Assembly: GCA_024998685.1 (NCBI GenBank)
Contig: JACOEH010000040.1
Coordinates: 1 to 46,011, forward strand
Length of the DNA stretch: 46,011 nt
DNA from: Nitrospira sp.
GTDB taxonomy: Bacteria > Nitrospirota > Nitrospiria > Nitrospirales > Nitrospiraceae
Reading direction: 5' to 3'
The translations under genes were made by a program, and so were the position numbers. Below, one piece after another: positions 1 through 46,011 of the stretch (positions within the stretch are counted from its first letter, which is position 1; each line of letters opens with the position of its first letter). The notes beneath the pieces were generated by a model, which did no database searches, was not told the DNA's origin, and saw nothing but the letters and a program-made list of their open reading frames with translations.

Positions 1-365
1 GTGCAGCGGACTTCTCAGTTCGGTGATTTGAGGACTTATAGCATCGGCGCTGACAGCGACAACCGAGTGGAACCTACGGTGACGCATAGGCTATCAGGTT
101 GGGCAGGTGCTGAGCTGGTAGGTCGCCCGTGCGGTAAAACAAAATGGCATCTGACTCCCGTGTCTCTTTGACCTTCCCTCCATATGTGGACTCATCTCGC
201 GTGTGTTATCCTCTAGTCAAGGAGGCAGTGCATCTTGGTATCTTGAGAGCATAAGGCATTGGCCAACCAGACCTACCTAATCTTGTCTTTGTTTTCGGAT
301 TGAATAGATCCTAATATAGTAACCTGGGCGTAGTTATCATCAATGCGTTGCCATATCCATGTATC
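1..365. other. Intergenic, no gene seen
   Basis: No convincing reading frame is visible on either strand. The only structure seen is a perfect 9-bp inverted repeat (CATATCCAT at 352-360, ATGGATATG at 384-392) that straddles the stop codon of the ferredoxin gene. It could end the minus-strand operon, but no T-run follows it, so this is a weak suggestion. Confidence 0.4.
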
Positions 366-614
366 TTAAGGTTGTCGGTTGGGATGGATATGTCGGAACC
401 GCCCAGCAAGAATTTCTTCAGGCTCTGAGTCGACAATTATAGCTTTTGCTGGGCACACCACAATACATTGGCTTTCACCAAAAAAACCATAGCATTCAGT
501 GCAATTCTTTTGGTCGACTACAGGACGGGGGTCCCCGGCACTAATCGCTTCGTTGGGACATTCCCAGATACACGCCCCACACATCACGCAAGAGTCTATT
601 ATCCTTACAGACAT
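366..614 (-). CDS. Ferredoxin with two 4Fe-4S clusters (YfhL type), RiPP operon
   Basis: This is an 82-residue cytoplasmic ferredoxin. The first cluster motif is C9-x2-C12-x2-C15-x3-C19-P. The second is C38-x2-C41-x8-C50-x3-C54-P. The eight-residue insertion in the second motif is typical of the YfhL/Allochromatium type of low-potential ferredoxin. It is the last gene of the minus-strand operon, 48 bases after the PqqD-like gene. A GGAG lies about 12 bases before the ATG. Radical SAM enzymes need one-electron reduction of their clusters, so this protein is probably the electron donor to the maturase encoded upstream. The ferredoxin identification rests on the motifs; the partnership is inferred from position. 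Confidence 0.85.
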   Translation of the reverse strand: MSVRIIDSCVMCGACIWECPNEAISAGDPRPVVDQKNCTECYGFFGESQCIVVCPAKAIIVDSEPEEILAGRFRHIHPNRQP

Positions 615-662
615 TTTATTTTATCACTCCACCCCGAAGGTGCAACGCTCGTTCAATCCTTA

Positions 663-932
663 CTACACTTTTCGAAGTTCAATTAGATCCGCCAATTTTA
701 GCGACTCGACAAACTTTTCCACAGTGTCCCTGAGAGCTTTAGAATTCTCCTGGGGATACATTGCGTGCAATCGTTTCACAAGGTTGTCTAAGTCAGAGCC
801 TTCGCATAACCGCCAAACTTGTGCAGCAGTCGTATTAAGTCGAAAGAATTCAACAGTTTTCGTATTGCAAAGCATAGTTGCTCCGTCAACTTCATCCGTC
901 ATCACATATGAACTCTTCTTCAATCTAGTCAT
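663..932 (-). CDS. PqqD-family peptide chaperone (RiPP recognition element)
   Basis: This 89-residue protein has the PqqD look: a short winged-helix domain with the region around residues 27-42 (VEFFRLNTTAAQVWRL) and a C-terminal amphipathic helix ending in a short hydrophobic tail. PqqD-type proteins bind the leader of a precursor peptide and present it to a radical SAM enzyme. The start ATG overlaps the stop of the upstream radical SAM gene by four bases (ATGA), which implies translational coupling and a matched supply of the two proteins. Known for the family: this small size and this gene neighbour. Inferred: its target is the Gly/Cys-rich peptide at 2498-2701. Confidence 0.8.
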   Translation of the reverse strand: MTRLKKSSYVMTDEVDGATMLCNTKTVEFFRLNTTAAQVWRLCEGSDLDNLVKRLHAMYPQENSKALRDTVEKFVESLKLADLIELRKV

Positions 933-2380
933 AGTCCACCTTCTAAACGCCGATTCTTGCTAGATCCGATCAAGGTCTCAAGCGGAATATGTATCTCCTC
1001 AGCGCTCAATGAGGTCTGGAAAGCCGCTTTGCGTGGACCGGGTATGCCACCGGTGTTATCCCAAGCTTGAACCTCAAAAGTCCTCCTAAGATAGGCGCAA
1101 AAGAGAGGATTCGCACGTTCATAGTTTTTAGTAAATGAAACGTGAATGCCTCGGCAACCACCGCCACAGTGGTTCTTGACGATGCAGGTCCCGCAAGGCT
1201 TCAGCGTCTCAGCAACCTGGCCACGAATTTTGTTTAACTTGATATGATTCTGGTAGATGTCCAGGAGGTTCCTCTCTCGAATATTATCAGTGCGGTATTC
1301 TGGATACTGCAAAAGTTTACATGGATATACCCATCCTTCAGGATCGACTGAGACCTCAGATAGACCAGCTCCACAATGGTTTCGAATAATACGCTTATTG
1401 TTATAAGTACCCTCTGGTGACACTTCAACTGTTGAGGCAGCTCGCAACTCACGTTTTGCAAGCGAGATAAAATCATTCAATCGGAGTGAGTCCTCAGGAG
1501 TAACATGATCTAGAGTGTTTTCTCCGCCTCGTCCCATAGGAAACTTGGGAATAATGCGCAATTCGGCGATGTTCCTACCATGGGCAAACTTGAGGAGTTC
1601 ATCTAGGTCCGACATTCCTGAGTGTGATACAACCGCGTTCACGTTCACGTGAACGCCAGCTTCTATTAGGAGCTCGATAGCTTGTACGGCTCGCAGCCAC
1701 GACCCCTTCCCTCGATTAAGGTCGTGATGGTGAGCAAGGCCGTGGTCCAAACTGACGGTAACATATGAAAACGATTCAGCCACCCGATCGATGTTCTCTC
1801 TTAAGATGAAGTGGCCGTTCGTTATAACATTTGTCTCCAACCCGCTGTTTTTGGAGTACTGCGCAAGGTCCAAGAGATCTGTCCGTGTAAACGGCTCTCC
1901 TCCAGTAAAAATGAACGTCCCGACTTTGGCCTCCACCGCCTGATCAATCAACTGGTGTCCTTCTTTTGTCGACAGTTCCTGCGGCCGCCGAACAGTGGCG
2001 TCCTGGTAGCAATAACGGCATCGCAGATTGCATGCTTGTGTACAAATCCAATACACGGTAGTGAGGGAGTGCGCAGCATACCTCACTGTCGGTTCAACAG
2101 GGCACTGATCTAGATAGAGTAGCCGCCTGAATATAGAGTAGGCTAAGATCTGGCTTGTACGTTCAGCAGAGGCTTCGCCTGTGAAAGCAAAACGCTTGGA
2201 AATGTGGTCGGTAAGGAGGGTGCGATCTCTTCCTGCTCGAAGCCAACGTAGAACCTCCGATGTCTGTTCATCGATCCGCTCCCATGAATTGATAGCAGGA
2301 TTGTATGCTAGAACTTCGCCGCTTCTATAAATGAGAGCGAGTCTGTTTGGCACAACCACACGCTTTAGGAGCGAATCCAT
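929..2380 (-). CDS. Radical SAM/SPASM peptide maturase
   Basis: This 483-residue enzyme has three parts. Residues 1-100 form a divergent N-terminal domain that may be a second leader-binding module. A radical SAM barrel starts with C117-x3-C121-x2-C124 and continues with a GGEP motif (TFIFTGGEPF) near residue 160. The C-terminal SPASM region carries many cysteines (CGAG near 335, then PCGTC, HCGGGC and a final FC near 425) that would hold auxiliary Fe-S clusters. Enzymes of this layout modify ribosomal peptides, for example by forming thioether or C-C crosslinks. AGGAAGG sits about seven bases before the ATG. The precursor gene lies 117 bases upstream and the PqqD-like gene overlaps the 3' end. 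The reaction cannot be read from the sequence. Confidence 0.88.
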   Translation of the reverse strand: MDSLLKRVVVPNRLALIYRSGEVLAYNPAINSWERIDEQTSEVLRWLRAGRDRTLLTDHISKRFAFTGEASAERTSQILAYSIFRRLLYLDQCPVEPTVRYAAHSLTTVYWICTQACNLRCRYCYQDATVRRPQELSTKEGHQLIDQAVEAKVGTFIFTGGEPFTRTDLLDLAQYSKNSGLETNVITNGHFILRENIDRVAESFSYVTVSLDHGLAHHHDLNRGKGSWLRAVQAIELLIEAGVHVNVNAVVSHSGMSDLDELLKFAHGRNIAELRIIPKFPMGRGGENTLDHVTPEDSLRLNDFISLAKRELRAASTVEVSPEGTYNNKRIIRNHCGAGLSEVSVDPEGWVYPCKLLQYPEYRTDNIRERNLLDIYQNHIKLNKIRGQVAETLKPCGTCIVKNHCGGGCRGIHVSFTKNYERANPLFCAYLRRTFEVQAWDNTGGIPGPRKAAFQTSLSAEEIHIPLETLIGSSKNRRLEGGL

Positions 2381-2450
2381 CCGTTTTCCTTCCTCAAACC
2401 CGCTTGATCAGTTCTGCATGAAACGCGCTCACATTGAAGTGCACACGCTT

Positions 2451-2483
2451 GGGCCACACGAAAAAAGAATCTTCGTGAAGCCC
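2451..2483 (-). promoter_or_regulatory. Hairpin between precursor and maturase genes
   Basis: In the transcript, a stem of twelve positions (ten paired, two mismatched) closes a loop of about nine bases. The arms read GGGCTTCACGAA and TTCGTGTGGCCC. It lies in the 117-base gap after the precursor peptide gene. Hairpins in this position in other peptide operons act as leaky terminators or RNA stabilisers, so that the peptide is made in excess of its enzymes. That role is an inference here. Confidence 0.5.
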
Positions 2484-2497
2484 AAGTTGCGCAGCAG

Positions 2498-2701
2498 TCA
2501 TTCGCTCAGGACCCCTCGTGCTTCAAGCAAGTTGAGGGCTAGCCGAGCATTACCGCCTCCTCCACCTCCTCCCCCGCCACCCGAACAGCCACATCCGCAA
2601 CCACAAGTTCTGGCTGCGAGGTCGGGCGCCGAAAAGTCGACACGCGCCAAAAGGGGTTGAATAAACTTGGCGATATCATCGGGAATTGCTTTTTCTGCCA
2701 T
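2498..2701 (-). CDS. Putative RiPP precursor with Cys-Gly repeat and Gly10 core
   Basis: This 67-residue peptide has three parts. Residues 1-32 form an acidic/hydrophobic leader. The core has C33, C35, C37 and C39 alternating with glycine, then S40 and ten glycines (41-50). A follower (51-67, NARLALNLLEARGVLSE) completes it. The ten glycines use all four codons in mixed order except for a few neighbours, so this is not a simple triplet expansion and the protein sequence appears to be selected. A near-perfect Shine-Dalgarno (AAAGGAGGTGAAA) precedes the ATG, suggesting strong translation. The radical SAM/SPASM, PqqD and ferredoxin genes follow. Gly-rich radical SAM targets are known (the GrrA family), but I do not recognise this Cys-Gly plus poly-Gly core. 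Confidence 0.8.
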   Translation of the reverse strand: MAEKAIPDDIAKFIQPLLARVDFSAPDLAARTCGCGCGCSGGGGGGGGGGNARLALNLLEARGVLSE

Positions 2702-3056
2702 CAGGTTTCACCTCCTTTCTTCCGTTGGGGTATAACCTGCATGTTGGTCAGGACCTAGCTGTCGGCTCGGTGTCCATCGAAAAGTGAAGACCCTGGTACT
2801 TCGCGGGGAGGTATCGGAGATTGAAATAACCATTTCTACTTCGCAATCGACGCGTTCAATAGTGGGAGGTAAAAAATGATGTATGCTCACATCCATGATG
2901 GTCGCTTTCTACGGACTATAAGAAAATCTCCAAGGACCGCTTTGCAGATATAGCTCAGGTCAATTTCCAATAAGTAATCGGACAGAGGATCCGAAATAAA
3001 TCCCGATCTCTACAGCTCTGTTTACCCTGTTGGGTGCACACGTTCGTTAATTGCTG
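2702..3056 (-). other. Leader region of the RiPP operon
   Basis: About 355 bases separate the precursor start from the nearest promoter-like element. A 62-codon open frame at 2708-2896 ends just before the precursor's Shine-Dalgarno, but it has no ribosome site and no recognisable content, so I treat this stretch as an untranslated leader. Confidence 0.35.
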
Positions 3057-3350
3057 TTCAATTCACATGCCCAGCTGACAACTGTTTGAATTGGTAATGG
3101 TTTGTGAAATGAAAACGTGAGATGAACGGAGTCACTCAAAGGTGACCGGACTCGATTGTTCCATTGTGGGGCAGCCCAACGCAGAATATTATTTTGCGCA
3201 AGGAAAACAGACTGGTTCTGCTTTAGTAAGAGTTCTTACGATTGCCAGAATTTGCAACTGCTTTGTATGTGGTATGCGAGCTTTTGCATATTCGGAGCGA
3301 ATCGCTGCCGCATTTTGCAGCGTTCAAAAAATGGACGGGGCAAAATGACT
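3057..3350 (-). promoter_or_regulatory. Upstream control region A, similar to region B before the amyloid operon
   Basis: This stretch aligns with 8549-8832 in the same order and with nearly the same spacing. Shared words include GTGAAATGAA (3104 and 8595), CGATTGT followed by ATTGTG (3153 and 8633) and AAAAATGGACGG (3327 and 8809). TTTGC and GTTC lie at identical distances before the last word in both copies. At the outer end a perfect 8-bp inverted repeat (CATTTTGC 3311-3318, GCAAAATG 3340-3347) encloses the conserved ATGGACGG. At the inner end, 3057-3072 reads on the minus strand as GGGCATGTGAATTGAA. That has the GG of a sigma-54 -24 element but GA instead of GC at -12. Joint regulation of the two operons is inferred; a decayed repeat element is the alternative. 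Confidence 0.5.
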
Positions 3351-3497
3351 TTTCTTGACTGAGGTTTTGTTTATCTCTCTCAGTTCTCAATCCTAATCAC
3401 ATGGAATATCAAGCGAAAGGGTGGACTATAAGCCCTATTGCAAGAATGTCCTCTGAACCAAGGTGTTTCACGATGAAACGATTTTCCTGAATTACTT

Positions 3498-3689
3498 CTA
3501 AGGAGATAACGAACCCACAGGCGTCTGCACTAATGAGTCCCTAAACGTACGCCAGTTCGCCCTGTCACCGGGGCGCAGACCATCATTGATCGTCCTCACC
3601 ACTCCGTCTTCCACCACCATCAAATAGCGCTCTGAGCGCCGCACAAACTGTAATCGGGCAAATCGAGGTGCTTTTAGTATAAGCCTATG
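3498..3689 (-). pseudogene. Peroxiredoxin-like C-terminal fragment
   Basis: An open minus-strand frame of 64 codons between stops has no start codon at its beginning. It reads like the end of an AhpC/TSA-family peroxiredoxin: RSERYLMVVEDGVVRTIN, followed by a short C-terminal helix. In peroxiredoxins the strand pair around 'ryxmvvedG' lies near the C terminus. The catalytic N-terminal half (with the peroxidatic Cys) is absent from the neighbouring sequence in all frames I could read. I therefore call it a decayed remnant. The family assignment comes from the short motif only and is tentative. Confidence 0.35.
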
Positions 3690-3740
3690 CTATGGCGACT
3701 TTCGGAGTCTTGAAGTCCGCGTTAAAGGGGACCGTATAGG

Positions 3741-4161
3741 ATGGATTGCTTAAAAGACCGGCGCTGCTGGATCGCGTTCCTTGCTCTCCTTCTTCTTACG
3801 ATGTCGGGCTGTACGGGAGCAACGTTCATAGGGGCCAATCTGCCTACCTATTTCGACAAACATAGCGGTGGTGCATGACCGAGCCTATGGACCTGAGCCT
3901 TCACAGAAACTCGACATGTATGTTCCTGCCGATCCCAAGAGCAGGCCAATGGAGGTCATTGTCTTTTTCCATGGCGGACGCTGGACCTATGGAACAAAGG
4001 AAGATTATTGATTCATTGGTGCAACATTCGCCAAGGTGGGATTTATCGACTACAGAAAATATCCCTCGGTGCGATTTCCACGGTTTGTGCAAGACAGTGC
4101 CCAAGCTCTCGCCTGGGTTTCTACTCACATCGCTGAATTTCACGGTGATCCCGCGCGGATC
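3741..4161 (+). pseudogene. Broken alpha/beta hydrolase (esterase) lipoprotein gene
   Basis: The ATG at 3741 opens a lipoprotein signal (LLLLTMSGC lipobox) that stops after 45 codons at 3876. The story continues in the next frame with YGPEPSQKLDMYVPAD and VIVFFHGGRWTYGTKEDY, then stops again. It resumes in a third frame with a stretch resembling FVGxxxAxxGF, YRKYPSVRFPRFVQDSAQAL and HGDPARI. These are consecutive pieces of one BD-FAE/carboxylesterase-type hydrolase with the HGG oxyanion motif. At least two frame changes and a small deletion are needed to join them. The nucleophile elbow (GxSxG) and the rest of the gene are missing. The homology ends about 24 bases before the 3' end of the convergent FapF-like gene, which suggests a recombination join. 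Confidence 0.75.
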
Positions 4162-4184
4162 CGTCGTGGAACGCTGCAATATCA

Positions 4185-5468
4185 CTATTTCCACCAAGAG
4201 GACAACGGGAAAGCCGTCGGGATCCGGAGCGTCACTTGGAGGTCGGGCGCTTCACGTGTCGCGCCGATTCCGACGACGAAGTTGATAAAGCTGCGATCAC
4301 TCCATCGATAGGAACCGCCGATGAGCAAGACCCCGATTTGAATGGCTTGCGGCGTGGTGGTGAGGAGCAGGTTAGAGGCAGACGTGGGTTTCGAAAAGAC
4401 GGTATGGTCGTACGCCAGCGTCAATGATAACTTCTCATTCAGCGACACTCCGAGCCCCACATTGGCATTGCCGCCGCTTCCAGGATCGACACGCCCGACA
4501 TTGCCGCCGACATCGCGCGGCATATTATAAATAAAACTCACACTGCTGAAGAGGACGACCGGATCGCTGGGGAACAGCATGGTCAGGCCCGGTTGAAAAA
4601 TATAAAAGCCGGATCCCGTCGGTAAGTCCGTCTGCACCCCTGTGATCGGATCTCTCGGCACTTCAAATGGGCCCCTTCCGCTGACGCTCTTGAATCGTGC
4701 GAACCCGATGAAATACGGTGTATCCGGCCCTCCTTGGTTGAGCTGAAATCGACCGGTTGTTTCAACATCTCCGAGACCCGAACCGTTGAAGGTCGAGATG
4801 GTATCAGCCTGCGATGGGGTGGCAATGGGTCGCTGCGTGATCGAGTCCTCCCGATAGAGAAAGGGCACACGCACCTCAACCTCCATCCGATTCGTCAATC
4901 CGTAGCGACCGACCAGTGCTGCGGTATAAATATCCCGGCTTATACCTTGGATATTGATGAACCCGGCCGTTAGCGCCGGAACGATGGTGAACCCGGTCAA
5001 CGTCACCCGATTGCTACTCAGATGGGCGAACTGCAGATACGGCTCCACGATGAGCGTGCCCTTGGGCGTCAGCACCCCGGCACCAGGCAAATCGAAGGTG
5101 CGAGTCATCCATGAAGGAAGAATCTCTTGTGGACTAGCCGGAGCGACCCCGACCGGACCGCCAGGTTGCTGACGTTCTGAGGAGCGCTCTCGCGCGTCGG
5201 ACTCGTCCCGCTCGCCGCGTGGAGGTTCAGCTGCCTGGGCGGTCTGTTCGTTTGCGACGATGTTTGCGGCGATATAGTGCGGCGTATCCGCCGACCATCG
5301 AGAGCGAGGTGCTTGAAGGTTCGTGGATTGGCTGATATTTAACCGATCAACGTGATTGTCGGCGACCCCAGGTTGAGCTGCATTGATCTCGGAGGGAGGC
5401 AGGTTCCCGACGAGTCCAAGAGCGAAGGCGAGCCAGAACGTTCTATAAGTTTGTCTTACAGCTCTCAA
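4185..5468 (-). CDS. FapF-like outer-membrane beta-barrel, amyloid subunit exporter
   Basis: This 427-residue protein starts with a Sec signal (residues 1-31). A low-complexity, charged linker follows (32-115, with RGERDESDARERSSERQQ). A barrel of amphipathic strands begins at about residue 123 with FDLPGAGVLTPKGTLIVEP. The segment 'GVLTPKGTLxVEPxxQxxHxSSNRV' and later 'ARYGLTNRMEVEVRVPF' match the FapF/phenol-MetA-type barrel family as I know it. FapF forms the pore through which Fap amyloid subunits leave the cell. It is the last gene of a five-gene operon, ten bases after the FapE-like gene, as FapF is last in Pseudomonas fapABCDEF. The linker replaces the helical N-terminal part of Pseudomonas FapF and looks unlike it. 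Confidence 0.75.
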   Translation of the reverse strand: MRAVRQTYRTFWLAFALGLVGNLPPSEINAAQPGVADNHVDRLNISQSTNLQAPRSRWSADTPHYIAANIVANEQTAQAAEPPRGERDESDARERSSERQQPGGPVGVAPASPQEILPSWMTRTFDLPGAGVLTPKGTLIVEPYLQFAHLSSNRVTLTGFTIVPALTAGFINIQGISRDIYTAALVGRYGLTNRMEVEVRVPFLYREDSITQRPIATPSQADTISTFNGSGLGDVETTGRFQLNQGGPDTPYFIGFARFKSVSGRGPFEVPRDPITGVQTDLPTGSGFYIFQPGLTMLFPSDPVVLFSSVSFIYNMPRDVGGNVGRVDPGSGGNANVGLGVSLNEKLSLTLAYDHTVFSKPTSASNLLLTTTPQAIQIGVLLIGGSYRWSDRSFINFVVGIGATREAPDLQVTLRIPTAFPLSSWWK

Positions 5469-5478
5469 TACTTCGCCT

Positions 5479-5988
5479 TCAATGTCGGATCGCCTCTATG
5501 CTGGCCTGAGAGAGCGCGTTTCCAAGGTCGAGCGCTCGGGCCCACGTCAGCGCCGACACCGTGGCATTGATGACGGTATGGCTCTGAATGGCTTGATTAT
5601 CCAGTGAATTCTGAATGACGGTCGTCAATGGCGGAAGCGAGGACAAGTTATGAGGGACTGAATTACCACCCCCATGTTGGACGAGCGTGAAGGCATCGCC
5701 CGCCTTGTCGGCCAATCGCGACAAGTCTGGAATATTCAGTACGGTTGAATTGATCAGTTTATCATTGAGGAACACGCTTCGCTCGATTCCAAATGACATC
5801 ATGGGACCATCCGGGTGATGCTGAAATCCACCGCGCATACTATCCAAGACTTCTTCGTTCACCGGCGTCAGGAGTGTAAAGTCCTCAATGCTCTCGTATG
5901 CCATAGTCGGAGTGACGGGCGACATACCCAGGAGAACGAACAGCAGAGCTGTCCTCATCTGGCCAATCGATTTCAACAAGAGGCGCAT
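5479..5988 (-). CDS. FapE-like secreted protein with GG processing motif
   Basis: This 169-residue protein has a Sec signal ending near A30. A short acidic segment ends in VNEEVLDSMRGG (G53-G54), which looks like the double-glycine leader cut by C39 peptidases. After the GG comes a soluble domain. Residues 124-143 read VIQNSLDNQAIQSHTVINAT, closely matching the C terminus of the small subunit encoded at 6693-7037. The start codon overlaps the C39 peptidase stop by one base (TAATG), so the two are translationally coupled. Position between the C39 peptidase and the barrel is that of fapE. The FapE assignment rests on operon order; sequence similarity to Pseudomonas FapE was not testable here. 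Confidence 0.6.
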   Translation of the reverse strand: MRLLLKSIGQMRTALLFVLLGMSPVTPTMAYESIEDFTLLTPVNEEVLDSMRGGFQHHPDGPMMSFGIERSVFLNDKLINSTVLNIPDLSRLADKAGDAFTLVQHGGGNSVPHNLSSLPPLTTVIQNSLDNQAIQSHTVINATVSALTWARALDLGNALSQASIEAIRH

Positions 5989-6680
5989 TAGAAATCCCTC
6001 CCTCCCGGGCGAAAGAGAACGATGTTGTTCAAGGTATCCGGACTCAGCGGCCGGCCGAGCGGGGACATCGGACGGACGCTCCAGTCTCGGGCCGTATTGA
6101 ATTCACCACGTGTCGGTGAATCATGGATGACAAACACCACCCGGCTGGGCCATGAGGCTTCAAACTGCTCGCGCGGCACGACACGTAATCCGACTGCCGG
6201 ATCGCCGAGCAGCACCTTATCGCCCCGCATGCCTTTCACCACCACAAAATGGTGATACCCCTTATCGACCATTAGGACGATCGCCGGAATGCCGGCCTTC
6301 GAGAGCTCGTCCAGGGAAACTTCAAACCCGTCCGCTGGGTAACCCTGAGCTTCCAAAAATCGCTTCATGTCCAGGAGCGAAAACCCTTCCTTCTGGATCT
6401 TTTCCTGGTCACCATGGTCGAACATCGTGCGAAAGGTGACCTCCTCAGTCATTGGATGACCATAGTGATAAGTCAAGAGGGTGGCGACGGCGGCCGAACC
6501 ACAACTATAGTCATATTTCTGAAGGATGACGGATCGGACCTTCAGTTCGCGCATGCTCCAGACTTGGATCAACATCCGGCTCCCTACTCCTGGAGTCACC
6601 TCCACCGTCGCCGCCATCGCCGCTGTCGCGATCGACAGCAGCACTACAACCGTCCATCCGATGATCTGTTTCGTGGGCAT
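5988..6680 (-). CDS. Exported C39-family cysteine peptidase (FapD-like)
   Basis: This 230-residue protein has a signal peptide or membrane anchor at residues 8-24. A single C39 papain-like domain follows with Gln54 (oxyanion), catalytic Cys60 in YDYSCGSAA, His143/His144 in GYHHFVVVKG and Asp160 in LLGDPAVG. All three catalytic positions are intact. Bacteriocin C39 domains sit on the cytoplasmic side of ABC exporters and cut after GG. This one has no transporter and should act in the periplasm, as FapD does in the Pseudomonas amyloid operon. It starts twelve bases after the small subunit gene and overlaps the FapE-like gene. The two neighbours carrying GG motifs are its likely substrates. Confidence 0.85.
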   Translation of the reverse strand: MPTKQIIGWTVVVLLSIATAAMAATVEVTPGVGSRMLIQVWSMRELKVRSVILQKYDYSCGSAAVATLLTYHYGHPMTEEVTFRTMFDHGDQEKIQKEGFSLLDMKRFLEAQGYPADGFEVSLDELSKAGIPAIVLMVDKGYHHFVVVKGMRGDKVLLGDPAVGLRVVPREQFEASWPSRVVFVIHDSPTRGEFNTARDWSVRPMSPLGRPLSPDTLNNIVLFRPGGRDF

Positions 6681-6692
6681 TCGAAGCCTAGT

Positions 6693-7037
6693 TTATTTCA
6701 TCGTTAAGTTCAGGACCGTGCCGCTCTGAATAATTACGTTATTGCCGGAATTCTGGATGACGATCGGCAGGCCAGCCGCCCCGGCAAACGCATTGCCGTT
6801 GATTGTATTGTTGCCGGTCACGTTGTCTATGGCGGCATTGTTGTTCAACTTGGCGTTCAGGAAATTCGCATTGATCGTGACCGGGCCGGTATCCGTTCCT
6901 CCCCGTTGGGATTCTAATTGGGCAATAGGGATGGGTTTGCCCCAGAACGTCACTTCAGGATTTTCCGGCGAGCCGGCATGCGCGATGCCCGCGCAGAGCC
7001 CCAGGACGGTCACCACTGATGAGAAGAAGATGCGCAT
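6693..7037 (-). CDS. Small Fap-like amyloid subunit with GG processing motif
   Basis: This 114-residue exported protein has a signal peptide cut near A21. It is followed by PIAQLESQRGG (G46-G47), a double-glycine-type motif. The mature part is rich in Asn, Ala and Gly and contains N-x-N-x patterns (INANFLNAKLNNNAAIDNVTG). It ends with VIQNSGNNVIIQSGTVLNLT at residues 93-112, a motif shared with its two neighbours. Composition and position suggest a minor subunit or nucleator like FapB. GAGAGGG precedes the ATG. The gene follows the large Gly-rich gene after 68 bases and precedes the C39 gene by twelve. The amyloid nature is inferred from the operon and composition. Confidence 0.65.
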   Translation of the reverse strand: MRIFFSSVVTVLGLCAGIAHAGSPENPEVTFWGKPIPIAQLESQRGGTDTGPVTINANFLNAKLNNNAAIDNVTGNNTINGNAFAGAAGLPIVIQNSGNNVIIQSGTVLNLTMK

Positions 7038-7105
7038 GTTGCCCTCTCTAGCCGTAAATGGTGCAGTGACGCTGGAGGAGCATCAGCTCCTCCAGCTAGA
7101 TCCTG

Positions 7106-8050
7106 TTAGTGAACCGTGACGTTCGCCATCGTGGTGACACCGACCTGCTGAAGGGCCGCGATCCCCGTGTTCTGAATGGCTACAGTCACGCCGGCTGCGC
7201 CGCTAAATCCAGACAGCGTATTCGAGGCATTGAAGGTCCCGGCGCTTCCGCCGGTCGCATCCCCGCCTCTGCCGCCATTGCCACCATCCCCACCATTTGC
7301 AGTCGCGGTCGCAGCGCCGCTGGTCGCAGTTCCGCCTGCCCCACCATGTCCACCGGTTGCCGCGCCACCATTGCCCCCGGTTGCATTACCGGCCTCCCAA
7401 TCGCCATCTCGGGAGCTACCGTTATTGGGGCCGCCGTTGGCATTGCCGTCGCTAGAAGTGCCACCGTTGGACTGGCCACCATTGGTGCCGTTGGAAGTAT
7501 TGCTGCCAGAGGTAGTGGCATAGCCACCATGACCGCCCTTGGCATAGCCACCATCGCCACCGTATGAGTAGGCTTTCCCAGAATGGGCTTTGGCTTCGGC
7601 GTAGCCACCATCGCCACCCCGGCCTCCATAATTCCCATTATTGTAGGCATACCCTCCAGTATTGCCGATATCATGGACATTGTTATGTGACACATATCCA
7701 TCAAGTTTAGTGGCATTGACGATTTTGGTCTGGTTGAAGGAGTTGCTCACATCCACATCGAGCTTGGTGTACGCCGTGGAGTGATTGTTGGCTGCAGCCC
7801 CAAAGGCTCCGTCGTTGTTGGCTTCTCCCTTCCAGATTGTTTTTGTCTTGTCGATGTCAATCTTCACATCTTTATCAATCTTCACATCTTTTTTGACGTT
7901 GAAGCTGTCATCGATCTTCACTTTTGGATCGTGCGTTCCGTTGGGGGGAGCAGGGGTGCGTGGTCTGGAAGGAACGTCTTGGGCCCCTGCGAAGGGCGAC
8001 AAGCCGAAGGCCAATGCCACCGCTGCCGTCGTGATCATCACTTTCTTCAT
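7106..8050 (-). CDS. Large Gly-rich secreted protein, probable major amyloid subunit
   Basis: This 314-residue protein begins with a signal peptide ending near Q24 and a proline-rich stretch. A Lys/Asp heptad-like segment (KKDVKIDKDVKIDIDKTK) and an Asn/Ser-rich domain follow. From about residue 130 to 275 it consists of Gly-rich repeats (GGDGGYA, GGHGGYA, GGNGGAATGG). It ends with AGVTVAIQNTG and a tail that aligns with the C termini of the two other subunits. No GG-leader motif was seen. It is the first gene of the operon, with AGGAGG upstream of ATG. Length and order fit the main fibre protein (FapC role), although Pseudomonas FapC repeats are Gln/Asn-rich rather than Gly-rich. Confidence 0.65.
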   Translation of the reverse strand: MKKVMITTAAVALAFGLSPFAGAQDVPSRPRTPAPPNGTHDPKVKIDDSFNVKKDVKIDKDVKIDIDKTKTIWKGEANNDGAFGAAANNHSTAYTKLDVDVSNSFNQTKIVNATKLDGYVSHNNVHDIGNTGGYAYNNGNYGGRGGDGGYAEAKAHSGKAYSYGGDGGYAKGGHGGYATTSGSNTSNGTNGGQSNGGTSSDGNANGGPNNGSSRDGDWEAGNATGGNGGAATGGHGGAGGTATSGAATATANGGDGGNGGRGGDATGGSAGTFNASNTLSGFSGAAGVTVAIQNTGIAALQQVGVTTMANVTVH

Positions 8051-8106
8051 TGCATCCTCCTAAACATTAAACGGTTAAATTGAACAACTCCCGAATGAGC
8101 TCACGC

Positions 8107-8388
8107 TTATACTGGCGGCGGCTGGTCACCTCCTTTCCCCATGACTCTATCTTTCTCTCTCGTCCTTAACATCTCGACCATTTCGTCATCTTCCTCTGCG
8201 GCATCATCCGGCGATTCGTCCCAGAGCACCACATGGACGTGCAAATGGAGAGCAGGAACCTGATCTTGGACTTGCGCTTCGAATTGACGGTTGCGTAAGT
8301 GATCGTTCTCCTCATCCGGTGCACGATGCGCCATGCCAACACCCGCAGCCATGCGTAGCTGCCGAACTGCAACTCGCCGAATCCACAC
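8107..8388 (-). CDS. Possible small acidic protein in the amyloid operon leader
   Basis: This frame of up to 93 codons lies between the promoter-like element and the large amyloid subunit. The later part is acidic (DESPDDAAEEDDEMVEMLRTRE) and ends 56 bases before the subunit's ATG. The first codon is GTG without a clear ribosome site; internal ATGs at 8352 and 8334 are alternatives. I do not recognise the product. It could equally be a chance frame in a long untranslated leader. Confidence 0.25.
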   Translation of the reverse strand: MWIRRVAVRQLRMAAGVGMAHRAPDEENDHLRNRQFEAQVQDQVPALHLHVHVVLWDESPDDAAEEDDEMVEMLRTREKDRVMGKGGDQPPPV

Positions 8389-8548
8389 GAGCCCTGCCTT
8401 CTGTGAACGTAGACCGTTTCTCTCATGACAAATGCAATTGTGCTTAGTACTTACAACTTAGAAATAACTACTTCATACATCTTTTAGCCACTTCCCCGGC
8501 GTGCCCTGATTGCTGCACTCCGCACATGACGTTGTTGGGGCAAGTATG
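8389..8548. other. Rest of the amyloid operon leader
   Basis: This stretch between the promoter-like element and the possible small gene shows no convincing reading frame. If the promoter at 8549 is real, the untranslated leader of the amyloid operon is several hundred bases long, as in the RiPP operon. Confidence 0.35.
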
Positions 8549-8564
8549 AGCAATCCAAATGCCT
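8549..8564 (-). promoter_or_regulatory. Candidate sigma-54 promoter for the amyloid operon
   Basis: Read on the minus strand, the element is AGGCATTTGGATTGCT. It has GG and GC separated by exactly ten bases, as in the sigma-54 consensus TGGCAC-N5-TTGCA. Its partner before the RiPP operon (3057-3072) matches it at 11 of 16 positions but has GA at -12. A sigma-54 activator gene lies 0.5 kb upstream. The call is a motif reading only. Confidence 0.4.
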
Positions 8565-8832
8565 AGGTGTAAGCGCTTGATTTCATAAGGCCTCGTGAAA
8601 TGAATAGGGCCGATTGCAGAAAGGATCGAGGCCGATTGTCCTATTGTGTTACAGTCAGCTGCGGAGTTATTCCTGTCCAACGAGTTAGACTCGGCTTCCA
8701 CGACTCAGATGAATGCATGCATAACTCATGGAGTTATTGTGTCTTTTTGTGTGTGGCACAAGTATTCTCACCTGTATGAGGAATCGCGAGATTAGTTTGC
8801 GCTGTTCTAAAAATGGACGGAGCTAAATGGAT
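8549..8832 (-). promoter_or_regulatory. Upstream control region B, similar to region A before the RiPP operon
   Basis: This is the counterpart of 3057-3350. The conserved block TTTGC-GTTC-AAAAATGGACGG lies at 8796-8820. It is about 250 bases from the sigma-54-like element; the corresponding distance in region A is about 260, a difference of one helical turn. CGATTGTC and ATTGTG at 8633-8647 and GTGAAATGAA at 8595-8604 are also shared. The pattern suggests a distant activator site plus promoter, duplicated with its regulon. The activator at 9052-10044 is the natural candidate to bind it. Confidence 0.5.
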
Positions 8833-9051
8833 CCCTTGAGAGAACCTTGAATCGTTTCACAGCTCTCGACCTTCGGTACACGAATACGCAGGTGAGTAGG
8901 ATCGGTAGGCTAGCCTTGAAGAGACTTACTTAGGAAAGGATGCGTTTCAGTGCGAACCAGTGCCTCTACACCACGTTCCTGTTGTACTGATCTAGAACGC
9001 AGCACACCGGTTCGCATTTCCTGGACTCGCTCACTACATCAGGAGCCGCCC

Positions 9052-10044
9052 CTATGGCTCCGCGTGATTGCAAGTGGTCACGGACGAGTCGACGGGGGAT
9101 GGTACGAGTTTTTCCAGGTTATAAGCCCGAAGTTTTCTGTACAAGGTCGTTCGACTCACTTCCAGCTCGCGCGCCACACGGGTCAAATTCCCTCGATGCA
9201 TGCTGATCGCCTTGATGATCAGTTCTACTTCAATCCGGCGGTGCGCAGCCCGTATGGAATCTAGAGAGTCTTCAGGTTGGACCGTCTCGCAAGTCAAATC
9301 CAAGTCGCGAGGCGTAATGTCCTCGCCTTCCGCCATGACGACGGCTCGTCTGACCTTATTACTGAGCTCCCGCACGTTGCCGGGCCAGGCATAGGACTGA
9401 ATCGCTTGAATGGCCTCAGAGGTATAGCGCCGTATCGGCTTCTGATAGAAGGCTGCAGCGCGCTTGAGAAATATCATGGCCATGAGGGAGGTGTCCTCCC
9501 CTCGCTCCCGAAGCGGAGAAAGATGAATGTGCATCACTTCCAATCGATAATAGAGATCCTCTCGAAACAGGTTCTTATCGATGGCCGCCTTGAGATCGAC
9601 GTTGGTCGCCGCGATCACGCGCGCATTGACGCGGAGAGTCTGTTGTCCACCGAGCCGCTCAAACGTGCCCTCCTGCAAAAAACGGAGCAGCTTGACCTGC
9701 AGCGGCGGAAGCAGATCGCCGACTTCATCGAGAAACAGGGTGCCGCCATCCGCCGCTTCGATCTTCCCTTTCTTTTGCTGCACCGCCCCGGTAAAGGCTC
9801 CCCGTTCATGTCCGAAGAGTTCCGACTCCAACAATGTTTCAGGGATGGCAGCGCAATTAATCGGCACAAAGGGGCCTTGCTTCCGCAGGCTGCGGTCATG
9901 AATCGCCTGGGCGGTGAGTTCCTTGCCCGTACCGGTTTCGCCGGTAATCAACACCGGCATGTCGGTTTTCGCCACCTTCCGGACCAGATCGAAGACCGCG
10001 CGAATGGAGGGACTTGTTCCGACCATTTCTTCTAATACTTCCAT
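9052..10044 (-). CDS. Sigma-54 activator without receiver domain (PspF-like architecture)
   Basis: This 330-residue protein consists of an AAA+ sigma-54 interaction domain and a Fis-type helix-turn-helix. Walker A is GETGTGKE (residues 35-42), the sigma-54 loop is GAFTGA (82-87) and Walker B is GGTLFLDEVGD (100-110). Arginine fingers are in the expected FREDLYYRL region, and the DNA-binding helices are in LTRVARELEVSRTTLYRKL near 286-305. An in-frame TGA lies two codons before the ATG, so no N-terminal receiver or sensor domain is encoded. Activity must therefore be controlled by expression or by a partner, as PspF is by PspA. It is transcribed in the same direction as the Fap-like operon and lies just upstream of region B. 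Confidence 0.85.
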   Translation of the reverse strand: MEVLEEMVGTSPSIRAVFDLVRKVAKTDMPVLITGETGTGKELTAQAIHDRSLRKQGPFVPINCAAIPETLLESELFGHERGAFTGAVQQKKGKIEAADGGTLFLDEVGDLLPPLQVKLLRFLQEGTFERLGGQQTLRVNARVIAATNVDLKAAIDKNLFREDLYYRLEVMHIHLSPLRERGEDTSLMAMIFLKRAAAFYQKPIRRYTSEAIQAIQSYAWPGNVRELSNKVRRAVVMAEGEDITPRDLDLTCETVQPEDSLDSIRAAHRRIEVELIIKAISMHRGNLTRVARELEVSRTTLYRKLRAYNLEKLVPSPVDSSVTTCNHAEP

Positions 10045-10173
10045 GGCTCACCTCGTAAGAATTCCCGATCATTGAAGTTCAGTTTGTGATGGTGATGCAA
10101 TAGGTGGTCCATTCTCCCCTAGTACCTTTTCTAAGGTTTTCCTGCCTCAGTCGATAGTTCCTGGGAACTTATG

Positions 10174-10189
10174 GTATCAAAACTGATAC
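10174..10189. promoter_or_regulatory. Perfect palindromic operator candidate upstream of the activator gene
   Basis: The sequence GTATCA-AAAC-TGATAC has perfect 6-bp arms and lies about 130 bases before the activator's ATG. It could be a repressor site or a site for the activator itself. No second copy was noticed in the window. Confidence 0.4.
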
Positions 10190-10638
10190 AGGGTGAATCG
10201 CAATAGATACGTATATCGAATGACCTTTCATCTTGGATCGCATTACCGTTTCATTCATTATTGCTTGCTAACATGACATAAACCATGCTCGTAATTCTTA
10301 CGTGACTTAAACATACCGGACATGTCGCACAATTCCTCTTTGGACTAAGGCCGATCATGCCTATATCGATGGTGGTATGTCTAGGGCCTGATGGATCTAT
10401 CACTGAGGCAACCGGGAGGCGTCCGATATTCTTGAAAAGCTTAAGCAACGCATCATGCAACGAGCGGAGTGAGCGCATACGATCACGCACTGACCATGGT
10501 ATGAGTGAGTGAGAAAGAAACCGAGCGACGGATTTCAGCGGATGAAGCGGAGACATTTCTCACGGTGATCAGAGTCCGGCACGGCGAGGCTGGCGAGTCA
10601 TGTGTCATCAGTCATATGCGTCAGGTCCTGGCTTGTCG
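10190..10638. other. Intergenic, no supported gene
   Basis: A 101-codon minus-strand frame at 10251-10556 exists but shows no domain, no ribosome site and no recognisable composition. I see nothing else convincing. Confidence 0.35.
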
Positions 10639-11814
10639 TTATTTCGGCGCCGTCAGCGCATCCTGTGCAACGTGACCACGCTGAGACTTCTCCATGATGC
10701 TCTGCTGGATTTCCTTGGCAATGACAAGCGCGAGTTGGTCGATAGACAGGGCGCCCATCGGCAGGTGCTTCGTGTCCGCATAAAAGGGATCGTCAGGAGC
10801 TGCAACCCTATGGAGATTAATCAAAATGGCTGCCGGCTGAATAAGTCGCTCCGGCTTTCCGATCATCACGGCTTTATCTGCCGGCTGCACTCTTGTCCTT
10901 GTCGCCCAATCACGCTGCTCAATTTTCACGAATGCCACGTTCCAGATGTTTCCGTTCAAGAGGTTTGTCACAGCCAGCGGCGTACTCTCATCAAATGACG
11001 GCTCTCGAACGATTTGCTGCAAAGCTTCTCGAACCCGAATCTCATAAAACTTCGTCGCAGAATCCGGCTGACTCGGCGGAACCAAACTAGTGGTGCCGAC
11101 CTCGTAATAGGACTGTCCATCCAAACTCCGTTGGTCGTCGACGGCACGTAGGTACGTCTCGAAGAGCTCTTGGAGCAGCTGTACCCGCTCTCCACTGGAG
11201 AGAGCCAGAACTTCCTTGTCGGTTCGGATTGGCGCATGTCGGAGGTCTCGTTCCACGGAGATGGCTTTCGGTTTTGGACCGGTCTCCGCTTTACTGATTA
11301 CCCATTGAAACTCTCGAGCCAGCACCGGCGCGAACCGTTCAGCCTCACCAAGATATCGTCCCCCTCTCATGGATGACGCACTGATCAATAACCTAACCCG
11401 ACCAGGATTCGCTGTCCGAACAACTAAAAATGGGAACGACTTTCCCTCGTGGTTGCGTACGCTCGGTCGAATAATCACGCGATCGAGTAAGCCCTTGCTC
11501 ACGGCTTCATCGAACAGCGGATAGGTATGCCGATAGTGATACAAATGAGAGAAGGTCTCGATCACTGTCCGAAGAGCCGCGTCTGCTTGGGCTTGGTCGA
11601 GAGGACCTCCCATCCCCTCTTCCACTTCTCTATCAACAAATACTCGGAACGAAAGGCCTGGAATCTCGTAGCCTGACCCAGAAAGATCATGGAACTCTGC
11701 ATCAGACTGCCCATCATGGCTTGCATGAGCGACAGAGTCATCGGCTGTAAAGCAGGCCGTCACGGCACCCATCAAGAAGGACGCCCACAGACTGGATGAG
11801 ATCCAACGAGGCAT
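10639..11814 (-). CDS. Predicted lipoprotein of unknown function
   Basis: This protein of about 391 residues begins with a hydrophobic signal and a lipobox-like GAVTAC, so it is probably anchored to a membrane. The start was set at the ATG at 11814 because AAGAGG lies six bases upstream; a TTG two codons earlier is less likely. The mature part is soluble, mixed alpha/beta and rich in charged residues. It includes a segment on 'YEIPGLSFRVFVDREVEEG' and a C-terminal ALSIDQLALVIAKEIQQS helix. I recognise no family. It stands alone, separated by more than 300 bases on both sides. Function cannot be assigned. Confidence 0.7.
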   Translation of the reverse strand: MPRWISSSLWASFLMGAVTACFTADDSVAHASHDGQSDAEFHDLSGSGYEIPGLSFRVFVDREVEEGMGGPLDQAQADAALRTVIETFSHLYHYRHTYPLFDEAVSKGLLDRVIIRPSVRNHEGKSFPFLVVRTANPGRVRLLISASSMRGGRYLGEAERFAPVLAREFQWVISKAETGPKPKAISVERDLRHAPIRTDKEVLALSSGERVQLLQELFETYLRAVDDQRSLDGQSYYEVGTTSLVPPSQPDSATKFYEIRVREALQQIVREPSFDESTPLAVTNLLNGNIWNVAFVKIEQRDWATRTRVQPADKAVMIGKPERLIQPAAILINLHRVAAPDDPFYADTKHLPMGALSIDQLALVIAKEIQQSIMEKSQRGHVAQDALTAPK

Positions 11815-12186
11815 AATCAACCTCTTGCGTCGAAGAATTGGACGAAGCGCTCAAGGGATTATGCCACGGTGGCTTCTAGAGTGCGAGGCAGGAAGAGAAA
11901 AGATGGACCGATCGGTTCACATAGAAGGGTCTGCAGTACAACGTACGATTGCGATGACCGTTCTTCGTCGAGACCCCGTCCACAAATATCGACAGCGATC
12001 TCCCATTCTATTCGAACGGTATGTGTTAGGTTTTCAGGATGGGAAAATGCTCATGCGCGTCGCGCAGGTGAATCGCTTTAGAGAAGACGGCAGTTACATC
12101 AGGTCGGATTGGAAATCTGTCGGAACTCGCTAACCATTACATCTTGAAGCGACGGATGAGCCATCACACGATCGGTGCAGTGTCGT
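11815..12186. other. Intergenic, weak plus-strand frame only
   Basis: A 102-codon plus-strand frame (11825-12133) contains a segment, FERYVLGFQDGKMLMRVAQ, that could be coding. It has no good ribosome site and no known relatives that I can name. I do not call it a gene. Confidence 0.3.
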
Positions 12187-13140
12187 TCAGAGGTCCAGTG
12201 ACAAATCCCATTTCTCTCCGAGCTTCAGATCCCAAAACTCAGGAGTATACTTGACAATCCCTGCTGCGGGGGTGAAGGTCAGTTCACCAAAATAGATGCG
12301 TCCACTGACATTATATAAGTCCACCCGGACATAGCCAAACCCGACCGACAGCTTCGCGGCCAGTGCCAGCATCTCGTCAAGATTTGCGGGCTTCGGTAAC
12401 CACGGCCGGGCTACACATTTGTCCTTATAGGTCACCTCGAGGAGATTCCAGGTCGTATCGAAGATCGGCCAGATATCTTGTGTTGTGTCTTGTATATGAC
12501 TGCGCACGAGAATCTGATCCGGCGCGCCGTTGAAACAGTAGCACTTATAGTTGAATGGTGCATTACCATCCTGATCTTTCAGATATTCCTCGATCACAAT
12601 TCGTGGCTTGATACCATAGTACTGATACTCACGTCCGTGCCAATAATAGTTGCACGCCAACCATTCCGAGACCGTCCGGATGATCTCGTCTCGATCAGCC
12701 TTGCCTCTAACAATGATGACTTGTCCAGCGGCGTGGTTCGGCTTGATCACATACTCCTCCGGCAGCCGGTCAAACGGAATCGCGCGCGGGTCATTCCCAT
12801 GCCATAAGAGCTTGATCAAATACTTCTCACCCACGGTCTTCGCCACATGCGCGCGCACCGCGTACTTATCAGCCAACTTCGTAAACCGAAAAGGCATGTC
12901 GCCTCGATTCCAGGTAACCATGCGCCAGAACAGCTTCTCCGTAAAGGTCTGGGGATTCGTCAGATTGAGCGGTTTGCCGTGGATCCGAACATATCTGCGC
13001 AACAGGAAGGCCTCGCCTTCGGAGCGCCGCATGACCCGGCGTCTGATGCCTCGGTATTGATCGACAAGACCATGAAGCCATGTCGCTCGTAACTTACCTT
13101 TGAGAGCTGCGATTGCTATTGGTCGGACAAGATGCTTCAT
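12187..13140 (-). CDS. TupA-like ATP-grasp protein, copy 1
   Basis: This 317-residue protein matches the ATP-grasp TupA-like family. Diagnostic segments are LTNPQTFTEKLFWRM (residues 59-73), LADKYAVRAHV, LPEEYVIKPNHAAGQVIIVRG (ATP-binding strand with the Lys and His), IVIEEYLKD and the metal/ATP end GFGYVRVDLYNVSGRIYFGELTFTPAAG. TupA was named for teichuronopeptide synthesis. Relatives are found in polysaccharide and cell-surface gene sets and probably ligate an amino acid or similar group to a sugar or peptide. A close paralogue lies 650 bases upstream (13793-14743). The two are so alike through residues 45-125 that recent duplication is likely. Confidence 0.8.
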   Translation of the reverse strand: MKHLVRPIAIAALKGKLRATWLHGLVDQYRGIRRRVMRRSEGEAFLLRRYVRIHGKPLNLTNPQTFTEKLFWRMVTWNRGDMPFRFTKLADKYAVRAHVAKTVGEKYLIKLLWHGNDPRAIPFDRLPEEYVIKPNHAAGQVIIVRGKADRDEIIRTVSEWLACNYYWHGREYQYYGIKPRIVIEEYLKDQDGNAPFNYKCYCFNGAPDQILVRSHIQDTTQDIWPIFDTTWNLLEVTYKDKCVARPWLPKPANLDEMLALAAKLSVGFGYVRVDLYNVSGRIYFGELTFTPAAGIVKYTPEFWDLKLGEKWDLSLDL

Positions 13141-13447
13141 TACCTACGTTAACCTTTGGGCCCAGAACGGAGCCTAAAGATGTCCGACTGGCCGCCCGCC
13201 TTCTAGCGTTCCAGTAACTATTCTGTCCATCCCCCAAAAGAGGGATCTTAACTTGACATTGGCAGTCCAACGCGGACCGGAAATGGTCCAGGATACCTGG
13301 GGACCGAGCGGAACTGTCAGACCTGAGCGCGCTAAATCCGCTTCAAAGAAGTGACGTGACTAATCGAGCTGTGAGTCCGCCAAAGATCGGCATCATGCGG
13401 ATCACGGATGCCAGCACGGCTGTGTCGCATATCACCAGCAGTTCACC

Positions 13448-13601
13448 ACGTTCGGAAAGGGTAACTGCTGTGAGAACAGAGGTGTGGTAGAGTGCTTCTT
13501 CAATACCGTGAAGAATGAGCTCGTTCACCACCAGACCTATCACACGCGAATGAGACGAGGTGGGAGATGCGTTCATTGAAGAGTTCTATGATCGCCAGCC
13601 G
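13448..13601 (+). pseudogene. IS3-family transposase (OrfB) C-terminal remnant
   Basis: Read from 13448, the plus strand gives FGKGNCCENRGVVECFFN followed directly by TVKNELVHHQTYHT. This is the signature of the DDE-domain end of IS3-type OrfB (consensus 'rkGNcxDNaxxESFFxtlKxElvh'), including the catalytic Glu in VECFF. After 'TYHTR' one frame change gives ETRWEM and a second gives FIEEFYDRQP, the expected continuation. The upstream two thirds of the transposase and the terminal repeats are not visible. It lies between the two TupA-like paralogues and may mark the duplication event. The frame changes make it non-functional. Confidence 0.8.
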
Positions 13602-13792
13602 GTAAGTCGCAATGCATTTTTTGATGGGATGGTACGGTGCGTTGATCCATTGCAACATTTCGGTCGATCTCTTATGCTGAAGCTGAACTTAAGATTAGCG
13701 TGTCACCATCCGAAATGTAGAAAAACATCTGGCAGGACGAGGTATTATCAACGCTATACGACAACTCACTCGCGAACCAGGAGCTTCGCCTC
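13602..13792. other. Spacer beyond the IS remnant
   Basis: No coding sequence is seen. It may contain further decayed insertion-sequence DNA, but no terminal inverted repeat could be identified. Confidence 0.3.
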
Positions 13793-14743
13793 TCAACTGT
13801 CCAGTGCCAAGTCCCACTTCTCCCCGAGCTTTACATCCCAATGGTCGGGACTAAACTGGAAAATTCCCGCGCCCGGCGTTAGAGTTAATTCGCCGCAATA
13901 GATCCGCCCATTGGTGTTGTACAAATCGACGCGGATGAAACCGAATCCCTGCGACAGTCGCCTTGCCAACTCAAACATGTGTTCAAAGTACGTGGGCTGT
14001 GCGATGGGAGGTCGAGTCGCTTTCTTCCTGGTGTGGAGATCCAATTGATTCCATTGGGCGTCAAAAAAAGGGTTGATGTCGTGGGCATGGTTATCCACTT
14101 GGATGACTGCTGGAGCTCCTCCGAAACACCAAAATCTGTAATCGAGGAGCTCACTGTCATCCTCATCCTGGCTTTTCAAATACTCCTCGATCATAATCTT
14201 GGGTCTAATCCCATAGTATTGATATTCACGGGCCTGCCAATAATAATCTTTGGCCAACCAACCCGATACTTGACGGATAATTTCCTCGCGATTTGCCTCG
14301 CCTCGGACAATGATCACTTCCCCACTGGAGTGGTTCGGCTTGATCACGTACTCGGCCGGCAGCCGGTCAAAGGGGATCGTGCGCGGATCGCTTCCCTGCC
14401 ATAAGAGCTTGATCAGATACTCCTCACCTATCGTTTTCGCCACATGCGCGCGCACCGCATACTTATCGGCCAGTTGTCGAAACCGCGGAGGCATGTCGCC
14501 TCGATTCCAGGTAATCATGCGCCAAAACAGCTTTTCCGTAAAGGTCTGGGGATTCGTCAGATTGAGCGGTTTGCCATGAATCCGAACATATCTGTGCAAC
14601 AGCACGGCTTCGCCTTCGGATCGCCGCATGACCCGGCGCTTGATGTCCCGATAGTGGACGACGAGATCACGCAGCCAGGTGTCTCGCAGCTTGGCGCGAA
14701 GCGCTGCGGTTCCTGATGTATGGACGGCTTGATCCATTCTCAC
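13793..14743 (-). CDS. TupA-like ATP-grasp protein, copy 2
   Basis: This 316-residue paralogue of the protein at 12187-13140 has the same landmarks: LTNPQTFTEKLFWRM, LADKYAVRAHV, LPAEYVIKPNHSSGEVIIVRG, IMIEEYLKS and GFIRVDLYNTNGRIYCGELTLTPGAG. The centre (residues 195-255) differs most, including a DEDDSELLDYRFWCFGGAP segment. The substrate side may therefore have diverged while the ATP site stayed fixed. Both copies are transcribed to the left with no other genes nearby. The substrate cannot be named from sequence; a role in modifying a cell-surface polymer is a family-based guess. Confidence 0.8.
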   Translation of the reverse strand: MRMDQAVHTSGTAALRAKLRDTWLRDLVVHYRDIKRRVMRRSEGEAVLLHRYVRIHGKPLNLTNPQTFTEKLFWRMITWNRGDMPPRFRQLADKYAVRAHVAKTIGEEYLIKLLWQGSDPRTIPFDRLPAEYVIKPNHSSGEVIIVRGEANREEIIRQVSGWLAKDYYWQAREYQYYGIRPKIMIEEYLKSQDEDDSELLDYRFWCFGGAPAVIQVDNHAHDINPFFDAQWNQLDLHTRKKATRPPIAQPTYFEHMFELARRLSQGFGFIRVDLYNTNGRIYCGELTLTPGAGIFQFSPDHWDVKLGEKWDLALDS

Positions 14744-14977
14744 CCTCCCTTGTAAGCTCTCATTCCCTGTCAGGGAGTTCTGTGATTCTAGAGCAGTCCC
14801 TGTTTGGATGGAAAGTTAGTAGAATCTGTGCGGCCTGTACATGGTGGTGGGACATGTCGTTCATCTTTAGCTATGGGAAGGACACTTTGCGAAGCGAGCA
14901 CAGTAAACGTCTCTAAAAACCAAACATCGAGTTCATCATTGTGTTCATGTCAGATATCGTTCGCTCTTTTTTAATAT

Positions 14978-15664
14978 TTAATAAGCATGGGTTTCAAGTA
15001 AATCTCGAACGGAATCCACTAGGTAGCTCGAAGAAAGATGGGAAATGGACTTGGGAGCCTGCAGGCGGCTGATGCAATCAGGCCAGAGCATGGCCGGATC
15101 TTTATCGAAGATATTAAACGTATTCGACGGCAAGACGCCCCATGCTCCTTCGAGCATTTCATGTTCGAGCTGTCCCGGTGCCCATCCGGCAAATCCGGCA
15201 AACGCTCGAAACGTCTCGGTCGTTTTCGGCTGAGTCATGATACGTTCTAGAACGCGTGGTGTGCCCACATAGACTCCCGCCACGATCTGACGCGTATCGG
15301 GCAAGAGCTGCGTGAGCCGGAACAACAGAACCAGCTGCGTTTGCTCGACCGGCCCACCGGCAAACAATCGGTGGTTGGTTCGCTTCAATACAGTAAAATC
15401 CGGCAAGGCTTCGGACAAGAGCACGTTTGTGGGGCGGTTCAGAATGAGCCCCACCGTCCCGCCTCGTCCGTGTTCGATAATGAGCAGGACGGTTTGATGG
15501 AAGTTAGGATCACTCAACAAAGGACTCGCTACCAAGAGCACTCCTTTCTCGACCGAGGTAGGTGAAAACTCTCGCTGTGCCTGAGTCGATAGCGCAGGCA
15601 GAAAGAATAGGATTCCCACAAGAAGGGCGCTTCTCATGATGTTCTGCGCAGTGACAAGAGCCAA
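14978..15664 (-). CDS. YqgE/AlgH-family protein with an export signal
   Basis: This 228-residue protein belongs to the YqgE/AlgH (DUF179) family: KGVLLVASPLLSDPNFHQTV, then IIEHGRGGTVGLILNRPT, LFAGGPVEQ and FAGFAGWAPGQLEHEMLEGAWGV are all present and in order. The family is about 190 residues and cytoplasmic. Here there is an extra N terminus, MRSALLVGILFFLPALSTQAQ, that looks like a Sec signal. The start was taken at TTG (15664) because GAGGTGA lies seven bases upstream; ATG at 15637 would give a standard-length signal peptide. The family's biochemical role is unsettled. Export to the periplasm would be unusual. Confidence 0.82.
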   Translation of the reverse strand: MALVTAQNIMRSALLVGILFFLPALSTQAQREFSPTSVEKGVLLVASPLLSDPNFHQTVLLIIEHGRGGTVGLILNRPTNVLLSEALPDFTVLKRTNHRLFAGGPVEQTQLVLLFRLTQLLPDTRQIVAGVYVGTPRVLERIMTQPKTTETFRAFAGFAGWAPGQLEHEMLEGAWGVLPSNTFNIFDKDPAMLWPDCISRLQAPKSISHLSSSYLVDSVRDLLETHAY

Positions 15665-15863
15665 GCTTTCACCTCGGTGCCATATCTAACAGATATCTTT
15701 TTCTCTTCAGTGAAAGCAACAGGCGTGAACAAGATTGTGACCGTGCTTCGTTTGGTAGCTTTCTAGAGAGCGAGATGTGCTAGAGTAGCCTGTGCATCCG
15801 CTGCTTGTCGGATGTGAACCACCAAAACAGCAATCGCAGGATCAATTCGAAGGAGAAGGGATT

Positions 15864-16448
15864 ATGGGGGGCGGCTTTCGAAATTTCATCATGATGACCG
15901 TCCTCTGCACCCTACCGGCATGCATCGATCCACCCAAATCCCCTTACGTCGACGTGCAGAACACGGTGTCACAGATTGACGAGTTACAGTCAGCCGCAGA
16001 ACAAGGAAGCGCTGAGGATCAGTACAATCTTGGCATGCGATATGAGAACGCCTTGCCGAAAGACCATAGGGAAGCCGTTCGGTGGTACCGCATGGCGGCC
16101 ACCCAACGGCATGTCGGTGCATTCTATCGGCTCTGCGTGCTATCGGACATCGGTCGTGGGATGCCCCAGGATTATCAAGAAGCTCTACGGTGGTGCCGTC
16201 TTGCAGCGGACCGAGGGCATGGGCAGGCGATGTTCCTGATCGCTACATATTATGCAAAAGCACGAGGAGTTCCCAAGGATGTCGTCCAAGCTTACCAGTG
16301 GTATAACTTGGCGGCTGCTAATGGCCATGAAGAGGGAGCGAAATGGCGGGACCGTTTGGCAATGCACATGACACCGACCCAAATCGCACAGGCACAATTT
16401 CTTGCACGGAACTGGAAGCTCAAGCCCCAAAATTCAGCTCAAGAATAG
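15864..16448 (+). CDS. Sel1-repeat lipoprotein 1
   Basis: This protein of about 194 residues has the start ATG at 15864, preceded by AAGGAGAAGGG. A short signal with lipobox LPAC is followed by a linker. Sel1 repeats come next: 'AAEQGSAEDQYNLGMRYE', 'DHREAVRWYRMAA' and 'DYQEALRWCRLAADRGHGQAMFLI', with a last partial repeat VVQAYQWYNLAAANGHEEG. Sel1 repeats are TPR-like helical hairpins that bind proteins. Anchored in an envelope membrane, it probably serves as an adaptor. The last segment (MHMTPTQIAQAQ) resembles the end of the second Sel1 protein at 16709-17299, so the two are paralogues. Confidence 0.82.
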   Translation: MGGGFRNFIMMTVLCTLPACIDPPKSPYVDVQNTVSQIDELQSAAEQGSAEDQYNLGMRYENALPKDHREAVRWYRMAATQRHVGAFYRLCVLSDIGRGMPQDYQEALRWCRLAADRGHGQAMFLIATYYAKARGVPKDVVQAYQWYNLAAANGHEEGAKWRDRLAMHMTPTQIAQAQFLARNWKLKPQNSAQE

Positions 16449-16708
16449 TAACCCATGAGGCTCCCGGCGTACCCTCTGTATCGAAGACCACCGGCCGAGG
16501 TCTGTTCTCTTGAAGTCTTCTCATCCCTGTCGGCAATCTCGATTAGCCACGCGCGAGCCTTGGGAGACCGTAATATTCATAAGATCTCCATCAATCCGCT
16601 CCGCTATTACAATTCGTGCTTGAAGTCGCGCCCTCTCGCTGCGTAGGATGTTCGCCTATGGTTCGCTGACCAGCCAGTAGGTATACGTCACGCTCTCAAT
16701 CGTTCAGA

Positions 16709-17299
16709 ATGGCTCACCGGCTGCCACCCTACTATTGCGTGAATCTCATAGGATTGCTCTTGGTATCCTTTTTTGCGTCAGGTTGCGCCGCTCCCAATCC
16801 TCGTGTGCCACAACCACTCATTGGTGGACCAGCCGTAAGCGAAGTCCTGAAACGCGCGCAGGCCGGGGATCCCAATGCTCAAAATGAATTGGGTTTACTG
16901 TATAGCGAAGGACAAGGTCTTCCACAAAACTATCTTGAGGCAAAGGATTGGTTTAAAAAGGCTGCTGACCAAGGGCACGCAGGCGCACAGGTCAACCTTG
17001 GAACTCTTTATTCTCTTGGGCGAGGCGCACCGTACAGCGACCACATGGCGTTGTTCTGGTTTCAAAAGGCCGCAGAGCAACGAAATGCATTGGCTTTTGC
17101 GAAGCTGGGAATGATGTATGAGCGAGGGCGCGCCGTACCTCAGAGCCTTATTGAAGCCCACATGTGGTACAACCTTTCTGTGGCCTACGGCGAGAAACGT
17201 GCCGCAGAATCTCGCGAGGCGGTCGCCATACGGATGACGCCAGGACAGATTGCCGAAGCGGAAGCCCGGGCGAAGAAATGGATGCCCACGCGACGATGA
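16709..17299 (+). CDS. Sel1-repeat lipoprotein 2
   Basis: This 196-residue protein has a signal peptide with lipobox FASGC, then three Sel1 repeats, for example AQNELGLLYSEGQGLPQNY, AQVNLGTLYSLGRGAP and AKLGMMYERGRAVPQSL. It ends IRMTPGQIAEAEARAKKW, as does the neighbour at 15864-16448. Both are on the plus strand, 260 bases apart, with no evident shared transcript. No clear Shine-Dalgarno was seen before ATG 16709. Role: probable envelope adaptor protein; the partner is unknown. Confidence 0.8.
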   Translation: MAHRLPPYYCVNLIGLLLVSFFASGCAAPNPRVPQPLIGGPAVSEVLKRAQAGDPNAQNELGLLYSEGQGLPQNYLEAKDWFKKAADQGHAGAQVNLGTLYSLGRGAPYSDHMALFWFQKAAEQRNALAFAKLGMMYERGRAVPQSLIEAHMWYNLSVAYGEKRAAESREAVAIRMTPGQIAEAEARAKKWMPTRR

Positions 17300-17576
17300 T
17301 AATAGACTACTGCACCTAAACGTGCCCCCATGCTCCACCTATTGTTTTGTTCGGCCTGCTCCTCTTCGGTGACTTCAAGGTAACAAGGTAATTGGTTCCC
17401 GGTCGGAGGGTGAAGCGGTTGGCGGTGAGAGGTGACTCGGTACTTCCCTAGTAGCTGACACACCCAATTGATTCCTGCCGACTCAGAAACTAGTGATGCT
17501 TCCAGCTTCGAAGTCTCGTGGCATCGAATATCTTTGTGATTGAGAGACTGTAATTTCACACAAGGAGGGTCCGATT

Positions 17577-17933
17577 ATGTATCCGATTCCAAAGGCTATA
17601 GGACTGACGCTTTTGACCGTGGTGTTCGGTATGAGCCTGTCTACACTCGCCCTTTCTGGCACGGATAGAACGGTCTATGACAAACCCGACGTGCAGCCAG
17701 GCAAGATCATCCAAGGAAAAGTGATGAATGTCGACGAAAAGTCCTCACAGTCGTGGAACGTATCGGTAAAAGATGGAGAAACCGGCGAAGTCGTGGTTCT
17801 CCATGTTGACAAGAGCACTGCAAGAAGAGACAACATGATCAGACCCGACCTAGGGGACGACGTGATTGCGAAATATAATGAGCGGAACAATCATGCGTTT
17901 TCATTCTTAACTGATGAGCGTGTTCATAACTGA
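17577..17933 (+). CDS. Small exported protein of unknown function
   Basis: This 118-residue protein starts at an ATG preceded by AAGGAGGGTCC at good spacing. Residues 1-27 are a signal peptide. The mature domain (about 90 residues) looks like a small beta-barrel: GKIIQGKVMNVDEKSSQSWNVSVKDGETGEVVVLHVDKSTARRD is a run of alternating strands reminiscent of an OB fold with a bound-ligand loop. Similar small periplasmic OB-like proteins occur in many bacteria without a known function. It stands alone on the plus strand. Confidence 0.7.
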   Translation: MYPIPKAIGLTLLTVVFGMSLSTLALSGTDRTVYDKPDVQPGKIIQGKVMNVDEKSSQSWNVSVKDGETGEVVVLHVDKSTARRDNMIRPDLGDDVIAKYNERNNHAFSFLTDERVHN

Positions 17934-17993
17934 TCAGATAGATTCACTGTGCAAATCAGACAATCAGGAAGAGGTAGGCAAAGACATTACCGT

Positions 17994-18389
17994 TTAAAAA
18001 ATACCCGCTTGTTTCTGGAGCCAGCGGACGTATTTTACGATCTGATCCACATCGTCCGGTTTAACCGTATCGATTTTCGGCATATCGCCGAATTGCCAAT
18101 GGTGAGCCTTAACCCCATTGGCCGCCGCCCGCTGAAACGCCGCATCGCCATGATGATTCGGCTCATAAACTTTGTGAAGAAACGGTGGACCTTGAGTGGT
18201 TCCGACTCCACCGATCCCGTGGCAGGTGGAACAGTTGGCGTTGAATTTCTGTTCTCCTTCCCGTAACTCCGCCGGAGCAGAAGCCACGGTTCCCGTTCCC
18301 TGTGGCTCTACCCCATTTTGACTGCATGCTGGTGCGGCACCAAGAACCAGCACAACGAGGCTTACCCACAGCGTACGTGATGTCTTCAT
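17994..18389 (-). CDS. Exported c-type cytochrome (class I)
   Basis: This protein of about 131 residues has a hydrophobic signal with a lipobox-like GAAPAC, a linker, and one c-type haem site CSTCH. The likely distal Met ligand lies in FGDMPKI, about 50 residues later. The ATG at 18389 was chosen because it gives a normal n-region (MKTSRT); a frame upstream begins 16 codons earlier. It would carry electrons in the periplasm or at the outer face of the inner membrane. It follows queC after a short gap, perhaps as the end of the same transcript, but has no functional link to queuosine. Confidence 0.82.
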   Translation of the reverse strand: MKTSRTLWVSLVVLVLGAAPACSQNGVEPQGTGTVASAPAELREGEQKFNANCSTCHGIGGVGTTQGPPFLHKVYEPNHHGDAAFQRAAANGVKAHHWQFGDMPKIDTVKPDDVDQIVKYVRWLQKQAGIF

Positions 18390-18423
18390 AGAACGTGATC
18401 GTTTTCCGAGTCCGACTGGTTGG

Positions 18424-19122
18424 TCAACATACCGCATACTGAATCGGATCTACAACTCCTGCCTCCGCAAATCCTCGCTTCCGAATCAGACAACTGTCGC
18501 ACTGCCCACAGGCAATCGGCCCAATTGGGTCATAACAACTATGCGTGAGATGAAAGGGAACGTTCAGTGCCAGACCGAGTCTTATAATCTCTGCCTTCGT
18601 CATCCGGAGCAGCGGCGTTCGAATTTCAATACTCTTGCCCTGCATGCCTGCCTTTGTTCCCTCTTGAAGCGCTGCTTCCACGGCCTTAATGAATCCTGGG
18701 CGGCAGTCGGGATAGCCGGCGTAGTCGATCACGTTGGCGCCGAAATAGAGGATCGAGGCCCCAAGCGCTTCTGCGTAAGCGGCAGCCAGAGATAGAAAAA
18801 TCAAGTTTCGGCCCGGCACGTAGGTAACGGGCACTTCCTGGTTCCGTTCAGACTCAGTCCGCTGCTTCGGCACCGATAGATCGCCTGTCAAGGCCGATCC
18901 ACCGATCGTCCTCAAATCGACGTCTATCACGACATGTTGGTGCGCTTCCAGAGCCGTCGCTACTTGTCTCGACCGCTCAACCTCCACAGCGTGACGTTGT
19001 TGGTATGCGATGGTGAGGAGATGCAGCGCGTATCCGTCACGACGGGCGACAGCCGCTGCAACAGTAGAGTCCAACCCGCCGCTGGCAAGAATCACCGCTC
19101 GTCCTGAAGTCGGCGCATTCAT
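18424..19122 (-). CDS. queC: 7-cyano-7-deazaguanine synthase
   Basis: This 232-residue enzyme makes preQ0 from 7-carboxy-7-deazaguanine with ATP and ammonia, a step in queuosine tRNA modification. The PP-loop SGGLDST is at residues 14-20, and the zinc site is the C-terminal CYDPIGPIACGQCDSC. The length fits the family when translation begins at MNAPTSG (19122); an open frame continues 59 codons upstream, but those residues do not resemble QueC. The other queuosine genes (queD, queE, queF) are not in the window. Confidence 0.95.
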   Translation of the reverse strand: MNAPTSGRAVILASGGLDSTVAAAVARRDGYALHLLTIAYQQRHAVEVERSRQVATALEAHQHVVIDVDLRTIGGSALTGDLSVPKQRTESERNQEVPVTYVPGRNLIFLSLAAAYAEALGASILYFGANVIDYAGYPDCRPGFIKAVEAALQEGTKAGMQGKSIEIRTPLLRMTKAEIIRLGLALNVPFHLTHSCYDPIGPIACGQCDSCLIRKRGFAEAGVVDPIQYAVC

Positions 19123-19171
19123 AATGGGAGAAGGACAATACGAGGTGTCGTGAGGAAGAAATTCTTGGGAG

Positions 19172-19735
19172 TTACTCGCGCTCTTCTTCGCGCTCGATTT
19201 TCTCCAGCAGTTCCGCGCGCGATTGGCACTCCACGCACAGCTTGGCGAAAGGGACCGCCTGGAGACGCTTTTCGCTGATCTCGACCCCACATTCCGCACA
19301 AATCCCGTAAGTCCCTTCGTGTAGTCGGGTGAGAGCTTCGTCGATCGACTGCCGTCGACGGTTACGCATCTCCATCAAGGAAATACCGAGTTCGCGCTCC
19401 AGATCCATTAAGGCTTGGTCGCCGACATCACGCGCCGACTCCAGACGCCGTTGCTGATCTTCGGTCAAGGACTGCCCGAGACTCTCTTCGATCTCCCGAA
19501 TAATCTCTTGACGTTTGCCAATGAGTATCTTGTGCAGCACTTCCTGTCGCCGTTCCCGTACTTCCCGCTCTTTTGCCGTCTCCTTCGGCCGAATCGGCGC
19601 CTCTATTTCGACCTCGGACGTCGCCTTAAGCGCGGCAGCCGAGCCCGCGATCGCCGGCTCAGGTTTCTTGCCCTCAGTCGTTGCAGACTTCGTCTTTGCC
19701 TCGCCCTTTTTCTTCGCCTGTGTTTTCATCGCCAT
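19172..19735 (-). CDS. DksA/TraR-family zinc-finger protein
   Basis: This protein of about 187 residues has a long basic N-terminal tail (Lys/Ala-rich, residues 1-50). A coiled-coil follows (60-150: RRQEVLHKILIGKRQEIIREIEESL, then RRLESARDVGDQALMDLERELG). It ends in a zinc finger CAECG-x17-CVECQ. DksA relatives insert the coiled coil into the RNA polymerase secondary channel. The family's acidic-tip Asp residues are not clear here, so ppGpp co-control is uncertain. The ATG at 19735 is used; a TTG five codons earlier is possible. It lies between apt and queC. Confidence 0.85.
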   Translation of the reverse strand: MAMKTQAKKKGEAKTKSATTEGKKPEPAIAGSAAALKATSEVEIEAPIRPKETAKEREVRERRQEVLHKILIGKRQEIIREIEESLGQSLTEDQQRRLESARDVGDQALMDLERELGISLMEMRNRRRQSIDEALTRLHEGTYGICAECGVEISEKRLQAVPFAKLCVECQSRAELLEKIEREEERE

Positions 19736-19847
19736 AGAGAGTCCGCCCAAAAAATAGAATAAATAAGTGGTTGGAGGATCAAAATTTCGGTTTCTATATC
19801 ACGCCCTGTGCCACTTGAACAAGAGGCGGTGAAGAATGCCTCAAACC

Positions 19848-20372
19848 CTAGGGATAAGTGACGGTCGAATGGACATCATAGCCGGTGAGCTTGTCGCGTC
19901 CTTTCAAACTCTTCAGCTCCACCAGAAAATCGAGACCGACGATCGTGCCACCAAGCTGACGAACGAGATGGATCGTCGCTTCTGCCGTTCCTCCGGTCGC
20001 CAAGAGGTCGTCGACAATCAACACATGCTCGCCGATTTCGATGGCATCGCGGTGTACGGCGAGGCTGTTCTGTCCGTACTCAAGGCTATACTTCACTTCA
20101 TAACAATCAGCCGGAAGTTTTCCAGGCTTGCGAACGGGGACAAATCCGGCTCCGAGACGCGCCGCGAGAATCCCGCCGAAGATAAACCCCCGGGACTCAA
20201 TCCCTACAACCTTGGTGATCCTTCGATCCTGATACCGAGTCGTCAATTGGTCGGCAAGGCTCTGCACCGCGGCAGGATTCTTCAGGAGCGTGGTGATGTC
20301 ATAAAATAGAATGCCGGGCTTCGGAAAGTCCGGCACTTCTCGAATGAGTGCTTGATAGTTGACGGCCGTCAC
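19848..20372 (-). CDS. apt: Adenine phosphoribosyltransferase
   Basis: This 174-residue purine salvage enzyme converts adenine and PRPP to AMP. Type I PRTase motifs are [13 protein letters not shown] (PRPP loop, near 122-134) and the [14 protein letters not shown] flexible loop; [10 protein letters not shown] is the adenine-site strand. The start is GTG, only five bases after the sigma factor stop, so expression is coupled to that gene. Length is typical. Confidence 0.95.
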
Positions 20373-20377
20373 GAGAA

Positions 20378-21331
20378 TTAGAGCAAGTCTGCCTGTGTCA
20401 TAGCTTTTCGCTCGATGGTGTTGCGGAGCCGAACCAATGCGGCCATCTCGATCTGCCGGACGCGCTCACGAGTCAGCCCCATGGTGCGACCGATTTCCTC
20501 GAGCGTCTTCGCTTCATCTCCGTCGAGACCAAACCGTGACACAATAACAGTTTGTTCTTTCTCAGGCAACTCCCTCACCCAAGCCATCAGTTCCGTCCTC
20601 CGCCGAACACCGTCGGCAGTCTCATCGGGTGAGAGCCCGACCGGATCTTCGATCACATCGCGTAAAAAGGTATCAGTGCGGTCATTGAGCGGACTATCGA
20701 GCGAACAGGTGGTGCGCACTAATTGCTTCAGGTCTAATACCTCCTCTTCCGATGTTTTCATCTTGCCAGCCACTTCGACCACCCTTGGTTCCCGTCCAAG
20801 TTCCTGCACTAACTGTTCGACACGGTTCAAATAACGATTGAGACGCTCTACCACGTGCACCGGCAAACGCACCAGCTTGCCTTGATTAATGATCGCTCGC
20901 TCGATGTACTGCCGGATCCACCAGGACGCATAGGTGCTGAACCGGAACCCCCGTTTGTAATTGAATTTTTCGACGGCTTTGATCAAACCTAAATTGCCTT
21001 CTTCCACGATGTCGGAAAACGGAAACCCTCGATGCATGTACCGTTTTCCGATACTGATGACAAGCCGTAGATTCGACTCGATCATCTGTTGACGAGCTTG
21101 TTCATCGCCGGCCATGACCCGCTTACCAAGCTGCTGTTCTTGTTTGAAGGTCAGCAGGGTCGATCGGCGAACCTCCCGCAAGTAACTCTTCAGAGTATCA
21201 AGACCTTCCGATCGACCGGTTTCCCGTTCTCCCTGATCGGTTACGCTGGCAGGTTCTGAGGCGTCCATGTCGTCGACGGTTTGCCTCCGAGCTTCACTCA
21301 ATTCGGATTCTTCGTCATGCGGTCGACTCAT
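20378..21331 (-). CDS. Sigma-70 family factor (RpoD/RpoS-like, group 2)
   Basis: This 317-residue factor has region 1.2 ([17 protein letters not shown]), region 2 ([47 protein letters not shown]), region 3 ([12 protein letters not shown]) and region 4 ([24 protein letters not shown]). The region 2 and 4 sequences follow the housekeeping/stress group, but it lacks the large region 1.1 and is close to RpoS in length. It could serve stress or stationary-phase expression. AAGAGGAATC precedes ATG. The gene lies between the acylphosphatase and apt genes in one operon. Whether it is RpoS in the strict sense cannot be told here. Confidence 0.9.
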
Positions 21332-21343
21332 GATTCCTCTTTT

Positions 21344-21640
21344 CTAATACCAAATGCTGAAGTTCGAATACTGCCCGGTCGCGGCACTCCACTCTGTCTC
21401 AATCTTTGTGACACGGGCAGCCGGAGGACCGCTTTTCAATTCATGTATAAGCGTTTCGATCACTTCTCTTTTTCCCTCCACCTCCAGATCGACCCGCCCA
21501 TCGTCGAGATTGCGCACACCACCTACCAGATCAAGCCGTGTGGCAGTTCGTGCCGCAAATGCGCGAAATCCTACTCCTTGCACACGACCACCCACGAGAA
21601 TACGTACTCGAACCGGCGATTCATCAACCGACTGAGTCAT
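21344..21640 (-). CDS. Acylphosphatase
   Basis: This 98-residue enzyme hydrolyses acyl phosphates. The signature GGRVQGVGFRAF (residues 17-28) contains the catalytic Arg, and the conserved Asn lies in GGVRNLDDGRV. The start ATG at 21640 gives the usual length; the open frame continues 22 codons upstream without similarity. It is the first gene of the run leading to the sigma factor, twelve bases before that gene. Confidence 0.9.
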   Translation of the reverse strand: MTQSVDESPVRVRILVGGRVQGVGFRAFAARTATRLDLVGGVRNLDDGRVDLEVEGKREVIETLIHELKSGPPAARVTKIETEWSAATGQYSNFSIWY

Positions 21641-21895
21641 CTGGGTTTTACCAAGATCTTTGAGTGTAAACAGCCACTTATGAGTCTGTTCAGCGGATAT
21701 TCTCACACCTCTTCGGATGCGTCACGTGTTTTACAATTCTGCGCCAAACTGTGCCCGTGCGGGTGTTTTATGAACAATCGAATATGAAAGGTGGGCTCAG
21801 GATCACGTAAGCCGCGGCAGATAACTTGGAGGGATGCATCCGCTTGCGGCAGTCACGATAAAACGATGAATAGCACGCGGCATGAGCGGGCTTGG

Positions 21896-21974
<79 letters not shown>

Positions 21975-22010
21975 ACAAGACCAAGCAAAGAAAACGGAGG
22001 CGTGATTGTC

Positions 22011-23114
22011 TTACAAGATAGGGGTAAAAGGCAACCCATGAGCTTCCGCCACGCCACGGTGGATAACCTTCCCATTTTTGAGATTGATTCCTTTGGCCAG
22101 CCCGGGATCGGACCGGATCGCTCGATCCACACCATCACCGGCGAGTTGTAACAGATATGGCAATGTCGCATTGGTGAGGGCGTAGGTGGATGTACGAGGG
22201 ACGATTCCGGGCATATTCGCCACGCAATAGTGCACAACTCCATCGACGACATAAACAGGCTCCGAGTGAGTCGTCGGTCTCGTCGTCTCAACACAACCGC
22301 CCTGATCGACAGAAACATCTACGATCACCGATCCAGGCTTCATCCGTGAGACCAGCGAACGCGACACCAGCTTGGGCGCCTTGGCACCGGAGATAAGCAC
22401 GGCGCCGATGACAAGGTCGGCCGAGCATACAGCCTCCTCAATAGCAGTAGGGCTCACAGCGCGTGTGACGATTCGACCTTGGTACTGATCATCGAGATAT
22501 CGCAGCCGTTCAATATCCAAATTAATCACAGTAACCTGGGCTCCCATACCGACCGCGATGCGAGTCGCCGAGCTTCCTGCTATCCCGGCGCCTAGCACGA
22601 CGACTTTGCCGGGCTCCGCTCCCGGAACTCCTCCCAACAGTACACCCCGCCCTCCGTGGATTTTTTCGAGATATTGCGCACCGATCTGCACCGACATCCG
22701 CCCGGCGATTTCACTCATCGGCTTGAGCATCGGAAGACTCCCGTCTTTCGATTCGGTCGTTTCATACGCAATCGCTGTGATCTTGCTGCTCAGGAGCGCT
22801 TTGGTCACATCCGCCAGTGCGGCGAGATGCAAATAGGTGAACAAAACTTGGCCCGGACGAAACAAATGACATTCAGAAAGCAACGGTTCTTTAACCTTCA
22901 GAATCAACTCAGCTTCCCTGAATACTTCGTCCTTCGAATCGGCAACCAAGACTCCAGCCTTATGATACTCATCATCGCTAAATCCGCTCCCCTGCCCCGC
23001 CGAAGGTTCGAGCCAAACCGTATGTCCGTTCTGACGGAGGGTCGCTGCACCCGCCGGCGTGAGACTGACGCGATATTCATGGTCTTTGATTTCCTTCGGG
23101 ACACCGATCACCAT
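22011..23114 (-). CDS. ald: Alanine dehydrogenase
   Basis: This 367-residue enzyme interconverts alanine and pyruvate plus ammonia with NAD. The N-terminal half has GVPKEIKDHEYRVSLTPAG and LKVKEPL (catalytic Lys), and LFTYLHLAA carries the catalytic His. The Rossmann domain has VVLGAGIAGSSATRIAVGMGA, and the C-terminal half has SVDQGGCVETTRPTTHSEP. Length and order are typical of the family. The start ATG at 23114 follows GGGAGGAATC; 28 codons upstream are open but unlike Ald. It could fix or release ammonia. Confidence 0.93.
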   Translation of the reverse strand: MVIGVPKEIKDHEYRVSLTPAGAATLRQNGHTVWLEPSAGQGSGFSDDEYHKAGVLVADSKDEVFREAELILKVKEPLLSECHLFRPGQVLFTYLHLAALADVTKALLSSKITAIAYETTESKDGSLPMLKPMSEIAGRMSVQIGAQYLEKIHGGRGVLLGGVPGAEPGKVVVLGAGIAGSSATRIAVGMGAQVTVINLDIERLRYLDDQYQGRIVTRAVSPTAIEEAVCSADLVIGAVLISGAKAPKLVSRSLVSRMKPGSVIVDVSVDQGGCVETTRPTTHSEPVYVVDGVVHYCVANMPGIVPRTSTYALTNATLPYLLQLAGDGVDRAIRSDPGLAKGINLKNGKVIHRGVAEAHGLPFTPIL

Positions 23115-23270
23115 AAAGATTCCTCCCTTCCGGCTACGAATGCGAATACTGTCATTATTATACCTCGATACGCGGAGTGATCGGTTGGACCGCCACATCA
23201 GCTGCCCGTGGACAGTCCGGAAAGGCCTGTTGTAAGATACAGGCTTGCAATGTCGTTTATGGAGATGTGC

Positions 23271-23654
23271 ATGGACTCCTGGAGCGGATCCTGTCAGGCT
23301 TGTGGAACCGAGGGTGGCCCGCTCATGAAGTTTTCGCTGGGGAAAGATTTTTTCGGTCGCCCCTACGATCGTCTGTCCCCGTCATCGGATCAGAACCCGA
23401 AATGGTATTGTACCCTTTGTTCGATGCACAAGAATTTACATCGTGATTTTCGCGATATCGGGGCCGAGTTCGATAAGCTAGGCGTCGGTCATGGATCGGA
23501 ACTCTCGAAAGGCGACGAGTTCCGACGCGCGTCATTGCGGTTACAGGAAATCATGGCTATTTTGAAGGGAACCCAACAGCCGTCACCATTCTTAAGCGGC
23601 CACGATGTGGCGTTACTGATGGAACGACTCAATACTGTCACCATGCCGGTATAG
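23271..23654 (+). CDS. Cys-rich protein of unknown function
   Basis: This 127-residue protein has two Cys pairs, CQAC near residue 8 and CTLC near 50, that could bind zinc or a cluster. A helical C-terminal part follows (LSKGDEFRRASLRLQEIMAIL). The start was set at the ATG at 23271, where GGAG lies six bases upstream; earlier ATGs exist in frame. It opens a plus-strand group with a 2Fe-2S protein, an unknown protein and a 4Fe-4S protein. I recognise no family. Confidence 0.65.
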   Translation: MDSWSGSCQACGTEGGPLMKFSLGKDFFGRPYDRLSPSSDQNPKWYCTLCSMHKNLHRDFRDIGAEFDKLGVGHGSELSKGDEFRRASLRLQEIMAILKGTQQPSPFLSGHDVALLMERLNTVTMPV

Positions 23655-23667
23655 CCGCCCGGACTGT

Positions 23668-24021
23668 ATGCCACCGTTTCAACGCCACATCTTCGTCTGC
23701 ACGAACCAGCGTCCCCAAGACGACCCGCGCGGCTGTTGCGCAAACTTAGGCTCGGAAAAACTCCACGCGCATTTCAAGAACGAAACAAAGCGGTTGAATC
23801 TCAAAGGTCTTGTTCGCGCCAATAAGGCCGGCTGTTTGGACCATTGCGAGCTGGGCCCTAGCGTCGTGATCTATCCTGAGGGAGTGTGGTACTGGGTCGG
23901 TACGGAAGCCGACGTCACAGAGATCATGGAACGACATGTTCTGAAGGGTGAGGTCGTCACCCGATTGCTCATGCCTGAGCATCCGGTTCCAGAACGACTG
24001 AACCCCATCAAGAAGCCGTAG
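23668..24021 (+). CDS. Thioredoxin-like 2Fe-2S ferredoxin
   Basis: This 117-residue protein has the thioredoxin-like ferredoxin layout: FVCTN, then GCCANLGSEKLHAHFK, and ANKAGCLDHCELGPSVVIYPEGVWY. Four cysteines (C11, C23 or C24, and the CLDHC pair) bind a 2Fe-2S cluster as in NuoE and Aquifex-type ferredoxins. It should be a cytoplasmic electron carrier. It follows the Cys-rich protein by 13 bases and lies two genes before a 4Fe-4S ferredoxin, so this is a small redox operon. Confidence 0.88.
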   Translation: MPPFQRHIFVCTNQRPQDDPRGCCANLGSEKLHAHFKNETKRLNLKGLVRANKAGCLDHCELGPSVVIYPEGVWYWVGTEADVTEIMERHVLKGEVVTRLLMPEHPVPERLNPIKKP

Positions 24022-24041
24022 GACTTCCCTGCGATCATTCG

Positions 24042-24455
24042 ATGCCGACAGAAGACAAATGGAAGGCCAATATGGAAAAGGTGGCCTTCACCAGACAGTT
24101 TCCGGGGCTGTTGCTGGACTGGAAATCGTTCGAAGGCAAAACGGTCCAGGCCGTGATTCCATTGACCGGTAAACCCGGCGCCGCCGTGATCGTTTGTAGC
24201 GATACAACCTTTACCGTAGTTCCCGCGCTTGCCCCTGAACCTTGGACGCTCGGACAGGCCCTCGTCGATGCTCGCGCTCGACTTGAACCGGCGCATCAAG
24301 CCGCTTATGAGGAGTACGATCGCTTAGTAAAGAAAGACAAAGAAGCGTTGAGAACCGCCAGACTGGAAAAGATTCTGGGGGCGATTCACAATAATCTAGC
24401 TCAAATTCCTGAGCTCAAAGAACGGCTCAAAGAACTCGTGAAGGAATGGAAGTGA
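24042..24455 (+). CDS. Unknown protein in redox operon
   Basis: This 137-residue protein is predicted soluble. The first half (FPGLLLDWKSFEGKTVQAVIPL, GAAVIVCSDTTFTVVPAL) reads as beta-strands. The second half is helical (RLEPAHQAAYEEYDRLVKKDKE). The ATG at 24042 or the one at 24072 (preceded by GGAAGG) may be the start. The 3' end overlaps the 4Fe-4S ferredoxin gene by ten bases, so the two are coupled. No family was recognised. Confidence 0.65.
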   Translation: MPTEDKWKANMEKVAFTRQFPGLLLDWKSFEGKTVQAVIPLTGKPGAAVIVCSDTTFTVVPALAPEPWTLGQALVDARARLEPAHQAAYEEYDRLVKKDKEALRTARLEKILGAIHNNLAQIPELKERLKELVKEWK

Positions 24456-24754
24456 GCAGTCTTCCGAATAAGAACATGTTCGAGATCTTCTCGCAAGGTC
24501 TCTTTGAAGGAGTCAAACCCATGTTGGTCGTTCGTGATCACCTCGTCCGCCATCCCGACCGGTGCACTCATCAGGCTGTCTGTGTGCCGATTTGCCCCAC
24601 CGGCGCCTGGCTCTCGACACCTCCCTACAAATTCGATCCATCGCGCTGTCTGGAAAGCTGCCGGCTTTGTCTGGATGCCTGTCCCTCGCAGGCCATGTAT
24701 GCCGTCTTCAAAAAGGGCGATAAACTTTTGGAACCGCAAAAGAAAACGGGGTAG
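24446..24754 (+). CDS. 4Fe-4S ferredoxin, two-cluster type
   Basis: This 102-residue protein has the motifs CTHQAVCVPICP and CLESCRLCLDACP, a pair of 4Fe-4S binding sites within the C-terminal two thirds. The N-terminal extension (about 35 residues) has no signal peptide. The overlap with the preceding gene suggests shared expression. A role as electron carrier in the local redox group is inferred. Confidence 0.88.
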   Translation: MEVSSLPNKNMFEIFSQGLFEGVKPMLVVRDHLVRHPDRCTHQAVCVPICPTGAWLSTPPYKFDPSRCLESCRLCLDACPSQAMYAVFKKGDKLLEPQKKTG

Positions 24755-24808
24755 GCCGGATACTTTCGTGCTACCATAAGGTGGCAATTGTTGCTTCGCT
24801 CTTGATAA

Positions 24809-25861
24809 TCATATGATCTGCTTCCGCAAATGTCCCCAATAAGCAGTCCCAGCGTATCCGCACGCGACAGTGCCGGTCGTCATGGACATAATCTGATAGA
24901 CCCTGCTGCGCGGGATTTTGACCCTTACAGCAGGATTCAATAGATCAGGGGAATTCATGACCAGCTTGAGCGATTCGCCAGCGGACAGGATCGGCCACAT
25001 GCAAGCGAGCCGTAACCGAGTTTCATAACGCGGAATCGCCATCGTGTAGAACCAACCCTGATCAAGATGCTCGACTGTCAAGCGAACGAGTTTATTCAGT
25101 ACAGGTCTTAAGCGAGGAGAATTGTTCTGATCCAGGAGATCCTGCGGCTTCAGCCCCACCTCAGTGAGCATTGTTTCGGGAATGTAGCACCGTCCCCTTT
25201 GTAGGTCATGGGCAATGTCCTTGATGATATTCGTCAATTGCAGCCCCTTGCCGAATCGGACTCCTATTCCCGACATCTGCTGAAGGTTCCAGTTTGCTAA
25301 CGCCTTTCGATGTGCACACATGAGATCGGTCCAGAACTCCCCGACACATCCGGCTACATGATACGTGTATCGATCTAAGTCATCGAACGTCTTGAGCGCG
25401 GTGAGATCCGACACGGAAGCTCCAGGGAACATGCTCAGATCCATCTCCATTCCTTGCGTCAGAGTCGTCATCACCCGCTGAATCCTACGCCGGTCGTCCG
25501 GCGAACAGGTGAGCAACAGTCGGAAACACTCGTCCAACCGTTCGAGCAAGGTTCGCTCAGCCGAATCTCGTTGGAGCGGACCCATGGCCTGTTGGATGGT
25601 ACGGATTTGTGCCCAATCGATCTGATCACCGACAAATTGCTCTCTGAGGCAGTTGAGAAAACTCTGTCTGCGCGATCGATCGATCAATTCCGTATCGGCA
25701 ATCGTATCGGCAGCCCTCGCAAAGAGATAGGCCACTCCCACTTGATTACGCACATTTGCCGGCACGACGACCAATGTTGTGTAGAACAGACGAGAGACCT
25801 GTTTGAGCAGGTCGCGGAGCAGCTCATGTTTAGAAGAGATGGTCGCCTTAGCGGAATCCAT
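24809..25861 (-). CDS. Squalene/phytoene synthase-family protein
   Basis: This 350-residue protein has the two Asp-rich prenyl-diphosphate motifs, DTIAD (residues 57-61) and NIIKDIAHDLQRGRCYIP near 210-227, with the QLTNIIKD helix of the squalene synthase family. It joins two C15 (or C20) prenyl diphosphates head to head. The C-terminal part (YQIMSMTTGTVACGYAG) is helical and may be a membrane contact. Which product is made, squalene or phytoene, cannot be decided from these motifs. No other carotenoid or hopanoid gene lies beside it. Confidence 0.85.
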   Translation of the reverse strand: MDSAKATISSKHELLRDLLKQVSRLFYTTLVVVPANVRNQVGVAYLFARAADTIADTELIDRSRRQSFLNCLREQFVGDQIDWAQIRTIQQAMGPLQRDSAERTLLERLDECFRLLLTCSPDDRRRIQRVMTTLTQGMEMDLSMFPGASVSDLTALKTFDDLDRYTYHVAGCVGEFWTDLMCAHRKALANWNLQQMSGIGVRFGKGLQLTNIIKDIAHDLQRGRCYIPETMLTEVGLKPQDLLDQNNSPRLRPVLNKLVRLTVEHLDQGWFYTMAIPRYETRLRLACMWPILSAGESLKLVMNSPDLLNPAVRVKIPRSRVYQIMSMTTGTVACGYAGTAYWGHLRKQII

Positions 25862-26257
25862 TACGTCACTTCAAGAATGCCGTTCACCCCTTCAGTCGAG
25901 ATAGGGACGGCAAGCGACGGAATCGATGTAGGAATATCGGCAGCCTCTACCAGCGCCGCATCTATCGCCACCAAGAATCCCACTATACAAACACATACGA
26001 ACGCATACCACGATGAATTTCATCCTGTGATTCTTCTAACAGGAAAATCAAGAACCGGTCAACTTTACCTCATAATTTCAGAGATTTCCGTAATCTTGAC
26101 TTCTCACGTTGAGGCCTTATCACTTCTCCTCGACACACCGTACACTGCGTACACTGTGATAGACATGTATCGAACTGTCGGTTTGTGTATAATCAAGGCA
26201 GTCAAGTTATTCACTACCAGGAGTAGTGATGTGCTTGTCTTCTAAGGAGGATTATCG
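25862..26257 (+). promoter_or_regulatory. htpX upstream region with palindrome
   Basis: A TATAAT box lies at 26188-26193, without a good -35. A perfect inverted repeat (TCACTAC-cagga-GTAGTGA) at 26211-26229 lies between it and the start codon, in a position to be an operator or a small leader hairpin. A direct repeat of CGTACACTG occurs further upstream. No reading frame in this stretch looks real. Confidence 0.45.
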
Positions 26258-27151
26258 ATGAAATGGATGAAGGGTATAGGTTTGTTGTTGATCGCCAACA
26301 TTCTGATTATGGTGACGCTTTCGATCACCGTGCCGATAGTGATCAATGTGATTCTTCCGATGTTCGGGATCGATGTTCGAGGGTCGGTCGACCTTTCCAC
26401 CTTGGTGTGGGCCGCCATGTTCGGGTTCGGTGGCGCCTTTATCAGCTTGGCATTCTCAAAGCAAATGGCACGCGCCATGCTGGATTGCCAACAGATTACG
26501 CAACCTCGTTCACACGCTGAACAGGTTATTTACGGCTCTGTGCAAGAAATCGCTCAGCGATTACATATCACGATGCCTGAGGTGTGGGTCTATGACTCAC
26601 CCGATCCCAATGCATTCGCGACAGGACCGAGCAAGAACAATTCCATGGTGGCTGTTTCCACCGGATTGCTGCAGAACCTGAAAGAAGACGAGGTCAAGGC
26701 GGTTTTGGCTCACGAAATGGGTCATGTGTATAACGGCGACATGTTTGCCACAACCGTTCTCGCAGGACTGATGAATACCTTCGTGTATTACATCGCCATG
26801 TGGGTACGGCGTTTCTTCGTAGAACGCGACCAAGCCGCATTAGGGTTCGGCTTGTCGCTAGTGATTCAGATCGTGGTCAGTATATTAGCCGCCATCGTCA
26901 TCAACTGGTTTTCACGTCGTCGGGAGTTTGGAGCCGACGCGTTTGCGGCCAGGGTATACGGTAAGGACTCCATGATCGCTGCGCTTCGAGCGATCGATCG
27001 ATGGGTCACCCGTTCGCAGGTCGAATACTCCTCACAGGATGCGCTTGCCACAATGAAGATCTCAGGTAATTCATCGAGTTTTATGCGTTTATTCTCCACG
27101 CATCCACCGATGGAAGAGCGGATCGCGTCCTTGCAGCGGCTGACAGTCTAG
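26258..27151 (+). CDS. htpX: HtpX-type membrane zinc protease
   Basis: This 297-residue M48 protease removes damaged inner-membrane proteins. Two N-terminal transmembrane helices (residues 7-27 and 37-60) are followed by the zinc motif HEMGH (near 147-151). Two more membrane segments follow, with the third zinc ligand Glu in RRREFGADAFAA. The C-terminal THPPMEERIASLQ is typical of HtpX. AGGAGG precedes ATG. Regulation may involve the palindrome just upstream. Confidence 0.95.
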   Translation: MKWMKGIGLLLIANILIMVTLSITVPIVINVILPMFGIDVRGSVDLSTLVWAAMFGFGGAFISLAFSKQMARAMLDCQQITQPRSHAEQVIYGSVQEIAQRLHITMPEVWVYDSPDPNAFATGPSKNNSMVAVSTGLLQNLKEDEVKAVLAHEMGHVYNGDMFATTVLAGLMNTFVYYIAMWVRRFFVERDQAALGFGLSLVIQIVVSILAAIVINWFSRRREFGADAFAARVYGKDSMIAALRAIDRWVTRSQVEYSSQDALATMKISGNSSSFMRLFSTHPPMEERIASLQRLTV

Positions 27152-27191
27152 CGGAACTCGGTTGGGTTCGAGGGAGGCTCCAGTACTGCCT

Positions 27192-27476
27192 TCAAACTTT
27201 TCGGTAAAATGAGATGTGCTGACGATATTCCTGGACGGCCGCCCACAGGGCGGTCGTCCCCAGCGCAATATTCGCATCAAGAGCAGCCTCGATTTCCGGA
27301 TCGTCAATCTCAACCTCATACCGATCTTGGATATTTGTACGAATCGGCCCCTGCGCGATATCGCGAGGCATAAAGATTTCCTTCCAAACTTCTTTTTCAA
27401 CCAGACAGACATCTCGAAATCGCTCGTACAGCAAGCTCAACTTTTCAGAGTCGGTAATCCGAACGCGCTCTCCCAT
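27192..27476 (-). CDS. Small protein of unknown function
   Basis: This 94-residue soluble protein is acidic and helical with no signal peptide. It is convergent with htpX. A weak GAAAGGG lies before ATG. I recognise no motif, though the frame shows consistent coding character. Confidence 0.5.
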   Translation of the reverse strand: MGERVRITDSEKLSLLYERFRDVCLVEKEVWKEIFMPRDIAQGPIRTNIQDRYEVEIDDPEIEAALDANIALGTTALWAAVQEYRQHISFYRKV

Positions 27477-27762
27477 GAGTCCCTTTCTTCATCAACTTAC
27501 CGGACAGATTGCTCATCCTGAAACAGGGTACCATTGCACGGCAAACTGTGCCGGACCTTCCAAGGGGGGTACCTCAAAGATGAGATAGATTCCAGGAATA
27601 TCCAGCGTGAATATCGAACCAGCTCGGTTGGTTTCTGCCGTTGGTCCTCGGCCACGGAAGTATCGTACTGAGAGGCATCACAAGGGTCAATTACTGCCGG
27701 CATCATCTGAAGAATCTTGTGCCCTATCTGTTCTATGGTAGACTGCTCTTGGCTTTCGGATT
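27477..27762. other. Intergenic, no supported gene
   Basis: A 69-codon minus-strand frame (27497-27706) is open but shows no ribosome site or recognisable content. Divergent promoters for the small protein and the MFS gene probably lie here. Confidence 0.3.
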
Positions 27763-29169
27763 ATGACAGCCCAACCAGCATCGTCGCATTCAGCAGAACA
27801 GATTTCCGGCAACCATCCTCCTTCCATAGACCCACACGAATCCGGTCGGCGCTTTGGCATTCGTGATGGGCTGTTCCAAGCCGTCGCCCAAGGCGGAGGT
27901 GAGCAGTATCTTCCGGCCTTTGCGCTACTCCTTCACGCGACGCCATTCCAATTAAGTCTACTCTCCGCCATTCCCCAACTCTTGGGCACATGGGCTCAGT
28001 TGATTTCCGTCAAACTTTCCCACCGGTTCCCCAATCGAGCTTCCCAAGTGTTTTGGGGCATCATCGGACAATCAGTCGCCTGGATCCCCATCCTTGCGCT
28101 GCCGTTGCTCTGGCCTGACCAAGGGCCATGGCTGCTCATCGCAGCCGTCGCTGTGTATTTCACATTCTCCCATTTCACCTCTCCTGTCTGGAATAGTCTC
28201 ATCACTGACTTGCTCGAACCCAACGAACGGGGCATGTACTTCGCCAGGCGAGCGCAGACCATTGCAATGACCAGTTTTCTCGCACTTTGCCTAGCAGGAT
28301 CCCTGTTGAGCTTTTTCGAGCGACAACAACTCCTTTGGGTAGGCTTTGCCGTGATGTTCCTCATAGCCGCCCTCTGCCGTAGCGCATCCGCTCTCTTGCT
28401 ACGGAATGTAAGCGGCTTACTATCGCATGAGCCCAGCAGCAATCCAACGGGCTTTTTGGTCTTTCTCCGTACCGGCAAATCTGAAAATTTTCGCCGTTTC
28501 TTGCTGTTCTCTGGACTCATGCATGCTGCTGTGCTGGTAGCCGGTCCGTTCTTCGTCATTTACCTGCTTCAGGATCTCCACCTCGCTCATTGGCAATATG
28601 GAACCTGGTTGGCCGCCGGCATCATCGGACAATTCATGACCTTGCCGACCTGGGGACAGTTCGGCGATCGCTTTGGGAATAAGACGTTGCTCTCTTTCAC
28701 CGGACTACTCGTCGCGTTCCTACCGATGTTATACCTGTTCGGCACTTCATGGCCGTTTCTTGTCACTGTGAACTTCTTCGGAGGTGTGGTCTGGGCAGGA
28801 CTCGGGCTTGGGCTGAATAATTATGTCTTTGATGCGGTACAGCCGACAGATCGCGCAAAGGCAGTTGCCGTTTCAAGTATTGTCAACGCCATCGGCTGGA
28901 CCATAGGAACAGTCATTGGGAGTTGGTTAGTCAGCACGATCCCAGCAGTGCTACAGGTTGGAGCTTTGACTTTGAAGCCTGCTTCTAACCTCCCGTTTAT
29001 CTTCTTTCTTTCCGGTCTGCTTCGCTTGATTGTCTCGGCGACACTCCTCAGGACCTTTCATGAGCCTCGTGAAGTGGAACACCGCGCTCATCATCGATTG
29101 TTGTGGGAACTGCCGCTGTTGAAGCCCTTGCGACAATTCTCACACCGGGCGATCAACACAAATCAGTAA
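27763..29169 (+). CDS. MFS permease
   Basis: This 468-residue protein has about twelve hydrophobic segments in two halves with a central cytoplasmic loop, as in the major facilitator superfamily. The N-terminal tail is 35-40 residues. The loop after TM2 carries KLSHRFPNRASQ, a loose version of the MFS motif A. In the second half WGQFGDRFGNKTLL repeats the same motif. The segment FFGGVVWAGLGLGLNNYVFDAV is a typical membrane helix pair. Its substrate cannot be read from sequence; no linked gene gives a hint. Confidence 0.82.
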   Translation: MTAQPASSHSAEQISGNHPPSIDPHESGRRFGIRDGLFQAVAQGGGEQYLPAFALLLHATPFQLSLLSAIPQLLGTWAQLISVKLSHRFPNRASQVFWGIIGQSVAWIPILALPLLWPDQGPWLLIAAVAVYFTFSHFTSPVWNSLITDLLEPNERGMYFARRAQTIAMTSFLALCLAGSLLSFFERQQLLWVGFAVMFLIAALCRSASALLLRNVSGLLSHEPSSNPTGFLVFLRTGKSENFRRFLLFSGLMHAAVLVAGPFFVIYLLQDLHLAHWQYGTWLAAGIIGQFMTLPTWGQFGDRFGNKTLLSFTGLLVAFLPMLYLFGTSWPFLVTVNFFGGVVWAGLGLGLNNYVFDAVQPTDRAKAVAVSSIVNAIGWTIGTVIGSWLVSTIPAVLQVGALTLKPASNLPFIFFLSGLLRLIVSATLLRTFHEPREVEHRAHHRLLWELPLLKPLRQFSHRAINTNQ

Positions 29170-29384
29170 GGACCGACTCCGGAGTCGACCGCTCGATTCT
29201 TCTCCTCTTGCTTGAGTTTTTCGAACCCTTTATCAGCATTGCTTCGAACCTGGTCTGGCGTCACTGTCGGTGCAGGTTTCTGCGCTCCGCCGGCGCAGCT
29301 TCCCATAGCCAGCAACAACACCCCTATTCCAGTCACGATCACCCCATGCTTCCACTCCGTCCGCCATGTCGCCTTCTCCAGCAT
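29163..29384 (-). CDS. Small lipoprotein of unknown function
   Basis: This protein of about 73 residues has a hydrophobic segment ending in LLAMGSC, a plausible lipobox, then a short Lys/Glu-rich helix. GGGAGGG precedes the ATG at 29384; a GTG two codons earlier is the alternative. Its 3' end overlaps the convergent MFS gene by seven bases. Confidence 0.6.
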   Translation of the reverse strand: MLEKATWRTEWKHGVIVTGIGVLLLAMGSCAGGAQKPAPTVTPDQVRSNADKGFEKLKQEEKNRAVDSGVGPY

Positions 29385-29473
29385 ACCCACCCTCCCTTTG
29401 TCATGATCGCCATACGATTCGAGCTATATCATATCACTCTTCGTCTGAACCCGGATTCCGCAGTAGAGTTCAG

Positions 29474-29809
29474 TTAGGGTGAGGCTCCTGACCTCTGGAA
29501 CACCGGCGCGACGATCGGTACGGTGGGGTGCGATGCATGAGCGGAGGCATACTCCTCGTCATCGGCCTCACTCAGATCCCAGTCCAACTGCGCCGCAAGA
29601 GGCACCCACTCGGAGATGGTCCATAACCGCTGGAGAAACTCCGTCCGTTCCTCGGGGGGCACGGCGAATCTGATGCCAAGCCGTCTGGCTTTGGGAATCA
29701 GATCGGCCCCGACCAGGAAGACTCGATCCCGGATCGCGCGCAGCCGCCGTTCAAACCAACACGCCGGAAGCACCGTCTCCCGAAACCCCATCAAGAGGTT
29801 ATAGAGCAC
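29474..29809 (-). CDS. Unknown protein, end of OPT operon
   Basis: This 111-residue soluble protein has no signal peptide. The first codon is GTG inside the end of the OPT gene (11-base overlap); ATG six codons later is an alternative. A helical half (FERRLRAIRDRVFLVGADLIPKARRLG) is followed by an acidic part (DWDLSEADDEEYASAHASH). Coupling to the transporter suggests a related role, but I do not recognise a family. Confidence 0.55.
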   Translation of the reverse strand: MLYNLLMGFRETVLPACWFERRLRAIRDRVFLVGADLIPKARRLGIRFAVPPEERTEFLQRLWTISEWVPLAAQLDWDLSEADDEEYASAHASHPTVPIVAPVFQRSGASP

Positions 29810-31793
29810 GCAGCCGGTCCGAGGATGTCGGAATGGTCCGTCCGTGCCCCGCCCCGATCCGATAGAGTGCGAATCCCACCACGGCCATCATGGCAAGACC
29901 GGGCCAGCCACCGAACGGAGGAACGGCAAACATCGTAAATGGGTCGGCGCTGATGCCGGGCCACAGGGCGGCGAGCGCGACCGGCAGCGCAAGCATGATG
30001 CCCATCAAGGCTTCGCCGGTGATCAGTCCGGCGGCAAAGAGCAACCCTCGGTGCGACGGTTCACGCTCCTCACCCGTTCGTCTATGCGCCAACGCCGCGA
30101 TCGCGCCACCCAGAAAAATGGTCGCCGAAAGCTTCAGCGGCAGATAGATGCCGAGTGCCACGGCAAGCACGGGCAATCGCAATGCACTGCTACGGAGTTC
30201 TTGCCGTCGATCAATCAGAATGATCAGTATTCCGATTCCAGCACCCAGTCCTACGAGTGGCCAAGGCAATCCCGCTCCGAACACGCTTCTTGTGAGGTTA
30301 GCCATTAGGGTGGCCTGTGGCGCACTGAGCGGATGTGGATGGCTGCTCGTCGGTTCGCCGATTCCATACTTGGCCTGGAGGAGAGACAGAACCGGCACGA
30401 GGACCAGGGCGCCGGTCAATACCCCGACGACTTGCATGACTTGTTGTTTCCATGGCGTCGCCCCGACCAGATGGCCTGTCTTGAGATCTTGGAGATTGTC
30501 TCCGCCCATCGCGGCGGCGCAACAGACGACTGCTCCGATCACCAATGCGGCCGCCGGTCCTGCCGGATGTCCGGCTCCCATGAAGAACACGAGCAGCAGA
30601 GCGGCGATCATAATAGTGGCAATCGTCACGCCTGAGACGGGGTTGCTCGAACTTCCGACCATCCCGGCCATATAGGCGGCAACCGACGAGAAAAGAAAGG
30701 CGGCAAGTGCCATCACGATCGTCATCAACAAACCGAGAAGATAATTGTCCACGACCGTCGAATAGATCCAAGCCATCGGCAGGAGCGATAGGGCAAACGG
30801 CACCACGATCCACAGGAACGGCGCGTCCTGTTCCGTCCGTAGCAAGCCCGGCGTGTTTTCCGGCGCCTCGGATGCGCGATAACGCGCTCGGAGCGTGATG
30901 AGACTTTTCCAGACCGGCTCACGTAATTTCATGACCGTCCATAGCCCGCCGGTCAACATCGCTCCAATGCCGACGTATCGAATCTGCCCGCTCCAGATCG
31001 ACATCGCCGCCGCAAGGCCCGTCCGATCCGGCGGCAGCCCATGGACGAGTCCATAAGCGGGCATCAGAATCACCCATCCGATGACGCCCCCAAGAAAAAC
31101 CACCGCGGCTGTTTGTAAACCGATGATAAATCCAACTGCAAGGAGCGCCGGTGAAAGATTGAGGCCTGCATAGAAAACGGTGCGTCCGGTCTGTGCGGCC
31201 CCTTCCACAGACTCCCCCCACAATCGGAGGCCGCTTTCGCAGAACTTCACGAGGCTTCCCAGTAGAGCAGCCGACAGCAGCGATTGAAAATCCCTTGTTG
31301 ATTTGCGTGACTCGGTTGCGCTCCGTTCCGCTGCGCCGACCTTGAGGACTTCCGCCGTCGCTACTCCTTCAGGAAACCGCAAACGAGCCGTGACAATCAA
31401 CGCCCGCCGCAGCGGAATTGTAAAGAGCACGCCGAGCAGCCCGCCGACCGCAGCGATGAGAACGGTCTGCCGGTAGTCAAATTCCGACCAATATCCGACC
31501 AGCAGGAGCGCGGGAATCGTGAAAATGACGCCGGCCGCCAATGCTTCCCCCGATGAAGCCGCGGTTTGAACGATATTGTTTTCGAGAATGTTCGACTCAC
31601 GGAAGAATCGTAGAATCGCCATGGAAGCGACTGCTGCAGGGATCGACGCAGACACCGTCATGCCGGCAAACAAGCCAAGATAGGCATTGGCGGCCGCCAA
31701 GACCGCTGCCAGGATAATCGATAAGAGGACCGCTTTAACGGTAATCTCAGGAAGGGTAACGGTGGCAGGGACGAGAGGCTGGGGCTCGTTCAT
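29799..31793 (-). CDS. OPT-family oligopeptide or metal-chelate transporter
   Basis: This protein of about 664 residues has roughly 14-16 hydrophobic segments. Characteristic OPT segments include LAAANAYLGLFAGMTVSASIPAAV near the N terminus and GSSSNPVSGVTIATI in the middle. The C-terminal half has the motif GGDNLQDLKTGHLVGATPWKQQ. OPT proteins import small peptides or metal-siderophore complexes with protons. The ATG at 31793 (MNEPQ) was chosen over an in-frame ATG ten codons upstream because the family aligns from there. It lies directly downstream of the DEAD-box gene and may be cotranscribed with it. Confidence 0.9.
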   Translation of the reverse strand: MNEPQPLVPATVTLPEITVKAVLLSIILAAVLAAANAYLGLFAGMTVSASIPAAVASMAILRFFRESNILENNIVQTAASSGEALAAGVIFTIPALLLVGYWSEFDYRQTVLIAAVGGLLGVLFTIPLRRALIVTARLRFPEGVATAEVLKVGAAERSATESRKSTRDFQSLLSAALLGSLVKFCESGLRLWGESVEGAAQTGRTVFYAGLNLSPALLAVGFIIGLQTAAVVFLGGVIGWVILMPAYGLVHGLPPDRTGLAAAMSIWSGQIRYVGIGAMLTGGLWTVMKLREPVWKSLITLRARYRASEAPENTPGLLRTEQDAPFLWIVVPFALSLLPMAWIYSTVVDNYLLGLLMTIVMALAAFLFSSVAAYMAGMVGSSSNPVSGVTIATIMIAALLLVFFMGAGHPAGPAAALVIGAVVCCAAAMGGDNLQDLKTGHLVGATPWKQQVMQVVGVLTGALVLVPVLSLLQAKYGIGEPTSSHPHPLSAPQATLMANLTRSVFGAGLPWPLVGLGAGIGILIILIDRRQELRSSALRLPVLAVALGIYLPLKLSATIFLGGAIAALAHRRTGEEREPSHRGLLFAAGLITGEALMGIMLALPVALAALWPGISADPFTMFAVPPFGGWPGLAMMAVVGFALYRIGAGHGRTIPTSSDRLRAL

Positions 31794-31834
31794 GATAGAT
31801 GGCCATGATAGTCGGCCTTCCATGCTTGCACAAG

Positions 31835-33565
31835 CTACTCGCGAAACAGGCGTACGGGCACTCTTCGGCCCTTGATGCGGGCGCGGCCGAGTACCTCGAT
31901 AATGCCTGAGGCCATGGATGCCGGTACATCAACGATGGAAAACCGATGTTCGATTTCAATGGTCCCGATGGCGTTAGAGTTGATCCTCGCTTCATTGGCG
32001 ATTGCCCCCACCAAATCGCCGGGTCTGATGCCTGCCTCACGCCCCACCCCGATATACAGGCGCGCCATCTCAGCCGTTCGCTTATCTTGCCGCGTCCGTC
32101 CCGCCGGCGGACGTCCCACTCCGGACGATCCACTATGACCCCGACCATCTGAATGCCGTGCCTCCCGAATAGACCGTCCAAATTCCGGCGGCCTGACAGG
32201 AATCTCCTGCTCCTGACGCTCCCCGCCTTGTGCGCGAACCAACAGCTTCAACGCCGCTGCCGCAACTTCCTCCGGTGGATGGGCGGAGAGTCTCTCGACG
32301 AGGCGCTTGAACGCGTCCAGCGGTCCATCGCGTAAGACCTGTTCCACTGCGGCCTGCACGCGATCCAGCTGCCTGGCACGGAGATCGGACACACTCGGGA
32401 TCGGCAGAACGGCGACCCGGGCTTTCGTGTGCTGTTCAATGGACCGTAGTAAGCGTTGTTCACGTGGATCGAGGATGGTGATTGCCGCACCCTCCCGACC
32501 GGCCCGCCCGGTCCGTCCGATCCGATGGACATAGATTTCAGCGGAAGACGGCAGGTCGTAATTGATCACGTGTGATACCTGCGGAATATCCAGCCCGCGT
32601 GCCGCTACATCCGTCGCCACCAGTAATTCGGTTTGCCCGGCCTTGAACGCCTGCATGACACGGTCCCGCTGTCCCTGACTCATGCCACCATGGATGGCCT
32701 CGGCTCGATGACCACGGCCTGTCAGCATTGCCGTCACTTCATCGACTTCCAGTCTGGTTCTGCAGAAGACCAACGCGGAGTTCGCGCCTGCCACCTCGAT
32801 GACGCGGGCGAGGGCCGCAGCCCGATACGGCCTCGCGACGATATGCGCCGTCTGCTGGACACGTGGAGCCGTGCCGGCCTTGACCGGTTCTTTGGCAATA
32901 GTGATTTCGATCGGGTTTTGAAGATGCCGATGGGCGATCGCGCGGATTCTTGGAGGAATTGTCGCTGAGAACAGGGCTGTCTGCTTCGTCTTGGGTGTCC
33001 CGACCAGGATCGCGTCGAGATCCTCCGCAAATCCCATGTCGAGCATTTCATCTGCTTCGTCCAATACGACGATTCTCACTTCTTGTAGCTTCAGCGTGCC
33101 ACGGCGAATATGATCCAGTGCCCGACCCGGTGTGGCGACGACGACGTCGACTCCCCGCTTCAGCGCGTGCAACTGCGGACCGATCGCTTGTCCGCCGTAC
33201 ACCGGTAACACACTCACTTGTAATTCCTTTCCGTACCGCTGCACCGCTTCCCCGACTTGAATCGCCAATTCGCGGGTCGGGACAAGCACAAGCGCCGAAG
33301 GACGTACCCTCGCGGCATGACTGAGTCGCTGCAGCATCGGTAATGCAAAGGCCGCCGTCTTGCCTGTGCCGGTCGCCGCCTGTCCCAGCAGATCCCGGCC
33401 TGCGAGGAGCGGGGGAATCGCTTCGCGTTGTATGGGAGTGGGTTCCTCATAGCCCAGCGTTTCCAATGTTGCGAGTAGCGGCGCTTCAAGTCCTAAGGCA
33501 ACGAAGCCGGGTGAAAAGCCCGTGACAGTCGGAACGGCGGACTCTGAGGAGGAACCATGTTTCAT
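31835..33565 (-). CDS. DEAD-box RNA helicase with DbpA-type C-terminal domain
   Basis: This 576-residue helicase has the Q motif (GYEEPTPIQREAIPPLL), motif I ATGTGKT, PTRELAIQ, DEAD (VVLDEADEM), SAT and HRIGRTGRAG. After residue 440 an Arg-rich linker leads to a DbpA RNA-binding domain (ARLYIGVGREAGIRPGDLVGAI). The arrangement resembles CsdA/DeaD, which remodel rRNA and mRNA structures at low temperature. GAAAGGCG lies before the ATG. The 285-base region upstream may include a cold-responsive leader, but no such element was identified. Confidence 0.93.
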   Translation of the reverse strand: MKHGSSSESAVPTVTGFSPGFVALGLEAPLLATLETLGYEEPTPIQREAIPPLLAGRDLLGQAATGTGKTAAFALPMLQRLSHAARVRPSALVLVPTRELAIQVGEAVQRYGKELQVSVLPVYGGQAIGPQLHALKRGVDVVVATPGRALDHIRRGTLKLQEVRIVVLDEADEMLDMGFAEDLDAILVGTPKTKQTALFSATIPPRIRAIAHRHLQNPIEITIAKEPVKAGTAPRVQQTAHIVARPYRAAALARVIEVAGANSALVFCRTRLEVDEVTAMLTGRGHRAEAIHGGMSQGQRDRVMQAFKAGQTELLVATDVAARGLDIPQVSHVINYDLPSSAEIYVHRIGRTGRAGREGAAITILDPREQRLLRSIEQHTKARVAVLPIPSVSDLRARQLDRVQAAVEQVLRDGPLDAFKRLVERLSAHPPEEVAAAALKLLVRAQGGERQEQEIPVRPPEFGRSIREARHSDGRGHSGSSGVGRPPAGRTRQDKRTAEMARLYIGVGREAGIRPGDLVGAIANEARINSNAIGTIEIEHRFSIVDVPASMASGIIEVLGRARIKGRRVPVRLFRE

Positions 33566-33851
33566 AGGTATTCAGCGCCTTTCGACGATGATCGTGAAAT
33601 CATGAAGAATGTGGGACGACGACTCACAGAAGGCTTGATGGTACGTTGAATGAAGCGGTAGTGCAAGATCGGGTCGAGACGAGTGCGGAAGGAAAGAGAA
33701 ATGTTCAGTCCGCCGGACAGAGATGAGTATCTCGGAGAGGATTACTTCCACGGGCGGACAGGACGTCGGAGACCCGCCCACCCACATACCGTCAACTTCT
33801 CATACAAGTCTCCCCTCTGCGGCGACGCAGCCTGACAGAGACCTGTTGCTC

Positions 33852-34169
33852 CTATAGCTTCGGCAGGGCCAATGCACGAATCGGAACCAACCGGTCCTCT
33901 TCCGGGATGAGGAACATGATCTGTGCGAGCGCTCGGTACCGCGCTTCCAACTCACGGCATCGATTCACGAATCGACCGGCGGACAACCGGGGGAAATAGT
34001 CACGGTGCTGCTCGTAAAAGAGCGCCCGACGCCCCCAACGCTCAGCTTTAAAGATACATAACCGAGTGACTAATTCCAAAAGATGGTTCGGTGACAACCG
34101 CTTGGGTCCTTTCACCGGAGCGGGGGTCACAGAAGTGGATATGGTCAGTCCCTTTGTCACTTCTTTCAT
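33852..34169 (-). CDS. Small protein of unknown function
   Basis: This 105-residue protein is basic and helical: LLELVTRLCIFKAERWGRRALFYEQHRDYFPRLSAGRFVNRCREL. There is no signal peptide or known motif. Consistent coding character and an isolated position on the minus strand support it as a gene. Function is unknown. Confidence 0.55.
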   Translation of the reverse strand: MKEVTKGLTISTSVTPAPVKGPKRLSPNHLLELVTRLCIFKAERWGRRALFYEQHRDYFPRLSAGRFVNRCRELEARYRALAQIMFLIPEEDRLVPIRALALPKL

Positions 34170-34386
34170 AGCGCGGCCTCCTTGTGCGATGTGCCTGATC
34201 CATCGTCTCGACCATCGTGACTCAAATATCCTTGTGCGTTTACAGGACTAGGCACCCTGGTATCACGTTATAGTCCACAAACATGAAGAAATCATTAATG
34301 AAAGATGAAAACTTCTTCATAAATGCCACATGTCGTGCATCACCGTCGCGTCGCTGCTCCTCTCAGCCCGATTGTACGATTGATCG

Positions 34387-35193
34387 TTACCGCTGAAGGG
34401 GCATGAAGCCGACATTGACGATGGCAGTGGCGCGGACTGGAGGGTAGGCTCCCTCGAATTTCGCCGGGAACACATACAAGCGTTCCCCGACCGAGAACAG
34501 CAGGCGATACTCCTTTTCAGCATCACTGTGCAGATACACCGCAAGCAGGGAAGAGGTCGGTTGTTTATCGATCCGTGCCCAGTTCAGGCCGAGCTGCACG
34601 GGAACCACATACAGAGCGGCGGCAATCACGGCGAATGCGATATACGCCATCGACGGATCAATGAGTCGACCCATGGTATTGGTATTGAGCGTAGTATTGA
34701 GCGTACCGAACCGTACCACAATCAGCTCGAGCGTCGAGCTGAACAAGAGCAGAATCGCGGCAACACCGATCATCGACAGAACAATAGCCGACATGACATA
34801 ACCGAATGTGCTCAGAAGCGGGATGATCCCTAAGAGCGCGAGCAAGAACCATGACCCATACCGGACCATGGCCACGGAGAGTCTGAACCGGAAGCTCGCA
34901 GTCACGTCGCCTTGACTTCCGATCACCGCGAGGTTCGTTGTAGTCAGATATCCGAAGTAGAGCATCAACAGCAGCGGTACCCAGCTTTGACTAAAATAGG
35001 TCGCCGCAGGAAGCTCGTCTAAGATCCATGAAGCTCCGAATTCGGAAAAGTACGCTTTCGTATAAATTGATCCGGCGAGATACGCCACGCCGCTCATGGC
35101 GGCCAATCCGGCTAGTGCTTTCGGCGTCTGCTCGATGAGTCGTCGAGCACCGGCTCGGGCTGCTTTGCTCTTGTCAAGGTCGTCGCGGGGCAT
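34387..35193 (-). CDS. Membrane protein of unknown function
   Basis: This protein of about 268 residues, taken from the ATG at 35193 (MPRDDLDKSK), has a short basic cytoplasmic N terminus. Five hydrophobic segments follow, including WVPLLLMLYFGYL, WFLLALLGIIPLLSTFGYVMSAIVLSMIGVAAILLLF and AYIAFAVIAAALYVVPVQLGL. It ends in a small hydrophilic domain of about 70 residues. Starts at 35229 and 35334 are also open. No family is recognised. Confidence 0.6.
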   Translation of the reverse strand: MPRDDLDKSKAARAGARRLIEQTPKALAGLAAMSGVAYLAGSIYTKAYFSEFGASWILDELPAATYFSQSWVPLLLMLYFGYLTTTNLAVIGSQGDVTASFRFRLSVAMVRYGSWFLLALLGIIPLLSTFGYVMSAIVLSMIGVAAILLLFSSTLELIVVRFGTLNTTLNTNTMGRLIDPSMAYIAFAVIAAALYVVPVQLGLNWARIDKQPTSSLLAVYLHSDAEKEYRLLFSVGERLYVFPAKFEGAYPPVRATAIVNVGFMPLQR

Positions 35194-35371
35194 TGAATTA
35201 CGATGGAACTTACTGAAATGACCGATCATTCTTGCTTGTCTTTCGGCATGGCCGGCGCAGTTCAGGCTACCTCTTCCAGACGGTCCACCACAAGCGCGAG
35301 AGATGGACGGGACTCGGAAGAGACAGTAATCCAACCGAAGTCGATGTCCGGCCTCATGTCTCGTTCCCCTC

Positions 35372-35770
35372 TCAACAGGGTATCACGGTGACATACACGA
35401 TCCGTTCACGCGGGCCATCCAGTTCGACCAGCATCACCGATTGCCACGTGCCGAGTACCAGTTTTCCGGCCGACACCGGCACTGTCAGCGACGGTCCGAG
35501 AATCGACGAGGCCATATGAGACCATGCATGTACGGGATTATGCGCATGTTGGAAGCGGATCCGAGGAATGATCTCTTCGACGACCTCCAGGAGATCTTCG
35601 TCAGTCCCCTCCCCGATTTCCCCCGTTGTTAAAGCAGCCGTCGTGTGTGTCACAAAAAGGGCGCAGAGACCTTCTTGCAACTTCGCCTTCCGGATCACCG
35701 GCTCAAGCCGATCCGTCAGATCGACGATCTCTTTCGTGGCCGTTGTGTTGATCCGAAGGGCTTCGCCCAT
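35372..35770 (-). CDS. YjbQ-family (UPF0047) protein
   Basis: This 132-residue protein has the family core FVTHTTAALTTGEIGEGTDEDLLE, HAHNPVHAWSHMASSILGPSLTVPV and LVLGTWQSVMLVELDGPRERIVYV. The conserved His residues and the DGPR motif are present. The family has been linked to a secondary thiamine-phosphate synthase activity, but the physiological role is not settled. No signal peptide. Confidence 0.9.
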   Translation of the reverse strand: MGEALRINTTATKEIVDLTDRLEPVIRKAKLQEGLCALFVTHTTAALTTGEIGEGTDEDLLEVVEEIIPRIRFQHAHNPVHAWSHMASSILGPSLTVPVSAGKLVLGTWQSVMLVELDGPRERIVYVTVIPC

Positions 35771-35867
35771 AGGAAATGGCTCTCACGAAAAGAAATGATA
35801 GAGAAGACAGAAAGCCTTCTCAACTAGGAGAACCCCGACTCTCTACCGGCAATTCAGCAATCGGGTA

Positions 35868-36341
35868 TCAGGGCTTGCGAGTGAACGTGCACATAGACCC
35901 AATTCCTGGAAGCGACGTCTTGATGCCCTCTTCGGTCGGGCCCACGAGTGTCATGGCAGGATAATAGTGTCGGATCCAAAGCCGTCCCAGATACACAGGA
36001 ATAAAATACAACACGAATGCAGCAACCATGAAGCTGAGGCCGGTCAGTAGTCCGAATGTATCGCCGGTGTGCAGGAATCGTTTCCCCACCACTGCGGCGA
36101 ACACAGCCGCGCCGACGATCAGCTCCGTGACCCATAGAAATTGTGTCCTGGTCAATCTCACGGACAAGCACCGGAATGACGAGACATACAGACGGCAGGG
36201 TTTTTGAGGGAGAGCGGTCAGTAATCGATGCCCTGTGCGGTGTACCGTCCAACTGAGCACAAAGCCGATGAGACTCTGGACGACCACGGCGATGAGAGGA
36301 TCGTCGGCGACAATCGAAGCAGGGCCGATCATGAACAGCAT
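35868..36341 (-). CDS. Membrane protein of unknown function
   Basis: This 157-residue protein has four hydrophobic segments, with a hydrophilic loop carrying SFRCLSVRLTRTQFLW between the first and second pairs. The reading frame is open further upstream to the stop codon of the STAS gene, and those 32 codons read like protein (RDLVRIFTYEDVLGCTIYATPM) but contain no ATG, GTG or TTG. The true start might be a rare codon such as ATT near 36430. No family is recognised. Confidence 0.55.
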   Translation of the reverse strand: MLFMIGPASIVADDPLIAVVVQSLIGFVLSWTVHRTGHRLLTALPQKPCRLYVSSFRCLSVRLTRTQFLWVTELIVGAAVFAAVVGKRFLHTGDTFGLLTGLSFMVAAFVLYFIPVYLGRLWIRHYYPAMTLVGPTEEGIKTSLPGIGSMCTFTRKP

Positions 36342-36440
36342 GGGCGTCGCATAGATGGTGCAGCCTAAGACGTCCTCATAGGTGAAGATTCGGACTAAAT
36401 CGCGGCCCCGGATACTTTCGATATTCGAAGGAATGTTGGC

Positions 36441-36824
36441 TTAGTCTCTAAAGGCGGCCACAGCCTCTTCCTCCGTATTGCAAAGCTGGATGTTGCTTCC
36501 GTAGACGCGGTTGAGCAGATTGAATCCACTGGCCTCAAGAGCTTCCTTGACCATTCCTTTCGCTGCGGCAATCTTCATCTCCCCATGAGCATTGTTCAGT
36601 TGCTTGCATGCGAGAATGAGGACCCGGATGCCGCCACTGCTGATATAGTCCACGTCGGCCAGGTTGATGACGACCTTTTTCGCGCCCGCGTCCACGATCT
36701 TTTTCATCTCCTGGTTTCCCTGTTCGGCGGTGGTGGCGGAGAGGCTTCCTTGCATCTTGACGAAGGTGATTCCGGCCTTCTCATGAGAGGTTACCGCCAA
36801 CGTGTGTCGGGTCTCTTGGTCCAT
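36441..36824 (-). CDS. STAS-domain anti-sigma factor antagonist (RsbV-like)
   Basis: This protein of about 127 residues consists of one STAS domain. The segment DVDYISSGGIRVL carries the serine whose phosphorylation state normally switches such proteins. GGGGGTG lies nine bases before the ATG at 36824; the frame is open ten codons upstream. It lies just downstream of the multidomain partner-switch protein on the same strand. It is the natural substrate of that protein's phosphatase and kinase modules. Confidence 0.88.
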   Translation of the reverse strand: MDQETRHTLAVTSHEKAGITFVKMQGSLSATTAEQGNQEMKKIVDAGAKKVVINLADVDYISSGGIRVLILACKQLNNAHGEMKIAAAKGMVKEALEASGFNLLNRVYGSNIQLCNTEEEAVAAFRD

Positions 36825-37022
36825 CGGTTGCACCCCCTTCTTTCTCTGCCTCATTCCAGATAATCTCGTTCACTGCGTCTGTCCCATCGAGCCGGAACCG
36901 CTCTTTCCACAGTTGCCCCATCATAATACCATTGATACGTTCCCGTCTTCCATTGGTCGATATCCTGGACCGGGCGTCAACGATTCACTGAAACATGAGG
37001 GTCTCGGCCGATCGAAAGTGTG

Positions 37023-39800
37023 TCAGCATCCCTCTTGGACCTTCGAGACGGCGTCTTCCAGCGTGGAGGCATGGAGACTCAGCATCAGCGCCCCACTCAA
37101 TTGGAGCACTGTTCTAACGTGATCGTTCCCTCCACTGAGCACGATTCTTCCGCCCGTGCGGGTCATGGTCATTACGGCTTTCAAGATCACCCGCAGTCCA
37201 ATGGACGAAATGTACGAAATTCGAGAGAGATCCAAGACAATCTGCCGTTCCCCACGCGCGATAGATTTCGTCAGGATACGCTCGACCTCCGGCGCACTAT
37301 TCGTGTCGAAGCGGTTTTGCGGGGTGACGATCATCACATCACCGCTTCGATGTGATGTGATGCCGATTGTCACGCTCGTCGAGTCTGGGCCTGCTTGTGG
37401 CGCCTTCCGTTCGACTTCGGACGCCCTGATTTCTGTCTGATCGGGATGTCTTCCAGAGGCGGACGGATCAGATTCGAACTTCTTTTTCACCGTCAACACG
37501 TTGCGCCCCACATTGCGATGGTACGTCACTTCGTCAAACATGGAGCGTATCAAGTGAATTCCCAAACCGCCGATCTCGCGTTCGTGCAGGAGCAGCGACA
37601 GATCCGGCGCGGCGACCGTTAAGGGGTTGAAGGGAATCCCGTCATCCGTAATGGTCAGTGTCACGCATTCATCGCGCACTTCGCCTTCCACGACAATGGT
37701 GTGCGCTGTCGGATCATTCGGGAAAGCATACTGCACGACATTGTTGAGCAGATCATCCAGCGCCATGTTGAGTGTAGGAATCAGCGGCTTGGCCCGTTCC
37801 CATTGCGCCACATACCGCTCAAACGCCGTCTGTATCATCGGAATGACCGCCAATCGGTTGAGCATCGTCTGGCGGAACACGCTGACCGCCACATCGGACG
37901 GGGCGACGCCGAGATACCGTATTCCCAAGATGGTGATATCGTCCGCCTGTGGCGCGCCGCCGGCGAAAGTCTTCACCGCCTTCATGACCTCACCGATGCG
38001 ATCGACCACCGAGACAGCCTTGGATTGATCCAGCACCGCTTTCAATCGGTCCTTGCCGAACAATTCGCGCCGCCTATTGTCGGCTTCAGTGACCCCATCG
38101 GTATAAAAGAAGAGCTCATCCCCAGAGGACAATTGGATGAGGCTCTCCTTGAAGGCAATGCCCGGCATCGGACCGACGAGAGGCCCATCTTGGGCCGTCA
38201 GCCATTCAAACTCCCCGTTCCGTCGCTTCAACAGCGGAGGATTATGGCCCGCATTGGTCGTGAGGAGCGTGCCGTCGCGGAGATTCAAGATGCCCAGGTA
38301 CAGGGTGACGAACATACAGCTGTCGTTTTCCGCGCTGAGCGCGTCGTTCACATGGGTGACGATACTGGCGGGCGAGGGATCAGACGACGCCCGAGTCTTC
38401 ACCATAATTTTGGTCATGGCCATGAACAGCGCGGCAGGAACCCCGTTGCCCGACACATCGCCGATGACGAAACAGAGCCGATGGTCATCGACGAGAAAGA
38501 AATCATAGAGGTCCCCACCGATCTCCAGGGCCGGTTCGAGGACCGCATAGAGCTCCAGCTCCTTTCGATCCGGAAAAGCCGGAAACACGCGCGGGAGCAT
38601 GCTCCGTTGAATATCCCGGCCGACATTCAATTCCTCCTGCATGCGGGCCTTCGCAGCATTCACCAACGCCAGCGAATCCGCTAACCGCGCCTTGGCCTCT
38701 TCGGCGGCCTGTTCCGCATGTTTCAGAGCCGTAATGTCGGTGGCGATGAAGACCACGCCGCCGTCGTGCGTCCTCCGCTCGCTGATCTGGATCCATTCGC
38801 CGCTGGAACGGTATTGAAGATAGGGCCCTTGAGGATGGTGGTGCTGGTCAAGGCGCTTTTGCATCCAGGATTCGACATCTCCGATCGCAGCGGGGATATC
38901 ACCCCGTTCAGCAATACGGCGAATGATCGATTCGAATGAGTCGCCGAGCTGCACGTCGGCGCTCAGACCGGACATCACTTCGCGATACTTGCGGTTACAA
39001 ATGACGAGACGATCGTCCCGGTCAAACAGCGCAAACCATTGAGGCACACTCTCGATGGCCTCGGTCATCCTGGCATGGCTCTCTCGCGCTCGACTTGATG
39101 CTGCCGTTACTTGCCGATCGATGATGGCCAAGAGTGTCGAGAGCGAGACGGCGACAACCGCGAGGAGATCCACCTCGATTCCAGGCGGCGGAGAGGCGGT
39201 CGTCATGTCGGAAATACTGCGCATCGGAATCATCCCGATGAGGTGGGATCCGGCAAGAGCCAATCCCATAGCGCTCGCTTTTTCCGTCACCCGCCAGTTT
39301 CCGTATGCGATGTTCCACGCTCCGAGCGTGAGGACGATGATGCTTAGTGCGACGATCCCCACAACCGACAGCACGAAGAGCATCACGTCATTCTGGAGGT
39401 CGATCGGCTGGTGGACCGCCAACATGCTGGAGAAATGGGTCAGGTTCATGCAGGCACCCATCAGCATTCCTCCAGCGATGAGTCGCATTCGACTGTCGGT
39501 ATGGCTGCTGATCAGGTACACGGCCACGGCTCCAGTCGCTCCGGCTGACAGAAGGGAAAGCACGGCAAGCGCCGAGTCTTGGGGTGCCGAGACCGGCGGA
39601 CAGAACGCCAGATTCCCGATGTAGTGCATCGCCCATATTTGAAGGCCGGCTGCGACGGCACCGATCGTGAGCCATCGCACCGTGAAGGGGCCTTGGTCGG
39701 GCGCGCGCATCCGTTCGGCGATGCTGAGGATGACATAGGCAGCCGCGCCACCCAGCAACATCGAGGAAACGGCAAGCAAGGGATCGCACATTCCGAACAC
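37023..39800 (-). CDS. MHYT-PAS-PP2C-HATPase-STAS fusion, partner-switch regulator
   Basis: This 925-residue protein carries five modules. Residues 1-230 form a seven-helix MHYT sensor (MHYIG near 60, THFSS near 120). A PAS domain (245-365) and a short coiled coil (365-405) follow. Residues 415-640 are an RsbU/SpoIIE-type PP2C phosphatase (GGDLYDFF, GDVSGNG, DGVTEADN, ADDITIL). Residues 655-790 are an RsbW-type HATPase kinase with the N box (LDDLLNNVVQYAF) and GGLGIHLIRSM. The end (830-925) is an RsbV-type STAS domain with ISYISSIGLRV. Phosphatase, kinase and antagonist are usually separate proteins; here they lie on one chain fused to a membrane sensor. MHYT domains are thought to sense gases or redox state through bound metal. 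Confidence 0.9.
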   Translation of the reverse strand: MFGMCDPLLAVSSMLLGGAAAYVILSIAERMRAPDQGPFTVRWLTIGAVAAGLQIWAMHYIGNLAFCPPVSAPQDSALAVLSLLSAGATGAVAVYLISSHTDSRMRLIAGGMLMGACMNLTHFSSMLAVHQPIDLQNDVMLFVLSVVGIVALSIIVLTLGAWNIAYGNWRVTEKASAMGLALAGSHLIGMIPMRSISDMTTASPPPGIEVDLLAVVAVSLSTLLAIIDRQVTAASSRARESHARMTEAIESVPQWFALFDRDDRLVICNRKYREVMSGLSADVQLGDSFESIIRRIAERGDIPAAIGDVESWMQKRLDQHHHPQGPYLQYRSSGEWIQISERRTHDGGVVFIATDITALKHAEQAAEEAKARLADSLALVNAAKARMQEELNVGRDIQRSMLPRVFPAFPDRKELELYAVLEPALEIGGDLYDFFLVDDHRLCFVIGDVSGNGVPAALFMAMTKIMVKTRASSDPSPASIVTHVNDALSAENDSCMFVTLYLGILNLRDGTLLTTNAGHNPPLLKRRNGEFEWLTAQDGPLVGPMPGIAFKESLIQLSSGDELFFYTDGVTEADNRRRELFGKDRLKAVLDQSKAVSVVDRIGEVMKAVKTFAGGAPQADDITILGIRYLGVAPSDVAVSVFRQTMLNRLAVIPMIQTAFERYVAQWERAKPLIPTLNMALDDLLNNVVQYAFPNDPTAHTIVVEGEVRDECVTLTITDDGIPFNPLTVAAPDLSLLLHEREIGGLGIHLIRSMFDEVTYHRNVGRNVLTVKKKFESDPSASGRHPDQTEIRASEVERKAPQAGPDSTSVTIGITSHRSGDVMIVTPQNRFDTNSAPEVERILTKSIARGERQIVLDLSRISYISSIGLRVILKAVMTMTRTGGRIVLSGGNDHVRTVLQLSGALMLSLHASTLEDAVSKVQEGC

Positions 39801-39937
39801 GGTGAAACTCCGTTCAGGTCACGTCAATGGGCGTCGTCTACATGAAGGCAAGTGCTTCCGGACCTTGGACCATTGCGGCAAGGCGGCGTGAGACATGATC
39901 CCTGGGAATTGGGTATCACGAGGCTTCCACGCCGCAG

Positions 39938-40933
39938 TCAATGCACCGATTGATTGAGGCGATCCCAACGAGGAATCCTCGTGCTGTGATCAATCGACCA
40001 GTAGATGAACCGCGCCTGCCCTAGAAGGTGCTCCTTGCGGATGGGTCCCAAGAAGCGGCTGTCCAGACTCTCTTCCCGATTGTCGCCCAAGACGAAATAC
40101 GTGTCTGGAGGCACGATCACAGGTCCGAGGTTATCGCGGACGTTTCCGGCCATACTGGATCGGTCGCTATGTTGCACATAGGGTTCGGTTACGACTTCTT
40201 CATTCACGGAGACCACCTGATTACGAACGTCGATCCGATCGCCGGGAACTCCGATCACGCGGTGAACAAAGCGTGTTCCATTCTCATTCGGATAGCGATA
40301 GACGACGACATCACCGCGCCGAGGTTCGGCTGCGTGATACGCAGCCCTGTCCGCAATCACATGGTCTCCCGGCAAGAGCGTTGGGACCATCGCTTCATTC
40401 GAAATGTGGAAGAGAAGCGACCGTGTTCGCACCGCCGGCAACAGGTCCGGCAGGCGGTCCCTCACAAAATTCCTGCGGAGTTCATGCACGCGTGACATCG
40501 GGATGAGGATTTCGTCGCCATAGTCCTCGACCAACCGCCGGGCCTCTGTGATTGACAACGTTGAAGCATAGTACTGCGCGAGATGATGTTCCCAGAAGTT
40601 CGCCGGGGCCAGATCGAAGAGCATGACCTTGAGCGAGCGCACGAACGACTGCGCGATGCGCTCTCTCTCCAACGGCGTGAACGGACCGGCACGATCAGAC
40701 TCGACCTCCAGCTGATGGCTGAACCCCTCCACATCGGATTGGTCCGCGATCGATTCGTACAAACGATTCGAAACCACTTCCAGGCTCGCCAACTGATGAA
40801 AAACAGTCTGTGACTCGCTGTCACGGTCAGACTGAGGCACCAGAGTCGTGCCGCACCCGGCCCAGAGCCCACTACATGTCACAAGTAAACTGATGGCCAT
40901 GCGATTAGAAGTTTGACCAAAGACGTGGGACAT
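39938..40933 (-). CDS. Signal peptidase I-like protein lacking both catalytic residues
   Basis: This protein of 331 residues has a hydrophobic start with a lipobox-like WAGC and a helical DUF2059-like region (85-165). The S26 domain begins near residue 170. Box B reads SNEAMVPTLLPGDHV: Ala181 stands where the catalytic Ser belongs before Met. Box D reads VHRVIGVPGD: His224 stands where the catalytic Lys belongs. Box C (RRGDVVVYRYP) and box E (VLGDNREESLDSRFLG) are intact. The fold is therefore kept, but cleavage by the Ser-Lys mechanism looks impossible. His at the second position occurs in ER-type signal peptidases, but those keep the Ser. Start choice is uncertain; a frame extends 51 codons upstream. 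Confidence 0.8.
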   Translation of the reverse strand: MSHVFGQTSNRMAISLLVTCSGLWAGCGTTLVPQSDRDSESQTVFHQLASLEVVSNRLYESIADQSDVEGFSHQLEVESDRAGPFTPLERERIAQSFVRSLKVMLFDLAPANFWEHHLAQYYASTLSITEARRLVEDYGDEILIPMSRVHELRRNFVRDRLPDLLPAVRTRSLLFHISNEAMVPTLLPGDHVIADRAAYHAAEPRRGDVVVYRYPNENGTRFVHRVIGVPGDRIDVRNQVVSVNEEVVTEPYVQHSDRSSMAGNVRDNLGPVIVPPDTYFVLGDNREESLDSRFLGPIRKEHLLGQARFIYWSIDHSTRIPRWDRLNQSVH

Positions 40934-41150
40934 GTTGGAGAGAATCTTGAAGTTCAGTCGACACTCCTCTCGTTCATGTATCCGGGAAGAATACCGCACC
41001 GAGCCTCGATAGGAAAGGCCATCCGGGTAAAGCTCCGCGCCACGCATATCCAAAGCTACGTTCGAAAATCGAATAGTGCTGGCCAAGCGGCTGCAGCCGG
41101 TATGTAATTGTGGGTGACCAAGAGGATTTACTCACAGGGGGAATATGATC

Positions 41151-41882
41151 ATGATCTATCGAAAGGCCATCGGCGTTCTGAGCTTCGCGCTGTGCACGGT
41201 ACTTCTTGTGTATCCAAATGAGGGATCAGCTGAATGGTATGCCGACGCCTATGCGGGGGCAGTCTGGACCGCAAACACGGACCTGACCGTCACCAGCTCA
41301 TTGGGGACCACGACGACCTACCGGGACCTTAACGTGCAAAACAATTGGACAGCCGGCGGACGTGGGGGATACTGGCTGGACAAGAGCAAGATGGACTGGC
41401 TTGGATTCGGGCTGGACGTCTTCTTCTTCCACGTCAAGACGCCTCCTGGCCAACAGGTGGGCGTGACGGGTACTGGAGGCAGCACCACAATAAACGGCGC
41501 CGATTGGAGTTTGCCGGCATTTGGAATCGCTTTCGATGTGCTCCGTCTGCGGCTCCCGCTCTTTCGAGACGAACAATTCGTTCATGGGCGCCTACAGCCG
41601 TATATCGCCGCCGGGCCGACGCTGTTCATTACCTACGCGGGGCAGAACACGTTTGTCCAGCCGGGCGGACAAAGCTCCACCGACGTGTCCCTCGGCGCCA
41701 AAGTCGACGCCGGAGCGACCGTCATGATCACGAAACGGATCGGGGCGTTCGCGCAATATCGATTCACGCACTTCACCACCGAATTGGATTATCAGAACAA
41801 TACGCCGGCCCTCGCCACTGAAACATTCAAGACCACCTACGACTCGCATCATGTGATCGCGGGGTTGTCCATGCGCTTTTGA
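41151..41882 (+). CDS. Outer-membrane beta-barrel protein
   Basis: This protein of about 243 residues has a signal peptide ending near GSA. About eight amphipathic strands follow and end in the C-terminal Phe (AGLSMRF) typical of barrels folded by the BAM machinery. Segments such as YADAYAGAVWTANTD and GAFAQYRFTHFTTELDYQN resemble OmpA-like/OmpW-like small barrels. The second ATG (41151) is favoured because GGGGGA lies eight bases before it; the first (41145) would be too close. Ligand or role unknown. Confidence 0.8.
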   Translation: MIYRKAIGVLSFALCTVLLVYPNEGSAEWYADAYAGAVWTANTDLTVTSSLGTTTTYRDLNVQNNWTAGGRGGYWLDKSKMDWLGFGLDVFFFHVKTPPGQQVGVTGTGGSTTINGADWSLPAFGIAFDVLRLRLPLFRDEQFVHGRLQPYIAAGPTLFITYAGQNTFVQPGGQSSTDVSLGAKVDAGATVMITKRIGAFAQYRFTHFTTELDYQNNTPALATETFKTTYDSHHVIAGLSMRF

Positions 41883-41899
41883 TTTGGATGATGGCGTCT

Positions 41900-41943
41900 C
41901 TGCTCGGCCTTGTATCAGGCTCGATCATCGTGGGGCCGAGCAG
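41900..41943. terminator. Candidate bidirectional terminator hairpin
   Basis: A perfect 10-bp inverted repeat (CTGCTCGGCC 41900-41909, GGCCGAGCAG 41934-41943) lies between the convergent barrel and flavoprotein genes and overlaps the flavoprotein's last codons. It has a long loop and no T-run, so the call is tentative. Confidence 0.4.
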
Positions 41944-43108
41944 GCCTGTAAGCCGAATTCCTCAACCATTTCGACGATAGCAGCCGGAGCAGGGTTCGGG
42001 GCTTGAACGTAAGGTCTCGATACTGTCTCTTCCCGGCCATCACGTCCGTCACGGCTTCGGAGAGGCGCTGGCCATGTCGGGGAAACGCCCAGGATCTGGT
42101 CCGAGGAAAGTGGTACAGCAGTCGGGCCAAAAATCTTCCTCTTTGCAGTTCAGGGAGGATTGTCTCAGCCACTGAACCGGTGTATGCGTTTCGTACGGAG
42201 TCCTCGTCAAGTTGCCCATCAATCAAGGCTTGTGCCGCCAGCAGGCCGCTGCGAATGGCGAACGAAATGCCTTCCCCAGTGACGGGATCGGCGAATCCGG
42301 CGGCATCACCGACCAACAGGATGCGCTTCTCAACGAACGGTCCTCGTCGAGGGCGGATAGGAATGACAAAGCCGTGCCGCTCAATTTGCGTGCTGGAACC
42401 ACAGTCGAGCAGGTCGAGATAGCGCGCCATCGCCTGTTTGAGGTCGTTTCCTCGCTGCGCCATCGACAGGACACCGATCGACAGATGCTGTTGTTTGGGA
42501 AATGCCCAGGCATATCCATCGGGAAGCAATCCAACATCAAATCTCGCCGTGCCGTGCAATCTGTCCAACCGACAAGGGGGAATCGTTACCTCGTACTCGA
42601 GCGCCGGAATGAGGACACGTCCGTCGGCCAGGCCCATTTTCCGCGCGACCATGCTGAGTGCTCCGTCTGCGGCCACCACAAACTTGCTCCGCATTGCTCC
42701 GCCGTTGGTGACGACCGTGACGAAGTCGCCGTGGCACGAGACATTCTCAACAGCGCATCGTTCGTGAACGGCAGCGCCGGCGAATTGAGCGGCAGACAGA
42801 ATGTCGAAATCAAACCGAGACCGCATCGTCATGGACACGATGGGCGTTGATCGATGAGTGGTGAAGGATAGTCCGGCATCGAGAAGATTGAGCTGCGCGG
42901 TATGACAGTCTTGTTCGACTACATGCCGCACATCTACGGGCAATGTTTGCATGGCCCGTCCAACGATCCCTCCGCCACAGGTCTTGTACCGCGGCAGCGG
43001 GGCTTTCTCGAGTACGGCGACGGGCACTCCCGCCTTCGCCAGCCGCCACGCCGCGCAAGCCCCTGCCGGTCCACTGCCGACCACAATGACGTCATAGATG
43101 GTGGTCAT
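41915..43108 (-). CDS. Geranylgeranyl reductase-family FAD protein
   Basis: This 397-residue flavoprotein has the N-terminal dinucleotide site GSGPAGACAAWRLAKAG, then KTCGGGIVGRA (PxxK-type FAD contact). A second FAD motif, GDAAGFADPVTGEGISFAI, lies near residue 270. The order and spacing match the geranylgeranyl reductase/FixC-related family, which reduces isoprenoid double bonds or oxidises related substrates. The exact substrate is unknown. It may work on the products of isoprenoid enzymes such as the squalene synthase-like protein elsewhere in the window, but nothing links the two directly. Confidence 0.85.
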   Translation of the reverse strand: MTTIYDVIVVGSGPAGACAAWRLAKAGVPVAVLEKAPLPRYKTCGGGIVGRAMQTLPVDVRHVVEQDCHTAQLNLLDAGLSFTTHRSTPIVSMTMRSRFDFDILSAAQFAGAAVHERCAVENVSCHGDFVTVVTNGGAMRSKFVVAADGALSMVARKMGLADGRVLIPALEYEVTIPPCRLDRLHGTARFDVGLLPDGYAWAFPKQQHLSIGVLSMAQRGNDLKQAMARYLDLLDCGSSTQIERHGFVIPIRPRRGPFVEKRILLVGDAAGFADPVTGEGISFAIRSGLLAAQALIDGQLDEDSVRNAYTGSVAETILPELQRGRFLARLLYHFPRTRSWAFPRHGQRLSEAVTDVMAGKRQYRDLTFKPRTLLRLLSSKWLRNSAYRPARPHDDRA

Positions 43109-43302
43109 GCGGCACGCATATGGCCATTCAGGGAAGGTCCTGGTACTTTTTTACCTTCACAACTCATCTGACGCAATGTGGCTATTGGAAATCGATAGCC
43201 GAGTTTCGGTTCTCGTCTTCAATTGTGTTAGCCTGTCTGGAGAAGGAGCCATCGCCTTGACCGGCTGCTTCGCCGCCAAGCGCGGGTGAGAGAGTGGGAT
43301 AC

Positions 43303-43989
43303 ATGGTGCGTCTTGTCTTACTCTTGATCGTCGTCGCCCTGGTCCTCGTCGGACCTCAACTTTGGACCAGACGGGTGTTTGCCAAGCATAGCGCGCTCCG
43401 TGCCGACTATCCGGGCACCGGAGGTGAATTGGCTCGGCATCTGCTCAATCGGTTCGACATGCCGCACATCAAAGTCGAACCGACCGAGAAGGGGGACCAC
43501 TACGATCCTGTCATGAAAGCGGTCCGCCTGACACCCGCTATCTTCGATGGAAAATCCCTTACGGCGATTACCATCGCCGCCCATGAAGTCGGGCACGCCA
43601 TTCAAGACCACCTAGGATACCAGCCGCTTGCAGAACGGACCAAGCTCGTTCGGGTCGCGCAAGGCGCGGAGAAGGCCGGGGCGGTCCTGATGATGGGAAT
43701 TCCCGTCGCGGCAGCCGTAGCCCGAACGCCGGTCGCGAGTGTCGTCGTCATGATGGCCGGCATGGCGACGATGGGAATTTCTACGCTGGTCCACCTCGTC
43801 ACGCTGCCGGTCGAATGGGATGCCAGCTTCAGGCGTGCTCTCCCCGTGCTCCGGCAGGGCCAGTACCTCTCACCTGAGGATGAGCGGGGCGCGCGCAGCA
43901 TTCTCACCGCCGCTGCGCTGACCTACGTCGCCGCCTCCCTCGCCAGTCTGCTGAATCTGTGGCGCTGGATCGGGTTTCTTCGGCGATAG
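43303..43989 (+). CDS. Membrane zinc metallopeptidase (YugP-like)
   Basis: This protein of about 228 residues starts with one transmembrane helix (residues 2-20). The zinc motif HEVGH (near 98-102) is followed by two more membrane segments and a third-ligand region VEWDASFRRA. This matches the neutral zinc metallopeptidase family of YugP/Zn_peptidase_2. The start at 43303 (ATG) was preferred over GTG at 43294. Function in the envelope is unknown. Confidence 0.85.
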   Translation: MVRLVLLLIVVALVLVGPQLWTRRVFAKHSALRADYPGTGGELARHLLNRFDMPHIKVEPTEKGDHYDPVMKAVRLTPAIFDGKSLTAITIAAHEVGHAIQDHLGYQPLAERTKLVRVAQGAEKAGAVLMMGIPVAAAVARTPVASVVVMMAGMATMGISTLVHLVTLPVEWDASFRRALPVLRQGQYLSPEDERGARSILTAAALTYVAASLASLLNLWRWIGFLRR

Positions 43990-44120
43990 GCCTCGTCTAC
44001 CACACACTCGCGACCATCATTGAATCTGAACCAAATTGGCTTCGAGATCGTCGGTGATTGAGTCCGCCGACAAAAGATTCCGGGTCCTTTGTTTTATTGT
44101 CCGGTGGATTCACTGCCCGT

Positions 44121-44552
44121 TCATAGTTCCCCTTTAAATGCTTTGTCGAGAATGGAAGGCAGAAGCGCGGCGAGTTCATCAGTGGTTTTGGCTTGCACTT
44201 TCCTAAGTTCGCCCACCTCGGCTTGCAGATTGTCGAACCAAAGCTGCTTCCCATAGGATGGCAGTGGAACCCGAATTGTGCTGAGAGTCTCAAGACCCAA
44301 TGTCCAATTGCGCCCCGCACCACCTGGCAAAGCTTCACCGAGCTTCTTAAGTCCTTCTTCTGTGAGGAAGTAAAAGGAGAGAAAGCTGGCAGTCGCGACG
44401 CCTTGCTTTGGAACACAGGCGATAAATCTATGCGAGCCAACACGCCCTATATCCTCAATCTTTGCAACCGCAACTGCTCCTTCCCACGCAAACACATTGC
44501 TAAAAACTGCTACCTCCTCCGTAAAAGGCGATAGCCACGGATTTTGATAAGT
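44121..44552 (-). pseudogene. Type I restriction specificity subunit (HsdS) fragment
   Basis: An open frame of 144 codons between stops has no start codon at the beginning; the first candidate, GTG at 44495, is internal to the homology. It reads as the second half of an HsdS: VFAWEGAVAVAKIEDIGRVGSHRFIACVP (target recognition domain), then LSFYFLTEEGLKKLG and GGAGRNWTLGLETL. It ends with the conserved helix and LAALLPSILDKAFKGEL. The first recognition domain is missing, as are hsdM and hsdR. It is a remnant of a restriction-modification system. Confidence 0.78.
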
Positions 44553-44555
44553 CTA

Positions 44556-44887
44556 GATACTTATGCTGCACTACACGAGTGGTCATTCGTCCCTCCGATT
44601 TCATCACGCTCCTCATACAGGTGTCCATGAAATCGGGGGAAGATCAGGGTGGATCGTTGAATGTGTGGGAGCATTTATCAGCCTCTTCCTTTCCCGCCAT
44701 TTCACGAAATAACCTTCAAGGAGCCGCTCGGGAAGCTTGACTGCTCGCTCAACCCTCCACTGCTCTCTGAAGCCAAGAGACTGTGCCGAATCTTCCGGAT
44801 TAAAGGGCATGAGGTGGCTGCCCTAACAGGATAGATGTAGTTTTTTCAAGTCGAACCTTCGGGGCGATTTTTCAACTTTGCCGGTCG
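44556..44887. other. Gene-poor stretch, no supported gene
   Basis: A 65-codon minus-strand frame at 44613-44810 lacks a ribosome site and known features. Nothing else convincing was seen; together with the HsdS fragment this suggests a decaying accessory region. Confidence 0.35.
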
Positions 44888-45091
44888 TCATCCAGGAAGT
44901 CGATAGTACGTCACAATTGAGCGCTGTCCGCATTTCTCGCACGTTCCTTCCTCATTGGTAGGACCATAGTCAGTGGCCGGTCGAGGAGCGAAGGTATAGG
45001 CATTGAGGAACTGTTTCTCTTTCTCCGTCTTCACTGTTGCCGGAAATAACTTGTCGATGCATGCTCGGCAGTATTTGGCCGTTTCAATCAT
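44888..45091 (-). CDS. Small zinc-ribbon protein
   Basis: This 67-residue protein has two Cys pairs, CRAC (residues 8-11) and CEKC (51-54), that could bind zinc. A short amphipathic segment joins them. It ends with YYRLPG. AAGAGAA lies before ATG. Function is unknown; it may bind nucleic acid or protein. Confidence 0.55.
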   Translation of the reverse strand: MIETAKYCRACIDKLFPATVKTEKEKQFLNAYTFAPRPATDYGPTNEEGTCEKCGQRSIVTYYRLPG

Positions 45092-45356
45092 GCTGGATTC
45101 TCTTTTACGTCATCTGAAGTTTCAGCCCATCGGGCCATAGCTTTAGTAGCGATGGGTACATCAAGAGTTCTGTGACTCACAATTGTTGCACAAAAACTGC
45201 ACGAATGATATAGCAGTATTATTCATGGGTCTAGGGGAGCTCCCGAACTGCCGTATCCTGATGGCGTGCCGCCCTTTCCGGCGCTCCACAGATACAGTGA
45301 CAATTCCAACCGGAATAGCTGACACCAGCCTCGTAAGTGTGCGATAGTAAAGCCAC
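45092..45356. other. Intergenic, promoter region for the tRNA
   Basis: No coding sequence is seen. The tRNA promoter must lie here, but I could not fix its -35/-10 boxes with confidence. Confidence 0.3.
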
Positions 45357-45433
45357 GCCCCCGTAGCTCAGTTGGATAGAGCAGCGGTTTCCTAAACCGC
45401 GGGTCGTACGTTCAATTCGTATCGGGGGCACCA
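45357..45433 (+). tRNA. tRNA-Arg (anticodon CCT)
   Basis: The plus strand forms a cloverleaf with acceptor GCCCCCG/CGGGGGC, D arm GCTC-AGTTGGATA-GAGC, anticodon stem GCGGT/ACCGC around TTCCTAA, T arm GTACG-TTCAATT-CGTAT, discriminator A and encoded CCA. Anticodon CCT reads AGG arginine codons. tRNA genes of this kind are common integration sites, but no attachment repeat was seen. Confidence 0.95.
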
Positions 45434-46011
45434 TACCAACCTTGGTTTGCCCCATGCGCTATTTACCGTCTTATCGTGACCATGGCGCGCGGATAAACCC
45501 CACCAGTGCTTAGTTCTTTCTTCAGACTGCTTACTTGTGGACAATTGACTTGCAGAGCATGGGAGAGGCAGCGAGCACCTGTTGTTGAGCTCCTGAGAAG
45601 GTCGAGAGCAAAGGTTGAATCCGTATACCTACGCCATGCACGATTCAAGATCCAATCCCAAATAGTTTCCGTTGACCGGTGTAGCTGAATATTGCATGGC
45701 CCTTTCACCCTCTTATTTTGACTGTGCGACGAATCCCATTCAGGAAAATATCTTCTGTTTCCGGAAGTCGCCATCAATTCGTTTGATCAGCCAGTTGACC
45801 GAACATTGCAGCTACATTCGACCGTTTGTGGAACGCTGCCGGTGAGGAACGTTCAATGTATTATGATGGCGGTCCGGATCGCTCGCAAAGAACTACCAGA
45901 AGAGGTGGTACAAAAAAGTCAAGGGGCCGGGTTACTAAAAAGACGCAGGGCTGGATCTAGAGTCTGTTGACATTCAGTTCCCGTCAGGGCATTCGTGTGG
46001 CGTGGTTCAAC
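45434..46011. other. End of window, no supported gene
   Basis: A 104-codon minus-strand frame (45463-45777) and short plus-strand frames are open but lack ribosome sites or recognisable content. A short AACC-TT-GGTT dyad follows the tRNA. The last bases could belong to a gene or insertion element that continues beyond the window. Confidence 0.3.

Follow-up and report, generated by a model that had tools for sequence, protein, structure and literature searches.

A RiPP operon at a contig end in Nitrospira

The window that we analyzed is a 46,011-nucleotide stretch of DNA from a genome of Nitrospira sp., and it starts at base 1 of its contig. Near this end lie four ORFs, all on the minus strand, which make up a RiPP operon in the order precursor, maturase, PqqD-type chaperone and YfhL-like ferredoxin. 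The precursor peptide gene (2498-2701, minus; 67 aa) was identified from its ORF, from codon and Shine-Dalgarno analysis and from its position adjoining the maturase. After a gap of 117 bp it is followed by the gene for a StsB-like radical SAM/SPASM maturase (929-2380, minus; 483 aa), assigned from Pfam, NCBIfam, a phylogenetic tree and an AlphaFold2 model. The maturase gene shares an ATGA overlap (929-932) with a gene for a PqqD-family discrete RRE chaperone, which is StsC-like (663-932, minus; 89 aa), and 48 bp further on is the gene for a YfhL-like dicluster 4Fe-4S ferredoxin, a candidate electron donor (366-614, minus; 82 aa). Purine-rich ribosome sites precede all four genes, and the domains that Pfam finds in their products are Radical_SAM, SPASM, PqqD and Fer4. 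An earlier note on this DNA had described four genes in this order on one strand with ATGA coupling, and all of these ORFs are present; its reading of the locus as a RiPP operon is borne out by the protein families, by the gene order, and by StsB-type relatives whose genes have the same order.

The contig ends 365 bp beyond the ferredoxin gene, so genes for export and for a protease may be missing from the locus. There is no transporter gene among the ORFs of the window in these 365 bp, and a contig-end overlap search to continue the cluster found no second copy of positions 1-365. Searching the organism's own genome gave no convincing second copy of the precursor or the maturase, and an Rfam search gave no match.

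Directly upstream of the operon, on the plus strand, is a broken alpha/beta-hydrolase-like gene that is split over frames (3741-4311) and that might be the edge of an insertion or of a decaying region. The minus strand at 4185-8050 contains what we take to be a possible Fap-type functional amyloid operon. It comprises genes for a Gly-rich repeat protein with a signal peptide (7106-8050), a small protein with IQNSGNNVIIQS (6693-7037), a C39 peptidase (5988-6680; PF03412, E = 7e-22), a 169-aa protein with VIQNSLDNQAIQS (5479-5988) and a 427-aa possible outer-membrane protein, and after it there is a sigma-54 activator gene (9052-10044); of all these proteins, Pfam matched the peptidase and the activator alone. 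Two tandem TupA-like ATP-grasp genes (PF14305) are located at 12187-13140 and 13793-14743.

The precursor peptide

The precursor has the sequence MAEKAIPDDIAKFIQPLLARVDFSAPDLAART-CGCGCGCSGGGGGGGGGG-NARLALNLLEARGVLSE, in which a leader (residues 1-32) and a 17-residue follower (residues 51-67) flank the core CGCGCGCSGGGGGGGGGG (residues 33-50; 2552-2605, minus strand). Within the core, the four Cys residues C33, C35, C37 and C39 alternate with Gly, and are followed by S40 and then by an uninterrupted run of ten Gly, G41-G50 (CGCGCGCS-G10). The earlier description of 67 residues, with four Cys alternating with Gly, ten Gly, a leader and a follower, was exact.

The gene has a strong Shine-Dalgarno sequence, AGGAGGTGA (2708-2716, minus), 6 nt ahead of its ATG. 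Its 14 Gly codons cover all four synonyms (GGA 5, GGT 4, GGC 3 and GGG 2) and Tandem Repeats Finder reported no repeat at the core, so the Gly run looks maintained as protein sequence, and the DNA is not a microsatellite. The strong Shine-Dalgarno, the use of all Gly codons and the lack of a tandem repeat argue for the precursor being a real gene. Its codon bias is flat (0.006 bits per codon) and is uninformative as coding evidence. The DNA pattern CGCGCGCxGGG turned up in viral contigs in seven unrelated chance frames, none of which adjoins a radical SAM gene. Because Cys-Gly strings can arise by chance in unrelated frames, the identity of the precursor rests on its context and not on the string alone. 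The precursor had no match above chance in Pfam and NCBIfam and no match up to E = 10 to the StsA models NF045558 and NF045559, and it was not found in plasmids.

Pattern comparison points to FIQP (2654-2665, minus) as a leader motif that an RRE may recognize. The pattern W-x-x-P-x6-F-x-A is common to five actinobacterial precursors, and the window leader has F-I-Q-P-x6-F-S-A with the same spacing. A fit to the pattern is seen in 0.11% of shuffled leaders, the pattern having been widened from W to F after the window leader was seen. A profile of the leaders of StsA relatives, run against all 566 ORFs of the window, did not retrieve the precursor. Since the pattern is post hoc and the profile retrieval failed, leader homology stays unproved, and the likeness of FIQP to the WxxP motif of StsA is suggestive, a lead and not proof. 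In the StsA leader, KPxWxxP is the binding site of StsC, which is counted as a sactipeptide RRE (PMC12710340).

The maturase and its partner proteins

The maturase matches the Pfam domains PF04055 (E = 1e-25) and PF13186 (E = 3e-7). The best of 93 NCBIfam families for it is NF045574, the StsB sactipeptide maturases, with 275 bits against a curated cut-off of 625 bits, and the next family scores 153 bits; it is approximately 31-34% identical to StsB proteins. The next-best families are TIGR04053, mycofactocin and heme d1 enzymes. Its score against the mycofactocin MftC model TIGR03962 is 151 bits, below the cut-off of 265, and TIGR04340 (ACGX; cut-off 400 bits) is absent from its best 25 families, of which the lowest scores 72.7 bits. 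We found no close homologs of the maturase in viral contigs.

The CxxxCxxC radical SAM motif is CNLRCRYC (C117, C121 and C124; 2009-2032, minus), and the SPASM region contains cysteines C336, C354, C396, C399, C405, C409 and C428 (1097-1375, minus; from PF13186 and the sequence). The three Cys of the radical SAM motif and the seven SPASM Cys are invariant in an alignment of ten sequences. An AlphaFold2 model, made with nine sequences, is confident for the barrel, of moderate confidence for the N-terminal domain and poor for the SPASM part (pLDDT under 50), and its best matches in the PDB are SuiB, SkfB and CteB, all of them RiPP enzymes. The modeled N-terminal domain (residues 15-84; 2129-2338, minus) is predicted to be a beta3-alpha3 domain of PqqD/RRE-like topology. 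Pfam gives no PqqD match to these residues; a relative from Acidobacteriota (maturase L105a) carries PF05402 at this place.

The discrete PqqD-fold protein that is encoded with the maturase (PF05402, E = 1e-10; NF033530, E = 1e-9) provides an RRE/PqqD partner, and in NCBIfam it is nearest to the PqqD chaperones of lasso-peptide and GeoRSP systems. The ferredoxin scores 75.6 bits against NF033683 (YfhL), for which the cut-off is 86 bits. We found no CxxCxxCxxxCP ferredoxin near any of the 11 relatives that we examined.

Relatives in other phyla

Streptantibioticus cattleyicolor has a full StsB (738 bits to NF045574), and the gene order there is a small gene ending ...WIKPDITSAEPQMLPPACSCGCGSGGGGGAGS, then StsB, PqqD and ABC transporter genes; its StsA-type core is CSCGCGSGGGGGAGS. 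Among the matches listed, the same gene order occurs with the small genes WVKPEMRSDEFEAGMSCSCSCGAFSGAGSG... in Streptomyces sp. MJM8645 and WTTPEIRETEFSAEMSRAMCACGCAGGAGAGAGSAN in Micromonospora. At least five further actinobacteria (L010-L014) have longer precursors, ending CxCGxWSGSG or close to it, beside StsB maturases, and NF045559 recognizes the one precursor of this type that was scanned. The L010 precursor carries the aroma-sacti leader domain NF045560.

Outside this group, whole-genome searches turned up an Acidobacteriota genome with four precursors of the form LNPMAFIPED...CxCGW..G.G.G.CxCGW. Its locus L105 (4599-10160) contains two tandem StsB-like maturases, one of them with a fused PqqD domain, together with an ABC exporter and a transglutaminase-like gene; the single L105 precursor that was scanned fits no NCBIfam model. 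Among the matches listed, a Chloroflexota contig has a small gene with MGKCGAGINCAGGGGQCGAGVNCAGGGGICGAGVNCAGS by a StsB-like maturase. In a Pseudomonadota genome the precursor consists of a Tat-like signal and then repeats of MCGSGADCAGGGG; this signal, RRGFLK, is odd for a RiPP precursor. The best family for all four maturases from Acidobacteriota, Chloroflexota and Pseudomonadota is NF045574, with scores under its cut-off. Myxococcota gave no match. At the loci L116 in Pseudomonadota (4857-6487) and L015 in Chloroflexota (4984-6463), the precursors are made of repeats of CGSGADCAGGGG and CGAGVNCAGGGG, respectively; they lie beside paired maturases, which are sister in the tree (98/97). Loci from Chloroflexota and Thermodesulfobacteriota (L091-L098, L102 and L103) were set aside because they group with MftC in the tree.

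We applied a fixed rule for a Cys/Gly-rich small ORF upstream, written after the cases had been seen: such an ORF is present for 10 of 12 StsB-like maturases and for 11 of 87 control SPASM maturases (p ~1e-6).

Phylogenetic position and class

The main maturase tree (32 sequences, LG+C20) recovers the window maturase as the sister of the actinobacterial StsB clade, outside that clade, with support (94/92) just below the usual mark. A quick tree of 102 sequences agrees with the sister placement (SH-aLRT 88). Constraining the window maturase, StsB and the enzymes from Acidobacteriota, Chloroflexota and Pseudomonadota to group together is not rejected (p-AU 0.33), and a constraint that joins the window maturase to mycofactocin MftC comes at a cost of 20.8 log units (p-AU 0.063). 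A family search and a maturase tree were the check proposed in the earlier note, and among the families and sequences compared they place StsB nearest, with the family cut-off missed and the support of the sister position slightly low.

A precursor with Cys encoded next to a radical SAM/SPASM maturase, as seen here, is the pairing of the sactipeptide class. The earlier note had not recognized the core as belonging to a described class, and this was right in one respect: when tested, the operon fails the curated StsA and StsB scores, so we do not file it as a member of either family. The StsA-type core in S. cattleyicolor, on the other hand, is clearly alike, so the core has a precedent and a class of this kind has been described. 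The operon has the look of a new and unusual branch within the known sactipeptides and not of an entirely new kind of system. In 2023, Precord et al. reportedly found that StsB of Streptomyces sparsogenes forms sactionines, and are said to have predicted further sactipeptide groups; the operon may belong to one of these.

Origin of the operon

We take the host to be a member of the Nitrospiraceae, since a DEAD-box gene of the window has 82% identity to its counterpart in a Nitrospiraceae genome and no more than 47% to the other genes compared. In the phylum, none of the other genomes searched (246 or 396) contains the maturase (at E 1e-50, or for the family at 1e-55). The operon has a GC content of 0.49, compared with 0.55 elsewhere in the window, and codon usage in the maturase, pqqD and ferredoxin genes departs from that of the window's other long genes. 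The lower GC, the deviant codon usage and the presence in a single genome of the phylum suggest that the operon was probably imported by horizontal transfer.

Proposed modification and alternatives

We think it fairly probable that the locus is a StsABC-type sactipeptide operon, in which PqqD would bind the leader and Cys sulfurs would be joined to Gly alpha-carbons. The PqqD-type protein would bind the precursor leader, perhaps at FIQP, and present the precursor to the StsB-like radical SAM/SPASM enzyme, while the low-potential ferredoxin would supply electrons to the [4Fe-4S] cluster of the maturase. A 5'-deoxyadenosyl radical would then abstract alpha-hydrogens from core glycines and the Cys sulfurs would close onto the Gly alpha-carbons, giving a string of small rings of the type Cys-S-C(alpha)-Gly. 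The genes, their homology and their order are observed; from what is known of StsABC and of sactipeptides we infer that the leader is bound, that electrons are passed on, that the link is to the alpha-carbon and how the rings are arranged. Thioethers from Cys to the Gly alpha-carbon had been a guess in the earlier note, and it gains from the nearest family being one of sactipeptide maturases, a support by homology. Gly has no side-chain carbon, so a Gly acceptor could be linked at its alpha-carbon and nowhere else, and in streptosactin a linkage from Cys to the Gly alpha-carbon is established (Cys31-Gly34; PMC8172795). The putative product would most likely be a secreted bacteriocin-like or signaling peptide. 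It is possible, if rather doubtful, that the operon defines a new sactipeptide subclass, with each of the four Cys attached to the alpha-carbon of a Gly in the core or ten-Gly run, as a dense alpha-thioether ladder inside a precursor flanked by leader and follower, with a dedicated ferredoxin, and with StsB-like maturases and Cys/Gly cores spread over at least five phyla.

SPASM enzymes that are close in sequence can differ in chemistry, and membership of the radical SAM family does not by itself fix the reaction. The maturase might instead form non-alpha thioethers to Ser, Asn or the follower, as in ranthipeptides, or form or cleave C-C or C-N bonds, leaving Cys free or as disulfides. Ser40 and Asn51 stand on either side of the Gly run, the next-best families are TIGR04053, mycofactocin and heme d1 enzymes, and the fold matches are mixed, SuiB making a Lys-Trp link and SkfB and CteB making thioethers. 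We nevertheless regard such chemistry as unlikely, given that the nearest clade is StsB, a named sactipeptide maturase, and that the core is almost all Cys and Gly, which makes Gly, without a beta-carbon, the likeliest acceptor.

The CGCGCGC string might bind soft metals by chelation, PqqD-type partners are known from cofactor pathways too, and one relative has Cys-Gly repeats with a Tat-like signal. All of this would suit a peptide made by the maturase that binds metal or serves as a redox cofactor, with a role more like that of PQQ or mycofactocin than that of an antibiotic or a signal. Against this, the portion of the locus on this contig contains no dedicated oxidoreductase or cofactor genes and the tree prefers StsB over MftC, which leaves this role quite improbable. 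Least likely of all, and in our view very unlikely, is that the operon is real but is an orphan or decaying import that makes no product, its transporter and protease being absent. The presence of the maturase in 1 of 396 genomes of the phylum, the resemblance of the next gene upstream (3741-4311) to a broken hydrolase, and the lack of a transporter in the 365 bp that follow the ferredoxin gene would fit decay; against it, the four frames are intact with good ribosome sites, the catalytic Cys are all kept, and the contig end can explain the missing downstream genes.

Comparison with known systems

Mycofactocin biosynthesis (MftB/MftC) resembles the operon in having a PqqD-like partner and a SPASM maturase, at a second tier of similarity (151 bits), but its precursor is unrelated, the maturase score is below the cut-off and the tree does not favor grouping with MftC. 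The predicted ACGX system (TIGR04340) also has a SPASM enzyme and is named for a Cys-Gly repeat; there is no ACGX repeat in the window precursor, and the two were compared at the level of the maturase. Streptosactin (GggA/GggB, from streptococci) is likewise a radical SAM/SPASM sactipeptide with a bridge from Cys to the Gly alpha-carbon (PMC8172795). Set beside the operon by description, it differs in having two 4-residue rings and no C-G alternation, and its cluster consists of a Rgg/SHP-regulated precursor, enzyme and protease.

The closest system is StsA/StsB/StsC of actinobacteria (NF045558, NF045559 and NF045574), with which the operon shares the order precursor-maturase-PqqD, a Cys/Gly-rich core and perhaps an aromatic-xxP motif in the leader. 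No ABC transporter is seen in the window operon, which lies at the contig end. Compared with the relatives, the window has a more extreme core, with pure C-G alternation and ten Gly; this core is internal in the precursor with a follower of 17 aa, and it is accompanied by an extra gene for a ferredoxin, encoded alongside the maturase and absent from all relatives examined. StsB-type sactipeptide biosynthesis reaches beyond actinobacteria, to Nitrospiraceae and, through the relatives, to Acidobacteriota, Chloroflexota and Pseudomonadota, and a core made of Cys, Gly and one Ser is a very simple substrate on which to study how a SPASM enzyme chooses Gly alpha-carbons.

Follow-up and report, generated by a model that had tools for sequence, protein, structure and literature searches.

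A Nitrospira operon probably encodes a Fap-like fibre-secretion system, the minor subunits of which carry a Sec signal peptide and then a GG-type leader that would be cut by a periplasmic C39 peptidase. The Sec-like signal and the GG-type leader stand in series in these proteins, and their genes are linked to, and co-occur with, the gene of an exported C39 peptidase with an intact active site and usually with that of an outer-membrane barrel. Judged from the sequences, the site is confined to the FapE-like protein and other small subunits, and the major FapC-like subunit is without it.

In the Fap system FapD acts in the periplasm and its Cys is needed for FapC secretion (PMC5557850). The same 2017 paper describes the Fap proteins as having no canonical C39 sequences; it also reports FapE as the only Fap protein for which peptides from the first ~70 residues were missing, notes a GG/GA in FapE and names FapE as the suspect (PMC5557850). 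A 2018 review calls the FapD substrate undetermined and mentions that homologues of fapD and fapF lie together in a further five phyla (PMC6173800), and in a 2013 survey fap operons were confined to Proteobacteria (PMC3792158). In the model of the 2025 paper on Neisseria Nap, a C39 peptidase cleaves GG peptides in the periplasm and a FapF-like channel exports them (PMC11798529). Thus, the idea is not wholly new, since FapE was suspected in 2017 and periplasmic C39 cleavage at GG is already proposed in the passages of the Nap paper. As to a leader shared across phyla or a site in FapE, no statement was found in the passages of the literature searched, outside which lie most subscription journals and all preprints.

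The window, i.e. the whole stretch of 46,011 nucleotides that was analysed, has five genes for exported proteins in series on the minus strand. They encode a Gly/Asn-rich protein of 314 aa (7106..8050) that occupies the place of the FapC-like major subunit, a small subunit of 114 aa (6693..7037), a FapD/FilB-like C39 peptidase of 230 aa (5988..6680), a protein of 169 aa in the FapE position (5479..5988) and a FapF-like outer-membrane barrel with an N-terminal periplasmic part (4185..5468). The 169- and 114-aa proteins have a GG-type leader. The 314-aa protein has no GG-type motif (its score is -5.4 bits), and none is found in the barrel. None of the 169-, 114- and 314-aa proteins matches the FapE or the FapB/FapC models. 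The 314-aa protein has no match to any family and is therefore FapC-like by position and composition only, and the 169-aa protein may be called FapE-like by its position and the shared motif region, not by the FapE model. The predicted model of the latter is of low confidence (mean pLDDT 49.8).

The operon resembles Fap (FapA-F, with periplasmic FapD) in having an exported C39 peptidase, a protein in the FapE position, a FapF-like barrel and a Gly/Asn-rich subunit in one operon. However, the peptidase matches FapD (NF058616) with 136.7 bits (7e-40) and the barrel matches FapF (NF058560) with 104.4 bits (6e-30), below the cut-offs of 330 and 700 bits, there is no FapE or FapC model match, and the Nitrospira sites end in GG where FapE sites end in GR or GK. 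The gene order (subunits, C39, FapE position, barrel) is that of loci L159, with a FapC match over the cut-off and FapD and FapE matches, and L168, with FapE and FapF matches; both look like true fap operons by these models. The Fil ‘putative pilus’ system (FilA, FilB, FilC; DUF6160) also combines an exported C39 peptidase with a barrel and has a [VA]TGQ-type site behind the signal. Its last leader residue is mostly Q, though, its cargo is of another family, and the FilB and FilC matches of the window (118.5 bits, 3e-34, cut-off 475; 50.4 bits, 2e-13, cut-off 630) lie below their cut-offs and are weaker than its FapD and FapF matches.

At their C-termini the 314-, 114- and 169-aa proteins have Gln/Asn stretches that resemble each other (AIQNTG..., VIQNSG... 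and VIQNSL..., respectively). The stretch is also seen in a Rhodoferax locus (L010) and could be a common fibre or barrel-recognition element. Downstream of the operon and on the same strand (366-2380, minus) lie genes for a radical SAM/SPASM protein, a PqqD-like protein and a small ferredoxin. These may form a RiPP-type cluster of their own; the best NCBIfam match of the radical SAM/SPASM protein is an StsB-type sactipeptide maturase (1.3e-81, under cut-off). Upstream, again on the same strand, a sigma-54 activator (PF00158, 1.3e-72) is encoded at 9052-10044, minus. Sigma-54 promoter patterns occur nine times in the window against a chance mean of 6.98, with none near the operon start. The adjacent ORFs at 12187-13140 and 13793-14743 (317 and 316 aa) are evidently paralogues when compared by eye.

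The leader and the peptidase could act as proposed on another kind of cargo, with the small exported proteins being bacteriocin-like or autolysis peptides of the Nap type instead of fibre subunits. The Neisseria nap island (NapP, NapF, NapA-C) indeed pairs a C39 peptidase and a FapF-like channel with peptides that have a GG motif (PMC11798529). However, the Nap peptides are below 10 kDa and are involved in autolysis, and the passages that describe them name no Sec signal (PMC11798529). In the window the 169-aa protein occupies the FapE position and both small proteins have IQN motifs at the C-terminus, as does the large Gly/Asn-rich protein, and two other loci are fap by the FapC, FapD, FapE and FapF models. 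Hence, we consider Nap-like cargo unlikely and keep to fibre subunits.

Both leaders follow predicted Sec signal peptides, called by eye and by a hydrophobicity rule. In the 169-aa protein the signal covers residues 1-30 (5899..5988, minus) and ends near residue 30 (between TMA and YE), and 24 residues later ends the motif VNEEVLDSMRGG (positions -12 to -1; residues 43-54; 5827..5862, minus). In the 114-aa protein the signal covers residues 1-21 (6975..7037, minus), ending near residue 21 (between AHA and GS), and the motif IPIAQLESQRGG (-12 to -1; residues 36-47; 6897..6932, minus) ends 26 residues further on. The preliminary description had noted just these, two GG motifs about 25 residues past the signal peptides and an exported C39 peptidase between the two carriers, and both observations hold: the motifs are present and the protein between them matches PF03412 (7e-22) and has a signal-like N-terminus. 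At positions -12, -7, -4, -2 and -1 the 169-aa leader has V, L, M, G and G, in keeping with the double-glycine pattern of L or another hydrophobic residue at -12, L/M at -7, a hydrophobic -4, G at -2 and G/A/S at -1; the 114-aa leader has I, L, Q, G and G, so that its -4 residue is not hydrophobic.

The 169-aa site scores 26.4 bits with the full cross-phylum model described below and 19.7 bits when Nitrospirota are held out, a score reached by 0 of 20,000 shuffles. For the 114-aa site the values are 16.1 and 7.5 bits, the latter being attained by 113 of 20,000 shuffles. With Nitrospirota held out this second site is thus weaker, and the case for it rests mainly on conservation: L41, R45, G46 and G47 are invariant in 9/9 aligned homologues. 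In 20 stretches taken from further contigs of this genome, the 152 exported ORFs all stay below 9 bits (the best has 8.8), and RGG is absent from their residues 19-95. Over eight Nitrospira loci (the window and L003-L009) pN/pS of the 169-aa protein is 0.66 before the motif, 0.19 in the motif and 0.31 after it, the motif being the most constrained part. The corresponding values of the 114-aa protein are 0.43, 0.28 and 0.25, and the contrast is only between the motif and the stretch before it. The gene of the FapE-like protein is found in 8/79 genomes of the genus, exactly the eight with a close C39 homologue, and adjoins the C39 gene. In another Nitrospira (G023; L189/L036) lies a second exported C39 locus, of divergent sequence; the gene beside the peptidase encodes a near-perfect leader, LSEPEMAGIRGGF.

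The peptidase matches PF03412 with 78.1 bits (cut-off 22), and its C60, H144, D160 and oxyanion Q54 are invariant in an 18-row alignment. Across the 119 loci of the comparison set Gln, Cys and Asp are kept in all and His in 118. The closest solved structures by sequence are LahT, PCAT1 and ComA. The predicted fold (block pLDDT of 87-94 in residues 51-180) comes nearest to ComA (Z 18.6), PCAT1 (18.4) and leader-bound LahT (18.1), all within a tie. The nearest structures by sequence and by predicted fold are thus double-glycine peptidases, and the enzyme is of the right kind. With the C39 domains of the ABC exporters it shares the fold and the catalytic residues, and the leaders share the register of L-12, E-8, L-7, a hydrophobic -4 and G-2. 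However, there the peptidase is a domain of the exporter and here it is a separate exported protein; there the leader is the export signal and here it follows a Sec signal. With a signal-like hydrophobic N-terminus before it, the leader thus differs from the N-terminal leader of ABC-exporter cargo, and no ABC exporter gene is found among the ORFs listed beside the operon.

The leader could also serve as an address and not as a cut site, with the periplasmic C39 protein binding it, as a chaperone or adaptor would, and passing the subunits on to the barrel, just as HlyB uses its C39-like domain for its own substrate. Non-cleaving C39-like domains exist (PMC5557850, PMC6363468), and the often large -1 residue fits poorly to the narrow pocket described for LahT (PMC6363468). 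Against this stand the active-site residues, kept in 118-119 of the 119 loci, and the Cys-to-Ala mutant of FapD, which abolishes FapC secretion (PMC5557850). We therefore see little probability in a pure address and prefer cleavage of the leader.

The comparison set was built from loci with a FapD/FilB-like C39 protein, beginning with 25 named loci and continuing with profile searches. These matched 10/198 genomes of Nitrospirota, 45/369 of Gammaproteobacteria, 30/150 of Campylobacterota, 2/149 of Planctomycetota and 28/297 of the phylum to which the Geobacteraceae locus L011 belongs, here called Desulfobacterota; some genomes bear the phylum label of the search that drew them. The places read were 47/57 in Gammaproteobacteria, 27/28 in Desulfobacterota and 21/41 in Campylobacterota. 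Left out were six loci nearly identical to others and L213-L232, which are short duplicates apart from one hit of the ABC type. This resulted in 119 loci, with some near relatives (L183-L185) kept. Two genomes, G315 and G1015, have seven exported-C39 profile matches each, which suggests expanded locus families. Export was called by a simple, crude hydrophobicity rule.

Motif discovery free of priors in 296 exported neighbours (ORFs within 1.5 kb of the C39 gene and on the same strand) gave L-S-D-x-E-L-x-x-[VMIL]-R-G-G-[FY] as the best motif. With models made from the other phyla and a threshold of 9 bits it is recovered in 8/11 loci of Nitrospirota, 27/31 of Desulfobacterota, 32/49 of Gammaproteobacteria and 7/27 of Campylobacterota. 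Among the controls, the threshold is reached by 3-8 of the 141 far ORFs, by 0-4 of the 152 own-genome ORFs and by 0.2-1.9 shuffled neighbours on average; the control rate is an upper bound, since high-scoring far ORFs (L180, L245, L248) look like extra carriers. An earlier setting with few random starts returned an Asn-rich motif with Desulfobacterota held out and was rejected; 70 starts led to the leader motif in all four hold-outs. In a crude first test the broadest hand-written pattern matched 81/318 neighbours (a set still including L213-L232, mostly duplicates) vs 9/141 far ORFs and 6/152 own-genome ORFs.

Lack of a GG motif in homologues had been put forward as the finding that would overturn the proposal. 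Under the full model a clean site lies within 3.5 kb in 91 of the 119 loci, in four phyla: 10/11 in Nitrospirota, 29/31 in Desulfobacterota, 39/49 in Gammaproteobacteria, 13/27 in Campylobacterota and 0/1 in Planctomycetota. The proposal thus withstands this check. No clean motif is found within that distance in 28/119 loci, 14 of them Campylobacterota. From the 184 rows at 9 bits 27 were set aside as being without L/M/F at -7, an allowed -4 residue or G/A at -2, and the clean-set frequencies at these positions are thus partly by construction. The set-aside rows are mostly coiled-coil stretches of barrels, with L244, L245 (EEEKQVVGGY) and L177 as sequences that may be real carriers.

The discovered motif is in the same register as the published C39 leaders of ComA, with L-12, E-8 and L-7, and of LahT, with pockets for V-4, L-7 and L-12 (PMC6363468). 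Leaders of the ABC type end in GG, GA or GS (PMC6363468), and the -1 residue of the leaders found here is commonly R, K, Q or E. In these cases either the S1 site is unlike that of LahT or the cut lies before -1. An attempt to relate C39 residues to the class of the -1 residue was not used; the comparison is confounded by descent. The double-glycine consensus claimed at the outset thus stands as regards the published register, but GG is one form only, and outside close relatives -1 is often R, K, Q or E.

The most regular carrier is the protein in the FapE position, encoded between the C39 and barrel genes. The motif is present in 16/16 matches to the curated FapE family, with at least 18.6 bits; they come from 15 of 369 gammaproteobacterial genomes. 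None of the 369 has a FapE match above the family cut-off, all 16 being below it. The residue after the glycine is R in 12 and K in 4 of them, and no Pseudomonas FapE is among the sequences shown. The Aeromonas caviae FapE site is LADGELAHLRGRYV. One match, L279 (G531:C6:538874-539560), has VGDDVLAGMRGRYV and lies ~300 kb from the nearer of its genome's two C39 places. The NCBIfam FapE model covers the motif region: a 47-aa piece of the L168 FapE scores 36.4 bits and the whole protein 88.7. Other exported carriers are FilA-like and DUF6160 proteins with [VA]TGQ- or [VI]xAQ-type sites and Campylobacterota proteins with EMKETKGEF-type sites. In L174 (2317-3519 and 3586-4569) the N-terminus, including its VTGQ- or ITAQ-type site, is covered by Pfam DUF6160 (PF19657), so DUF6160 may be a signal peptide plus leader; DUF6160 as a leader domain, together with the link to Fil, is what we infer from these sequences.

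Another candidate target is the barrel itself, namely the linker between its coiled coil and the barrel, with the motif of the small proteins read by something else. This possibility was raised in 2017 (PMC5557850), and a few barrels do have a leader-like site, e.g. L144 (ORF at 4412), VSSADLDTQRGG, with 20.3 bits, and L135 (ORF at 4487), HQVAELAEQRGG, with 15.1 bits; such cases bring barrel cleavage back as a possibility in those systems. Barrel homologues are present in 93/119 loci, and only 10/98 of them have at least 8 bits and G/A at -2 in residues 19-220; the window barrel is not among these. The small proteins have the motif in most loci, which makes the barrel as the general target very improbable and favours the small subunits.

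The motif might also be a structural element of mature FapE-like proteins, conserved by common descent and not a leader. From 157 clean rows one could not be matched to its ORF and three cores shorter than 25 aa were left out, and 56 of the 153 post-motif cores compared, with both window proteins among them, do fall in one single-linkage family. However, the other cores are spread over 44 further families (45 in all: 7 with several members and 38 singletons), in each of which the motif follows a signal-like N-terminus, and the register equals that of known C39 leaders. Families are mixed in 26/47 loci with several carriers, as expected of a leader. A structural element is thus only a slight possibility, and we retain the leader. 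Chance resemblance in Gly-rich proteins with frequent GG is extremely unlikely: plain GG fails to separate neighbours from shuffles (121/318 vs a mean of 103.8 and a largest value of 125) and the 114-aa site alone is reached by some shuffles, as given above, but the full motif is conserved in homologues and separates strongly across phyla, so that the phylum hold-outs already contradict chance.

We propose the following sequence of events. Targeted by its Sec signal peptide, the protein would reach the periplasm, where the exported C39 peptidase would bind the amphipathic leader by its hydrophobic residues at -12, -7 and usually -4 and its acidic residue at -8, and would cut at the G-[G/R/K/Q/E] that comes next. 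Once trimmed, the FapE-like and small subunits would proceed to the FapF-like barrel and license the major FapC-like subunit, itself untrimmed, for export or assembly. Their role may be to open the barrel, to prime it or to initiate the fibre, after which the major subunit would pass uncut. The same leader code would serve FapE in true Fap systems, FilA/DUF6160-type proteins in Fil and small exported proteins of Campylobacterota. The two-step route suggested initially, with the role that it gives to FapD-type peptidases, is thus supported for the FapE-like and small subunits and does not extend to the major FapC-like subunit, which has no site.

We also lean, with some reserve, towards a general secretion code of diderm bacteria, in which a Sec signal and a double-glycine-type leader are combined with a free periplasmic C39 peptidase and a barrel of the FapF/FilC/NapF type. 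Such a code would unite Fap, Fil, Nap and an unnamed Campylobacterota system, DUF6160 would be a leader domain, and FapE, cut at LxxMRG[RK], would be the FapD substrate.

FapD is needed for Fap secretion and its substrate has long been open; the pattern amounts to a residue-level prediction of both substrate and site, which extends to Fap, Fil and related systems in four phyla. It gives a testable answer to what FapD-type enzymes cut while bacteria build surface fibres. If true, the double-glycine leader, known from ABC exporters, would move to a second compartment and to a second kind of exporter.
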